From positions 1,240,001-1,304,000 of the forward strand of contig SRSI01000048.1 of the NCBI GenBank assembly GCA_005656395.1: a stretch of 64,000 nucleotides of DNA, in the 5' to 3' direction. The translations under genes and the position numbers were made by a program. The notes beneath the pieces were generated by a model. The model was not told the origin of the DNA. It ran no database searches and saw only the letters and a list, made by a program, of their open reading frames with translations. Below are positions 1 through 64,000 of this stretch, one piece after another. The stretch comes from Strongyloides papillosus (taxonomy: Eukaryota; Nematoda; Chromadorea; Rhabditida; Strongyloididae). How positions within the stretch are numbered: position 1 is the first letter of the stretch; every line of letters starts with the position of its first letter.

Positions 1-1165
1 AAGTAAACTATAAAATATAAAATCTCCTAAACCAAGGCGTACTGAATTACCATCATTCAATGCATCCATAGCAGTTATAATATTTTCTTTCTTTTTCTTA
101 TTTTTTAATAAATACTCATAATATTCCGCATGTTCTTTATCGTTTAAGTTTATATTAGAATTTTCAGTTGTCTCTGTTAAATCATCTATCGAGTTTTCAT
201 TTACTGTACCTATACTATCATTATCCTCATCTTCATTTGTCAATGATTCTTCATCACCCCCATCAATAGCTGATGATGATGAGGTAAATGAATCTTCTTC
301 ATTATCCTCAATTTGACCATCTTCATTTGTGTTATCTGCTGTAAACATCATAAATTTTAATATAGATTCATTATATTGATATGCCTTTTCTGTTACTCGT
401 TTCAATGGTCCCGATGGTGACCAAACAGCAAATATATCTTAAATTTTTTTCATATATTATTGTAATAAAAAAAATATAATTTGACCTTACCCCATATAAT
501 TGTTGTTGGAAGTACATACCAAATAGTTGATTCAGGAAATGAACGTAAATATAACACACTAACCATTGAACAATTTATTATAGTATATATTTGATGGAAA
601 ATTAATGGTGTCTTTTTTGTAAAAAAAACAAAACAACCAACAATACCATAAACTAATGAGATAGAAATCGTTAGTAAAATTTGATACGGCACATCATACA
701 ATTTTAAAAAATCCCTAAATATTTAATATATAGAAAAAAAGAATCAAAAACATACTGGACATAAATTGAAAATACTCCAAATAAAACTGAAATAAGTGAA
801 AATGATAACCATCCTTGAATAACAGTTTTAAATTCATATATTGCTAATGTTAATAACCCAAAACTAACTAAACCAATAAGAAATATTAAACACAAGGCAT
901 TAATTATTCCATCATAAAATTGATTTCCTGTTGTAAAATCACTTGTTGATGATAACATTTTTAAATTAAATGGATTATTCTTCTCCTGCTTCATATCATA
1001 CAATCCAATCCATAATACCAATGTTATTATCATATTTAAAAATACAGGAAGAAACATTTTGATGGGTGGACGAAATGATTTTTCCAAAATATCACAAATA
1101 ACTTTGTACCTTACTTCATGATTTTTTACAACATTTGAATTACTTTCAATAATATCATTTGTCAT
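1..1165 (-). CDS. Presenilin homologue, 3' part cut by the window edge
   Basis: Presenilin is the aspartyl protease subunit of gamma-secretase, a multi-pass protein of the ER, Golgi and plasma membrane that cleaves Notch and other single-pass proteins within the membrane. I join three exons: 756-1165, 491-714 and 1-437, with 41- and 53-bp GT-AG introns and matching phases. Visible hallmarks are hydrophobic segments in the presenilin order, the YEFKTVIQGWLSFS stretch, the first catalytic aspartate in IIWDIFAVWSPSGPLKRV, an acidic low-complexity cytoplasmic loop, and the second catalytic aspartate in RLGLGDFIFYS (GxGD). The last membrane segments and the PAL motif lie outside the window. The first active-site motif reads WD rather than the usual YD, and that Asp codon is split by an intron (G|AT). 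The N-terminus is short. I cannot tell sel-12-, hop-1- and spe-4-like types apart. Family assignment is firm. Confidence 0.93.
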
Positions 1166-1388
1166 GATGATGAAATAATGTAATTAATAAAATTATAAAT
1201 TAATTGTTACAAAAAATGATAAATATGCAAAATTTTGTACTCCAATATTGTAATTTTATTGTAGAAAAAATAACCAATTGATGGTGCAAGACAAAAATTT
1301 TTAAAAATACAATAATTATGCAAATTTCTTGTTGATTTTTATACCTCATTACATGACAATATACATTTTTAATTTGATAATAACATTA

Positions 1389-2618
<1,230 letters not shown>

Positions 2619-3854
2619 TTTAGTAATTTAAAGAATGTATAATTAATTAAAGTGTAACTTTTCCTAAAAATAGAAAAATATTTAATTAATATATATAAAA
2701 AGTTAAAACTATGTTTAGAAATAAGGAACTATGATTAATATGAAGAATATTGTCCTTTTATAGTAAATGAATATTTTTATACAACCCATAAATAGGCAGT
2801 CATTTATTGTAAAACAATAAACCTAATCAAGATCACCTTATAAATCCTTGATCAAATTTCATCATCTTTACAAGTTTCGTTGTCAATCCATGAACATTCA
2901 TTGAAATGGGAGGAGTGTATTAATTTGGAGAATATATGATGATAAAATAACTTTAAATACTGACACTTTTATTATATATTTCTTAATTATAATATACACG
3001 AAAAGTTGATATGTTTACAAAGGGGCATATTATCTGATGCTGTAAATAGATAATTTAGGGAAAAAAATAAATTAAATCAACTACAATTTCTTTATTTCAA
3101 TGACAAGGTATCATTTTTTTATGATTTATTCCATGTGAAGATTATTTGCAAAAATAAAGAATCATAAAAAAGTGAGAAAAATATATAATTTCCTTCAAAG
3201 TATTATGTCATTGACAATATATCAATTAATGTTACATTATTAAAGTTATAGTAAAAAAAATAACAAAAAAAAACCACTAATTAATTATTTCGTTGCCAAT
3301 TCTCTTCAATTATTTTTTTCTATTTAAAGTAACATTTTTAAATACACAAGTACTATAAAAACACATTCAAAAATCACTTTGCCATGTGATAGAAATTTTA
3401 GTTTTTATTAATTTATAAAATATTTTACGTAATTATACATGTGTTTAAATTAAATTATACCTAACAACGCACATGTAATAAATTTTTAGTTGATGAAAGG
3501 AAATATGAAATTATACATAAAAAGTCCTGATCTTAGTTCAAAGAAAGTTATGTAATTTATTTTTAAAAGATAATTTTATAAAATCTAGTTTTATGTGAAT
3601 TATAAAAAGGAAACTATAGATTACAGGTTTTTGAAGCAAAAAATATATAAACTATAGATGGTCATTTGGTATAACGTTGAAACAATAAAAGAATTTATTA
3701 GAAATAATTTATTTTTTTTACATTATACAAGAAAATATTAAAATAAATATAAAATTTTGGAGGAGAACAATGAAATGTTTTAAGATTAATAATTTAAATA
3801 TATATAAATTGAATTTTTCCTTATCAAAAGTAATTTAAACTTATATCAATTCTC
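2619..3854. other. Intergenic region, no gene seen
   Basis: This is about 1.2 kb of AT-rich sequence between hpd-1 and the small kinase gene, both on the minus strand. It should contain the hpd-1 promoter near 2620-2900. I see no open frame with family features, no tRNA-like fold and no repeat. Confidence 0.6.
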
Positions 3855-4865
3855 TTATCTAGAAAGATAGGGATGTATTTTTCCTTCTATTGCTTTTAAT
3901 CGTTCCTTATAGTTATAGGTAAATATTTGATTAAGAAGATCTAAAATAATTTCATCATTTATTTTTTTGAGTGACTTTTTAAGTGATTTAAATTCTTGTA
4001 TCTCAACAGAAAAATATTGAAAAAATAGGATATCATTGTATCCTGGTAAATTACCTTCATTTGGTAATCCAAGAATAGTAAATATATTTTTTAGTTGTTC
4101 TAAATCACTTGTCCCATTAAATAATGGTTCACCCTCATTGATCATCTCGACAATTATACATCCAACAGCCCATATATCAATACTTTCATTATAATCAGGA
4201 ATATCAAGTAATACCTCTGGAGCTCTATATTGAAGTGTAGTTAGACAAGGAGTCTGACATCTCACATCATCATTTTCCCCACATTGAACATATTTAGACA
4301 TATTAAAATCAGTAAGAATAATTTTATCAGAAGGTGATAAAAGAATATTTGATGGTGTAACATCTCTATGAAATATACCCTTTGAATGGATGTATGATAA
4401 AGCATCAAACAATTGATATGTATACGATTTTATTGTACCTTCACTTATCTCTTTTTCTAGTGATATTATGTCTTGTAGTGTGTATGGATAATACTCATAC
4501 TCAATATATACACTGCCATCTGAAAAATTCTGAGCAAATCCCTCGATTTTAATGATATTAGGATGTGATAAACTCTTAAGAATCGTTATTTCGTTTATTA
4601 AATTTTTTACAATATTTGAATCAGTATTAAATGCATACACCTCCTTTAATACACTTATTTTATTATTATCTTTAACTTTTTTAACCATGTGAACTTCACC
4701 ATACGTACCATGTCCAACTTCCTCAATAAATATGAAATCATCTGTATTTTGAACAACCTCCCCTAAAATATTATTTTTTTCAAATACATCACTAAGTTTT
4801 GTATAGTAAAAACATTCTCCATTATCAAACTCCTCCTCATCTGATTCCATTATCAATAACTTCAA
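3855..4865 (-). CDS. CDK/CMGC-like protein kinase with altered catalytic motifs
   Basis: This single-exon gene encodes 336 residues, nearly all kinase domain. Conserved features are the glycine loop GHGTYGEV (51-58), the ATP lysine Lys74 (VLKE), the helix-C glutamate Glu92, the catalytic Asp168 in HRD, Asn173, the metal-binding Asp186, and the APE motif with CMGC-type flanks (YRAPEVLL, IDIWAVGCIIVEM, PLFNGTSDLEQL). Two positions are unusual. The HRDxK lysine is Thr170 (HRDVTPSN), and DFG is DFN. Activity is therefore possible but not certain. The nearest relative I can see is the neighbouring pseudokinase at 5084-9256, 218 bp upstream on the same strand, which shares the C-lobe layout. Its substrate and role are unknown. 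A second Met at residue 6 could also be the start. Confidence 0.85.
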   Translation of the reverse strand: MKLLIMESDEEEFDNGECFYYTKLSDVFEKNNILGEVVQNTDDFIFIEEVGHGTYGEVHMVKKVKDNNKISVLKEVYAFNTDSNIVKNLINEITILKSLSHPNIIKIEGFAQNFSDGSVYIEYEYYPYTLQDIISLEKEISEGTIKSYTYQLFDALSYIHSKGIFHRDVTPSNILLSPSDKIILTDFNMSKYVQCGENDDVRCQTPCLTTLQYRAPEVLLDIPDYNESIDIWAVGCIIVEMINEGEPLFNGTSDLEQLKNIFTILGLPNEGNLPGYNDILFFQYFSVEIQEFKSLKKSLKKINDEIILDLLNQIFTYNYKERLKAIEGKIHPYLSR

Positions 4866-5083
4866 TATAATTTTTTTGTTAAATAAATAAAAAATTATTT
4901 TTAAAAAATAGTAATAAAATAAATGATAGTTAAAGAACTTATTTTTAATTGCATAAAAAAATTAAATAAATTATTATTAAAAAATAACAAATATGGCAAG
5001 TTGAGATCTAAAATTATATAGTTAATTAATTGAGTATTAAATTATAAAAAAAATTAGGAGATGCCATTTAATTCACAAATAGT

Positions 5084-8000
5084 TTAATCATCAATTTTCT
5101 TTTGTATCTTATCTTTTTCAACAGTTAGAAGATTTTTTATTGTACCTTCAGTTTCAACAGATGGTTGTTTTGTAGTTAATAAAGTTGGAGGTTTTGGTGG
5201 AGTTGTTATCCTCTCGAATAGTCTATCTTTAATTGTCAATGAATGCCTTTTCATATCACGTTCATGCCTATCTTTACGAAAAGTATTATTATCACTGATA
5301 AGGTCCGTTTGTTTCAAGCCAGGAGATGACTTATTATTTGATAGTTGATTATATAAATGACTAACAGTTGGTGATGGTTTACCAAGATGTAAATTTGGTG
5401 GTGAAAATAATGGTGTTTGGGCTTTTAATTTTTGAATTCTTTCGGCTGGCGTCAATACAGGTGGTATCTTTAAAGGTTTAACTACTTGTCCTTTATTACA
5501 TGTTGATGATTTGTTTGGAGTTTTTTTATTCCTTTTTTGTATTGAATTGTTATAGGTACGTTTTTGTGATATTTGATTATCAGGTGGAATGTATATTTTT
5601 GGTGCTTTATCATAAGGAAGTGATGGGTTTGTTTTTATTTCATACCATGGTTTGTCTTTTGCTTTAATAATGGATTTACTACTACATGGTTCATCATCTG
5701 GCATTAAACATTGCGGAAATGGTTTAATGGTCTTTGATATTTGTGCATCACAATTCTTCGATAATGGAATTTCCTCTAACTCTTTACTTTTTTCCATTTT
5801 ATGAATGTTATTACTCTTTTTAAGAGTGTCCTTCTCTGAGGGTACCTCAGAAATGTCAATCAATTTTGTTTTCCTCTTTTTATCATTCACTTCTTGCTGT
5901 TTATTTTTTAAAACTTTCCCTACAACAGCATCAGAATCTTTAGAGTCTTTTTCTGTTAAGTGTTTAGGTAATTTAGGTATAGCAAAAGTTGGTTTTTTTT
6001 CTAACGTAGTCAGTTTTTGTTGCACCAATGATTTTGATTTAACCTTCACCTTAGATGAAAGAACATTTTTTGATCGAGTACTTTTTTTGATCACAGGATT
6101 AATAATAGAAAAATTTTTTCTTAAGTCAACTTTTCTAATATCACTACTAGTTTTCTTAGCCTTTCTTAATTTAATTTTATCTAATTTCTTAACTTTTGAT
6201 AGCCGTTTTTCTCTTTTTATTTTTTCTTTTTCCTGGATACTTAGCAATTTTTTTTCCATTTTATTACCTGGTTTTATGTCTTTTAATTTCATTTTTCCAC
6301 TTTCGATTCGTGCTAATATTTCATAAGCCAAAGGAACAGGAATTTTTCCAGTTCTAATGAGTATTCTCCTAAATAGAGGTTTTGTTACAAAAATACTTCG
6401 AACGTCCTTCTTTTTATATAATTCTAATCTTTGCTCTAAAGTAAGTTTGTTCGGTGTATTAAGTTTACTAACCATTTTATCAATATCACATGAAATAAGC
6501 TTCTTTTTCTTAGCTAAAATTTTTAAATTTGCTATTTGTTTCCTTTTCCTTTCTAATCTTTTAAACTTATCAAATTCCTTTTTATCTTCGGATAATTTTT
6601 CTAATAATATTTTTGAAAGTTCATCTGATGATTCTATTTTCCTATCCTGTTGTTCTTTTATTTTTTGTATCAATGAATTAATATACCGAATCTGAATTTC
6701 AAATCTTAATGAATGATCATTTAATTTCTCATATTTCATATGCCATTTTTCACTTGTTTTCATTCCCTCTATAGATATATCTTCTAAATATGGATGAAAT
6801 AATGCATCATATGGTCTAATTCGTCCTGTACTATTATGTGTAAATATTTTATCAAAAAAATCTTCTAAATATGGGTTCAAACTTTGCATACTAAAGTTTA
6901 ATTTAGTTGGTCGAGTCTTAGCAAAATGTATATACTTATAGAAAGGAATATTATCATATCCATTACATAACTCCCTTGATGGAGCACCAATTACTTTATA
7001 AATACTACCAACAATTGCTAATGGAGTAGTTCCCTCAAATAATGGAAAACCACCTGTACACATTTCATAGATGACGCAACCAGCACCCCACATATCAACA
7101 GCATGTGTTAATTTTAAAGGTTCAATGTAAGCTTCTAATGATCTATAATTATATGATTTATCATTATACACTAAATTATGTGGTTCTTTTATAAAGCTAC
7201 AGTAATGGAAATTTCCAATAGTTATTCGTCCATTATCAGACTTAACAAATATATTACTTGGTTTAATATCTTTATGTACTATTCCTATCCGTTCTAAGTG
7301 ATATAAACCTTCAATTATCTGTTGAGAAACAAAACGAATAAATGATATATCTGGAACATAATTATCATCTTTAACAACTTTCTCCAAAGTATTATTGTTA
7401 ATAGTATAACCAATGTATAGACGATTTAATCGAAGATTGATAGCAAATCCAAGGATAGGTTCAAACATACGTTCACGATTTTTAACTAGACATTCAATTT
7501 CACTCTTAAATTGAATAAGTAAATTTTCATTATCACCAAAATTAAGGTACTCCTTCAAAACACATTTCTTTTTATCTATCCTATCCATAACATAAAACAT
7601 TCTTATTCCTTCATCTTCAAATATTTTATATAGTGGTTTAAAGTTATTTGAATCTTTAAATCTCGTTACATAATTAATATCATTAAATATGTTCCTTATT
7701 CTTATAAAATTGTCGTATGAATTTTTGACAAGACTATTAGAAACATTTGTCATATCATTCATTACTACTTTATCATTATTTACTGATTTACAAATAATAT
7801 TTGTTGCAATATCTACTTCTTTTTCTTGTACAATTTCTTTAAGAGTTCCCATTTTCTTCAATTTTTTTCGCTTTACTTTCTTTTCATCACTTATCTTTTT
7901 CTCAATTTTTTGTTTTTTCTCCTTTACTACAAAATTTTTATTACCCCTTAATCTATCTGCTATCCCATTTTTTGCTAATTCTCTAACTTTTTTAATAATA

Positions 8001-9256
8001 GCTACTAAAGGATCATTTTGCTTATAAGTATATAAATCACAACTACTTCTTTTCTTTAATAATTTAACTAAATCTTTAATGTTAACATATTTTTTATCAC
8101 TCTTATCTAAACCTTCATTTCTTTTTTTATAAAATGTAACAACTTCCTTAGGATTTTTTTCATTAATAAATCTTCTAATACTTTCACTTCCTTGTCTATA
8201 AGGTACAGTTATTTCATTATAATTACTATTCATCTTTAAATTATCCCCTTCACTTTCTATAATTTTTTCATACTCTTTAGTAATATTATATATAATACTG
8301 ATTCTTGGATGAGTAACTGACTTAAACTCTTGTTTTTTAAATTTCTCCTCTATTATACTATATAATTCTTCTATCAAATATTTCTTATCTATACCACTTT
8401 TTATATAATTATATAATTTTGATGATGAATCATTGAGTAACTTCATTAAAACAAAACATTCTTTGTATTCTAAGACACGATGATGTGATTTTAAAGATGT
8501 TTTTATTGCTTCATTCTTATTTTCCTCTAAACATATCATTTGAAATGATGATAAAGTATTGTCAAAATATTTGTTTTGCTTGGTATATTTACAATCATTG
8601 TTAGTATCTCTTAAAATTGGTTTGAGAGATTTATCTGTTATCTCTTTATTTGAAAATGATATTGGTGTTCCATTTAAATTAAATGATTTTTGACGTAATG
8701 GAGCTGTTGATGGTGTAGCATTATATAAAGCATTTGATTGTCTGCTACTCTTCCTGTTTTTATAATTAAAGAAACTTCTTTTAGAAATTTTATTCTCACA
8801 TGGTGGTGCTGAATGTAAAAATTGTGGGGTTGTTGTTGATGAACCCAGACTTGTAGAATTTTGTTTAATCTCCAATGGAACTATTGTCCTATTACCATGT
8901 GTTTTATTGCTTTGATTTATCTTTATATTACTAGGTTTAGCATTTAGTTGTGGAGTTACTGGCTTGGGAGGAAGAACCAAATTCGGCATTGGAGGTGGTT
9001 GTATTGGTGATGTGAAAACCGTCTTCACAGGTGATATCATTTTCGGTGTTAGTAATTGAGTATCAACATCAGTTGTCCGCCTCAAACTTTTCAATATAAC
9101 ATTATCACCAAATGACTTCTTTAATTCCGGTGGTGCAAATGGTGTATTTAATAAATTACCATCATCAGAAAATAAATTATAGTTTGGTGGTGGTTTAGTT
9201 GGATCAAAAAATGGAATATTAAGATGTTTTTTGTCACCCAAAAAATCTGAGGACAT
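5084..9256 (-). CDS. Large protein with a central CMGC-like pseudokinase domain
   Basis: This is one uninterrupted 4.2-kb exon encoding 1390 residues. The N-terminal ~250 residues are proline/serine-rich (PFFDPTKPPPNYN, repeated PPxPP). A kinase-like domain covers roughly 550-830, followed by a long Lys/Glu/Arg-rich, partly helical tail. In the kinase-like part the glycine loop is missing, the VLKEY lysine is kept, HRD is HKD (661-663) with IKPSN intact, DFG has become NFH (682-684) so the metal-binding Asp is lost, and APE is replaced (SLEAY). The C-lobe still reads as CMGC (VDMWGAGCVIYEM, PLFEGTTPLAIVGSIYKVIGAP). It is predicted to be catalytically dead, perhaps a scaffold. I do not recognise a named orthologue. 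The basic tail hints at a nuclear or cytoskeletal place, which is inference only. It lies directly upstream of the related small kinase, suggesting a tandem origin. Confidence 0.85.
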   Translation of the reverse strand: MSSDFLGDKKHLNIPFFDPTKPPPNYNLFSDDGNLLNTPFAPPELKKSFGDNVILKSLRRTTDVDTQLLTPKMISPVKTVFTSPIQPPPMPNLVLPPKPVTPQLNAKPSNIKINQSNKTHGNRTIVPLEIKQNSTSLGSSTTTPQFLHSAPPCENKISKRSFFNYKNRKSSRQSNALYNATPSTAPLRQKSFNLNGTPISFSNKEITDKSLKPILRDTNNDCKYTKQNKYFDNTLSSFQMICLEENKNEAIKTSLKSHHRVLEYKECFVLMKLLNDSSSKLYNYIKSGIDKKYLIEELYSIIEEKFKKQEFKSVTHPRISIIYNITKEYEKIIESEGDNLKMNSNYNEITVPYRQGSESIRRFINEKNPKEVVTFYKKRNEGLDKSDKKYVNIKDLVKLLKKRSSCDLYTYKQNDPLVAIIKKVRELAKNGIADRLRGNKNFVVKEKKQKIEKKISDEKKVKRKKLKKMGTLKEIVQEKEVDIATNIICKSVNNDKVVMNDMTNVSNSLVKNSYDNFIRIRNIFNDINYVTRFKDSNNFKPLYKIFEDEGIRMFYVMDRIDKKKCVLKEYLNFGDNENLLIQFKSEIECLVKNRERMFEPILGFAINLRLNRLYIGYTINNNTLEKVVKDDNYVPDISFIRFVSQQIIEGLYHLERIGIVHKDIKPSNIFVKSDNGRITIGNFHYCSFIKEPHNLVYNDKSYNYRSLEAYIEPLKLTHAVDMWGAGCVIYEMCTGGFPLFEGTTPLAIVGSIYKVIGAPSRELCNGYDNIPFYKYIHFAKTRPTKLNFSMQSLNPYLEDFFDKIFTHNSTGRIRPYDALFHPYLEDISIEGMKTSEKWHMKYEKLNDHSLRFEIQIRYINSLIQKIKEQQDRKIESSDELSKILLEKLSEDKKEFDKFKRLERKRKQIANLKILAKKKKLISCDIDKMVSKLNTPNKLTLEQRLELYKKKDVRSIFVTKPLFRRILIRTGKIPVPLAYEILARIESGKMKLKDIKPGNKMEKKLLSIQEKEKIKREKRLSKVKKLDKIKLRKAKKTSSDIRKVDLRKNFSIINPVIKKSTRSKNVLSSKVKVKSKSLVQQKLTTLEKKPTFAIPKLPKHLTEKDSKDSDAVVGKVLKNKQQEVNDKKRKTKLIDISEVPSEKDTLKKSNNIHKMEKSKELEEIPLSKNCDAQISKTIKPFPQCLMPDDEPCSSKSIIKAKDKPWYEIKTNPSLPYDKAPKIYIPPDNQISQKRTYNNSIQKRNKKTPNKSSTCNKGQVVKPLKIPPVLTPAERIQKLKAQTPLFSPPNLHLGKPSPTVSHLYNQLSNNKSSPGLKQTDLISDNNTFRKDRHERDMKRHSLTIKDRLFERITTPPKPPTLLTTKQPSVETEGTIKNLLTVEKDKIQKKIDD

Positions 9257-9718
9257 CTTACAAAGTCTGTAAATAAATTAATATAAAGTTAAAATATTGT
9301 TGATAAGATATAAAGTAAAAGATAAAACTTTTTCCAATATATTTTCTTTTTGAAACAATTTATTATTTTCATTTTTAAACTACGTTATTTTAAAATTCGT
9401 ATCAAAATTATCGAACACGTAATTCACAGTTATTTAACAGAAAAAGATAATAATTTTAAAAAAAAATTAAATGATAAGAAGAATATCTTTTATAAAAAAT
9501 ATCCTTCAAGACACACCGAAAGCCAAATTAGTCATGATTAATATTGAGAGGTAAAGAATTATATAAAAATGTAATATAAAAATTTTTTGAGCCATTAAAA
9601 AGTCTCCTAAATATGTTTTTTTGGTAAATAATTAAAAATTTCTGTAACTTTAAATTTGAGAATGATAATTCAAATAAAATAAACAAACAATATATTGAGC
9701 CATCTGTTCTGAAGATTA
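9257..9718. other. Intergenic region, no gene seen
   Basis: This is 462 bp between the myotubularin stop and the pseudokinase start, both on the minus strand. It is AT-rich. A 63-codon plus-strand frame here is low-complexity and unconvincing. It presumably holds the pseudokinase promoter. No FYVE-domain exon for the upstream myotubularin gene is visible. Confidence 0.55.
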
Positions 9719-12700
9719 CTAACTTCTAATTGTTTGACAATCTTCACGGAAGTATTGTTGTGATGATTGTACCATAATTGATGTTGGAGCACCTGATGAA
9801 TATCTGCTAATAGGAATAGAAGATGTCGCTTTTGTTATCGATCTACTTTTGATTGTTGGTGAAGTATTTGATTTAGACATAATAGTTCTTTTTGCTTCTG
9901 TAGATGTTGGTGATTCTTGATTCATAATATTATCATTTTCATTAAATGAATTTGTTATAACATATGATTGAGAGAATGTCGATCCAGGTGTTGTACTACA
10001 ATTTGATGCAGATGGATCAGTAGGAACATCTATTGGTGATGTATGTGTAGATGTATATTCCTCATCATATGCTATACACATTTTTTCATGTGTATCAGTT
10101 ATAATAAATTCTTGTTTTGTACATTCAGAAAATAAACGATCTCTACCGATACGTCCAGGAATATTTTCATCCATACAATCATTTAAGAGAATCTGTGACT
10201 CCTCTGATAAAGAGCCATTATGTAGATTAAATGATCCACCCTGCATTGAAAAAGAACAATCCGAACTAAGTGACTTTATATCTGCTTGTATATCTGATGA
10301 CGGCTGAAAATAGAAAAAAAAGTATTAGAAAAATAGATAATTGATATTGTAACAAGTCACGCGAGAGAGTATTAATAACTAACTCTTGAAGGCTTGTATA
10401 AATTTATTTATACAGATCATTGGCATACCGATTTCATCTCAAAATCCATGTCTAATTTAGTAGGTTCATTTCGATAATTTAATGATAATGGTTTCTGGCA
10501 ATGATTAAATTCTATTTCTGTTGAAGCAATAAATGTTTTAGGTGTTGAATTTTTACAATTATTAGAATATACACTGTTATTATATATATATTGTTGAGTT
10601 TTATACAATTTATCTTCAAGTTCACTTTTACAATTTGTTAAACCATCTTCACTTATTAAAGCATCAAGTCCAAATTGTGTAGGACTGGATTGTGATTGAC
10701 GGGATTCATGAAAAGTATTACATGAATGTAGAGAATGGCCCAAACTTTGATTTTTATGATTCGATATACTCTCAGCTGATACACTTCTTGAAAGAGACTT
10801 CTCAACAACTGGTTCGGTAATTGAAATACCATTAATAGCATTTGAAAGCATCTCTTCACTATTATTGATCTTATCTTCAATCGGAGAACAGCTATAAACA
10901 CGCTCCCATATTTTCATGTGTTGTAAATCAACTTTTGGATTTAAACGGTCATCACATTTTGTACTTGGTTCGTAGAAAAAGTTTTTAAATTCATCCTTTT
11001 TGATATCAAAGTAATTCCATATTGATAAAAGTACATTGTTATCTGACTCAATATAAAAATTATCTCTAAACACAATAGCCTCCTCTAGATTATTAAAAAG
11101 AAAGTCAGCAAATAATCCTGAACATGAATGATGTACAAGCTTAATTAAGTAATATTCATTAAACTCAAATTTGCATGGAAACTGTACAGTTAATTGATAT
11201 ACACAATCCAAAAATTGTAAAAATACTGGGCTTCTTTCATTCCCATTACCATTGAGAGTACCATTTCTATCAGAAAATTTATGACCAAATTCTATCCATT
11301 CTCTTCTTATCAAATATTCAAACCCTTTCATTGTTCGATAATATGGATCAACAATAATTTTTGTTAGACATACTATTTGTGTTGTTCTATCCCAACCATC
11401 TGAACAATGAACAAGAACATGTCTTGCATTGTCTAATAATGACTCAGCACAAACAACACCTGAAGCTATTAAACTACCAATGTAGTTTAACCAATTTGTT
11501 GCTTGAAGTTGTTGAAAGAAATTCACGGGGTTAGCATCCACTCCCATCATTAAATTACGTAATTGTGAAAATGCATACCTAATGTGATGAATGTTACTTA
11601 AATTTCTAAATTCTACATCAGTATTAGCATAATATTCTTGTTGTTCATATCCACCACATTTAGCACGATTTGCCAATGCTGCTGTATATGCTCTGGCGTC
11701 GACAATTAGTAAATTTTGAGGTGTAGTATCTGTTTTGATGGACAATCTTATCTTCTTAATATAATTTATATCTTCATCCACTGGACCCGAGAAATATCGT
11801 ATATATGGCTGAGATGACCGCAATAGGACAGCACCATTTGTTTTACAATGCCAGACAGCTGTTGGGATGCGACCTAAAAAACGTCCTGGTGCCACTTCAT
11901 CTAACTCAATATCAGACATAGAAGCTGGAACAATTAAATATCTAGGATATGTTTTACAAAAATTAAAATTTTCATTCTTATTTGATATCCTCCAAATTTT
12001 TTGATCAAAATTTAATCTTTTAAATTCACTACGTACATCAACATCTTTAAAAGGTATTTTAGAGATACATCTTCTAGCTAATTGACTATAAAATTCACCA
12101 ATATTACCATTTTCTTTTTTCTCATCTTTTAGTTCTTTAGACATAACAAAAGCAAAAATGTCCTTGAGATTGCGTGTATTTGTAGCAATTTGAGTCAATT
12201 TCTTGAACCACGTGATTGCACACTCCTGTGATTTAGCCTTTACACGTAATATTCTCCCATCTTTACAATTTAATAATAAATAGTTACTTTCTCGTGCTTC
12301 AATAGAATCAAGAGCAACAATTGGTATCACAGCTACAGCTTTTTTCTGTTCAGATGTTATAACTATGCGATATTGAGATAAAAACATAGCACAAACAGAA
12401 CATTCATGACAAGTTGTAAATGACTCTCCTGGAAGATTTGTTGGTTTGATACAATTACCAATCTCTTCATTAATAACATTCCCATCTGTTGTTTTGGTAA
12501 AATCACCAGAAATTGTTGAATAATTAAATAATGTATCATTTTTTATAATTGAATCATTTTCACTAATATTCTCCTCATCAATCTTATCATCATTTGAATA
12601 AAACTTATTTACAGCAACTTCACTACTATGTGTATTTACATCATCCTTTATAATTCCATTATTATGTTCCTGATTTGACGGTAAACTACGATCTAAACTT

Positions 12701-12876
12701 CCTTGTCCAGTCATTATGTTACTTTCTGAAATAATTTTTTCTTCACAATTTATTAGATCTTTATTCCCTTCTTCAAAAGAATTATTTATATTCTTTAAAT
12801 TAATTGATTTATCCTCTAAACACTTGTCTTTCTTCAATGTATTAAAGGTATCGTCGTCTGGAACTATTTGCATCAT
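9719..12876 (-). CDS. mtm-3: Myotubularin-type phosphoinositide 3-phosphatase (MTMR3/4 type)
   Basis: Myotubularins remove the 3-phosphate from PI3P and PI(3,5)P2 on endosomal and autophagic membranes. Two exons, 10429-12876 and 9719-10303 (125-bp intron, phase 0), give 1010 residues. A disordered start is followed by a PH-GRAM domain near 150-240 (CHECSVCAMFLSQYRIVIT), then the phosphatase domain with the CX5R active site Cys491-Ser-Asp-Gly-Trp-Asp-Arg497. The MTMR3/4-like core includes FNNLEEAIVFRDNFY-type sequence. The active site is intact, so this should be a live enzyme. The C-terminal ~300 residues are Ser/Thr/Asn-rich. MTMR3/4 proteins usually end with a FYVE zinc finger, and I see no such cysteine pattern before the stop at 9719. 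The family call is firm; the subgroup (and so the symbol) is likely. Confidence 0.88.
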
Positions 12877-15216
12877 ACAAAAATACTGATTACTATCTAA
12901 TTTAAGTAACCAAAGTTACCACTATTTTGTAATTAATTTACTTTTAAATTTAAAGTAGATCAACTAATCAAAAAAATTTTTTAAATTGATTATTTTAATT
13001 AGAATGTCTAATAAAAATTTTCCAAATTTTCATAAGTGAAAAATTAGTAATATTAACTCCTTCAAATAATAGAATTAGATTGATAATCAACGAGACTCAA
13101 GTCTAAAAAAAAAATTAATTAAGTGTAAAAATATGTAAAACAATATTGAAATAATAAAAAACATATACGATGTGTAGAATCACTCTTAATATCTCACTAC
13201 TTGCATGGGTATACTTTTAACAGAAATCATTAACTTATTTATGATATTATTATAACTGGGAAAATATATAATATTAATAACAAATATCTAAGACAAAGAA
13301 AACAAAGCATGTTTTAATGAAAGTCAAAAATGCACTAAAGTAACTTTTATAAAATTAGAAACTTGTTTTTAGAAAAAATGTATCGTTTCAAAGCTAAAAT
13401 AAAAGGAACAGTTTAATGTCTTAAAAATAAATTAATGGGTAACGCTTTCATAATATATTTGGGGACTACTTTTATTGAAAGAAATTTCATATTTACTATA
13501 CAACACAAATTAAGAAAATACAACGTTATAGTTAGTTTAGAGATATTATTTATGTAAAAAAAATAACTATAAAGTTACCATTTAATATATATTGAATGGA
13601 ACAGTGAAATATAGTATTAATAAATATAGAGGATGTCTAACAATACATTAAAGATTTTACTTCCCATTATAGAATTAAAAATGTTACAATAGAATAATAA
13701 CAATGGAACACTAAATTGTCTTGAAGTAGAAAATAATGATTATTGAAGATGAGACAATTTAAAAATGTAAATATTACATATTATGTATGTGAAAAAAATA
13801 ATACAACATAGAAAACCTTTTGCCCTTTCATAAAACATTTAGGTAAATTTATGTCTGAATGTAAAATTTACCACAACATAGGAACAAACTTATTCTATAT
13901 TAACTGAAGTCTATCTTAAAGCAATGATAAAGTAAGAACACTAAGATTAAGAATATAGATAAAGGCTAAAGAGACGCTGTGTTCTCCTCTATGCTGTAGG
14001 TATATTCTTGAGTAACAATATTCTCTGTAGAAAGGTGCAAACAGTCACATGTTAAGTAATTTCTATCATTATATATTGATAACAACTAATAAAACTATTC
14101 GTTGAATGGCATTCTAGACTTTTTTAGTTTACATTATTTAAACAGATGATTATACTATATAATATAAAAGTGACGTTAACTGTCATTTATAAATCACTAT
14201 AGATTAGAACGTTCTTATCAATCATATTTTTCTATCATACCATAGAAACATAGATAATAGATCAAGCATTATATACTGTATACATATTTGTAATAATAAA
14301 AATAAAAACGTAATATAATATATAAACTTCATTAAACTCTTATTATCGGAAAATACCGAATAAACGTGCAAATTTTTAACATCATAAGAATTATAATTCA
14401 AAATATGCGCATTCCAGAACGTTGTATAATATTTGGTTTATTTTCAACCTTTGATGACATAGAATCAATGTCATAAATTTCTAAGTAATAAAAGATAGAT
14501 TTTATCAAGGTAAATATCATGCAAATAATTTTTTATAACAAGAAACGCCATCCATTCTCTATACTATTTTAGAGCAAAATAATAATAACAAACAAAATAC
14601 AAGAAAGAATGATAAATATTTTGGAGATGACGTGTCCCCAAATCATTTATTAATATTAAATTGTTATATAAATCAAATTTTACAATTTAAAAATTTTATA
14701 AAACAAAAAGTGCGGGTTTACATACAAAATACAATCATATGATGGAGAAGTAAACGAAACAGATTGTATAAATAAAAGAATAATTAAACAATAAATCATT
14801 ACTGTGATTTTTAATAATATACTTAAGTTAAAAATTACATAAATATAATTAGAGGTGAAAGATAATCTGAAACTCCAAAATTTCAAGCAATAGAGAAAAT
14901 GTTTATGACGCGTATAGACATATAAAAATGCGATGTAATGTTTCAGCACTAACCATTAACATAACACTATACAGGGGGTCATCGATTAATAGTAGGAACG
15001 TAGGCTTGACGCGGCCGCCGCATAATGCATACAATTCGTCGCGAGATAGGAAACTTTAATACATTATTTTTCTATGTATAAATTTTAAAATTAATGATAT
15101 TGAAAAACTCCCATTATCGTAAAAATAAATAATAAAATTTTTTTTATTTTCTTGAATGAGGAACATAATTGTTTAGTTGAAATAACATAATAATATTACA
15201 AAAGATAATATGTACA
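12877..15216. other. Intergenic region with a short GC-rich island
   Basis: This is 2.3 kb of AT-rich sequence between the myotubularin start and the SPF30-like stop. A minus-strand 89-codon hydrophobic frame at 14680-14949 has no family features and is not called. The only compositional feature is a GC-rich block near 14974-15050. The myotubularin promoter should lie in the left part. Confidence 0.55.
14974..15050. promoter_or_regulatory. GC-rich island of unknown role
   Basis: About 75 bp stand out from the AT-rich surroundings and contain GACGCGGCCGCCGC, TCGCGAGA and ATCGATTAAT. The block lies about 170 bp past the SPF30-like stop and 2.1 kb upstream of the myotubularin start. It does not fold as a tRNA and has no coding signal. 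A regulatory element or small RNA is possible, but this is a guess. Confidence 0.3.
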
Positions 15217-15867
15217 TTAGAATAATGAATCCATGTTGCCTCTGGCAACATTACCAAATGTATTGTTTGCATAAATTAGTCGTGTGCTTGTAATGGATGA
15301 TGTTTTCGGTGCTTTAGAACTTCTTAAACCTTCTCCAGATGAAACAATGGATCCAACTCTTTTTATTCCTTTTAATCCTTTTACATTTGCCTTACTATTG
15401 AAGTTCTGCCAGCTGCTTTTTTCTTTCTCTTTTATTTGCTCCAATTCTTTTTGTTTCTCTTCTCGTTTCACCTGTTTCTGCATTCTTTTAGCCCATTCCA
15501 TTTTATTTCTTTCACGATGACTGAGTCCTTCATTAGTAAATTTTTTCTTTTTCTTATGAACTTCCTTCTCCCCTTCGATTTCTGTTTTTTGAGGTTTTTC
15601 ATTTGAGCTTTTCTTTTGTTCTGATTTACTATTTGAAGTTGTACTTAGTATTTCATCAATATTACCTCCTTCTTCTTCTATAATGTCTTTTAATAGGGTA
15701 ATAACTTCAAGTAGATCAGATCTTAATCTTAGTAAATCAGCATTATCTGGTTCTGTAGAAAGAGCAATTTCAATCTATTAATAATAACAAAAATTATTTG
15801 AGATATAACCAACCTGATCTAGCTGATGCATATTATTTTTTAAATCCTCTATGTTTTCGGCACTCAT
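15217..15867 (-). CDS. SPF30/SMNDC1-like splicing factor lacking a Tudor domain
   Basis: SPF30 (SMNDC1) is a spliceosomal protein that helps U4/U6.U5 tri-snRNP join. Two exons, 15814-15867 and 15217-15774 (39-bp intron), give 203 residues. The N-terminus (MSAENIEDLKNNMHQLDQIE, then a DLLRLRSDLLEVITLLKDII helix) matches the SPF30 leader. The C-terminal basic helix and tail (WAKRMQKQVKREEKQKELE, then SSWQNFNSKANVKG) match the SPF30 tail. The Tudor domain that normally lies between them is absent. Only about 60 Ser/Lys/Glu-rich residues join the two, with no aromatic-cage strands and no spliced-out exon apparent. Family proteins are about 238 residues, so the size loss fits one missing domain. 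The start is 190 bp from NDUFA8 on the other strand. Confidence 0.75.
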
Positions 15868-16056
15868 TTTCTCAAGAAAAAAAATGGATAGACTATAGAA
15901 TAGAAACTAAAAAAAACTTTTGTGGTCTTCAACAGACTTCTTGCTGTACGTTGGGGAAACGTGTCTTAAATATAATGTTGTTATTTTTTCCAATGATAAA
16001 AGTTATTAGCATACAGCCTATTTATTACGTATAAATTTTTTGTTTTGCAGGTTACA
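15868..16056. promoter_or_regulatory. Shared divergent promoter of SPF30-like gene and NDUFA8
   Basis: Only 189 bp separate the two divergent start codons, so both promoters must overlap here. Just before the NDUFA8 ATG a T-rich tract ending in TTTTGTTTTGCAG (to 16050) looks like a trans-splice acceptor, because no coding exon precedes it. Confidence 0.5.
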
Positions 16057-16697
16057 ATGGCCATAACTAATACAACAAAGTTACCTTCAGACGATGAGTT
16101 GAAAGTTGACCAAGAAATCACATTATCAACACCATGGTTAAAGGCCGTTGCACCCTACATGGCCAGAACATGTGAACCAGAAATTAAAGTATAGTTATTT
16201 ACCTATAATAAATATAATACTTGTGATTTTTTAGGAGTTTATGCTTCGCCGTAAAGAGCTTGAGGATCCTCGTCTCGTCTTAAAAGAAGGAGCTGCTGTA
16301 ACCAATTGTGGTGTTGCTTTCTTGCAAAAATTGAAAAGAGTATGTACTGCAGAAGTTGAGAAGTATGCTAACTGTATTGATCATGGAAGTTCTAGACTTT
16401 TTGTTTCCAAATGCCGTGAAGAACAGCGTTTTGTAGATCGTTGTATTGAGGAAGGATTGAAAATTGAACGTCCAAAACTTGGTTATTTTTCAAAACTTCA
16501 TGTTCATGAAAGTGAGCACCCACAACCAGAACGTATGTTTTTCATTTACCTATATTTGTAATTAAATTTTTTTAGCAAAAATTAGAGATTATAAGAAAGA
16601 AGCTGCCGAGGTTCTCAAAAGTCTTCCAGAAGATTATCATCTACGCAAAGACTATAAACGATTCCAGGAGTGGCGTTCAAATATCGTAGAAAATTAG
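16057..16697 (+). CDS. NADH dehydrogenase 1 alpha subcomplex subunit 8 (NDUFA8)
   Basis: NDUFA8 is an accessory subunit on the intermembrane-space side of mitochondrial complex I. It is imported and oxidised by the Mia40 route through CX9C motifs. Exons 16057-16188, 16235-16532 and 16576-16697 give 183 residues (human is 172). The second twin CX9C is perfect: Cys81/Cys91 and Cys104/Cys114. In the first, the outer cysteines Cys39 and Cys69 remain but the two inner positions are Arg49 and Val59, so one predicted disulfide is missing as a pair. Typical family stretches such as TLSTPWLKAVAPYM, LKEGAAVTNC and RPKLGYFSKLHVHES support the call. The start codon lies six bases after a trans-splice-like acceptor. 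Confidence 0.92.
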
Positions 16698-17205
16698 GCT
16701 TTTTATTAAATTAAAAATTTTGTTTTTGTAAGAAGTTTTTTTCTAAAAATCTTTATCGAAGTGTACTTTATAAATGTTAGGTGTATCGTTGAGTTGATCT
16801 TTAAAATTGTCCTACTATCTCCGTCCTTTTGTTAGAAAAATATATTTCTTTTGACAATATCTTTATTTTTTTACCGTAATCATGAATTTGTTTACGGAAA
16901 CAAGTTTATGTTTTCTACGGTAAATTCCTAACTATATTTTTTTCTTGGGCGGTTGTGTAATCTGAAAGATTTACTTGTAAATATTTCCAAGTTTTTGATT
17001 TAGTGTTGTGCGTGGTGAATACAATCAACGAATTGGCAGCATGCTGCGACACAATTAAGATAGATACAAAATAGAACTCTCACACAAACGAACTTTTAAA
17101 AATTGATATACAAAAAAATTAAAAGAATCAATAATGACAAGAAATTTATTATTTCAAGGACAATATAAAAAAATCCAAAATCACTTATTACTTTATTTAA
17201 TAAAC
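16698..17205. other. Convergent 3' region between NDUFA8 and the mucin-like gene
   Basis: This is 508 bp between two stop codons facing each other. It should hold both 3' UTRs and polyadenylation sites. It has T-rich stretches, and a 63-codon plus-strand frame running into the next gene is a shadow. No RNA gene is seen. Confidence 0.5.
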
Positions 17206-19274
17206 TTAGCACATACATACACCCGAATAGCATGGCAAACCATTACAACTATCAGTGAATCCGTCACACTTTTGTTTATGGCAAAATTTGGTGAGCGTAT
17301 CAATGAGTTGTGGAAAACCGAATGATGAATGAGCCCTCTGGCAATCACAACGTCTCCTTCTCAAATCACATGCTCCAATAAGACCTCCACAATCCATATC
17401 ACTTCCACAGCGTTTGCTAGGAGTACATGCATTACAGTTACACGTACCGACGAATGCTCCAACACAACTTCCTTCATAGCAATCTGCATCAGAGTAACAC
17501 TTCTTATTCCTTACGCATTCCATAAATTCAGTTGTTGTAGGTACTGCTTCTGTAGTTGTTGGAGCATCATAGTGAGGTTGATCATGGGCAACATGAGCAA
17601 CATGATGTTGATATTGACCATATGAATCATCTTCCTCATCACAGGAGCAGTGACAATTTCTTCTTCTTGGTGCTCTGGTGGTGGTAGTTGTAGCAGGTTC
17701 GTAGAAGTAGTCATCACAGACACATCGGCAAAGCTTCTTCCTGGTGGTTGTTTGAACTGTTGTGGTTGTTGGAGCAGGTGTTTCATATTCCATGCCGCAT
17801 GAGCATCTGCATGGTTTTCTCCTCCTTGGAGCTTGAGTTGTAGTAGTTGTTGGGTCGAAATAGAAATCTTCCCTCTCACAAACACATTGGCACAATCTCT
17901 TAGTGGTAGTCTGAACTGTGGTTGTCGTAGGAGTAGTGGTTGGCTCTGGCTCATCATAGAACTCTTCCATTCCACACATGCATCGACAAGGTTTTCTTCT
18001 AGGAGCTCGAGTGGTGGTAGTTGTTGGTTCATAGAACAAATCATCCTCATCACAAACACATCGGCAATACTCTTTATGGGTGGTAGTTTGAACTGCAGTT
18101 GTCGTTGGTTCAGTAGTAGTAGTAGTAGTAGTAGTAGTGCGTGCAGGACGATCATAATAATGCCTACAGCGTCTGCATCTACACAGCTTCCTTTCGGGAG
18201 CTTGGGTAGTTGTAGTTGTTGTTGTTTCGTAGAATGAGTCATCCTCCTCGCATACACATTCACATGAGTCAACCTCCTCCACGTATTCTTCAACTGGAGC
18301 CACTGCAGTAGTTGCGACAGTGACTGGAACAATAGCCAAAGGAAGGTGGAATGCATTCTCTCCTTCGCACGTACATCGGCATACTCTATCTTCCATATCT
18401 ACAGGGGCACCTGCAGGAGTGGTAGTTGGAATGGCAATAGAGAGTTTCTCGAATAAATCGTCTCTGTCACACAAGCATCTGCATAATTTTCTGCCGCTAT
18501 CCTCCATAGCAGTAGTTGTTGGAGCCATAGTTGTAGTGGTTGTAGTAGTTGTAGGTGGAGGTTGGTGAGCTACCTTGACTCGACGACAAATGCACTCACA
18601 TCCACATGATCCGTCTTCTGGAGCTGCAAAGGTATCATCAAAATGAATATCAGCGGCTGTAGTTGTCGTGGCAGCAGTAGAGCTAAGTAATTCAATCAAT
18701 TTCTTTGCAAGAGATTCTGTAAGGGTACTCTCTGTAGTTCCACATTTACATAACTTAGCAGCTTGGGTAATAGTTGTAGCATAGGTTGTAGTTGTAGGAT
18801 CAGTTTGGACATCAGTCGTTGTGGTTTGCAAATTCAAATCGGTGTGATTTACAGATTCAATGGCTATAACCTCTGTTTCTACCGCTCTCTTCTCTCTATG
18901 TTTTGCTTCATTAACAGTATTCCTTATTCCTCCACCTATAGCTTTACCCGTGTTTACCGCACCTCCAACAAGTCCGCCAATAACTGCACCAGCAACGTTT
19001 CCAGCTTTACTTTTTCCATGTTCACCACCGTCATCACTTTTACTAGCGTCAATAGTTCTAACAACAGTATCCTTGATTCCACCTCCAAAAGCGCCAATAG
19101 TACCTGTTATTCCATCGATGATAGCAGACCCAATGTCTCTTTTAGCAAGGCCAGCGTTTAGAAGGACTAAAAAGCGAAGAAAAGAAAGATAAGATGAAGG
19201 CACTAGAAAAACTTACATGTATGTAGTGATATCACAGTGATAGTTAGTAAAACCGTGTTAGTAAAAACCCTCAT
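17206..19274 (-). CDS. Secreted mucin-like protein with CxCxC-Thr repeats
   Basis: Two exons, 19217-19274 and 17206-19166 (50-bp intron), give 672 residues. Exon 1 plus the first codons of exon 2 encode a signal peptide (MRVFTNTVLLTITVISLHTF, ending near NAGLA). A glycine-rich stretch (GAFGGGIKDTV, GAVIGGLVGGAV) and a furin-like KHREKR site follow. The middle carries about eleven modules in which a CxCxC core is followed by acidic and aromatic residues (DEDDLFYEP) and then a run of threonines with AP or TTxVQTTT, likely O-glycosylated. The end is a separate cysteine-rich block with regularly spaced Cys (KKCYSDADC, RCGSDMDCGG, CYSGVCMC). I do not recognise a named family. A cuticle, eggshell or secreted-coat protein is plausible but not shown. 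Confidence 0.8.
17640..18610 (-). repeat. CxCxC/poly-Thr tandem modules
   Basis: The coding repeats of the mucin-like gene are visible as recurring GTAGTTGTAG-type runs (threonine codons) alternating with short CGGCAxA cysteine blocks. Module length is roughly 30-45 residues. Two module flavours roughly alternate: one with [LY]C[RQ]CVC followed by a D/E-rich aromatic tail, and one with PCRC[MS]CGME. The longest pure trinucleotide run is near 18113-18138. Confidence 0.7.
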
Positions 19275-19936
19275 GATCCCGGAGTAAAAACTCTAGGGCG
19301 ACGCAAAGAAAAAATTATGACTTTTTGTAGAAAAATGTAACTTATATACCTAACCATCTAGGTCATTCTTTCTCATTGATATCCCTTAAAGTAATATTTT
19401 CGCTAATGTCATTTAAAAAGCTTGATAATTCTATGAAAAAGTATCGAGTATCGAAAAAAAGTATTACCATAGGTGATTACTTTTCTTTAAGAGCTTGATG
19501 TTACTTATATGCAGAGTGTTTGTTTTTCTAAAAAAGTGAAGGGTATTATCTGATATACAACTTTTTGACTATACTTTTTTCGATAATCATGACGAATGTT
19601 TCGGATGAAATTGTATGACATTGATAAATTTATCGGTTATGGTTTAGCTAATTTTTTTGCATGATACGTGTAGATTTTTTTTATGTAACTCAAGTCATCG
19701 GTTTTTTCTGTGTTCCAAAAACGCGTGCATTACATTGTCGATTGTCTGTGTGTATCTTTGGCACGAGTTTAGAATCTGTAAAGGTTTTTGAAGAGATGAA
19801 TCTACTATGAGGAATTTATTTTTCAATATCAGCGGTTTTAGAAATTTATAGAATCAAGGTGAGAAGTTTTTTATAGTTTTATTAGACACAAATTTCTTAT
19901 GCGAACAAATAAATAAATATACATTAAAATAGGCAT
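19275..19936. other. Upstream region of the mucin-like gene
   Basis: This is 662 bp between the mucin-like start and the stop of the RASL12-like gene, which is also on the minus strand. The part next to 19274 holds a TATA-like element. The rest has no gene or repeat that I can support. Confidence 0.5.
19341..19348 (-). promoter_or_regulatory. TATA-like box for the mucin-like gene
   Basis: On the minus strand the sequence reads GGTATATAAG, with its core 67 bp upstream of the start codon at 19274. The distance fits a short 5' UTR. In this AT-rich DNA such matches are common, so confidence is modest. Confidence 0.4.
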
Positions 19937-20855
19937 CTATGAATTATTCTGGAATAATTTTAATAATTTGCTTCCTGTCTTTGTTTTGGAGCCAAATGAA
20001 AGTTTATGTTGCCTGTCTATTTGTCCAGGACTTTTAGATCTTCTTAAAGTACTTGATCTAGCAACATTTTTTAGTGCACCACTAAAACTTGTACTCGTCT
20101 TAACTCTTGTCTGTACCTCTGAATCACTGTTGTATAGTCTAGGGCTTGGTGATCTCCTTGTTTTCATATCTTCAATAACACCAGCCAAAATTTTGTAAAA
20201 AACGTCAGCAACTTTGGTGTATTCATCAGTTGCACTTGTCTCGGAAAATAAAACGTTATATTCTTTTGCAAGTTTTTCACCTTCTGCATGACTAACTTGA
20301 CGATATCTTTCAAGATCAGTTTTATTTCCAAGTAGTAAAGTTCTGTGATTTCTCAAGCATAGAGAATGTTCATGAGACTTTATTTGGCGAAGTAAATTTT
20401 CAGCGTACTGAAAGGACAACTGACTGGTGACATCATACACCACAACATAAATGTCTGCCCATGAAAAATAACGCATAGAATCTTTTCCATAACCATCGAC
20501 AGTATCCATTAACCAAACCATTATAGGTTGAGATAAAATGGATTCTTGTTTACAATAAGTATCTTCTAATTCTGGATCATATTCACCAATAAAACGTTTT
20601 GTAATATATCGAACAGTCAAAGCTAGAAAGTGATAAGATTTTAAATATAACTTTTTATACTTCAATAATCATTTATATATAAGATAAAATTTACATATAC
20701 ACAAATATATTTACATTATAATAGGTATAAAATAAATAATCACGTGGCAAAATATAACTTATTATTGTTTTTTTACCTGATTTTCCACAGCCTCTCATTC
20801 CAATAAGCGCAACATGGAGTTCCAAATGATTACCTTCCATCTCTGTTAATAACAT
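19937..20855 (-). CDS. RASL12/RERG-like small GTPase
   Basis: This is a Ras-superfamily GTP-binding switch. Exons 20777-20855 and 19937-20622 (154-bp intron) give 254 residues. Visible motifs are the P-loop GMRGCGKS (19-26), the switch region ALTVRYITKRFIGEYDPELE, the switch II start MDTVDG, the base-binding GNKTDL and ETSA. The EYDP-LEDTY signature is the closest match to RASL12 and RERG. There is no CAAX box (the end is FQNNS), so no lipid anchor is predicted, as in RERG. The C-terminal ~75 residues are basic and serine-rich. The start codon lies inside the last exon of DET1. Using Met1 at 20855 the coding overlap is 26 bp, and using Met6 at 20840 it is 11 bp. An in-frame TAG directly precedes Met1, so the frame cannot start further upstream without splicing. 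Confidence 0.85.
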
Positions 20856-22460
20856 CTATATCGGAATTTCTAGGTACAAAAATATAGCAATATCTACGCT
20901 TCTCCTCAGCATCAACAATAATAAAGAAAGGATCAGTGGGGTGAAAGAGATAAACAGCAGGGAAATTATCTCTGTTAGTATCATTTCTATTGCGAACCAC
21001 TTTATGTTCACCTTTAGTAACTAAATCATAAAATCTGTAACAAATGTTAATTTAAATGTGTAAAGTTGTACTTTAACTTACTTTAAGAAATCAACATCAA
21101 TTTTTAGTCTTGCAGCATCTTGGGAAAAAGCATTACTATGCCCACATCCTAGGCGAAAAGTTTCATAATCTAAGTAAGGCGATCTTGAACAACAAAATGA
21201 ATTAATTATCGGTATACAAAGACCCTCATCCTTAATTATATTTGCAAATTCTGGTATTGGATAAAAACTATGAAGTGGTCCATCCATAAAATTAGTTGGT
21301 GTATTACATGTATGGTGTGTAGCAACATAATTATCAATTAATGTTTTATTTAATCCCAAAACATCATTTTTAATACTTTTTAATACCTCACAGGTAACCC
21401 AGTTATAAATAATATGAAGAGGTGCACAATTGCAATTATTTTTTTGGCTATAGCTGGCAGCTAAATCAATACATGTAAATTTTATAAATAATTCATGTTC
21501 ACTAATTACTTGAACACTATGTAATTGCATAGTTTTATAAACTTCTAATTGTGTCATCAATTTTTGAAGGCAATTTGGTGCTATTTTTGTAACAACATGT
21601 GACAAAACTTTTTGTTTCAATCCCGTGATAAATCTTTCCCTCTTATGCATCTCGGCACCAATATAAACATGATCGTCTTGATGGATATCACGACCTAACT
21701 TTAATAACAATGTTAATTTACCGGTTTCTTTATCAATATGTAGGATATGAATTACTTGTGATGATAATGCCAATGCTGCTATGGTGCAATTAAAAACAGA
21801 AATAGGAAGCTGTTTGATTCTCTCTTGTATAAATGAATACTCATCTGCAATCCTATTATTCTCAATATCAATAGTATAAATTGTAAACACATCAAAAAGT
21901 TTTGATTCCACATAACTATCGTTTGTTCTATAATGAGTAAATTTCCCATGATCCAATGGTGTATATGGTCTAACTGATGCAAGAATTATAAATTTTCCAC
22001 CGGGTGAATTCAAAATAATACTTCTAATTAAATGTAATCGAACATGTTCAAGACCTGGTTTAATAAAGTTATACGTATGCCTAAGCCTAAATATTTTATC
22101 AAATGGTCTTTGAGCAACACCATTAAAAATATTATCACAACCAACATAATCATAAACAATAAATTGAGAATAATCAACATTCGTCAAGAAAAGATATCTA
22201 CCACAAACAGAGAACTTCTGAATAACGCCACCGAGAGGTAGATTTGTAGCTAGACATTGATCGGGACAGATACTATGGAAAAATTTCCTTTTGTGGAAAA
22301 TGTCATACGTCCCAGGTTTGCATCGCATAGTCTCAGCCCTCCTGATAACATTACGTATTCCAACATTATTATATCCACATCGAAGATCCCATAAATGTTC
22401 AATAAATTCTCTTCTCTCCTCATCTTTATGACAAATATCTTGAATTTCAGAATAATCCAT
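20830..22460 (-). CDS. DET1 homologue (E3 ligase adaptor)
   Basis: DET1 is a WD/beta-propeller-like adaptor that joins COP1 and DDB1-CUL4 complexes and controls turnover of transcription factors. Exons 21082-22460 and 20830-21034 (47-bp intron) give 527 residues, near the 550 of human DET1. Recognisable family features include the N-terminal IRRAET...KPGTYDIFHKRKFF region, the CGRYLFLTNVDYSQFIVYDYVGC segment, a YSFIQERIKQLP/VIHILHID core, LHSVQVISEHELFIKFT, and a closing YLFHPTDPFFIIV. The stop TAA at 20830-20832 lies inside the start of the RASL12-like frame. NDUFS5 lies 231 bp upstream on the same strand, so a polycistronic unit is possible. Confidence 0.88.
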
Positions 22461-22691
22461 AAATACAATAAAAGAAATATTATGAAATTTGTGTAAAGAC
22501 TACCCTTAAAAAAATAATAAAAATGATGACTTTTGGAGAAAAGTATATTTTAAAACAAAAATCCAAAGGTAATTTATTTATACCTTTCTACCACGAAAGG
22601 GTGGCGATTAAAAATGATCGAGGAAAAGAAATATAAAAATTTAGAAAAATATGAAGTGTTTATATCTACTAATCAAATAAAAAACAAAATC

Positions 22692-23144
22692 CTAGTTAAT
22701 TTTATTGTTGGAAAAGTAATCTGGTTTGTAAACACCTGGTTCAGGATGATTTTCTACGAATGGCTTGTCTAGTTTTCCACTGAGGTATTGTTTCCAACGT
22801 TCTCCACGTATAGCGTCAGAGCGTTTCTTCTAAAAAGGTTTTTTTTCACGTTTATAAAAATATTATTATTAACAAACCTGTTTGTCTCCTGTTACACATT
22901 CTTTAAGATCTCTACGCTCCAAATCACAGTATTTTCTTCCTAATTTGGCTCCATAAGCCTCTAAGCACCTGTAAAACTGAGTTTCAAAGAAGCCACATAC
23001 CCTTCCTTAACAAATCGTGATTATTTTTTATTATCATTGTAACAAACCTTGTTGTGAAAATGGAAGATTTATAATATCTGTAACTGGTGCCTTAATATGT
23101 GGAGCAACACCGACGTAGGTTTCGTTTACTAAATTTCCAGACAT
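22692..23144 (-). CDS. NADH dehydrogenase iron-sulfur protein 5 (NDUFS5)
   Basis: NDUFS5 is a 15-kDa accessory subunit of complex I, found in the intermembrane space with a CHCH fold. Exons 23048-23144, 22878-23005 and 22692-22829 give 120 residues. Two CX9C motifs are exact: Cys36/Cys46 (CGFFETQFYRC) and Cys59/Cys69 (CDLERRDLKEC), and a basic helix KKRSDAIRGERWKQYL follows. The first intron has a weak-looking acceptor (TTTGTTAAG), chosen because it is the one that keeps the frame into the CHCH domain. The start is 335 bp from divergent eIF1A. The call rests on the CHCH spacing and overall layout. Confidence 0.8.
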
Positions 23145-23479
23145 GGCATAAATTATAGTAGTTTGGCAATAACAATAACTCAACTTCTGAGTACGTCTCA
23201 CCAAAATATCCATAAGTCGTTTCGGGATACTTTTAGTATTTTGTAATTATTTGGAATGAAAATAGTTTCACTGGGAATGTTATTTCATTTTGTTATAATT
23301 TCTTTAGGTGTTTTTTCAGTAATTTAGAATATTTGCGAATTTTTTTTGCTACAGTAAAATTTAGTGTCATTAGATAATTGATTGTTTTATTCCACATATT
23401 CATTTTGTTAGACAATATACTATATTTTTAGAGTTTTTTATTTCTTTCTTGATAATATTATCAGAACTTCTAAACAGTT
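23145..23479. promoter_or_regulatory. Shared divergent promoter of NDUFS5 and eIF1A
   Basis: This is 335 bp between two divergent housekeeping start codons. It is T-rich toward the eIF1A side, with TTTTTATTTC and TTTCTTGATAATATTATCAG just before the ATG, which could supply a trans-splice acceptor. No TATA box stands out. Confidence 0.45.
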
Positions 23480-24156
23480 ATGCCGAAGAATAAGGGAAAA
23501 GGAGGTAAAAACCGTAGAAGAGGTAAAAATGAGAGTGATGTTATGAAACGTGAATTAATTAAAAAAGATTCTGACGATCAAGGTAAATATATTTCTACAG
23601 TAGAAATAAAATAAATAAATAAATTTTAGAATATGCTCAAGTGTTGAAAATGCTTGGAAATGGTCGTTTAATTGCTTTTTGTTTTGATGGTAAAGAAAGG
23701 CTCTGTCATATCCGTGGTAAAATGCGTAAAAAAGTTTGGATTAACACAGGAGATATTATTTTAGTTGGTCTTCGAGATTACCAAGATAGTAAAGCAGATG
23801 TTATTTTAAAATATACCCCAGATGAAGCACGTGTTCTTAAGAGTGAAGGTCACTTACCAGAGGCAGCTAAACTTAATGAGGCTGGTGATGAAATTGAAGA
23901 GGCTGATGTTGAATTTGCTGATATCGGTGGACATGATGATGAGGACCAAGATGCAAATGAAGACTCCGATGACTTGAAATCAGACGATGATGATGAAGAT
24001 GAGGAAGAATCTGAGGAGGAGTCAGATAGTGAGGGAGATTCAAGTGGAGAGGACTCAAGTGACATGAATGAAGAACAACTTGCCCACAGAAATTGGTCGA
24101 AACCTGGTGCCCGTGATCGTTATGGTAAAGCAAACAAGGGAAAAAGACACAAATAA
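23480..24156 (+). CDS. eif-1.A: Translation initiation factor eIF1A
   Basis: eIF1A binds the A site of the 40S subunit and promotes scanning and start-codon choice. Exons 23480-23582 and 23630-24156 give 209 residues. The order is a basic N-terminal tail ([17 protein letters not shown]), the OB-fold with [32 protein letters not shown] and [15 protein letters not shown], a helical part, and a long Asp/Glu/Ser tail. Human eIF1A is about 144 residues. The extra length lies in the acidic C-terminus, which ends with a short basic patch ([11 protein letters not shown]). Its 3' side faces the GPCR gene, with the retrotransposon between them. Confidence 0.95.
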
Positions 24157-24584
24157 TTATGTTTATTCCTTTAACTGTTTATGATATTTGATAATATTGT
24201 TACTGCTATTATTACTGTTCAATGTTTTGACTGTGGTTAATACAAACTTTATTGTAATATTTATATATAGAAAATTACAATGTGTAGTTTTGGATTTTAT
24301 ATAAATACAACAAAAAATATACTTTTTTAATTTATTTAAATATTGTCCTTATTTTGTTTTGTTTGTTCTGAGTGATCAGACTGCAATTTGGTAGAAAAGC
24401 TTATGAAATTATTTATATATTATATGAACTCCAATATTTTTTCTTCTAAAACTTTTCAGGTGAACAGTAGAATAAAAATTGCTATATAATCCAGCAAACA
24501 ATTTTATCCCAATCAAAATACCAATCACCAAACATTCTTAAGATTTCAGATTCTCGTATTCACGCTTTGGTTTGACAATGTAGA
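24157..24584. other. eIF1A 3' flank and severed tail of the GPCR gene
   Basis: This stretch holds the eIF1A 3' UTR (an AATACAAACTTT region with T-rich DNA after it). At 24546-24578 on the minus strand it also holds the ten codons and TGA stop that once ended the GPCR reading frame. The minus strand continues that frame exactly from the target-site duplication (TCTACA) into LSNQSVNTRI and stop. These codons are now 4.7 kb away from the rest of the receptor. Confidence 0.75.
24579..24584. repeat. Target-site duplication, left copy
   Basis: TGTAGA lies directly before the left LTR and is repeated directly after the right LTR. On the opposite strand it reads TCTACA, two codons (Ser-Thr) of the GPCR frame. 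Confidence 0.85.
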
Positions 24585-24860
24585 GTGAAATAAAGTACGA
24601 ATTGGAATTTTATATATCCTACTAAATTAGTATAAATACCAAGATGTTTTGTAACTTAAGTCATTTTATTTTATGTTCTCTTTGTAACACCTGTCTCTTT
24701 TTATATGTCACTATATTTTTTATATATTTTAGGGGTTTGCGTTATTTTATGTCATTTTGTGTTATTTTATGTAATTTGTGTTAAGTGATAATAAAGTTCG
24801 TGATAAACTGATACGGATCTGCTTTCTATATAGTATACGCCAATAATTTTATAAATTTAC
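24585..24860 (+). repeat. 5' LTR
   Basis: This is a 276-bp direct repeat of the copy at 29041-29316 with no difference seen. It contains a TATA-like TATAAATA at 24631-24638 and AATAAA at 24790-24795, a likely promoter and polyadenylation signal. The ends are GTGAAA...TTTAC, imperfect inverted termini rather than the common TG...CA. Confidence 0.95.
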
Positions 24861-24876
24861 TGGTATTAGGCGATAC
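24861..24876 (+). other. Primer-binding site
   Basis: TGGTATTAGGCGATAC begins at the first base after the LTR. TGG is the complement of a tRNA CCA end, as expected for priming of minus-strand DNA. I cannot name the tRNA. Confidence 0.65.
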
Positions 24877-24968
24877 TTCTTGTGATAATTATTTGTGTTG
24901 AAATTTTGTGTGGTTATATTATTGCGAAATTTTGCGGGAAAAGTCATTGTCTTGTTGTGTCGTTAAAG

Positions 24969-27900
24969 ATGGCTGCTAGAAGAGAAGCTCAAGCCACCGT
25001 TATCAATATGTTGAGTAATATTGATAAATTTGACCCTACTAAAGAAAGTTTCAAACGGTGGAGAAAAGAATTTGATGAATACATGGATGCCATAGAAGAA
25101 CCAGAAGAGGGAAAGTTAAAATTGTTAAAGTTATGTCTACCTAGGAATGTCAAGGACTGTATAGATGAAATGGATGATGAAAACCCTACTTTTACTAATG
25201 TATGTACATATTTGGAGCGTAAATACAATGAAGATGCTTTCATACATACAGCTATAGCTAAATGGAGAAATTTAAAATGGAAGAATGATATTGATGGTTT
25301 AGTGAAGGAGATAAAGGAGATCCATGGTCTCGGTTGGCCTAGTAGAAAAGGAGAGGAGAAACGCACTGATATGATAAACAAACTATGTGATATTGCTCCA
25401 AGACATGTTCAAATTGCTTTAGATGAATATGGTGGATCTATCGATGCTGCTGCTGAGAAAATAAAAAGATTAGGACTTTTGGATCGTGAAAAGCACCTTG
25501 GAAAAGAGAAATCTGATAAGGTTAAAAATGATAAATTCAATGGAAATTGTTTTACATGTGGAAAAGCTGGTCACAAGTCTTCTTCATGTAAATCTCGTCC
25601 TGCTGGTGGTGCCTCTATTGTTGTTAAGTCTACTCCTCCCGCTAATAATGGTGAAGTAAAGAATTTTGATAATAGAGAAAGACGCGCATGGTCTAAAGCT
25701 AACAATGTGTCTGCGCAAGATAGTCAATATCTCGCTAATGTTACTGAAATCTTCAAGGTGGATGATCAATCTGTACTGTTACCTACGTTGAGTAAGAAAA
25801 ATGAAGTCACTAATAAGTTGGTAATTGATGATAGTAAAAAGAAGTTGAGCTGTACAAATGTATTACCTATCATTGAAGTCAAAATTGGTGAAACTTTGGT
25901 AAATACTTTGTTGGATTCCGGCGCTAATACAAACATTATTAGTTATGAACTTGTTACTAAGAAAGGATTTCCTATATTACCTGATGAATCTACTGTTCGA
26001 TCTACATTTGGTGATGTTAGTCAATCTCATGGTAAAACTTTAATTGCTGCTACTATTAATAATAATTCTTATGTTTTGGAATGTCAAGTTTTTCCTGAAT
26101 CTCTTATTGATCCTGCTTATCAGTTATTAATAGGAACTCCTGGTATCAATAAATTTGGTGATATAACTTTCAATCTCTCTAATAATGTTGTTTGTATTAA
26201 TGGTCATGAAATTGAAATCAAAGGAAAGAATAGTTATAAAAGTGCAAATTCATTGATAATTGAGCCGTCTAAAAGTAATTTGAATGTTGAAGATGAACTG
26301 GTTAGAAGATTTCCTGAATTTAAATCAATGTGCTCCCAATCTAAGACTGATATTGGAAGATGCTCAATTACTGTACCGAAGCAAAGATATTTAAGTGAAT
26401 TTCCTCATCAATTCAAAAAATTTAATTGGAGTAATCATTTGAAACCATTAGCCAGACAGTTAATCAACGAATTAAAAGAATCTGGTGTTATAAGAAAATC
26501 AAATACTCAATATTTACACAATTTAATATGTGTAAAGAAACCTGGTGGTGAAGGATACAGAGCTACTTTAGATTTAAGAAAAACGAATTCTGTTACTGTC
26601 CCATGGAGATATCCCTGTGCTAATATAAAGAATATGCTTGAAGATTTACATGAATATCAATATTTTAGTAAAATCGATTTAGTATCTTGTTATCATCAAT
26701 TTGTTTTGCATCAAGATGATTGTCATAGATTTGGACTATATACTGAAGAAGAAGGAACATTTGAATTTACTAGACTTCCACAAGGATTTATTAATTCAAG
26801 TTCAATTGTTGCTCAAATCATGGATCAAGTTACTGCTTCAATGAAAGATAAAGTTAGATTCTATGCCGATGATGGACTTATTTATTCTAAGTTAGATGAA
26901 AATCATCATTTAGATGTTGTCAGTGAAGTACTAAAACAACTTCATAAATTTGGATTGAAAATAAGCTTATCTAAATCTACCTTTTTATCTCAATCTGTTC
27001 GATTTCTTGGATATTGTGTATCACCAAAAGGTTTAGAAGTTGATAAAACTTCTGCTCTGGCAATCTCAAAGATTCAAGAACCTTCAAATATTAGACAATT
27101 ACGATCATTTCTTGGATGCTTAGCTTTCTTTCAATCTTTTATTATATGCTATGCTAAATTATTAAGTCCTTTATATAAATTATTAGAAAAAGATACTGTT
27201 TATAAATTTGGGGAAATTGAAAGACAGGCATTCAATGAAGCAAAACGTCGATTATTAGAATCTCCTACACTTGGTCATTTGAATCCTGATTTACCTGTAC
27301 ACATATTTAGTGATGCTTCACAGTGTGCTTATGGTGCTTGTATGACTCAATTAGTTGAGATGAATGACAAACAGGAAGAGGATAATGATAACAACAATGA
27401 TGATAATCAAAAGAGGAAGTTAAGTTATGTTCCTATATTATTTTGGTCGAAGACACGTCCTCATAAAATTAAAACAAGATCCTCAACTCATCTTGAACTT
27501 CATGCAATAACGTTATTCTTTAGATCTCAACGTGCTCGCCTTATTGGTATGGATATAATTATTCATTGTGACAATAAACCTGTTGTTAGTATGATTAATG
27601 GTGATGATCATTCTGAATTAACTCCTATGATTGAATCATGGTTATCTGAATTGACTGAATATAATGTCAAAGCTGTACATTGTCCTGGATCTTTAAATAA
27701 GGTAGCTGATTTATTAAGTCGTTCTGTAGATGCTAATGTTGTCAATAATATCTCTCAACTTTATGGTACTAAAAAAAGAAACATGGTTGGTGAATTTGAC
27801 CTGAGAAGAATACAAGCTGAAGATGAACTTATGAATAACTATGAGTTAGATGATTTTCAAGGATTAAAAGGAAAGAATATTGATGTTAATGGAAAAATGA

Positions 27901-29036
27901 CCTGGGTTCCATATCTTCCTAAGGATAAATTTGAAATTGTTGCTTCAAAGATACATCAAAGTGGACATTTTAATCATCAGAAGTTATTAAGAATCTTACG
28001 TCCTAGATGGTATAATCCTTTACAAAGTCAAATCATAATGTCTATTGTCAAGAAATGTGTTCCATGTCAATATAGAAATTTGTCTTATGCTAAAAGAAGG
28101 GGTGAGAAGATTATTGGATATAGTGAACCAAGAATATGTTATTACATTGATTTAAGTGGACCATATCAAAGTAACTTATCTAGATCTGGTAACAAATACA
28201 TTTTATTAATGGTTGATGCATGTAGCCGCTTTCTTATGGGTATGCCGTTGAAAGATTGTAGCTGTGTTAGTGTTGCTGAAGGTGTAGCTACGTTAATTCA
28301 TCGTTTTGGTAAACCGTTGGTAATAAGATCTGATTGTGCTGCCTACTATACTCAAGAGTTTACAGATCTGTGCATGGCTATGGGAATCTATCATCAGAAA
28401 GGTACACCATACATACACTCTTCTTCATCAATTGTTGAAAGAGCTTTCCGCACAATTGAATCAATGATCTCAAAGTTTTTAAATGATACGGATACACCAA
28501 TACACTTGAAAGAATGGGATGCCATATTGGAATATTGTTGTTACAACTACAATACAACCCCTCATGATACTGGTGAATTTAGTCCTTTCCATATTTTCTT
28601 TGGATCTCAACCTAATTTGGTCACTGATATTAAATTAGTTATGCCATGTTCTATTGATAAGAATGTTGAATTAGATGAACTTCTTTACAGAGTTCAATGT
28701 GCTTATTCTGAAAGTTTTAACAATATGGTCAACAAAAGATTATCTGTCAAGCATACCTACCCTCCACATGAAACACAAAGATATGAAAAAGGTGATTTAA
28801 TCTTGGTCAAACGTGTTAATCCTATGAACAAGTTTGAATTCTTGTACAACGGTCCCTATGTTGTTGTATCATCTGATGAATATCGTGTTTGTTATAAAAA
28901 GAAGCCTAACTCCCGTGGTAGACCATATGTAGCACACAAGTCTATGGTCAAAAGTTTCTCACCTTCTGATAATACCTCAAGTAATGAACACCCTAGAAAT
29001 GGAGAAGACTCTGGAGAACAAACTTCTGAAGAATAG
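24969..29036 (+). CDS. Retrotransposon gag-pol polyprotein
   Basis: One frame of 1355 residues from the ATG at 24969 (an upstream in-frame ATG at 24882 is less likely because it adds an odd hydrophobic leader). Gag has a CCHC zinc knuckle near 25548-25590. The protease has a D-S-G motif at 25914. The reverse transcriptase has the YADD catalytic box near 26860-26880. RNase H follows with its acidic residues near 27310-27590. The integrase has an HHCC zinc-binding part near 27955-28060 and a D, D, E catalytic triad near 28149, 28330 and 28437. No stop or frameshift breaks it. Gag and Pol are fused without a frameshift signal, so a single polyprotein must be cut by the protease. It copies element RNA to DNA and inserts it. 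Confidence 0.93.
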   Translation: MAARREAQATVINMLSNIDKFDPTKESFKRWRKEFDEYMDAIEEPEEGKLKLLKLCLPRNVKDCIDEMDDENPTFTNVCTYLERKYNEDAFIHTAIAKWRNLKWKNDIDGLVKEIKEIHGLGWPSRKGEEKRTDMINKLCDIAPRHVQIALDEYGGSIDAAAEKIKRLGLLDREKHLGKEKSDKVKNDKFNGNCFTCGKAGHKSSSCKSRPAGGASIVVKSTPPANNGEVKNFDNRERRAWSKANNVSAQDSQYLANVTEIFKVDDQSVLLPTLSKKNEVTNKLVIDDSKKKLSCTNVLPIIEVKIGETLVNTLLDSGANTNIISYELVTKKGFPILPDESTVRSTFGDVSQSHGKTLIAATINNNSYVLECQVFPESLIDPAYQLLIGTPGINKFGDITFNLSNNVVCINGHEIEIKGKNSYKSANSLIIEPSKSNLNVEDELVRRFPEFKSMCSQSKTDIGRCSITVPKQRYLSEFPHQFKKFNWSNHLKPLARQLINELKESGVIRKSNTQYLHNLICVKKPGGEGYRATLDLRKTNSVTVPWRYPCANIKNMLEDLHEYQYFSKIDLVSCYHQFVLHQDDCHRFGLYTEEEGTFEFTRLPQGFINSSSIVAQIMDQVTASMKDKVRFYADDGLIYSKLDENHHLDVVSEVLKQLHKFGLKISLSKSTFLSQSVRFLGYCVSPKGLEVDKTSALAISKIQEPSNIRQLRSFLGCLAFFQSFIICYAKLLSPLYKLLEKDTVYKFGEIERQAFNEAKRRLLESPTLGHLNPDLPVHIFSDASQCAYGACMTQLVEMNDKQEEDNDNNNDDNQKRKLSYVPILFWSKTRPHKIKTRSSTHLELHAITLFFRSQRARLIGMDIIIHCDNKPVVSMINGDDHSELTPMIESWLSELTEYNVKAVHCPGSLNKVADLLSRSVDANVVNNISQLYGTKKRNMVGEFDLRRIQAEDELMNNYELDDFQGLKGKNIDVNGKMTWVPYLPKDKFEIVASKIHQSGHFNHQKLLRILRPRWYNPLQSQIIMSIVKKCVPCQYRNLSYAKRRGEKIIGYSEPRICYYIDLSGPYQSNLSRSGNKYILLMVDACSRFLMGMPLKDCSCVSVAEGVATLIHRFGKPLVIRSDCAAYYTQEFTDLCMAMGIYHQKGTPYIHSSSSIVERAFRTIESMISKFLNDTDTPIHLKEWDAILEYCCYNYNTTPHDTGEFSPFHIFFGSQPNLVTDIKLVMPCSIDKNVELDELLYRVQCAYSESFNNMVNKRLSVKHTYPPHETQRYEKGDLILVKRVNPMNKFEFLYNGPYVVVSSDEYRVCYKKKPNSRGRPYVAHKSMVKSFSPSDNTSSNEHPRNGEDSGEQTSEE

Positions 29037-29040
29037 AGGA
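29030..29040 (+). other. Polypurine tract
   Basis: AGAATAGAGGA lies directly before the right LTR and overlaps the gag-pol stop codon TAG. It would prime plus-strand DNA synthesis. Confidence 0.6.
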
Positions 29041-29316
29041 GTGAAATAAAGTACGAATTGGAATTTTATATATCCTACTAAATTAGTATAAATACCAAGA
29101 TGTTTTGTAACTTAAGTCATTTTATTTTATGTTCTCTTTGTAACACCTGTCTCTTTTTATATGTCACTATATTTTTTATATATTTTAGGGGTTTGCGTTA
29201 TTTTATGTCATTTTGTGTTATTTTATGTAATTTGTGTTAAGTGATAATAAAGTTCGTGATAAACTGATACGGATCTGCTTTCTATATAGTATACGCCAAT
29301 AATTTTATAAATTTAC
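29041..29316 (+). repeat. 3' LTR
   Basis: This matches the left LTR over all 276 bp. Read on the minus strand, its outer end supplies the last codons and the TAA stop (29305-29307) of the interrupted GPCR gene. Confidence 0.95.
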
Positions 29317-30531
29317 TGTAGATAAATTATTCTTTATTTCAAAACATCTACAAATTTCTTGAATAACTCTTGATAAATATTTGAAATTAAAATAAAAATA
29401 AATAATTGGATTAGTACAACTATTAAGGTTTCCCAAAAATAAAATGTATGTAGCAATTTTGCCATCTCCAAGTTTAACATTAAGAAAATCAAGGAAATTA
29501 CAAATCGAAAATGGTGCATACATAAAAAAACTAACAATTACAATTGTCATTGTCAACCTAACTGTTTGCTTCTTTTTTTTATCAAAAGAATCGTCCCGTA
29601 ATCTACTGATAACATCAATTTTCTTCTGTGAATCTATAGCTGTTTTAGTATCTTTTGTAAAAAAAATGTGATTCACTGATGACATTGCAATGCTACATCT
29701 TTTATTAAAAATTGAAGTTTCATCAATAGTTAAAGTTCTGAATTTATATTATTAAAGTCATAAAATTATTTAAGAAATAACTTACTTTTGATTAGTTCTG
29801 TTTTCAGGTAGAAAAGATAATAATCTATTAACTTTATATGCAGCACAATATATAAAATAATACAAGATTCCTGCAATAGTACATGGTAAAATCCATGCAA
29901 AAATAATAAAAAATAGTGTATTTCCTTTTGCTATCCAATAATTCTCTGGTATAACATCACACATTGCCGTTTCAGTTCTTCCCCATAGAAAAAAATTAGG
30001 TGTTGCACACAACAATGCTCCAATCCATGATACATAGGCAAAGAATTTTGGTGTCTTAAAAAAGTTATAATGCAATCTTTGAATGGGTTCACAGATTGCA
30101 TAATAACGATCCAATGATGTAGCAACAAGAAGGAAAGGTGAAGCATACATAGGTATAAGTGATAAATACTTTTGAAGTTTACATAAAAACTCCGGAAAAT
30201 TATAATCAACAAAAAATAACGAAACAAGTAGTGTTAACAAGAGACTAAAAAATACATAACACAAATCTGCTACACACATATGGAATATTAGAGTATGATG
30301 AGAGAAAAACTTTCTATTCCTATTCAGTGATTTGTTTTTTAATAAAACATATATTAGGAGAGAATTTCCGAGTAAAGTTCCAATTACACTAATAGTGCTA
30401 ATAATTGTAACGTGCAATTGAAGTGTTTCATAATCTTCATCATCAAAATACATATAGATGTTTGTTTCATTTAAAGGTGGAGGCATGGTAGTTGAATAAT
30501 TTTCCTGATTCTCATTGACATAAATATCCAT
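29305..30531 (-). CDS. Class A peptide-receptor-like GPCR, C-terminus altered by a transposon
   Basis: Seven-transmembrane receptor. Exons 29786-30531 and 29305-29737 (48-bp intron) give 392 residues. Features seen are N-glycosylation sites in the N-terminus (NYS, NET), TM1 with GN (55-56), ADL in TM2, DRY at 141-143 (SLDRYYAICEP), conserved Cys117 and Cys191 for the extracellular disulfide, a basic third loop ending KKKKQTVRLT, and NPIIY at 358-362 in TM7. The DRYYAICEP and LNSCTNPIIY patterns fit the GnRH/AKH/vasopressin receptor group best. The ligand is unknown. The last three residues and the stop are read from the retrotransposon LTR and replace ten original residues found at 24549-24578. 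The membrane core is intact, so the receptor may still work. Confidence 0.82.
29317..29322. repeat. Target-site duplication, right copy
   Basis: TGTAGA follows the right LTR and equals 24579-24584. Confidence 0.85.
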
Positions 30532-32262
30532 TTTATGTTTTCGTATATTATCTTGCTGTAAAAAAAGTTGGATGTAAAAATTAGTTTAATAATTAAACAA
30601 AAGTTCAATGAGAATTAAAAGTATGTAAAAAAAGTTTAATAATTTTGGGATAAAATAGTCAAAGTGTAATTTGTTTTAATTTTACTATGTTTCTTTGGAT
30701 AAAAATAAACGTTGCTTAAAAAATTAAATAGACACAAAATTAATCATAATTTTACTGACTTTTTCAATTTAGTAGCTTTTAATTACAAATTCATATATAC
30801 TTGTAAGTATTTCAATAAAAGAATATTATTTGATAAACCAAGAAGAGCAATTTTTTATGCATCCTCAATTTACTAGGTTGATTCATTGCATATTTAGGAA
30901 AGCATTTTAGAAATAGGAATATTTATAAACTTGCTTTATAACTAATAATTTAAAATTCTCATGCACAAATGCTTATTAAATCATAATCATATATAATCTT
31001 TCTTTTTGTACTAGATAATGGCGATAAAAATGAAGGGCATGCTAACAATAAAAATGTGGTATGGCCTTGAATAAAAATTATGTGTTCCTAAATTTGAACA
31101 AAATTGCCGTCTGAATATGGAATCATTTCATTAAAAAATGAGTGAAATTTCACATATTTATAGTAACTTAATTAGTGATAAAATTGTAAAAATACAAGAA
31201 ATCGTTTTAGTTGTATTTTAAGGAAAACCAACTAAATTTAAAGAAGAAAGCTATTAAAAATATAAAGTCAAAGGGGGATTGGATCAAAGAAAATTCTTCT
31301 ACAAGAATACTTCATAAAACAATATAAATTTTAGTTAGACATTATTGTTTTTATTACTAATGAAAGGGAGAATTAATGACAGTGTACCATAATGTTGTAT
31401 ATAATTATATTTGTTGCCATTCTTCTATTTTTATAAAAGCCTGTCTAAAAATTTAATCATAATAATTTCCCTAGAAATGAATATTATATTTTTTAAAGTA
31501 CAAAATATAATAAAAATACAAACTACAATTTACCTATAATAAATTATTGTTAAATACCTAGTTGTAAATGAATTTCAAAACAAATTTTCCAGAATATTAT
31601 AGCACTCTAGTAGAAAGATTAACATTATCTTCATTACAAATACCGTCATAAAAGTATTAAAAGTTATAAACCAAACATTTTAATAACTAAAATATTTTTT
31701 AAATAACATATCGAAAGCTAATACACCAAAAATATGGGAATGAATTAGTAAATAGTGAAATTTCTTATAATTTAATAAATAAGGTTATTTAGTATTTGTG
31801 GCAAAGATCACTATAAAGAATTATAACAGCGTGTGTAGGAATATTAATAATCTTTTTTTACATATAAAGGTGATTGAAATACGTAAATGAACATTATTTT
31901 TCTAACGTATTTGTTTTTTATTATCTAACATAAAAAACATTGTGTTTATCATAATATACAAAAAAAGAAGTATCACTTGGATAATATTTATATAGCACAC
32001 TTAGTCATGATGTGCCAATCTATCAAATATTTTTTAATGAAATTTAATAATGTTTATTTATAAAAAAGATAACAATTAAACATTTCAGTTTTCGTTATAT
32101 AAAAAACAATTTTAATTACAACTGTCAAAATAAAATGAATTTAGTATTTCTTTATATCTATAAACGATAATTATAGAATAAAAAATAGACATCTGTACTA
32201 TATTTAAACCTTTATGAAAATTAATTATATAAATTATTTTTAAAATATACATTATCTTATCA
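30532..32262. other. Intergenic region, no gene seen
   Basis: This is 1.7 kb between the GPCR start and the ABCD4-like stop, both on the minus strand. It is AT-rich with no frame, RNA fold or repeat I can support. The GPCR promoter should lie near 30540-31000. Confidence 0.55.
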
Positions 32263-34094
32263 TTAAAACTCATTCAATTTTGGTGTACCATTGTCTGAAT
32301 AAATATAACTTCCATCATCGCATATATTTAAAATATGATTGTGCCATCTTTTCAATGTTTTCCGGTGACCAATTGATATGAAAATTATGGATTTTTTCAG
32401 AAGATATTTGTACAAAATTTCTTCCATATCTTCACTAATTGAACTTGTTGATTCATCAAGTAGTAATATTTTTGGATTTGTTAATAAACCTCGAATTATT
32501 GATAATCTTTGTAATTCTCCTGGAGTCAAATCGGAATACTCAAAAATTGGTTGTGTATAAAGTGAACCAATCCGTTCAAGTAAATCCTCAAGTTTAAACA
32601 TTGATAAATAGTCAAAAATTCGACCTTCTATATCAGTAATAGAAATATCAAAATCTAATAGTTTTTTAGGAAAAATTAACTGCTGTAATAGTGTTAATTT
32701 TCCTACAGGAAAGTATGGTTTTTGTGGGATGACAGTTATATCCTTAATTGAGTATTTTGATAATATTTTTCCTGAATCTTGTTTCCATATGTTAGTTATA
32801 ACTCTTAATAATGATGTCTTCCCAACTCCAGAATTACCAGTTATCAAAAGAGAATCATTATCTTCTAAATTAACCGATAAATTATTCACTAATATTCCTC
32901 CATGTGGCTTAGAAATTACTACATCCTCCATTAAAAGTCCATACTCTCCAGAGAACTTATTTACATTATCAATAATTAACTCGTCATCATTTGATTCTTC
33001 CATATATTGTAGTAATTGTGAAACTCTTTGAAGTACCCCAGCCATTTGTCCAGCTACGTAAGCTGTGTCTGTAAGGCGTGTAAAACTGTTTACTAAATAA
33101 ATATAAACAAAAGCATTATTTGATATAATTTGTGCCAATTCCGATGGTGATAAACCTTCAAATGAGTTAAAAATAAATATTGGTATATATTGAATTGCAT
33201 ATGATAAAAATCCACCATAGTAATTAAAAAAATTTTGCCAAAAAGAATTAGGGAATCTCCACCAAGATAAATAATAATGATTTTTAAGTAATCTAAATAA
33301 AAAATCATCTGATGATTCATTTTCAAATTTTTGTGCTCTGTAAAAATTAATTTGTTCACAATTATTTTTTATTGTTACATGTTTATATCTTAAATCTCCC
33401 TCGTATCTTTCAACTCTTCCAGTCCATTTTGCAAGTGGAGAGACGAGTAACCTATTAACTATCGTTCCAACTACAAAATACAAATATATTGCTCCAACAC
33501 CATAAAAACCAGCAGTTTCATATGTTTTGTATGTGTAATAGGCAATTACAAAAGGGCAAATTAAAGCAGCCGGCATAATTGAATTAGCAAGTTGATTACA
33601 CATTCTATCAACATCCTGTGTTATCCGTTGATCTGGATTATCAATATCATTTTCATAATTTAAATTAACCTTTAATGATACATTATTTTTAAAATATGAT
33701 TTATGTAAAGATTTTGTTATATTACTTCTATATACAATATAAAGAAACCATCCTGATGCGGTAAGTGCTCCAAGAAGACAACATTTTCCAATGTACATAA
33801 GTGAACCTTTCCAAAATATAGCGAAAAAAGTTTTTGAATTTTTTGTCATTAATGCTTTATAACATTCTCCTGGAACTAAACCTAAATAATATCCCAATAC
33901 TTCACCTGAATAATTTTTTATACTTTTGATAAATTTAAATAAAAAAGATAACACTAACTTGAAATACTAATTATGAGTGTTAATAAAGTTAGAACAATAG
34001 AATAGTAGTTTGTTCTTGAGTAAAAATGAGGTGTGAGGTAGATTAATGATTTGAAAAATTTTAAATCAAAATAAAAATCATTTGTTTTTGTCAT
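32263..34094 (-). CDS. ABC half-transporter, ABCD4-like
   Basis: ABCD4 in mammals is a lysosomal membrane half-transporter needed for release of cobalamin (vitamin B12); other ABCD members are peroxisomal. Exons 33959-34094 and 32263-33905 (53-bp intron) give 592 residues (human 606). Exon 1 restores an N-terminus (DLKFFKSLIYLTP) that aligns with ABCD4. Motifs seen are NPDQR (135-139), a CEQINFYRA coupling segment, Walker A GNSGVGKT (402-409), the signature LTPGE (505-509; ABCD4-like rather than LSGGE), Walker B LLLDE (526-530) and the H-loop His559. An in-frame TAA four codons upstream supports the ATG at 34092-34094. Taking the start at 33954 instead would read through the intron. The ABCD family is certain and the ABCD4 type likely. 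Confidence 0.87.
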
Positions 34095-35752
34095 AATAAT
34101 TATTTAGATTCATGCATATAAAAGTATCTGAAAATAAAGTAGTCCATTCTATAGTACATTATTATTGTCATTACTGCAAAAGCAATTGATTGATCGTATA
34201 TACATTTACTTTTATGAAAAGACGAAAAGCCTTGAGTTATAGCAAACATTAACAGGAAGTAGCGTTATCAAATATTTTTAACAACTACTTAATAATAACT
34301 TTTTTCTCTTAGTTATAAGTAAAATTAAATCTCTTAAAGATATTTTTATTACTAAAAAGTATTTTGACAAAGAAATTTGTTAATTCATCAAAATTTTGAT
34401 AAAAAGGATAGTGTTTATGGTGGAAAATAATTGATAAAAATACAGAAAAAAAATTGAACAATTAAATGTATTCAGAGATAGTAGAAAATCTTTAATGATC
34501 ACCATTTGTGTAAATAATATTTTTTATTGTTCTTAAAAATATCATTAAACTATTTTATATACTCTTTTGTTTTCCAACATTTAGGAACAAAAATGTATGG
34601 TAAAGTCTTTTGATTAATTGTTATATTCTATGAATATTTATCTCGTAATTTTGAAGGAAAATTTAAAGTTCAGTACCATTAAAAATCACACAACAAATTA
34701 TGGGAGTATAATTTTTTAATGCTTCAAATATTTTATTTTCCTATTAATTCCAAACTAGATTTGATGTTAAAAAAGTGTTTTTTTTTGAAAAGTTTTTAAT
34801 GAATTGAAAATTTTTAAAATACTTTAATAAAAGAAGATTAATGAAGAATTAAAAGTAAAAAAAATTGTACGCTTTTAAAGATAAAATGCTGTAAGTCAAA
34901 GTTCACTGACAAATATGTTGAAGAATGGTAGATTTTAATACATAATAGTTTTATTTTGTTTAATAAGATTAAAACAGTAATCAAATTTATAATTAATCTA
35001 AATTCATTTATTGTTATCATAAAATAATTTAACTTTCATTTCATTAATTTATGATTATTGAAATAAAACATATTTACACACAAATTATCTTTAAAAGAAA
35101 TTTAATGTTTGGCATTTTGTTATTCAAGTCTTACCATTTAAAAATTATTTTTAAAAATTAGGAAAAAAAAAGAATACACAAAAAAATTTAATTACTATGG
35201 GACATATGAACAAAATTAGTGTTACACGTTGTGAAAATTAAAAAATTCCCTGATGTCATACTACTTTTAGAAACCAAAGTTCAAAGTTTCAAGGAATAAT
35301 TCATCTTATACACTCTCCCACCACTTTTCATTTTTAAGAATTAAAAAATTAGATAACACTAAGGAATACATTATTTTATTGTCACATCAATTTTAAAATT
35401 TTTACCCAAACAAGATTATTACAAAATATTATATCAAAATTATAAAAAGTGTCAATTTTTCTTCTTTCGATATTCTAAGAACAAGATAAAATTTTCTGAT
35501 AAGAATAAATTCCAATTATATCTAGAAACTATTTTAAGATATCTTTTTTGGAGAATAAAAATAAAATTTTGTATCTGATAACAACAAGTTCATATTCTAT
35601 TACTACAAAAAAAAACATTCTTAGAAATTAGAAACATCCACCTTTAGTTTAAGAAAATCACATAAAAAGCTTAAAAATTGACTAAGCTAAATTGGGAAAA
35701 TACTTTAAATCTCTTTTATAATATAAACAGATCAATACAGGTTCCATCTCCA
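34095..35752. other. Intergenic region, no gene seen
   Basis: This is 1.66 kb, AT-rich, between the ABCD4-like start and the next minus-strand stop. A 60-codon minus frame at 34838-35020 is low-complexity and not called. The ABCD4-like promoter should be near 34100-34400. Confidence 0.55.
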
Positions 35753-36127
35753 TTATTTTTCTTTCTTTTCTGGTTTCAAAATCTATAAAAATTACTTTAT
35801 TAACATATAACAAAACTTCAATATTACCTTATTAAAATGAATAGAAATCCTTTGACCCATTCTGTATCCAGCTAGTGATAAACAAGCCCATATTTTGTTT
35901 GCATCCTTCTCATCACAACATATCGTGCCTTTTCCATTTTCATAACTCTCAACAAAATAATCAGGGTGTGCGGAGCCTAATATCTCTTCAACAACACAAT
36001 CCACCAAATTTTTAAATTGTATAACATCTTGAATCTCAATTTCATCACCAAACTCCTCTACGGCAACAACGAGTTTACGAATATCTTCAAAATCACAATT
36101 TAAATCATGATATGTTTTTAGTGTCAT
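35753..36127 (-). CDS. Small protein of unknown family
   Basis: Exons 35828-36127 and 35753-35782 (45-bp GTAATA...TTTATAG intron) give 109 residues. I chose Met at 36127 because it begins a balanced, folded-looking sequence. An in-frame Met at 36172 would add a very hydrophobic and lysine-rich leader (MYFVFLLKKKFLFF) from what is probably 5' UTR. The protein is acidic and mostly helical (DIRKLVVAVEEFGDEIEIQD), with a middle HPDYFVESYENGKG segment, a CC pair, an AGYRMGQRISIHFNK segment and a basic tail ending PEKKEK. There is no signal peptide or membrane segment. I do not recognise the family. The codon pattern and splice sites look real. Confidence 0.6.
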
Positions 36128-36361
36128 TTTGAAGAATAAGAATTTTTTTTTTAAGAGAAAAACAAAATACAAACTAAAAATATTCGGTAGTTGGAGAAAT
36201 GTTTCCTAAGCGTAATATATCACAAGGTCTCTTTTTTATCACTATGGTGTAATCCCATGTGTAAAATATAAAAAATTTATTAAGTCGTATAAATTAAATA
36301 ACTCTATAACAAATATATTTTAACAATAAAAAAAATTATCCATTTATGAAAGACATAATTC

Positions 36362-37069
36362 TTAACCCGGAATTGGTTTAGAAAATTCCGTCCTCGTAAT
36401 AATGTAGTGATCTTCACTTATCTTGACATTAAGTTGCCTTTTTGCCATACTATTCGCCAGAATCTTCGACAATACTGGTTTAGCTTCCTTTGGCAGTATC
36501 AATACATCATCCTCATCAAATTGTAGAAAATGAATCAATTTCTTTTGGTATGATGCTTGTCTAACTTCTGTGAAATATCTTGGAACTTCTGGTATGTGTT
36601 TATGATTTTTAGATTCATAGTCAACAATATATGCTGTTTTCCTAAATCTTTTTTTCGAGACAGGATATTTTGATAAGATATCCTCACTATCTGCATCACC
36701 TTCATATTCGGTAAGGTATATTTCTGAATCATAATCTAATGGTTTATCAACATCCATAAAACATTCATTGTCAAAATTATTTCTCTTTTGGAGATCTAGG
36801 TAACATGTTGAGTCACCATTACATTTTGATGGAACCCTAGATGAGGCGGATTTGTGAATCTTATTAATAGGCTCCTCATCTTTACCATTATCTCCGTCAT
36901 TTTGGCATCCTACATTCTCATCAGTAGAGATATGTTTATTAGAAATTAATTTGCGTTTTCTTGTTAACTTTGTGCTAAAAGAATGTTTACGTATTGATAA
37001 TGAAGCTACACATTTCATTGTCTTATCAATATTCCACTCATCATCAGTTGTATTGGTTTCCTCAGACAT
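36362..37069 (-). CDS. Unrecognised, probably nuclear, disordered protein
   Basis: A single-exon frame of 235 residues starts at MSEETNTTDDEWN. A T-rich tract ending TTTTTTTAG just upstream (near 37096) may be a trans-splice acceptor. The N-terminal half is polar and low-complexity, with a basic KLTRKRKLISNK patch that could be a nuclear signal, and an acidic middle (EYEGDADSED). The C-terminal ~75 residues look more ordered (YQKKLIHFLQFDEDDVLILP, then KISEDHYIITRTEF). I do not recognise a domain. The gene is 234 bp upstream of the small unknown gene on the same strand, so the two may be co-transcribed. Confidence 0.6.
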   Translation of the reverse strand: MSEETNTTDDEWNIDKTMKCVASLSIRKHSFSTKLTRKRKLISNKHISTDENVGCQNDGDNGKDEEPINKIHKSASSRVPSKCNGDSTCYLDLQKRNNFDNECFMDVDKPLDYDSEIYLTEYEGDADSEDILSKYPVSKKRFRKTAYIVDYESKNHKHIPEVPRYFTEVRQASYQKKLIHFLQFDEDDVLILPKEAKPVLSKILANSMAKRQLNVKISEDHYIITRTEFSKPIPG

Positions 37070-37901
37070 ATATGTTATCAATAAACCGTTATTCTAAAAA
37101 AAGATAGGAGAAATAATATAAATTAATGTATAAAAGAATTATACAAAAATAAATATAATAAAATTATTTAACAAGAGTAGTTAAGAATAAACTTAATTTG
37201 CCACTTTGTAACTTTAAAACTAAGAATGTATACTCCTATGACACACTACACTTTACCAATTTAGTAATTTTGGAGTAATGGCTGATTTTAAATGTTGACA
37301 ATGGGTAGTTTTCGTTGGAAGTGAGAACAATTAGTTGAAAATATATCTATTTAATATCGTTAGAAATTTTTTAATTATCAAAGATAAGGTTATTAACAAA
37401 TACACACGTCACTTTATACATATATTTCCACGAATATAGATTATTATCATATAAATGTTATTTTTTAATTATTTCGAATATTAATATAGTTTAAATCAAT
37501 TGACTTAAACATAAATATCTATTAAATTCGTGATATTATTATAATTCTACATATAATTTGATTAGAAAGAACTAAAATTTATAATATATTTTTAATTTAT
37601 TTAATAAAATTCTACAAAAAAAATATTCGCAAACTTTCTTGAATAAGAAACAATTTAAAAAATCTGTATTTATAATGGCAAAAGACAGTAGTTCTTTTTA
37701 TTTATCTGGCACATTGATCTGAATTGTATAAAAAAATAAAAAATCTACATTATAAAAATTTTTTGATGTTGGATATATAAAATTGATATGAAAGTATAAG
37801 TTGTTTTATATATTATGAATTTTTTTAAAAGACATGTTGATAATTACAAAGCACCGTTGGCTGAGCATAGAATTTTACAATTTTAGCTTGAGATTAGGAA
37901 G
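37070..37901. other. Intergenic region, no gene seen
   Basis: This is 832 bp between the unknown 235-residue gene and the stop of the myotactin-like gene, all on the minus strand. It should hold the latter's 3' UTR and the former's promoter. Nothing else is supported. Confidence 0.5.
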
Positions 37902-40900
37902 TTAACGTTGCATTGAGCCGGTAGCATAATCTTCGCGGTATGTTCTTTGGTATCTAACTTCTTCATGTTCTGTTGCTCCATCATCTAAAAAAAAGATAAT
38001 TAGAGGGTTTTTAAAAAAATTTTAATGTATGATGGCTAAAATAAAGCTTAAAAATGGGAAATTAATTAATCGTGCCTTGTTGGAGTTGTTGTGAAGATTG
38101 ACTTTTGTTTCCATCGATATTAGATAATGATGTACTAAAGTGCTTCATACGATCTAATGTGTGATTCATTGGTTCATTGACGATATCTATCAAATCATTT
38201 GGCCAATCTTTGTTAGGAACAACTTGTGCAGCATATCTATGTACGTGTTGACTGACAGCTTCTTGACCTTCTACAGAAAAAAAGAGTAAAAATGAAAAAA
38301 AAGTAGAAAAAAATGTTAGTATGGGTAAGGGTTAGAAAAAAGGGAGAGGATAAGCATGCCTTTTTTAGAGAATGCTTGTGCAACAGAGGTAGACATTTGA
38401 AGAGGTGAAAATGTTTCAATTTGGGTTGAAGTTAGAGCACTATCATTAACAGTTTTAACAAGTTCATTTAATGCATTTGCTGTTTCGTGAACTTTTGCGG
38501 TTAGAGCATCATTTTCAAGTTCAATTCTTGATAATCTATCAGCTTTATCAGGGTCCATAGCTGACATTCTTTGAGCAATTGCAAATTCTTCTTGAGCCAA
38601 TTTTACTTTTCCAGTCTCTGCTTCTAGAGCACGAGCTAATCTTTCCTTTTCTATTTCTGCTTGAAGAGCTCTTTGTTCACCTTCTTTTGCTAATCTTTCA
38701 GCATTTATTCTATCTTGCTCAGCTCTTCTAGCACGATCTGCTTCATCTTGTAAAGCTTTTGCTAATCTTTCTTTTTCAAGTTCAGCTTGTCGTGCTCGAT
38801 CAGCTTCGTCTTGGAGAGCTTTTGATAATCTTGCTTTTTCAAGTTCAGCTAGACGAGCTTTATCATCACCATTTCTAGACATTCTTTCAGCATTTAATCT
38901 ATCTTGTTCGGCTTTTCTTGCACGATCTGCTTCATCTTGAAGTGCTCTAGCTAATCTCTCTTTCTCACGTTCAGCTTGTCTTGCTCGATCAGCTTCATCT
39001 TGAAGAGCTTTGGCTAGTCTTTGTTTTTCAAGTTCTGCCTGACGAGCTTTATCGCCACCGTCTTTAATTAATCTTTCGGCATTTAGTTTATCTTGTTCAG
39101 CTTTTCTGGCTCTATCAGCCTCATCTTCTAAGGCTCTAGCTAATCTTTGTTTCTCGCGTTCAGCTTGTCTTGCTTTTTCAGCTTCGTCTTGGAGAGCTTT
39201 GGCAAGTCTTTCTTTTTCAAGTTCAGCTTGACGGGCTTTATCACCACCATCTTTGATCAACCTTTCGGCATTAAGTCTATCCTGTTCAGCTTTTCTAGCT
39301 CGGTCAGCTTCATCCTGAAGTGCTCTAGCCAATCTTTCCTTCTCACGCTCAGCCTGTCTTGCTTTTTCTGCTTCGTCTTGAAGAGCTTGGGCTAATCTCT
39401 CTTTTTCAAGTTCAGCCTGACGAGCTTTATCACCACCGTCTTTAATTAATCTTTCAGCATTAAGTCTGTCTTGTTCGGCTTTTCTAGCTCTATCAGCTTC
39501 ATCTTGGAGGGCTCTAGCTAATCGTTGTTTCTCACGCTCAGCTTGTCTGGCCTTTTCTGCTTCATCTTGGAGAGCTTTTGCTAATCTCTCTTTTTCAAGT
39601 TCAGCTTGACGGGCTTTATCGCCTCCATCTTTAATCAATCTTTCGGCATTTAGTCTATCCTGTTCAGCTTTTCTGGCTCTATCAGCTTCATCTTTCAAAG
39701 CTCTAGCCAACCTTTCTTTCTCAAGTTCAGCTTGTCTTGCTCGATCAGCTTCATCTTGGAGAGCTTTGGCTAGTCTTTGTTTTTCAAGTTCAGCTTGACG
39801 GGCTTTATCACCACCGTCTTTAATTAATCTTTCGGCATTTAGTTTATCTTGTTCAGCTTTTCTGGCTCGATCAGCTTCATCTTGAACTGCTTTTGCTAAT
39901 CTTTGTTTTTCAAGTTCTGCTTGACGTGCTCGATCAGCTTCATCTTGGAGAGCTTTAGCTAATCTTTGCCTTTCTAATTCAGCATCTTTACGTTCTCTTT
40001 CCATTTTTTGTTTCTAAAAAAATTGATTAATTATTTTCACTAGACAAATAAAAACTTACAAGATCTTCATGACTCATTTCACTGTCTCTTTTAGCTCTCT
40101 CCAATTCACCTTGTAATGTTTTTGCTAATCTTTCTTTTTCAAGTTCAGCTTGTCGTGCTCTATCAGCTTCCTCTTGTAAAGCACGTGCTAATCTCTCTTT
40201 TTCAAGTTCAGCTTGACGAGCTTTATCACCACCATCTTGGGCCATTCTTTCAGCGTTTAATCTTTCTTGTTCAGCCCTTCTGGCTCTTTCGGCTTCTTCC
40301 TGTAAAGCTCGTGCTAATCTTTCCTTTTCACGTTCAGCCTCTCTTGCTCTATCAGCTTCATCTTGAAGTGCTTTAGCTAATCTATCTTTTTCAGCTTGTG
40401 ATAATTTTTTCTCTCTTTGTAATTTTTGGTCCTAAAAAATGATTTATTAAAAATACAAAAGAAAATAAAAACATACAAGATATTCTTTATTGGCATCACT
40501 TTCCATAGCAGCAAGTTTTGCACGTTCAGCTTCTTGTTTTGCTTTTCTTTCAGCTTCTCTTCTAGCCTCTTCAGCTAACCTTGCTCTTTCTGCTTCTTCA
40601 CGTGCTCTTCTCTCTGCATTTTGTCTTTCTATTTCTGCTTGTTTAGCTCTTTCTGCTTCATTTTTTATTTGTCTTTCTGCATTTAATTTCTCCATTTCTG
40701 CTTTATTTGCTCTATGAGATAGATCACGTAATGATTTTTCATATTCTTTTAATGCTCTTTCTTGTTCTTCTCTCAATCTATCTGCTTCCATTTTGCCAAA
40801 ATCAGTGCTTGGTGAAGTAGGTAAGGATTGTTTCATTGCCATTTCTAATGGGGTGAAATAAGGTGAAAAAAGGTAAAAAAAAGGTAAAAAAAAAGTGTTG

Positions 40901-43900
40901 GGTAAAAAGTGAATGTGATAATACAGCTGTGAAGTTATAGATTTTAATTTTGTTCTAAGCGGCAAAGCGTGTGATATATTTTTTATAAATATAATACTTA
41001 GAAAAAAGTGATAAAATTTTGATTTTATCGCAAAAAAAAGCTTTTATAATTTATGTGCATTATTTATATTTACCGTAATCATAATTAGAATAACCCTGTC
41101 CAGTTCCTTTAGATTTAGAATATCCTGTATCACTAGTGTACCCACCAGGAGATCTGCTTAGTGTATCAAGCTCTTTTTGTAATGTATGTAATGCATCTAA
41201 TTTGCTATGTGGTGTAGATGGTCCTGGACGGGCACCACTTAACAATGTTTGAGAAGCATATTGTCTCGGAGATCCAATATCAGAGCGACTTCTATATTTG
41301 TATGGTCTGGTAAAGGTATCAGTAGTCTGACGCTCTGATGCGCTAGCGCGTGAAAGATAAGACGTGCCAGAAAGATGACGCGATCTAGATGTTTCTTGTT
41401 GTGATTCTGAAAAAGGGGATAGATTCATGCATATTAAGATGAAATGGTTAAAGATATAATTAAGTGCTTATCACGTTCATACATAATACAACACAGTTAC
41501 ATTCAATTTTAGTTGAAAAACTTACCTCTACCTATTGCTGATGCTGAAAGTGATCTTTTTGGATGAGATAAACTGCTATAACCAGCTTCGGCATCACTAG
41601 CGTATCTAAGATAGTCTCCTGGTGTATAATGCCTTCGTAAGGTACTTCTTCTTGATTGTGATTGTATTTCATCTAACTCCTGAGCTAATTGTGCTCTTGA
41701 AGAAGAGTAATCAAGTCCTCCATCTCTTTGATTGTAAACATGATAAATTCTTGTAGAATGGATTTCATCGCCTTTTGTTTTTTCGAGAGAGACTAGTCTT
41801 TCAGTTAATTCAGTTAATGATTTTTGAAGTTGACGTGAATCTTGTAATGTCTAAAAAAAATTATAATTATTTAATTTTTAGTTTGGTAAATTTACTCTAG
41901 TTCCTAATCTTGCATTGACAGCGTCCTTGAATCCATCCAAGTATCCTTTTCTGAATTCATCATCTTTAGGATATGACTCTTCTAGTCTCTTGAGAAGACT
42001 ATCTGTAATATGATCTCCGAAAATGCCAGAATTACCATCTCTGAAACCTTGCATGTATCCTGGTGAATAACTTCCATCAGCAGGTCTTTTTTGTGCAAGA
42101 TTATGCATTGATGTAGACATACCACTTAACCCAGCATCTCTGAAATATTTATTATATGTAAAAATATATTGTGTATTTTTTTATTTACCTTAATCCTTTA
42201 ACATATCCCTCATGGAAACGATCATTTTGACCTCCAAATTCTTCATGCATATGTCTTCTGGCATTAGCGGCACTACCAAGACCTTTTGCGTCTCTAAAAC
42301 CTCTAGCGTATCCTTCTTCAAAATCACCTTTTTCTTTAGCATATGCTCCACTTTCTAAACCATGGACATCACGTTTTTCCTCTGTTAACAATGGTACAGC
42401 TTGTCCATTTGTGTACATGGAACGAGCTCTCTTAGATCGGTAACGTCTAAAAAAAGGGAAATGTTAGTTAAGGTAATTATAAAAAAAAATTAAAGTACCC
42501 TTGGATACACCAAAAGAGACAACAAGTTAAAAGAATTGCTAGTAGGAGAAGGAGTAATAAAAGTAATAGCCACCACCACGGCCATCCTGCAGAAATGTAT
42601 GGAGTTGCTGGAAAAAAAGGAAAGAAAGATTAGATTAAATTTGTTAAAAGGTAAATTAAAGGTATTTTTAGGTATAAAAAACTTTTTTTTAATTATATTA
42701 TCATGCATAACACTTCAAAATTGAATAACTCACAATATAAGACAACATAATGATATAAGTAAACATGATAATATAAGAATCAAAAGAATCATAAAGATAA
42801 CATGTTCAGCTCTAAAATACCACCACCATGGTTTTACATCTGTAAAATTTTTTTTTGTCAAATATTGTATTGTTTATTTTTTGATAAAAAAAATGTTTAA
42901 TTTTTATTATTTTTAAATCTTACCATCCGGATGTGTAGCCATTATTTGTTTATTTTTCTTCTATCCCAAATGTGTAAACATACGGATTAAGAGAATTTAA
43001 AAGAATATTATATAGTAATAAGGCAAATACTAAGATACTAAATAGAAATTAATATTCAATTAAATGAAAAATAGAGATAAATATGAAAAAAATATTTATA
43101 ATTTGTTCATAACGATAAGATAAGTAGGTTACACATTATTAAGTAAAAGATTATTTTCTTAATCAGTGTTGAAAGTTGGGAATAAAAAATTCACACAATC
43201 AATTGTTTATAATAGGTAATATAAAAAAATAATTATCTAAAATTAGTATCCTTATTAATTAATGTATAAAAATATTTACTCTACATAGTAAAAGTGTAAA
43301 ATCATTTAGAAATATCAAGTAATAATATAAAATTTAATTATAAACGACTACTAATTAATTCGTTTCCTTTTATTTTCATTAAACCAATGATTAATAATAA
43401 TAAAAGTTTTTGATATTTCAAATAACTTTACTAATAAAAAGGAATTATTTGTTACACATTTATACATACATAGTAAAATAAATATTAAAAACATTTATTT
43501 AATTGTGAATGAATTATTGATAACGCCATACTTAAAGCTACTACATTTTCTACATAATGTAAATTATTTTGGCGTAGCTTGAATTTGTTTGTTGATTAGT
43601 TATAAAACTAGTTTTTACTAATTTTCATATCTTGAATAAATATATTTTCAAGAAAATATTAAATTATCCTCTTTATAAGTATAAATAAAGACAGAAATAG
43701 TTATATAAATATTAAACGAAATAAGAAAAAGAGGTGGTATTTTGTGAATATGAAAAAAAGTAGCAAAGTAATAAATTGTGGTGGTAGATCTATGAGAAAT
43801 TGGTGTAATATTTTATCATTTTCTTTGACTGTCAAATGCGAAAAATATAAAATGTTTAAAATATAAAAGACAAATTTAACTTATTCTTTGATTTTATATT

Positions 43901-46900
43901 ACCACTCTTGGAAGAAAATTAAATAAAAGGAGTTATTATACCTTCTTCAGAAATATATTTAGTCACTCATGACTGATAAATGTTACAAAGTGATCTTAAA
44001 ATAAAGTTTAAAAAGTTAATCACACATTTTAATATAATGTTAAATAACTTTGTTTATCTAAATAATGTTATGATATCTTTTGAATAGCCTTCAATTATCA
44101 AAAGAATTTAATATATTCAAAAGTAAGGACATTTAAATTATTAAACAATTATAAAACTATTAAACTATCTAATAAAATTAATATAAGTAACAAAGTCTAC
44201 TTTTTAATGTGTTTCAAATATATATACCATATAAGAAATATATATAATATTAATCCATTTTTCATTTGAAAAATTAGAATAATAACTAGTATTTAGGAAG
44301 AAGAAATATACAAATAATTGGCTATGAAAATCATCCGTTAAAGTTTTAAATATGTATATATATAATATTTTTAATAAAAAATTACCCCGAAGTCTGGCAA
44401 TAACTGGATTATCATCTATCATCCATTTTGTATAAATTTCATAGTTATATGTTTTTCCTTTCACCAATGGATAATTCAAATATCCACCAATTACAGTACC
44501 ATCTCCAATTTTTACTTTAGTAGGTTCTGTAAGAGTATTTGTATCAAATGATGCAGCCACATAATATGGTAATCGTTGTTTATTAGCTGTAACTTTATCA
44601 GTTAGTTGTGTCCAGTTGGTATCACCAGCTGGGTTTCTTTCATCAACAACAACATAGTATCTTGTAACATTCTTCTCTGTGGCAGCTGGACTTATATCAA
44701 CTTCGAAGTATGTACCTTCTTGACCGATATTTTCAACGAAATATGGTGGTGGTACAATACAACATCCAGTTTTGTGTCCTTCTGCTTCTTGTGTTGTTGG
44801 TCTTCCTGCAGTCTTCCAACGATTCCATTCACCATTAACTTTAGCTCTAACTTGGAATACATACTCTGATGGAGCATGATTAAGATTAAAAACTAAATAA
44901 CATAATTTTCCACATCCATCTTTTGGACAAAGAAGTTCTTGACTCTTTCTTTCACTTTCCTCTATCCAAACAATATCATGTTGATTTAATCTAAGATACC
45001 TAACTTGATAGTGTGAAGCTTTATTCAATTCAACTGGTTCCCAATTTAATGACATAGCGTAATTTGTTTTATCACAATGTTTCAAATTTCTTGGTACAAA
45101 CCAACCTGGTGGAAGTGTACTATAAGCACCCCATGCTCCATCATTTTGATCTCTTAACATTAATGTTACATTGTATGTTGTTGATGGTTCTAATCCATAA
45201 ATAACAAAAGATGTAGCTCCAGCATCAACTTCGAAACTCTTAATGGTATTAAGGCGGACATATGGGAAGACTGATGCAAGTGATTTAGCTGCAATAACAT
45301 ATCCTTTATGTGATGTTCCCCATACAGGATCCCATTCAACAGTTAATGTTGTTGGTGTTCTATCTTTAAGTTTAAGAATGTGTTTCTTTCCAATACTTAG
45401 TGTACTATATGTTCCCCATAATATTTCACCATAACCACTGTTAGTTCCAGCTTGAACAGTAATGTTGTATATTGTTTCTGGGTTAAGATCTGTAAATTTG
45501 ATACTATTTCCTGGAACTGGTACAGTGTAATTCTTAGGATTACCAGCTTGGTAATTATCTGGATCAAGAGGTGATATAGTTATACGATAATGTGTCAATA
45601 AATCTTTAAGAGCTGGATCAAAGATCTCTGGTGGATTCCAGGTAACATGGAGCATATCTTCGCTTTTTTCTATCAATGTCAAATCAGTTGGTGGTCCAAG
45701 CCATGTAAGTAAACCTTGACCAATATCAGTTGTAGGGAAAGTTCCACTAATAAACCATAACTTTTTATCATCTGATAAACCTTGAACAGTAACATTGTAA
45801 ACGGTTACTGGTTTTAATCCTTTGAAGTGGAATTCTCTTTGATTACCTCCAACTGTATTTTTCTTTGGATTTTGATCTAAGGCCGATGCTACTGATATAA
45901 ATAATTCATATTTATTTATATTTTCACCAATAACACTTGGTGGAATCCATTTAACTCTTAAATTATCATGACCAGCTGATATTAATTGTAAAGCTCCTCC
46001 TAAGAAGTCACTATCATCTTTTCTTGTTGTTGAGAAGTAATCAGTTGACCATGGTCCCCAGTTTCCGGATTGTCCTTTAGCAGCAACAGCAAATTTATAT
46101 GTTGTTGATGGTTTCAATCCGTTTATTGTTGAACAAATGTTGTCTTTTGTTAAAAGTGGTGATGTAAAACCATCACAGGATAATTGATCACCAGAAATTT
46201 CAACTTCAATTGGATTTGAATCCTCGGCTCTTGGAGAGTACTTGATTTTATATGCAACAACTTGTGATTTTTCTGGGTATGGTGGTAACCATGTTAATTG
46301 AATTGATGTTGATTTTGTTAATACAGCCGTCAATTCTCTTGGTGGTCCTAATTCGCTACCAGTTGTTCTGGCTTCAATTGGTTCTGACCATGGACCAGGG
46401 CCTTCAGATGTAAAGGCACGAACTCTAAAACTGTACAATGAACCACTTTGAAGTTCACCAACAACAGTCTTAGTACGTGGTGATACACCTTCTTTAACTC
46501 CTTGATTCCATTCATCACGACCAGTTATTTCATATTCATATTGTGTAATCTCACCGTTTTGATCAGCACACTCTGGTGGGTCCCATTTATAACCTAATTC
46601 ATTTTCACCTCTTGACTCAACACGGAGATTTGTTGGTGGTTTTGATGGTGTTGATGCTTCAGTTTTAAATCTCCTTATTGTTTGTGGTGGCTTAACATTA
46701 CCAGAAAGATGTCCTGGTTTTCTTGGTGTAACAATAATTTCATATTCACTTCCTGGTTTCAAATCCTCAAGTAAAATCTTCTTATCTTGTACATTTTCTA
46801 GTTTAATAGGTTTTTCAGTTGATGTCTTTGATGTAACATCACATCCACCCAATTTTACAAGTTTATAACTTATATCAACACCGTACTTCCATGTTTGATC

Positions 46901-49900
46901 TTTCTCAGGGAGATCCCAAACAACTTCAGCTGTAGTTGGTGATTTTGGTTCAACACTAACAAATATTTCACCTGGTAATGATTGAGTTACAATAGTTGAT
47001 TTCTCAGACCATCTACTGAATTGTGGTTTAACACCTTCCTCAACAGTTTGTGTTTTCATTTTGATATCCCATCGTGTACCTGGTTGAGAATCGAATGTTA
47101 TTTCACTCTCTCCATCCATTGGTATGTTAACGCTTCCTCTGTTTGTTGTATTTACATATTCTAAGATAAATTCAACTTCATCACATTTCCATGTTTCTTT
47201 GTCTGGATTTTTCCAACTAATATGAACTGTATTAAAGTCTTCAGAGGTTATCTTCAAGTCACTTGGTGGTTCTTCTGGTCTACCACAATTAGTTTTGGCA
47301 TGTGTTTCGGGTCCAGGACTTCCTCGTTTATCATTCTTACCGACAACTCTTAATCTAAAGAAGTATTCTGTAGCTTCTGTCAATTCTTTGACGGCAAGTT
47401 TATAATTGTTATCACGAGAACGATGTCTAACAACATTTCCATACTCCTGCCAATCATTATCATCTTCACCTTTGTACTCAACAACATACCCAACAACATG
47501 ATCAGCTTGATCAGCCTCAACTCCTTGCCATTTAACACCAATAGCAGTTGGTTTAGTAAAATCAATTTCAAGACCATTCTCCAAGACAGGAATATTTTGT
47601 TGTTCGGTCTTGGTTTGAAGAGTATCACTCCACTCACCCCAATCACCACCTTCAACATGTGCCTGCACTTGAATATCATAATCTTCCTCTGGTTCAAGAC
47701 CAGATAAACGATAACAAAGCCTATCTTTTTTGGAGGAATCAGAACATATTAAATCATCAAGTGATACACGAATTTCTTTGAAGTTATATTTGTTACTTGG
47801 TGTATGTCTAACTTTGTACTCATCAATAACACCATTTGGTGGATTTGGTGGTAAGAAAGAAATTTCAACTGCATTAGGGAAACTTTGTTCTTCTCTTAAA
47901 TCACCTGGTGCTGATGGAGCTGATGGGAGGGTTGTGAATTCAAGCCATTCACTGAATGGACCTGCTCCTTTAGAATTTTTAGCTTTAACACGTATCTTAT
48001 ATGTATTATATGGAGCTAAATCATCGAAGAAAACTTTTCTTGTACTAACATGATCTGTCTTATTTTTTCCCCAGATGTCGACTGAAACTAATTCATATTC
48101 ATAATCTGTTATTTTTCCGTTTCTTTCCTCACAATCAATCTCATTCCAAATGACATCAGCTCTTGTAGCGGTAACAGAAACAGTATGTAAGTCATCTGGT
48201 GCTGCTGTTGGTGGGGCTTCTTCTGTTGTAACAAGGATAGGTTTAGACTCCTCTCCAGGTAGTGAGGTATGAGCAGTAACTTTTATTTCATATGTAGCAT
48301 CTGGTAAAAGATCTTTAAGAACTGTATTAGGATCATTTGTATTAACAGTAATTGGTTTAGCATTTTGATCACCACATTCCCCAAGTGATTTTAATTGATA
48401 TGTTACAGTATATCCAGTAATTTCACCATTTGGATTATCTGGTTTTTTCCATGAAACCTGTACAGAATCTGGACCAAGTGCCTTAGCCTTTAATCCAGTT
48501 ACACTTGATGGGGCACCTTCTGGTGTTTTAATTTTAAGCTCATTACTCCAATCAGAGTGTCCAGCATCATTCTCAGAACGTAATCTAAATCTCCATTCTG
48601 TATTTGGTTGGGAATCAAAGAATTTATCAACAACTGATGATGGTAATTCAATTTCTTGTTTTCTACCTTTACCAATGTAGTATTCAATACGATATTTGAT
48701 ATCACCACATCTGTAAAATAAACATTATATTTTTAAAAATAAATCACATTAATTGTTTATTAAATCCATAATTTTTAATGATCAATTGGATATTATAATT
48801 GTAAAATGATTATGATAATATTCCGTGTTTGGTCATACTTAACTAATGTATGTTTAAGAATTTATAAAAATTAGACTTTATAACCAGATTTTACTTATAA
48901 TTAATTTACATCGTTATTTGTTATTTAGATTATATAATGTAAATAATTATATGCATGATAAATATTTAACATTCTGGTTAATATTTAACGTGAACAATAT
49001 TTTATAATGAAAAGGAAATTTAAAATAAAGTCTAAGTAATATTTAGCAAGAAAATAAGTTATCAAAAAATATAATAACTCATGCTAATTTTTAAGTTTAA
49101 ATTTAAAAAAAACATACCTGAATGATTCTTTTGGTGGTGATTGCCAACTAACTTTAACTTGAACATTTGATGGAGCAGATGCTTGAACATTTATTGGTGC
49201 AGCTAATGGTGAATCACAACCAGTTCTTCCTTGAGCTTCAGGTGATGGTTGTGAGGTACGTTGTTTCTTATCAACAACCTTAATTCTAATCAAATATAAT
49301 GTATCAGCTTCAAGACCAACAAGTTTCTTGTGGTAATTTCTTTTAACAGAATCATGCTTAACTATATCTCCATACTCATTCCATACAGAGTTGTCAGAGG
49401 TTCTAAATTCAATAATATATCCACTAATCTTATTCTTTGGATCTGATACAGCTTTCCAGTGTACATTTAAAGAATGTGGTCCTTCACTTGTGACGACTGG
49501 TGCCTCCAAAACGATTGGAATCTTAAATGGAGCTGTTTGGTAGCTAGTCCAAATTTCTGGTCCGTAACCACGTTTAGTACCAGCAGATAATGATACGTTA
49601 TAGTATGTCTCTGGATTAAGATTTTCAAAGATGTAATCAAGTGTAGGGTGGTCAACATAGTAAGTTTGTGGTACACTATTAATATCATCCATTGAAACAA
49701 TATTCAATCTATATTGTGTTATATGACCATGAGGATCAATTGGTGGTACCCATTTAATGTGAAGAGAATGATCAGTTTTTTCAATTAATTCTATAGCTCT
49801 TGGAGCATCAGGTAATACTTGAAGTGTATTAGCAATGACAGCTGAACTCCATGGGCCATATATTCCACCTTCAATTCTAGCAGATACTTGAGCCTTATAT

Positions 49901-52900
49901 TGAAGTCCATTATCAAGTCCTGTTACATTATAACAGAATCTTGCTGTATGTGCTGGACATTTCAATTTTGGATTATGAATATCTAATTCAATTTCATTCC
50001 AAGTGTGTGCATCTAGTAATTTATGTCTAATCTTATAACTATCATGTGGGCCATATGGTGGGTATGGTGGAAGCCATGAAATAACAAAATAGTCTGTTCC
50101 TTCATGTGTTACAACCAAATCTTGTGGTGGTAATGGTGCATCAGCTTTAGCTGTCATTACATCAAGATTCTCGGTGTTTGGACCACCACCAATATTATTG
50201 TATGCCTTGACACGCATAATATATTTTGTATATGGTGTTAATCCTTCAATTGTAATACGACTATCAGATGTATTAGCAATTTGTCTTTCAAGTTTGGCCC
50301 AGTCATCTTGTCCGAGGATTTCATATTCATAATTGATAATATTTCCATGTCTTTGTGAACAATCAACTGGTTCCCATTGGAAGGATATTGAACGTGGTAA
50401 TGTATATGTGTATTGAAGATTCAATGGTGGTGCTGATGGTGGTTGTGCTTCAGTGGAAACTTCTTTTGTCTCCTCTGGTCCTAATTCAGTTGTTCTGGCA
50501 CGAACCTTAACTTCATAAAGAGAATATGGTAAAAGACCAGTTAATGTATACATTAAATCTTTGTGATTATATATTGTAACAAAGTCTCTTGAAACATCTC
50601 TTGGTTCTTCTTCTGGGCAAGCAAGTCTATGTTTAAGTCTATAACTTATATCATATCCAACAATTGTTCCTCTTTGGACTAAAGGACTCTTCCACATAAT
50701 TCTAACTTCATTTGGACTGATAGGTTTAGCTTGGAGATCTCTAACAGCTCCTGGTGCACCTTGTCTTGTTGTTATAGTTTGTGGTGCACTCCATGGTCCT
50801 GGTCCCATTTGATTTGAGAGTCTTACTCTTATTTGCCATTTAGTATTTGGTTCTGATGGGAATGTATAATCAGTTCTATCACCTGGTACTGGTACAATCT
50901 TCTCAGGCATATCACCCATAATATAACCAATCTCAATACTTAATTGATCACAATTCCATGTTGATTTAGCTGGTCTGGACCATGATACACGAACATCATT
51001 CATTGTTGGTGCATCAACTCTAACACCTTGTGGTGCAATTTCTGGTGGTGAACATTTTGTTCTACCCCTTACTTCTGGTGATGGATTTGAGATACGTGCT
51101 TGTTGATCGACAACCTTAACACGGAAATCAATTGGTGAATTTGTTGGTAATGATTCAATTGTTGAGGTATAGGTACGTCTACCAATAATACATGCAACTC
51201 TACGTGGATGTTCTTGCCAGGCACCATTTTCGAGACGGTATTCAATAACAAAGTTTGAACACTTATCAGAGAAATCAACATCCCATTTAATTGTAATAGT
51301 TGTTGGTTTTTCTTCAATTACCATTGGTTTATATGGTAATTCAAGCATCTTCTCTGCATCTGTTTGCATTTCAAGAGATTTAGAATGTGATGGTATACCA
51401 ACAGTTACAGCTTCAACAGTTACCTTATAACGAGTATTTGGTTGAAGTCCTGAGGCAGTATATTGTTTTGTGTCTTTGTCAACAGTATATGTTTGTGGGT
51501 GTCCTCTACCATCTGATGGTACTACGGTAATTCTAAATGATGTACATCTCGTTAAATCCATTGGAGATACATCCCATGAGAAGGTAAGAGAACTTGTTGT
51601 TGATGATATTTTGTTAAGAGATAATACTGAAATTGGTCCAACTCTAGGAGATGTAACAATTTGTGGTTTAGGATTTGTCCATTGTTGCCAATCACCTCCA
51701 CGTACATGTCCTTGTAATTGAACATTGTATTGTTGATCTGGTTGTACATTATCAATTCTTCCACAACCATATCTAGTTCTTGGTGGTGGTGTTGGAAGTT
51801 GTTGTGCACGTAGGAGAGCTTCTTCGCATGGTGAACGTGCTGGGAATTCTTTTTGTTCATATCTATTGGAATTCTTTTGTGAATAACGGCACCTAAATTT
51901 GTCGTGTCTATTATCATCTGGATTTTGCCAAATAACTTGTGCTTCGTTTGTTCCTGATGATACGAGACCAACAATTTCTGGTTGACCATATGATGCAGTA
52001 CCAGTTGTTGCGAAACGAACTTCATTTGACCATGGTCCAGCACCCTTTGATGTGTAAGCACGGACCTTCAAACGGTATTGTGATGCTGGTTGAAGAGCAT
52101 TAATTTGAATTCTATTTCCTCTAGTTGTATCGGAAATTTTTCTTTCTGTTGATCGTGGATCAAGAGGTAATATTTCATATTCATACTCACTTATGTCACC
52201 ATTAGTTTGTAAACATGGTGGTGCTTGCCAAGTAAATTCAACACCAGTATCAGTTGTTTTTGTAATAGTTATATGTGCTGGTGGAGCAGATGGTGTATAA
52301 CTATCAGTTGTAATATCTTGTGTAACTCTTTCACCAGCAGATGTGGTTACAGCAGCAACTCCAACACGGTATTTTGAATGTGGATGAAGTCCAGAAATTG
52401 TGTATGATGGTTGTACTGATTTAACTGTTATTGGTCTTTCAGGTGTTTGATCACACATACCACGTGAAATTAATTGATACGTAATTTCATACGATGTTAT
52501 AATACCGTTAGGATTTACTGGTGGTCTCCATGCTACCTGTATGGCATTAGATGATAATGGTGAAATAACTAAATTTGTAACTGGTCCTGGGGCAGTATCA
52601 AGAGTTTGAACATTCTCAACTCTACTCCATTGAGAGGTACCAGCTGGATTAGCTGATTGAATTTCAAATGTCCATCTGGCAAAAGGTTCTGATTCAAAGA
52701 TAACTTGATTCTCACCACGTGTTATATTTTTAAATCCTTGACTATTTGGTGAGTTATATTTAATAACATACCATAAAGAATCACATCCCCATTCATTTTG
52801 TGGTAATGGTATCCATGAAACTCTTATTTGTGTTGGACCAACAGCATTTACTTTAAAATCAGTTGGTGGTCTTCTGGGTGGTTGGCAAGTCTTTTGATTT

Positions 52901-55900
52901 TGTACTGAAACAGTTCCTGATGTGTAAATAGGTTGTCTTTTATCATTGAAAGCTTTAATTCTAACAACATGTGGATGTTGTGGTGGAAGGGAATGTAAAT
53001 CGGCAGTATATGGTCTTTGAGATCCATAATAACTAATAGGTCTATCTAAAACACTCCATGGTGCATTTGGATTATTTAAATCTCTATACTCAACTTCATA
53101 ATATTTAACCAAACCTTCTGAACCTTCAGTAGCTTTCCATGAAATTCTTGGAAAACCATGTCCTTGACTCAAGAATGGTCCTTCTATTAATTCACCAAAT
53201 GATGGTGTTTTAGTTGTGGCAGTATTACTCCATGATGATTGACCAGCAGAATTGACAGTTCTAATTCTAATTACCCATTGTTGATTAGGTTCAGCATCGA
53301 AAACATGACTTGTTTGTTTACCACTAATTTGTATTGGTCTAATACCTTGAGGTTGATCAACAGCAATCTCATAATCAATACTATTACATCCCCATGAGGA
53401 ATATGATGGTGGTTGGAATGATAATTTAACATGTCTACCATCAACAGCATCTAAATTGACATGTTGTGGTGGTTCAGATGGTGGGGAACATGAAATCTGT
53501 CCTGTTACTTCTGGTGATGTATATAGGATATATGAATTTCTATCTAATGCTTGTACATGAACATTATATCTATTACCTAATTGTAAACCAGATAAAACTT
53601 GTTGATATTTTTGATCATCACCAACATATGGTACTAATTGTCCATATGGTGTCCAACCACTACCAGGAGTTTGGAATTGAACACGATATCCGTAAATATT
53701 TCTACCATTACCTTTAGATTGCCATTGAATAAGAAGATCATTTCCTTTTGGTGTAATTATTGGTTGTGTAATGAGTTCTGAAAATATTTTAAAGTTATAA
53801 TTAGAATATATCAATAATTAGATAAGGGGAATATACACAAAAAAATGGCGGAGCAAATTTTAGTATATATTATCTTAAGATCTGTGTCCCATTTTTTTGT
53901 GCTTAGATAAGGTTAAAGTTAATATTTTTTAGTTGTTTTAGTATGAAAAGGTAATGTTTTTTTATAAATAAAATAATAATTATGTGTAAATAATCATCTT
54001 TTTCAACACAATCAAAGATAATTACAAACCTCCTCTTTGACCAATTGGTCCAAGATCTTCAAATTGATTTTTGTTACTTCGGCACCAATAATCGGTTCGA
54101 GGATCACATATCGTTCTTGAAGATCGGTGGTGGGCTAAAGTATATTATAAAATATTATTAAATCTTTTTGGTAAAATCAACCACTCCATAGCAAGTAAAA
54201 AAAAAGATAAGAAGAACAACATTTAGCACACATGTGAAAGTGAAAAAAAAGATGAAAATATTTTAGTTTGAAAAAAATGTGTTAAAATATTTTTGTTATT
54301 ATTTTTTATTATTGGGATAGGGAAAACGTTACCGATTTTGGATTGAAGAGGAACACTTTCAGAGATGTAACGTGCAGGTTCTGAACTTGGACCTTGTCCT
54401 AAGGCATTTACACTACTCACTGTTAATAACCACTCAGAGGCTTTTGATAATGGCATACGAAGTTCTCTAGTGTTTGCTGAGATCATTTCTTGATATGGTT
54501 CACCATCTAATGTACCATAAATATGGAATTGTGGTAAACATTCAGGATAATCAGAGGGTGCAACCCACCTAAGTGAGATTGTCTCTGAATTTAACTTTAT
54601 CAATTGAACACGATCTGGCTTAACTGTTGGAATTTGACAATAATGAGGAATATTTGGCTTTGGAGTTTCAATAGGTCTTTGAGGTGTTGTCTGGTATTGT
54701 CCATCACGTCTTAATTCAAAAATTTCTTTTGCAGGGTTACCTTTAACACCACTTTCAGTTATGGCTGTTATGGATACATCGTATGAACCAGAACCATGTG
54801 TTGGAAGATCAATAGAATGAATAAAAGATGATCCTGGAACTGTTTCTTTACTAACTACATTTGTACGGAGATCAGTAACAGAAATTTCATATTTATTTAT
54901 AGATACATTACTTAATGGTGGAAGCCATCTAATTTCAATTTTATTGGAATCTTTTTGTGATACAACAACAGAATTTGGTTTAGCTGGTTGAGGTGCCTCT
55001 TCTGGAGCCTCTACAAGAACAAAATATGACGGTGAGGCATGACTTGTCCATGTACCATTATTTAATTCATAGATAACATCACTAGTATATTGTTTACCGA
55101 AATCAAGATCACTTAAATTATGACAAAAATCTTCTGGTGAAGCATTTATATCGCTTGGGCAAGTTAGTTGATTTGGTTTAGCAAGTATCTTTTTCCATTC
55201 ATCATCTTCTGTTCCTTTATATGATAATTTAACATTTTTAATTTTGTTTCTGTGTTCTGGAAGTGGTGTCCAAACAAGGTAATTTTTAGGTGGATCAAGT
55301 ACCAAACGGAGATTATAAATATTATTATCACTAACTTCTAATTGATTACTTTCAAGGGCTGATGCTGGTACAATTTCTTGAATATCAGACCATGGTGAAT
55401 GATCATTAAGAAAACGTGATCTAACTCTAAATGCATATGTTGCTTTTGAATTAAGATTATGGAAAGATGCATGATTATGTCTGGAGTATGTTGGTTGTTC
55501 AGGTACCTCATCTTCCTCAATATCCCAAAAAACATATTCATATCCCTCCAATAAATTATCAACATCATCACATTTTGGTTGTGTCCACATAAATGTTACT
55601 GTTGATGAACCATCAGTCTCATAATTCAAGTTAAGTGGTATACCACTGACACCACTACAACTAGAGTCATCTTTTCTAACTCCAGAAACTGTTGTTTCGA
55701 CACTCCTACTCAATAATTGTTTTTCTTTACCAATTGACATGATGCGAATTGAGAATGAATCAATAAGATCTGATGAGACAATCTCATATTCATTATCTTC
55801 ATTGTTAGCCTTTATTACATGATCAATTGCTTGCCATTTTGAATCATTAGCTGTTCTATACTCAACGAGGAAGTAATCAATTTCACCATTGATATGTGAT

Positions 55901-58711
55901 GGTTTTTTCCAATTAACACGTATATGATGATTTCCATGAACTGAGATTACTGGTTTATCTTCTTTTTTCTTTGAAACAACTATTGAATCTTGACTTGGTG
56001 TATCAACATTAATTGAATATACTTTACTTGGTTCATGATTAACATAAGGAATTACAGCAATATGATATGATGAAGCTGGTTTCAAATTAGTAAATAAATA
56101 CGTTAATTGATTTGGTTGAACACGTAATCTTTCAATCTTTTTAATATCATCATCTAATAATTCTGTAATAATAACCTCATAATGTTGTAATTTATCATCA
56201 TCATGGTGATGCCATGATATACGAACATCACTACTTGAAATATACAAAATACTTATACCATCATATTTTTGTGGGGGTGTACCTCTTGTAGAGATAGCAA
56301 AAGGATCCTCAGACCATGGTCCTTCAACTCTATTTCTATCAATTGCTTTAACTCTAATAATATATTTATTTCCTGGTAATAGATTTGCAATACTTGCAGA
56401 TGGTTGGGTAACTGTTTGCCTATGTACATCAAATTCATTCTCACCAACACCATTTGCCTCAATATAATACTCTCCAATACTACCACATTCTGGTGCATCC
56501 CATGAAACAGCGATACTGTATTGAGTGATATCTTCAAGACGGATATTTCTTGGTGCTGTTACTTTATCTGAATCACACCTTATACTAACAACCTCATTCC
56601 TAGCTCGTATTTCTGCACTTTCAATTAAAATTTCATTGTCTTTTCCAAGAACTTTTATTCTAACTAAGTACGTAACACCAGCTAATAAATATGGGATCTA
56701 TAAAAAATATAATCATTAATGATAATTTAATCATTATTTATTTTTTATTTTAACATTGTATTTAATAAAAGAAAGTTTTTTTTTGTTATTTAGACTTCAA
56801 AAGGTGCTGTTGTTTTTTACCTAAAATTCATATTCAAATTCTATTAATACACAAACTTTAAATTTTACCTATTCGTCATTTGCTTAAATTAATTAATAAA
56901 TAATGTTTAAAATGACTTATGATATTTGTATCATGATTTCTTCAACTTTTTCACTACTAGTAAACAAAGAAATTTAAATATATATTTAAAATAGTTAAAA
57001 CATTTTTATCTATGTCTAATTAATTATTTGAATGCCACAAATTTTTTTACTTCTCAATTAAAATTAAACACTATTTCATTTTTGTTTTTTAATTCAGGCG
57101 CAAATTTACGACAATATTTCTAAAATATTAGTTTGTGTGAGAAATATTGTTAATTACACTTAAAATTTTACCTATCATTTTCTATTACTATTTACCATAT
57201 TTAAATGTGAGAATAATTTTATTATTATATACCACATTATTTTTATCATCATATATTTGATGATATAATATTAGTAAAGGAATGTTTTAAAGAAAAACAA
57301 GTTTTATACAATTAAGCTTCATTTCCATAAATGTAACCCATTTGGATTACTTTTATATTTATAGACGTTATATTTATTTATATTAATATATGTTGTATAA
57401 AAGGTGATTATACTATTAAAACAGTCAATTGTACATTTCTTTTTAAATGACCTTTCCTCAATAACAAAAGTTATTGGTGATAAGAATAAATGGGGTAAAT
57501 CAAGTTTTAATATAACTGTTCTCTTGTTGTAACTTTTATATTATTATTATAATAAAATGATATTATTAATGACAGAAGTTCTTTTAGTAAAATTAATTGG
57601 TTTTTTTTGTTATTTTATAAATTATCGTTTAAACATACCTTTACTCGATATTGGTGATTAGGACCTTCATATGGTATTATACCTTTATGAACATTCCATT
57701 GAGTTTCATCTTCAGCACGAAACTCTACCAAAAAACCTCTGACACTTGACTCAGGATAGTCACCACTTTGAATGCCTTCCCATTCTACAGTAAGTTGAGT
57801 GTCTGTTCCTTGGACTTGTCTTTTAACTCTTAGAGATTTTGTTATATAATTATTATTATTATTGTTATTATTAATTCCTGAATTAGAGTGATTGGAAGTG
57901 TTAAAAAAATTGTTAAAAAAAAGGGTTTAAATTATTTGTTACAATGATCAATTACTTTTTATACATATTATTTTATGTTTAAAATATGATATTTAAAACA
58001 CTATATCAAATACTATTATCAATAACTTGAAGAAACAATATATAATTCTCTCAGAAGTATAGGGATGAGTATATATTTAAGAGGATCTTACCCCAAAACT
58101 TATATATTTAATGATCATCATTCTTAAGGAATGTTAAATATTATAGTTTCAACAACATTTTGTTGTTAGGTGATGAATAAAAATTTTTGAAGGTCTTTAC
58201 AAAAGAATTAAATAATAGTGATATCTGAGTAGAACAGTTATTGCAAATTGTGAGTTATAGTATTGTACTTTTATAAATGATCTTTAGTTATTCTTAATTT
58301 ATTACATTTTGACAACTATTCAATTATTATTATTAACCAGTAAAGAATTTTCTTTTCAATTTAAAAAAAATTTTTTCAATATTTATAAATTACGAAAAAT
58401 TTTATACAGTGTAATAGTATTAAAAATCAATGTTTAATCAAGTAAAATAATAAATGATATAGTGTAAAAATAACATTGATGCAAAGAAGAAATATATTTA
58501 CAGTGAGATTAAAAAATTGTGTTATAACACTGCAATTCATGTCAAAAAAAATCACACAAAATTTAAAAAAAAATATAATGATTTTATATTAAAAAAAGTA
58601 TTAAAACTAACCTTTGCTGCTTTCTAATGGTAGTGAATTGAGGAACAGGAGTCCTAGTAAAAATATGGACACCGTAATCTTAGAACGGTGGCCTTTAGAA
58701 AAAGGACCCAT
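37902..58711 (-). CDS. let-805: Myotactin (LET-805)-like fibronectin type III transmembrane giant
   Basis: In C. elegans, myotactin is an epidermal membrane protein of fibrous organelles that ties muscle to cuticle. I join sixteen exons: 58612-58711, 57639-57877, 54333-56697, 54030-54134, 49118-53777, 44386-48710, 42499-42607, 42189-42446, 41896-42139, 41526-41850, 41074-41406, 40477-40844, 40060-40431, 38360-40013, 38076-38270, 37902-37984. All phases match, giving 5244 residues. The order is a signal peptide (ITVSIFLLGLLFLNSLPL), an RVKR site, about 3,900 residues of fibronectin type III modules, one membrane segment, then a ~1,280-residue cytoplasmic tail with GYxxGFRDA repeats, Ser/Arg-rich parts and a coiled coil. 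The last two introns are GC-AG. The symbol rests on architecture, not alignment. The coiled-coil part (from 40844) could instead be a separate transcript starting at MAMKQSL. Confidence 0.72.
38677..40431 (-). repeat. 63-residue coiled-coil tandem repeats
   Basis: Seven near-identical 189-bp units lie in 38677-40013, with more divergent ones in the preceding exon to 40431. Each unit is three 21-residue (three-heptad) pieces: DKARQAELEKERLAKALQDE-type, EKARQAEREKQRLARALQDE-type, and DRARKAEQDRLNAERLIKDG-type. The strict heptad multiple predicts a long continuous coiled coil or charged single helix. High identity between units implies recent unequal exchange. Confidence 0.85.
41896..42446 (-). 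repeat. Four GYxxGFRDA-type repeats in the cytoplasmic tail
   Basis: Over two exons the tail carries FEEGYARGFRDAKGLG, FHEGYVKGLRDAGLSG, YSPGYMQGFRDGNSG and FRKGYLDGFKDAVNARLG, about 30-45 residues apart. The core is G-Y-x-x-G-[FL]-[RK]-D. I do not know a named domain for it. It sits right behind the membrane segment, so it may be a docking motif. Confidence 0.65.
42499..42607 (-). other. Membrane-segment exon A
   Basis: This 109-bp exon encodes TPYISAGWPWWW, then a run of about ten leucines and AILLTCCLFWCIQG, clearly one membrane span followed by the basic stop-transfer RYRSKRAR of the next exon. It matches exon B in phase, layout and the PWWW and CC motifs. Confidence 0.7.
42734..42839 (-). 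other. Alternative membrane-segment exon B
   Basis: This 106-bp exon (TTTTACAG acceptor, GTGAGT donor) starts and ends in the same phases as exon A at 42499-42607. It encodes VKPWWWYFRAEHVIFM followed by a hydrophobic run ending CLLISLCCLIL. Including both exons would shift the frame, so they should be mutually exclusive. The shared PWWW just before the membrane run suggests duplication of one ancestral exon. Confidence 0.65.
42924..42942 (-). other. Alternative first coding exon (MATHPD)
   Basis: Inside the 1.78-kb intron before the membrane exon, an ATG at 42940-42942 opens six codons ending in a phase-1 GTAAGA donor, the same phase as the last FN3 exon. An in-frame TAG lies upstream. Joined to either membrane exon it would give an isoform with the membrane segment and tail but no FN3 ectodomain. 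Confidence 0.5.
44386..57877 (-). other. Fibronectin type III ectodomain exons
   Basis: Five exons of the myotactin-like gene encode repeated FN3 modules. Each shows the conserved strand-B Trp (VSW.PP or ISWK.P), a Y.I.Y strand C and an L.P.T.Y.(F/I).V strand F. By length there should be roughly forty modules, though I did not mark each boundary. Two exons exceed 4 kb, which is unusual in this compact genome. Several modules carry a W.CD pattern before strand C, suggesting one sub-family spread by duplication. Confidence 0.8.
54030..54134 (-). other. Skippable 105-bp cassette exon in the ectodomain
   Basis: This exon is a multiple of three and is flanked by phase-1 introns on both sides, so it can be skipped without changing frame. 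Its 35 residues (ICDPRTDYWCRSNKNQFEDL) do not look like FN3 and contain two cysteines. It may be a regulated linker between FN3 blocks. Confidence 0.5.
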
Positions 58712-61700
58712 CTATAATGTACTAGGAAAAATCTAATAATAATATTTATAGATATTTTAAAAAAATCACAATAGACGAAATAACAAAGAGTATATATTTT
58801 AAAAATACAACAAAACTATAACAAAAAAGGTATATGGCATAATTAGTTAAATTATTATTACTTAAAACATGTTTTGCAGTAGTGTTAATAGAAAAATTAT
58901 ATGAAGATCAATATATGGGTATAAGAAAAATAGCTTCATATATGTATCCTGAATATCAAGTTAGAATAAAAATAATATAGTATGTCTCATATTTCATAAA
59001 TTATAATATAAACAACAAATCTTAGATAGTTGTAAATAAAAATATTAACATAATGATGAATAAAATTTGATAAATTAGGGAAATCAACTGTTTCTTATAA
59101 TAAATATTTCTCCATCACAAAGTAATAATAAATTAGCGATGATAGTAGTTTAGAAAAGTACTCATATTATAAAAATTAGTATCTTGCTCAATGTTGTTGA
59201 GCAACATATTTAAGAATGACCATATCCGTAAATACGTATTATAATATCAAGTAAACTACTAATGATTAACATGATAATAAATAAAAATTTTTAATAATCG
59301 TACTCACATTATCATTTCACCCTAAGGGTAAATAATTTTTCCAATTATGTTTCAAATTAATTCTTTATTATTATATAATTTGGTTATATATATTATTGTG
59401 ATAAGAAAAAAATTTTTATATATATGTGTGTGCGTGGGAGAAAATCAAATAGAAAAATATAAAAAAAGATCTGAATAATTGTGTATAAGAATATAATATG
59501 AAAGTTATATACAGTTTACATTAAATAGTAGTAAGAATTAGGAAAAGAAAAAATTAGCAGTGATAAAGCTTTTGTTGATTTGAAACACCATAGAGTAGAA
59601 TATAACGTTGAGTACATGAGATAAGAAATATTATTGCGCAAGCTAGAAGACACTCCGTTGAGAAGTATTGAGAAGAAAGTATCTGGTTAGTTGAGGATAA
59701 TGTTATTGGTAACAAAATAAGAGAGAGAGAGATGAGAGCAAGATTGTAACGTAGCTTACAAATAAAAATTAAGAATTGATAAAAAGGTAAAACTTGAAAT
59801 ATTTGAACAAACATATAAAATACTATGATGAGGTTGATTTTATTGAAAGGGAACAATTTAAACATTTCATGACTTAATGTTATTTTTATTGCATTTTTTT
59901 ACAACCTAATTACAATGCCATTATAGGAAAGTTTATAAAACGGTAAAAAGTTTAAGTTTGATTGATTTTACAATTAAAAAAGATATACACATTTATCATA
60001 CTTATTTTCATTTTCTGCCATCGTAATCATTAGGGGGTATATAGTGAAAATTATCTAAATATCATTAGTGATCATTTAGAGATCTTTTTGCCATTACTTC
60101 TCTACGATATAATTTATTACACTATATCAGAAACTCCACCTTTATAAAGAAAATGATGTTGTTGCCTTTTTCCATTTTGGGTCTGTAAACTAACTATTCG
60201 CTGGGAGTGATAGAGACCTTCGGTGATTAAAAATAACGCAATTAAGGTCGTCATTAGAAAAGAGAGACTTTTACAAATATATCAATCTTTTTCTATCTTT
60301 TTTCCGGTACCTTTTAAAAAGGTTCAAGCGATAGAATATTAAAAAGTATCTTGTGTTAGAGGTTATAGTTAAATGAACTGAATAAATGGAAAGTATTTTG
60401 ATATATCAAGAATGGCAAATAGTTTTACAAATTATTTTTTCACTAATTATTTAACCCCACCTTTATATTTTTATTAAAATTAAATATTATGTGAATTTTA
60501 CTACAAAATAGATGAGTAATGTAATAAAAATTATATTTTTAATAAAGTTTAAATGTTAAACATGATACAAAAATATTAAAAGAAAAAAATAGTTATTGAT
60601 AAATATAAACAAGAAATATTTATAAATAAGAAGGGTTTTAAATCGTTTTAAAGTAAACATTAAAAAGGTAATAATATTTACCATGGAAAATATAGTTAGT
60701 TATACATTTTTAATTTTGAGAAATCTTTAAATAAAAGTATCAAGAAGTGGTCCGGTTTTGGATAAGAAAAAGTATATACATTTTGAAAGAGAAACCTATT
60801 CTTTAAAATAAATATGTTAACAAATGTTTAAAGATATTTTTAATATGTGTTGATCAATTAATAGAAATTAATAATGATACTTTTAAATTAATTGTTAAGT
60901 TTTTATTTATGAAAATAAGCCATAATATAACCTTAATTAAACATATAAAATATTGAATAAATTTATTTAATGTTACAAAAGTATATAATGCATAATGACA
61001 GTAAAAAATATATTCCTGAAACTAGAATTTTAATATCTAATATTTATGATATTTAATATATCTCAAAGACAATGCTAAAAATGATAAGGATACAAAAAAA
61101 GTATTCAAACTTTACAGTTTAAATAATGACAAGTAAAAAAGTATATGATTTTAAATAACTTTTATAAGTGTATTTGAATAGAAGCAAGAAAACTGGTGTC
61201 TTATCGAAACGTGTAATACAAATAAGAAGGTGTGATAAGGCTTTGGTTGGATATAGAAGTTATGAAAGGTAAAACTTTCATATGATTGCGCAAAATAACA
61301 TCATCTTTAAAAGACTATTTTCCTCTTACAATAACAAATTTTTATTCATTTAGCCTTAAATAGTCTAGATATATCAAAATTGTTATGACTCACATGTGTA
61401 CCAGGTATTATAATGAATCATTTTAATTCTAAAATATTCGATTAATAAAATAAAAAAAAAGATGATCAATTTTTGAAGTGGGTGGAGAATTAAGGAATAG
61501 TGAAGAAAAAACTATATTGGATTTTTGTTAAATAATCAAAAAAAATCTACTTGTAAATATAATGAATCTTTTTTTGTTGCTATTTATCACCTTGCCACAT
61601 TTATAATTACACTCATATTTTTCATCATTATTAATTAACCCCGCAATCAGGTAAATTATTTATATCGTGAAAAGATTTATCCTTGCGCAATACTTCAAAA

Positions 61701-63738
61701 GCATTCTTGATATTATCATCATCACTAGTTCAATATCATATAAACAATATAGTCAAACTATATTTATATGTCTTATTTAGATGAATTAATGTATATTCAT
61801 TACTATAAAAAGATAGAAATAAACATCTTCTACAAAATTAATGATTTACAAAAATAACATTTTTCATTAAACAACTTAATTTTAAAATAACATGTAAAAG
61901 TATATAACACTAATAGATATTTTGTTGTCAATCAAAAATAATTGTTAAATTTTAAAATATATATATAAGAAAAGATAAAAATTTGAAAAATGTCGTTTTT
62001 ATTGTTTACACTAAAGAATAACCTTTTTTTTACCTTAATGTAACTATATAAGAAAGGTTTATTATAACATTTAAAGATTATCAAAAAGTACAACATTATT
62101 ATGTCTTTTATGAATTATTATTCTAAAGATTACTTTATTTATGTAGTCCACCAGAAAGATAATAATTAAAAGAATTAATAATTACAAAAATAACAAATAT
62201 ATTAGTTTAAATTATTTAGTGGAACATAAATAAATTTAATTATCTTTTTATTGTAATATTTATATATAATTACTTAATTTATCATAACTAATTTTTTTAT
62301 ACAAATATTATTATAAATTGATGCCTTTTAAAAATATTAAAGATAAAAATAGACCTTAATTTTAGATGATTGTAAATCTGTTACAGTTAAATAATATAAA
62401 TTCTATCATCTCTTACATAAATTACAACCATAACACCATTATTTTGTTAAAGATAATGGTAAACAATAAGAATAGGTAATTAGATTGCAACCTCATAATG
62501 TTAAAATTTTTTCTTTGATCAACCAATTCTTGCAACAAAATGAATTCGTGTCTTAAACAATATTAACCTCTATTTAATAAATTCTTACCTTATTTCAAAT
62601 TTAACTATAAGAGAAAAAACAAAATACTATTTAAAATATTGTAAAAGACAAGCTTCTAATAAAATAAAGTACGAGAAAATGTTGTAATATTAGTGTGTAC
62701 AAATAATTAAATAAGTTAATGTAAAATATTAATAACTTCATCCAAAAAGCAATCGACTTAAAAAGAAGAGGTCCAATATTTTTGTTGATCGCACATATAT
62801 TAGTCTTATATATTCTTTTGATGTCTTAACAAAGATTAACTGTTATTATCATTATTTAATTCCCATTTAGATAACTTTTAAATAACACATTAAAATTTCA
62901 CTTTTTCTAACACCTCATCATATTATATCAATTTATTTTGAAGTAGAGTTATCAACTTTACGTTAAATATAAATAAATATTACTTTTTGACTTATTCTAA
63001 TTTTTTTTTCTTTAATTTATCGTTCAAGTATCTTTTAATTTTTATCAATAATATAATAATATCTAGTTTCGTAATTTTGAATTACATTAAATTACAAGTT
63101 TATAATCCATTTCAGGTATTAATTGAATCTATAACGTGCTTAAATAACCAAATTGAAGCTGTGATTAACTTTATTTTCCATATTCGTTAATATTAAAATA
63201 AAAAAATAAATGAACGCTAGTTCTTAAAATATTTTTACATTTATATTAATAAATTTCTACTAATTGTATAAACTATAATGATTAATAATAAAAAAAAGTG
63301 AAAAGTAAAATGATTGTTTAGTGTCTTTTAATTTATATTTATCATTAAATAAGATTCCGGAAAATAAATTATTATAATAATGCATCTAAATTAATTCTTA
63401 CAAATTGTTTTATATTATTTATAGAATATATATCTATATTCCGAAATTGTATTGTTAAAATGATGATGAAAAAGTTTACCTTAATCACATTCAATTGTAT
63501 ATATACATATTTATTGTGTTAAAGATGAAAGAATTATTAATATATTTAATTGATCAGAAAAAGTGGGTAAAATTAAAAGGAAAAAGAATTAATTTAATTT
63601 ACGAGTTGTCTTTATAAATAGTCAATGGATATAGAAAGTTTTTCCGTTAAAAAACACACTATTAACAATACTTTTTAAAGATGTTTGTTTTCACAAAAAA
63701 TTATTTCCACAAGAATAAATAGAACACAAAAAAATAAG
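58712..63738. other. Large region without a supported gene
   Basis: This is 5 kb between the myotactin-like start and the CCDC12-like stop. It is strongly AT-rich. A 103-codon hydrophobic minus frame at 59554-59865 and a 67-codon plus frame at 62987-63190 show no family features. The myotactin-like promoter should lie in the first 1-2 kb. A slightly less AT-rich patch at 60180-60260 has a weak hairpin (60208-60256). No tRNA or repeat array is seen. Confidence 0.55.
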
Positions 63739-64000
63739 TTATGACTTGACTTCCTTTTGATTGTTGTACTTTTTCATCAATATATAACAAATAGCCCTTT
63801 CAGTTCTTTTATTTAAAATAGCCATATCATTTTCAATATCTCTTTTCAAATCCCAATCAACTTTTTTGGGTTGAAGCTCTGATAAATCCTAAAATAATTA
63901 ATTAGAAATTATTAGACAAATCATACAATGGTAATAATAATACGCTCTATTTATCAACTTACCAATTCATCACTAATCTTAGCCTCTTTCCCCAATTCAA
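63739..64000 (-). CDS. CCDC12/cwf18-like pre-mRNA splicing factor, 3' end only
   Basis: This is the last exon at 63739-63888 and part of the one before at 63963-64000, joined across a 74-bp intron. The visible 62 residues include DLSELQPKKVDWDLKRDIEN and NKRTERAICYILMKKYN, matching the CCDC12/cwf18 C-terminal signature (L.P.K.DWDLKRD...L.KRT.RAI..L). In yeast and animals this protein belongs to the Prp19/NTC-related activated spliceosome. The rest lies beyond the right edge. Confidence 0.8.

What the first reader, a model, noticed from the sequence alone, without database searches (positions are those of the whole stretch)
42499..42839. Two mutually exclusive membrane-segment exons
Exons A (109 bp) and B (106 bp) have the same entry and exit phases, both carry PWWW followed by a hydrophobic run and a CC pair, and joining both would break the frame. 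The composition differs: A is almost pure leucine, B is a mixed Ile/Leu/Ser run with a charged RAEH lead-in. Swapping membrane spans could change sorting, partners or cleavage of a giant adhesion protein. Being next to each other, they look like an exon duplication.
Basis: partly seen in the sequence, partly recalled or inferred. Interest (0 to 1): 0.75.

Follow-up and report, generated by a model that had tools for sequence, protein, structure and literature searches.

The report
Alternative membrane exons in nematode myotactin
A giant roundworm adhesion protein gene carries two alternative membrane-anchor exons, of which exactly one must be used to keep the reading frame, plus a probable internal start for a form without its outer part; the parts recur in other roundworms, but no RNA evidence was available here.

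Summary
On the minus strand, exons B (42839-42734, 106 nt) and A (42607-42499, 109 nt) share entry and exit phases and each encodes one membrane span. Joining both, or neither, gives an early stop. The gene is a let-805/myotactin homologue. A is the standard span: of 38 long relatives, 27 have A only, 1 B only, 1 both, 9 none. B is not a chance frame: it recurs in register in Acrobeloides (in frame after the ectodomain) and Nippostrongylus, whose model joins ectodomain-B-A and reads A out of frame; shuffled introns give such an exon in 4 of 2000, or 0 of 2000 at the stricter cut. The PWWW of A and B is out of register here, so duplication is plausible, not proven. A short exon (MATHPD, 42942-42924; MSVLPD, MAIHPD, MGVWPD elsewhere) looks like an alternative start for an ectodomain-free form; the three relatives join it to A. 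The closest known cases are fly Dscam exon 17 and N-cadherin exon 18. Use of B in RNA and any functional effect are untested.

The parts
44386..48670 (-). Last long ectodomain exon (part in frame) of the let-805/myotactin homologue, fibronectin type III repeats, ending in phase 1 (..PVIARLR + G)
   Evidence: Open frame of 1428 aa over 48670-44387 with 9 fn3 stretches; 38 long relatives to 433 of its residues at E up to 1e-20, best 95% identity, Strongyloides stercoralis
42924..42942 (-). Probable alternative first exon, ATG GCT ACA CAT CCG GAT G = MATHPD, exits in phase 1; would start an ectodomain-free isoform
   Evidence: Sequence; MSVLPD (P0016), MAIHPD (P0054), MGVWPD (P0046), each six residues directly before the exon A peptide
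42734..42839 (-). Exon B, alternative membrane-span exon (DVKPWWWYFRAEHVIF..SLCCLIL)
   Evidence: Phases and frame; chance test; in-register match to B of Acrobeloides and Nippostrongylus; dual-frame test
42499..42607 (-). Exon A, standard membrane-span exon (ATPYISAGWPWWWLLLL..TCCLFWCIQG)
   Evidence: Phases and frame; A-type span alone in 27 of 38 long relatives, S. stercoralis P0024 included
42189..42446 (-). Exon C, first common cytoplasmic exon (RYRSKRARSMYTNGQ..), enters in phase 2
   Evidence: relatives
42943..44385 (-). AT-rich stretch (19% GC) between the ectodomain exon and the alternative first exon; inferred site of an internal promoter
   Evidence: Length and composition; promoter activity not tested

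Best explanation
Exons B and A are an old pair of frame-exclusive alternative exons that each supply the single membrane span of nematode LET-805/myotactin. A is the default: a charge-free Trp belt and a nearly pure Leu helix. B is a minor, probably regulated alternative with a charged outer lead-in and a shorter inner border (three residues instead of seven between the CC pair and the basic RYRSKRAR). Both can join the giant ectodomain (donor 44386) to the shared tail (acceptor 42446). Transcripts with both or neither shift frame and should be destroyed, so only one-span proteins are made. An alternative first exon (42942-42924) feeds the same acceptors and would give an ectodomain-free membrane-tail form. 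Shown here: coordinates, phases, stops, and relatives of A, B and the first-exon peptide in other nematodes. Inferred: that B is spliced in this species, decay of mis-spliced mRNA, the internal promoter, and an effect on sorting or partners at the hemidesmosome-like junction.
For: Phases, and stops when both or neither exon is joined. B is unlikely by chance (4 of 2000 and 0 of 2000 shuffles). Without gaps B matches Acrobeloides B (P0050; 13 of 36 identical, score 66, 29 of 20000 shuffles as good, best other register within 4 residues 30) and Nippostrongylus B (P0013; 11 of 35 identical, score 47, 111 of 20000, best other register 3); D1 V2 W5 W6 I29 L31 C32 C33 are among the positions shared by all three. 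P0050 has B in frame between ectodomain and tail. P0013 has ectodomain-B followed by A in the wrong frame: all 36 steps fit the A exon of P0026, the same species, against at most 11 in 200 shuffles, so exon order and phases are the same there. A-type span alone in 27 of 38 long relatives. First-exon peptide M-x-x-x-P-D directly before A in P0016, P0046 and P0054.
Against: No RNA read or proven cDNA for B was available. P0050 and P0013 are gene models, and P0013 as a whole is frame-broken. Only 1 of 38 long models uses B alone. A profile holding three B rows gave 33 hits, none with B (only the 7993 candidates sharing most words were scored). On the 13-residue lead-in alone, window B against Acrobeloides and Nippostrongylus B is weaker: 671 and 2235 of 50000 shuffles as good. 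B's splice sites score low. No nematode DNA other than this genome was read, so selection on B was not measured.
Confidence: 0.7

Rival explanations
1. Exon B belongs to the short form only: it is joined to the adjacent first exon (42924 to 42839, an 84-nt intron) and not to the giant ectodomain, so the two exons mark two promoters and do not swap spans within the giant protein.
For: The first exon lies 84 nt upstream of B, and the joined frame stays open.
Against: The three relatives with the first-exon peptide have it before A (P0016, P0046, P0054). The two in-register B relatives have B after the ectodomain (P0050, P0013). No first exon-B junction among the 92 proteins held.
Confidence: 0.1
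2. Exon B is a poison exon or decaying relic: it is now spliced in together with A, or not at all, and inclusion switches the mRNA off through the early stop.
For: B+A gives a stop. The Nippostrongylus model P0013 and the Pristionchus model P0053 join B or B-like and A sequence. B has weak splice sites.
Against: A poison exon needs no conserved membrane-span peptide, yet B keeps register, phases (shown for Nippostrongylus) and the CC border across the Strongyloides type, Acrobeloides and Nippostrongylus. In P0050 B is joined in frame without A.
Confidence: 0.15
3. Exon B is a chance open frame in AT-rich intron DNA, which easily spells hydrophobic residues.
For: B is 25% GC, closer to the introns (12-21%) than to exons A, C and D (39-41%).
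Against: Shuffles of the intron give such an exon in 4 of 2000 (0 of 2000 at the higher cut), and chance does not explain the in-register relatives.
Confidence: 0.03

Closest known systems
Drosophila Dscam exon 17.1/17.2 (two transmembrane-encoding alternatives)
   Same: Two alternative exons supply the membrane span of a large adhesion protein. There the choice goes with dendritic or axonal location, and the cytoplasmic border of the span may dictate it (PMC2566808, passages).
   Different: Unrelated Dscam gene of flies; the LET-805 pair is in a nematode fibronectin-repeat protein and is reached from two upstream exons. No sorting effect is shown for LET-805.
Arthropod N-cadherin ME-18a/18b
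   Same: Mutually exclusive exons that each carry part of the single membrane span of a large adhesion protein, conserved in the arthropod genomes studied except Apis (PMC2655722, passages).
   Different: Unrelated protein. 18a/18b showed graded homophilic binding in cells but no targeting difference in neurons, a caution for any claim about sorting here.
C. elegans LET-805/myotactin
   Same: [quoted passage not shown] The window gene has relatives named LET-805 (P0012, P0018).
   Different: The passages read (12 of 16 matching places) do not mention alternative spans; the Strongyloides-type tail carries a long charged repeat.

Membership tests
LET-805/myotactin | Giant ectodomain of fibronectin type III repeats | tested here: met
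   9 fn3 stretches in the last 1428 ectodomain residues; 38 long relatives
LET-805/myotactin | Single membrane span and a tail shared with nematode LET-805 | tested here: met
   23 tail relatives, two of them named LET-805 (P0012, P0018); one span per frame-keeping product
LET-805/myotactin | Location at basal epidermal hemidesmosome-like junctions | not testable with these tools
   Known for C. elegans (PMC5887144, passages)
Mutually exclusive exon pair | Same entry and exit phase, product in frame only with exactly one | tested here: met
Mutually exclusive exon pair | Tandem duplication (sequence similarity of the two exons) | tested here: inconclusive
   window B against window A -6 (18217 of 20000); Acrobeloides B against A 52 and 47 (726 and 619 of 20000), other registers up to 48 and 40; Nippostrongylus B against its A 33 (3272 of 20000), lead-in alone 2009 of 50000
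Mutually exclusive exon pair | Both exons used in mature mRNA, never together | not testable with these tools
   No RNA reads; gene models only
Mutually exclusive exon pair | Pair conserved across species | tested here: met
   Order and phases of B and A recovered in Nippostrongylus; B in frame in Acrobeloides, where A was not seen

The most novel reading that the evidence does not exclude
Nematode LET-805 is built from an old two-by-two kit: two starts (giant ectodomain, or a six-residue M-x-x-x-P-D stub) and two membrane spans (A or B). The stub form would occupy the cytoskeletal linkers without holding the matrix, and the B form would place the giant adhesion protein in a different membrane setting. 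Together they would be a switch for strengthening or releasing muscle-epidermis and axon-epidermis attachment.
Probability: 0.35. Interest if true: 0.68.

Novelty: new member of a known kind. Interest (0 to 1): 0.5.

Why it matters
LET-805 links nematode epidermis to the basement membrane over muscle and to a touch axon (PMC5887144 and PMC6952388, passages). Its activation or regulation is described as not understood (PMC5887144). A choice of membrane span and an ectodomain-free start would be two concrete, testable control points. A C-terminal tag such as the published wrmScarlet knock-in would label all forms together if C. elegans shares this arrangement, so isoforms could have been overlooked.

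Tried and rejected
Rejected: chance open frame. Considered and set aside: 42942-42924 as an internal exon of the giant protein in this species; the ectodomain exon exits in phase 1, and reading on from the AGs just upstream of the ATG runs into a stop (worked out by hand from the sequence). Against that, the models P0046 and P0054 do place the peptide inside the giant protein, directly before A; I read this as models merging a first exon, untested. Considered: the PWWW match as proof of duplication, rejected because it is out of register in the window. Considered: a second gene copy; one DNA match and three exon matches in this genome, all at this locus. Led nowhere: Rfam scan, 0 hits; Pfam on a 428-aa tail query, 0 families; third protein search, 33 hits, none with B. 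Literature: the listings (20 of 45 listed; 20 of 44,884; 1 of 1; 12 of 45; 2 of 2; 2 of 2) showed no paper on alternative membrane spans of let-805. Passages, not whole texts, were seen of PMC5887144, PMC6952388, PMC11373843 and PMC6514414. A DOI recalled for the original myotactin paper is not held, and no isoform table was reachable, so novelty in print is not settled.

Full report
What is there. The minus strand carries the 3' part of a giant fibronectin-repeat gene. Its last long ectodomain exon ends at 44386 in phase 1. After a 1.4-kb AT-rich stretch come a 19-nt ATG-bearing exon (42942-42924, MATHPD), exon B (42839-42734, 106 nt), exon A (42607-42499, 109 nt) and the common cytoplasmic exons from 42446 on. 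Both membrane exons enter in phase 1 and exit in phase 2. Joining either one keeps the frame through the four tail exons tested; joining both or neither gives an early stop.

Is it more than chance? AT-rich DNA spells hydrophobic residues easily, so I scanned the 1778 nt between 44385 and 42608 for any stop-free, frame-compatible, hydrophobic exon with splice sites at least as good as B's. B is the only one. Dinucleotide shuffles of the same stretch gave one in 4 of 2000 cases at a hydropathy cut of 2.0 and in 0 of 2000 at 3.0; B scores 3.29. The thresholds were B's own splice scores, which are low: donor below all eight other donors scored, acceptor below seven of eight.

Which gene. A query of first exon, B and four tail exons (428 aa) gave 23 hits; the 16 with an organism given are nematodes (my knowledge of the names), and two are called LET-805. 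A query with 433 ectodomain residues gave 38 long relatives at E up to 1e-20, the best being Strongyloides stercoralis at 95% identity. The window genome is thus a Strongyloides or close kin (inference). Of these 38, a pattern count written after I had seen the sequences gives 27 with an A-type span only, 1 with B only (P0050, Acrobeloides), 1 with both (P0053, Pristionchus, whose B-like part is divergent) and 9 with none; of those 9, P0057 ends before the span and the other eight stop at or skip it. A is the standard span, recognisable even in Trichinella and Trichuris models.

Exon B elsewhere. Acrobeloides P0050 reads ..PVIARLR-DVRGWWARVPWYYF..LIALCCC-tail, with B in frame. Nippostrongylus P0013 reads ..GRSR-DVRGWWSRVPWWW..LIWLCC and then a strange stretch. 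A dual-frame test shows that this stretch fits the A exon of the same species (P0026) read in the wrong frame at all 36 steps, against at most 11 in 200 shuffles. Window B aligns to both without a gap: score 66 (29 of 20000 shuffles as good) and 47 (111 of 20000), with the next registers at 30 and 3. On the 13-residue lead-in alone the support is weaker (671 and 2235 of 50000). Among the 92 proteins held, B or B-like sequence at the ectodomain border occurs only in P0013, P0050 and P0053.

Duplication. In the window, A and B are not alike in register (-6), and their PWWW motifs are offset by six residues. In Acrobeloides and Nippostrongylus, B has PWYY or PWWW at residues 10-13, where A has PWWW. 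Acrobeloides B against A scores above most shuffles (726 and 619 of 20000 as good), Nippostrongylus less clearly (3272 of 20000), and neighbouring registers score nearly as well. An old tandem duplication is plausible, not proven.

The alternative start. P0016 (295 aa, no organism given) begins MSVLPD and then the A peptide. Ditylenchus P0054 has MAIHPD and Mesorhabditis P0046 MGVWPD just before A, as inserts after the ectodomain. All agree with MATHPD in length, M1, P5 and D6; the pattern occurs once elsewhere in the 92 proteins, at an unrelated place. I read it as a conserved alternative first exon whose product has no ectodomain: a short outer stub, one span and the whole tail. Against this, two of the three models place it inside the giant protein. 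Whether P0016 is a transcript or an intron-poor gene could not be told. No first exon-B junction was seen in the 92 proteins.

How it most likely works. A gives a charge-free outer border and a nearly pure Leu helix; B brings K, R, E and H to the outer border and shortens the stretch between the CC pair and the basic inner border from seven residues to three (from the sequence). In fly Dscam the choice between two membrane exons goes with dendritic or axonal location, and the authors mention, as unpublished, an axonal motif at the cytoplasmic border of one of them (PMC2566808, passages). In N-cadherin no targeting difference was found, only graded homophilic binding (PMC2655722, passages). By analogy B may change sorting or clustering of LET-805; this is inference and could prove to have no visible effect.

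Limits. No RNA data, no other nematode genome and no isoform table were at hand. The evidence for B outside the window is two in-register gene models and one divergent one. The paper listings seen showed nothing on alternative spans of let-805, and the DOI tried for the original myotactin paper is not held, so I cannot say that it is unknown.

Noticed in passing
window 42942-42924 (-): Probable alternative first exon M-x-x-x-P-D in phase with both membrane exons, with relatives in three other nematode sequences, pointing to an ectodomain-free LET-805 form.
   Followed up: yes
window about 40844-38357 (-): The tail carries a long charged coiled-coil-like repeat between YSNYDY and the conserved C-terminus. 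S. stercoralis P0024 has the same repeat and Rhabditophanes P0035 a different charged repeat at this place; P0001, P0004 and P0006 lack it, and a motif of the repeat occurs in P0024 alone of the 38 long relatives.
   Followed up: partly
P0042, P0044, P0048 (filarial models): Three filarial gene models end right after the ectodomain with ..ARQRG; either split models or a stop just inside the intron that would give a soluble ectodomain if retained.
   Followed up: no
window 41895-41851 and 41073-40845 (-): Retention of these tail introns would give short ends (VNLPN and GKYK, then stop; the second read by hand) just past conserved exons, possible alternative tails.
   Followed up: no
P0053, Pristionchus: Gene model holds two membrane spans in a row in one frame; the first is B-like but six residues shorter from its start to the CC pair (counted by hand).
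   Followed up: partly
P0003, Elaeophora: This model starts in exon A read out of frame (28 steps fit a filarial A exon), a start-codon artefact of annotation.
   Followed up: yes
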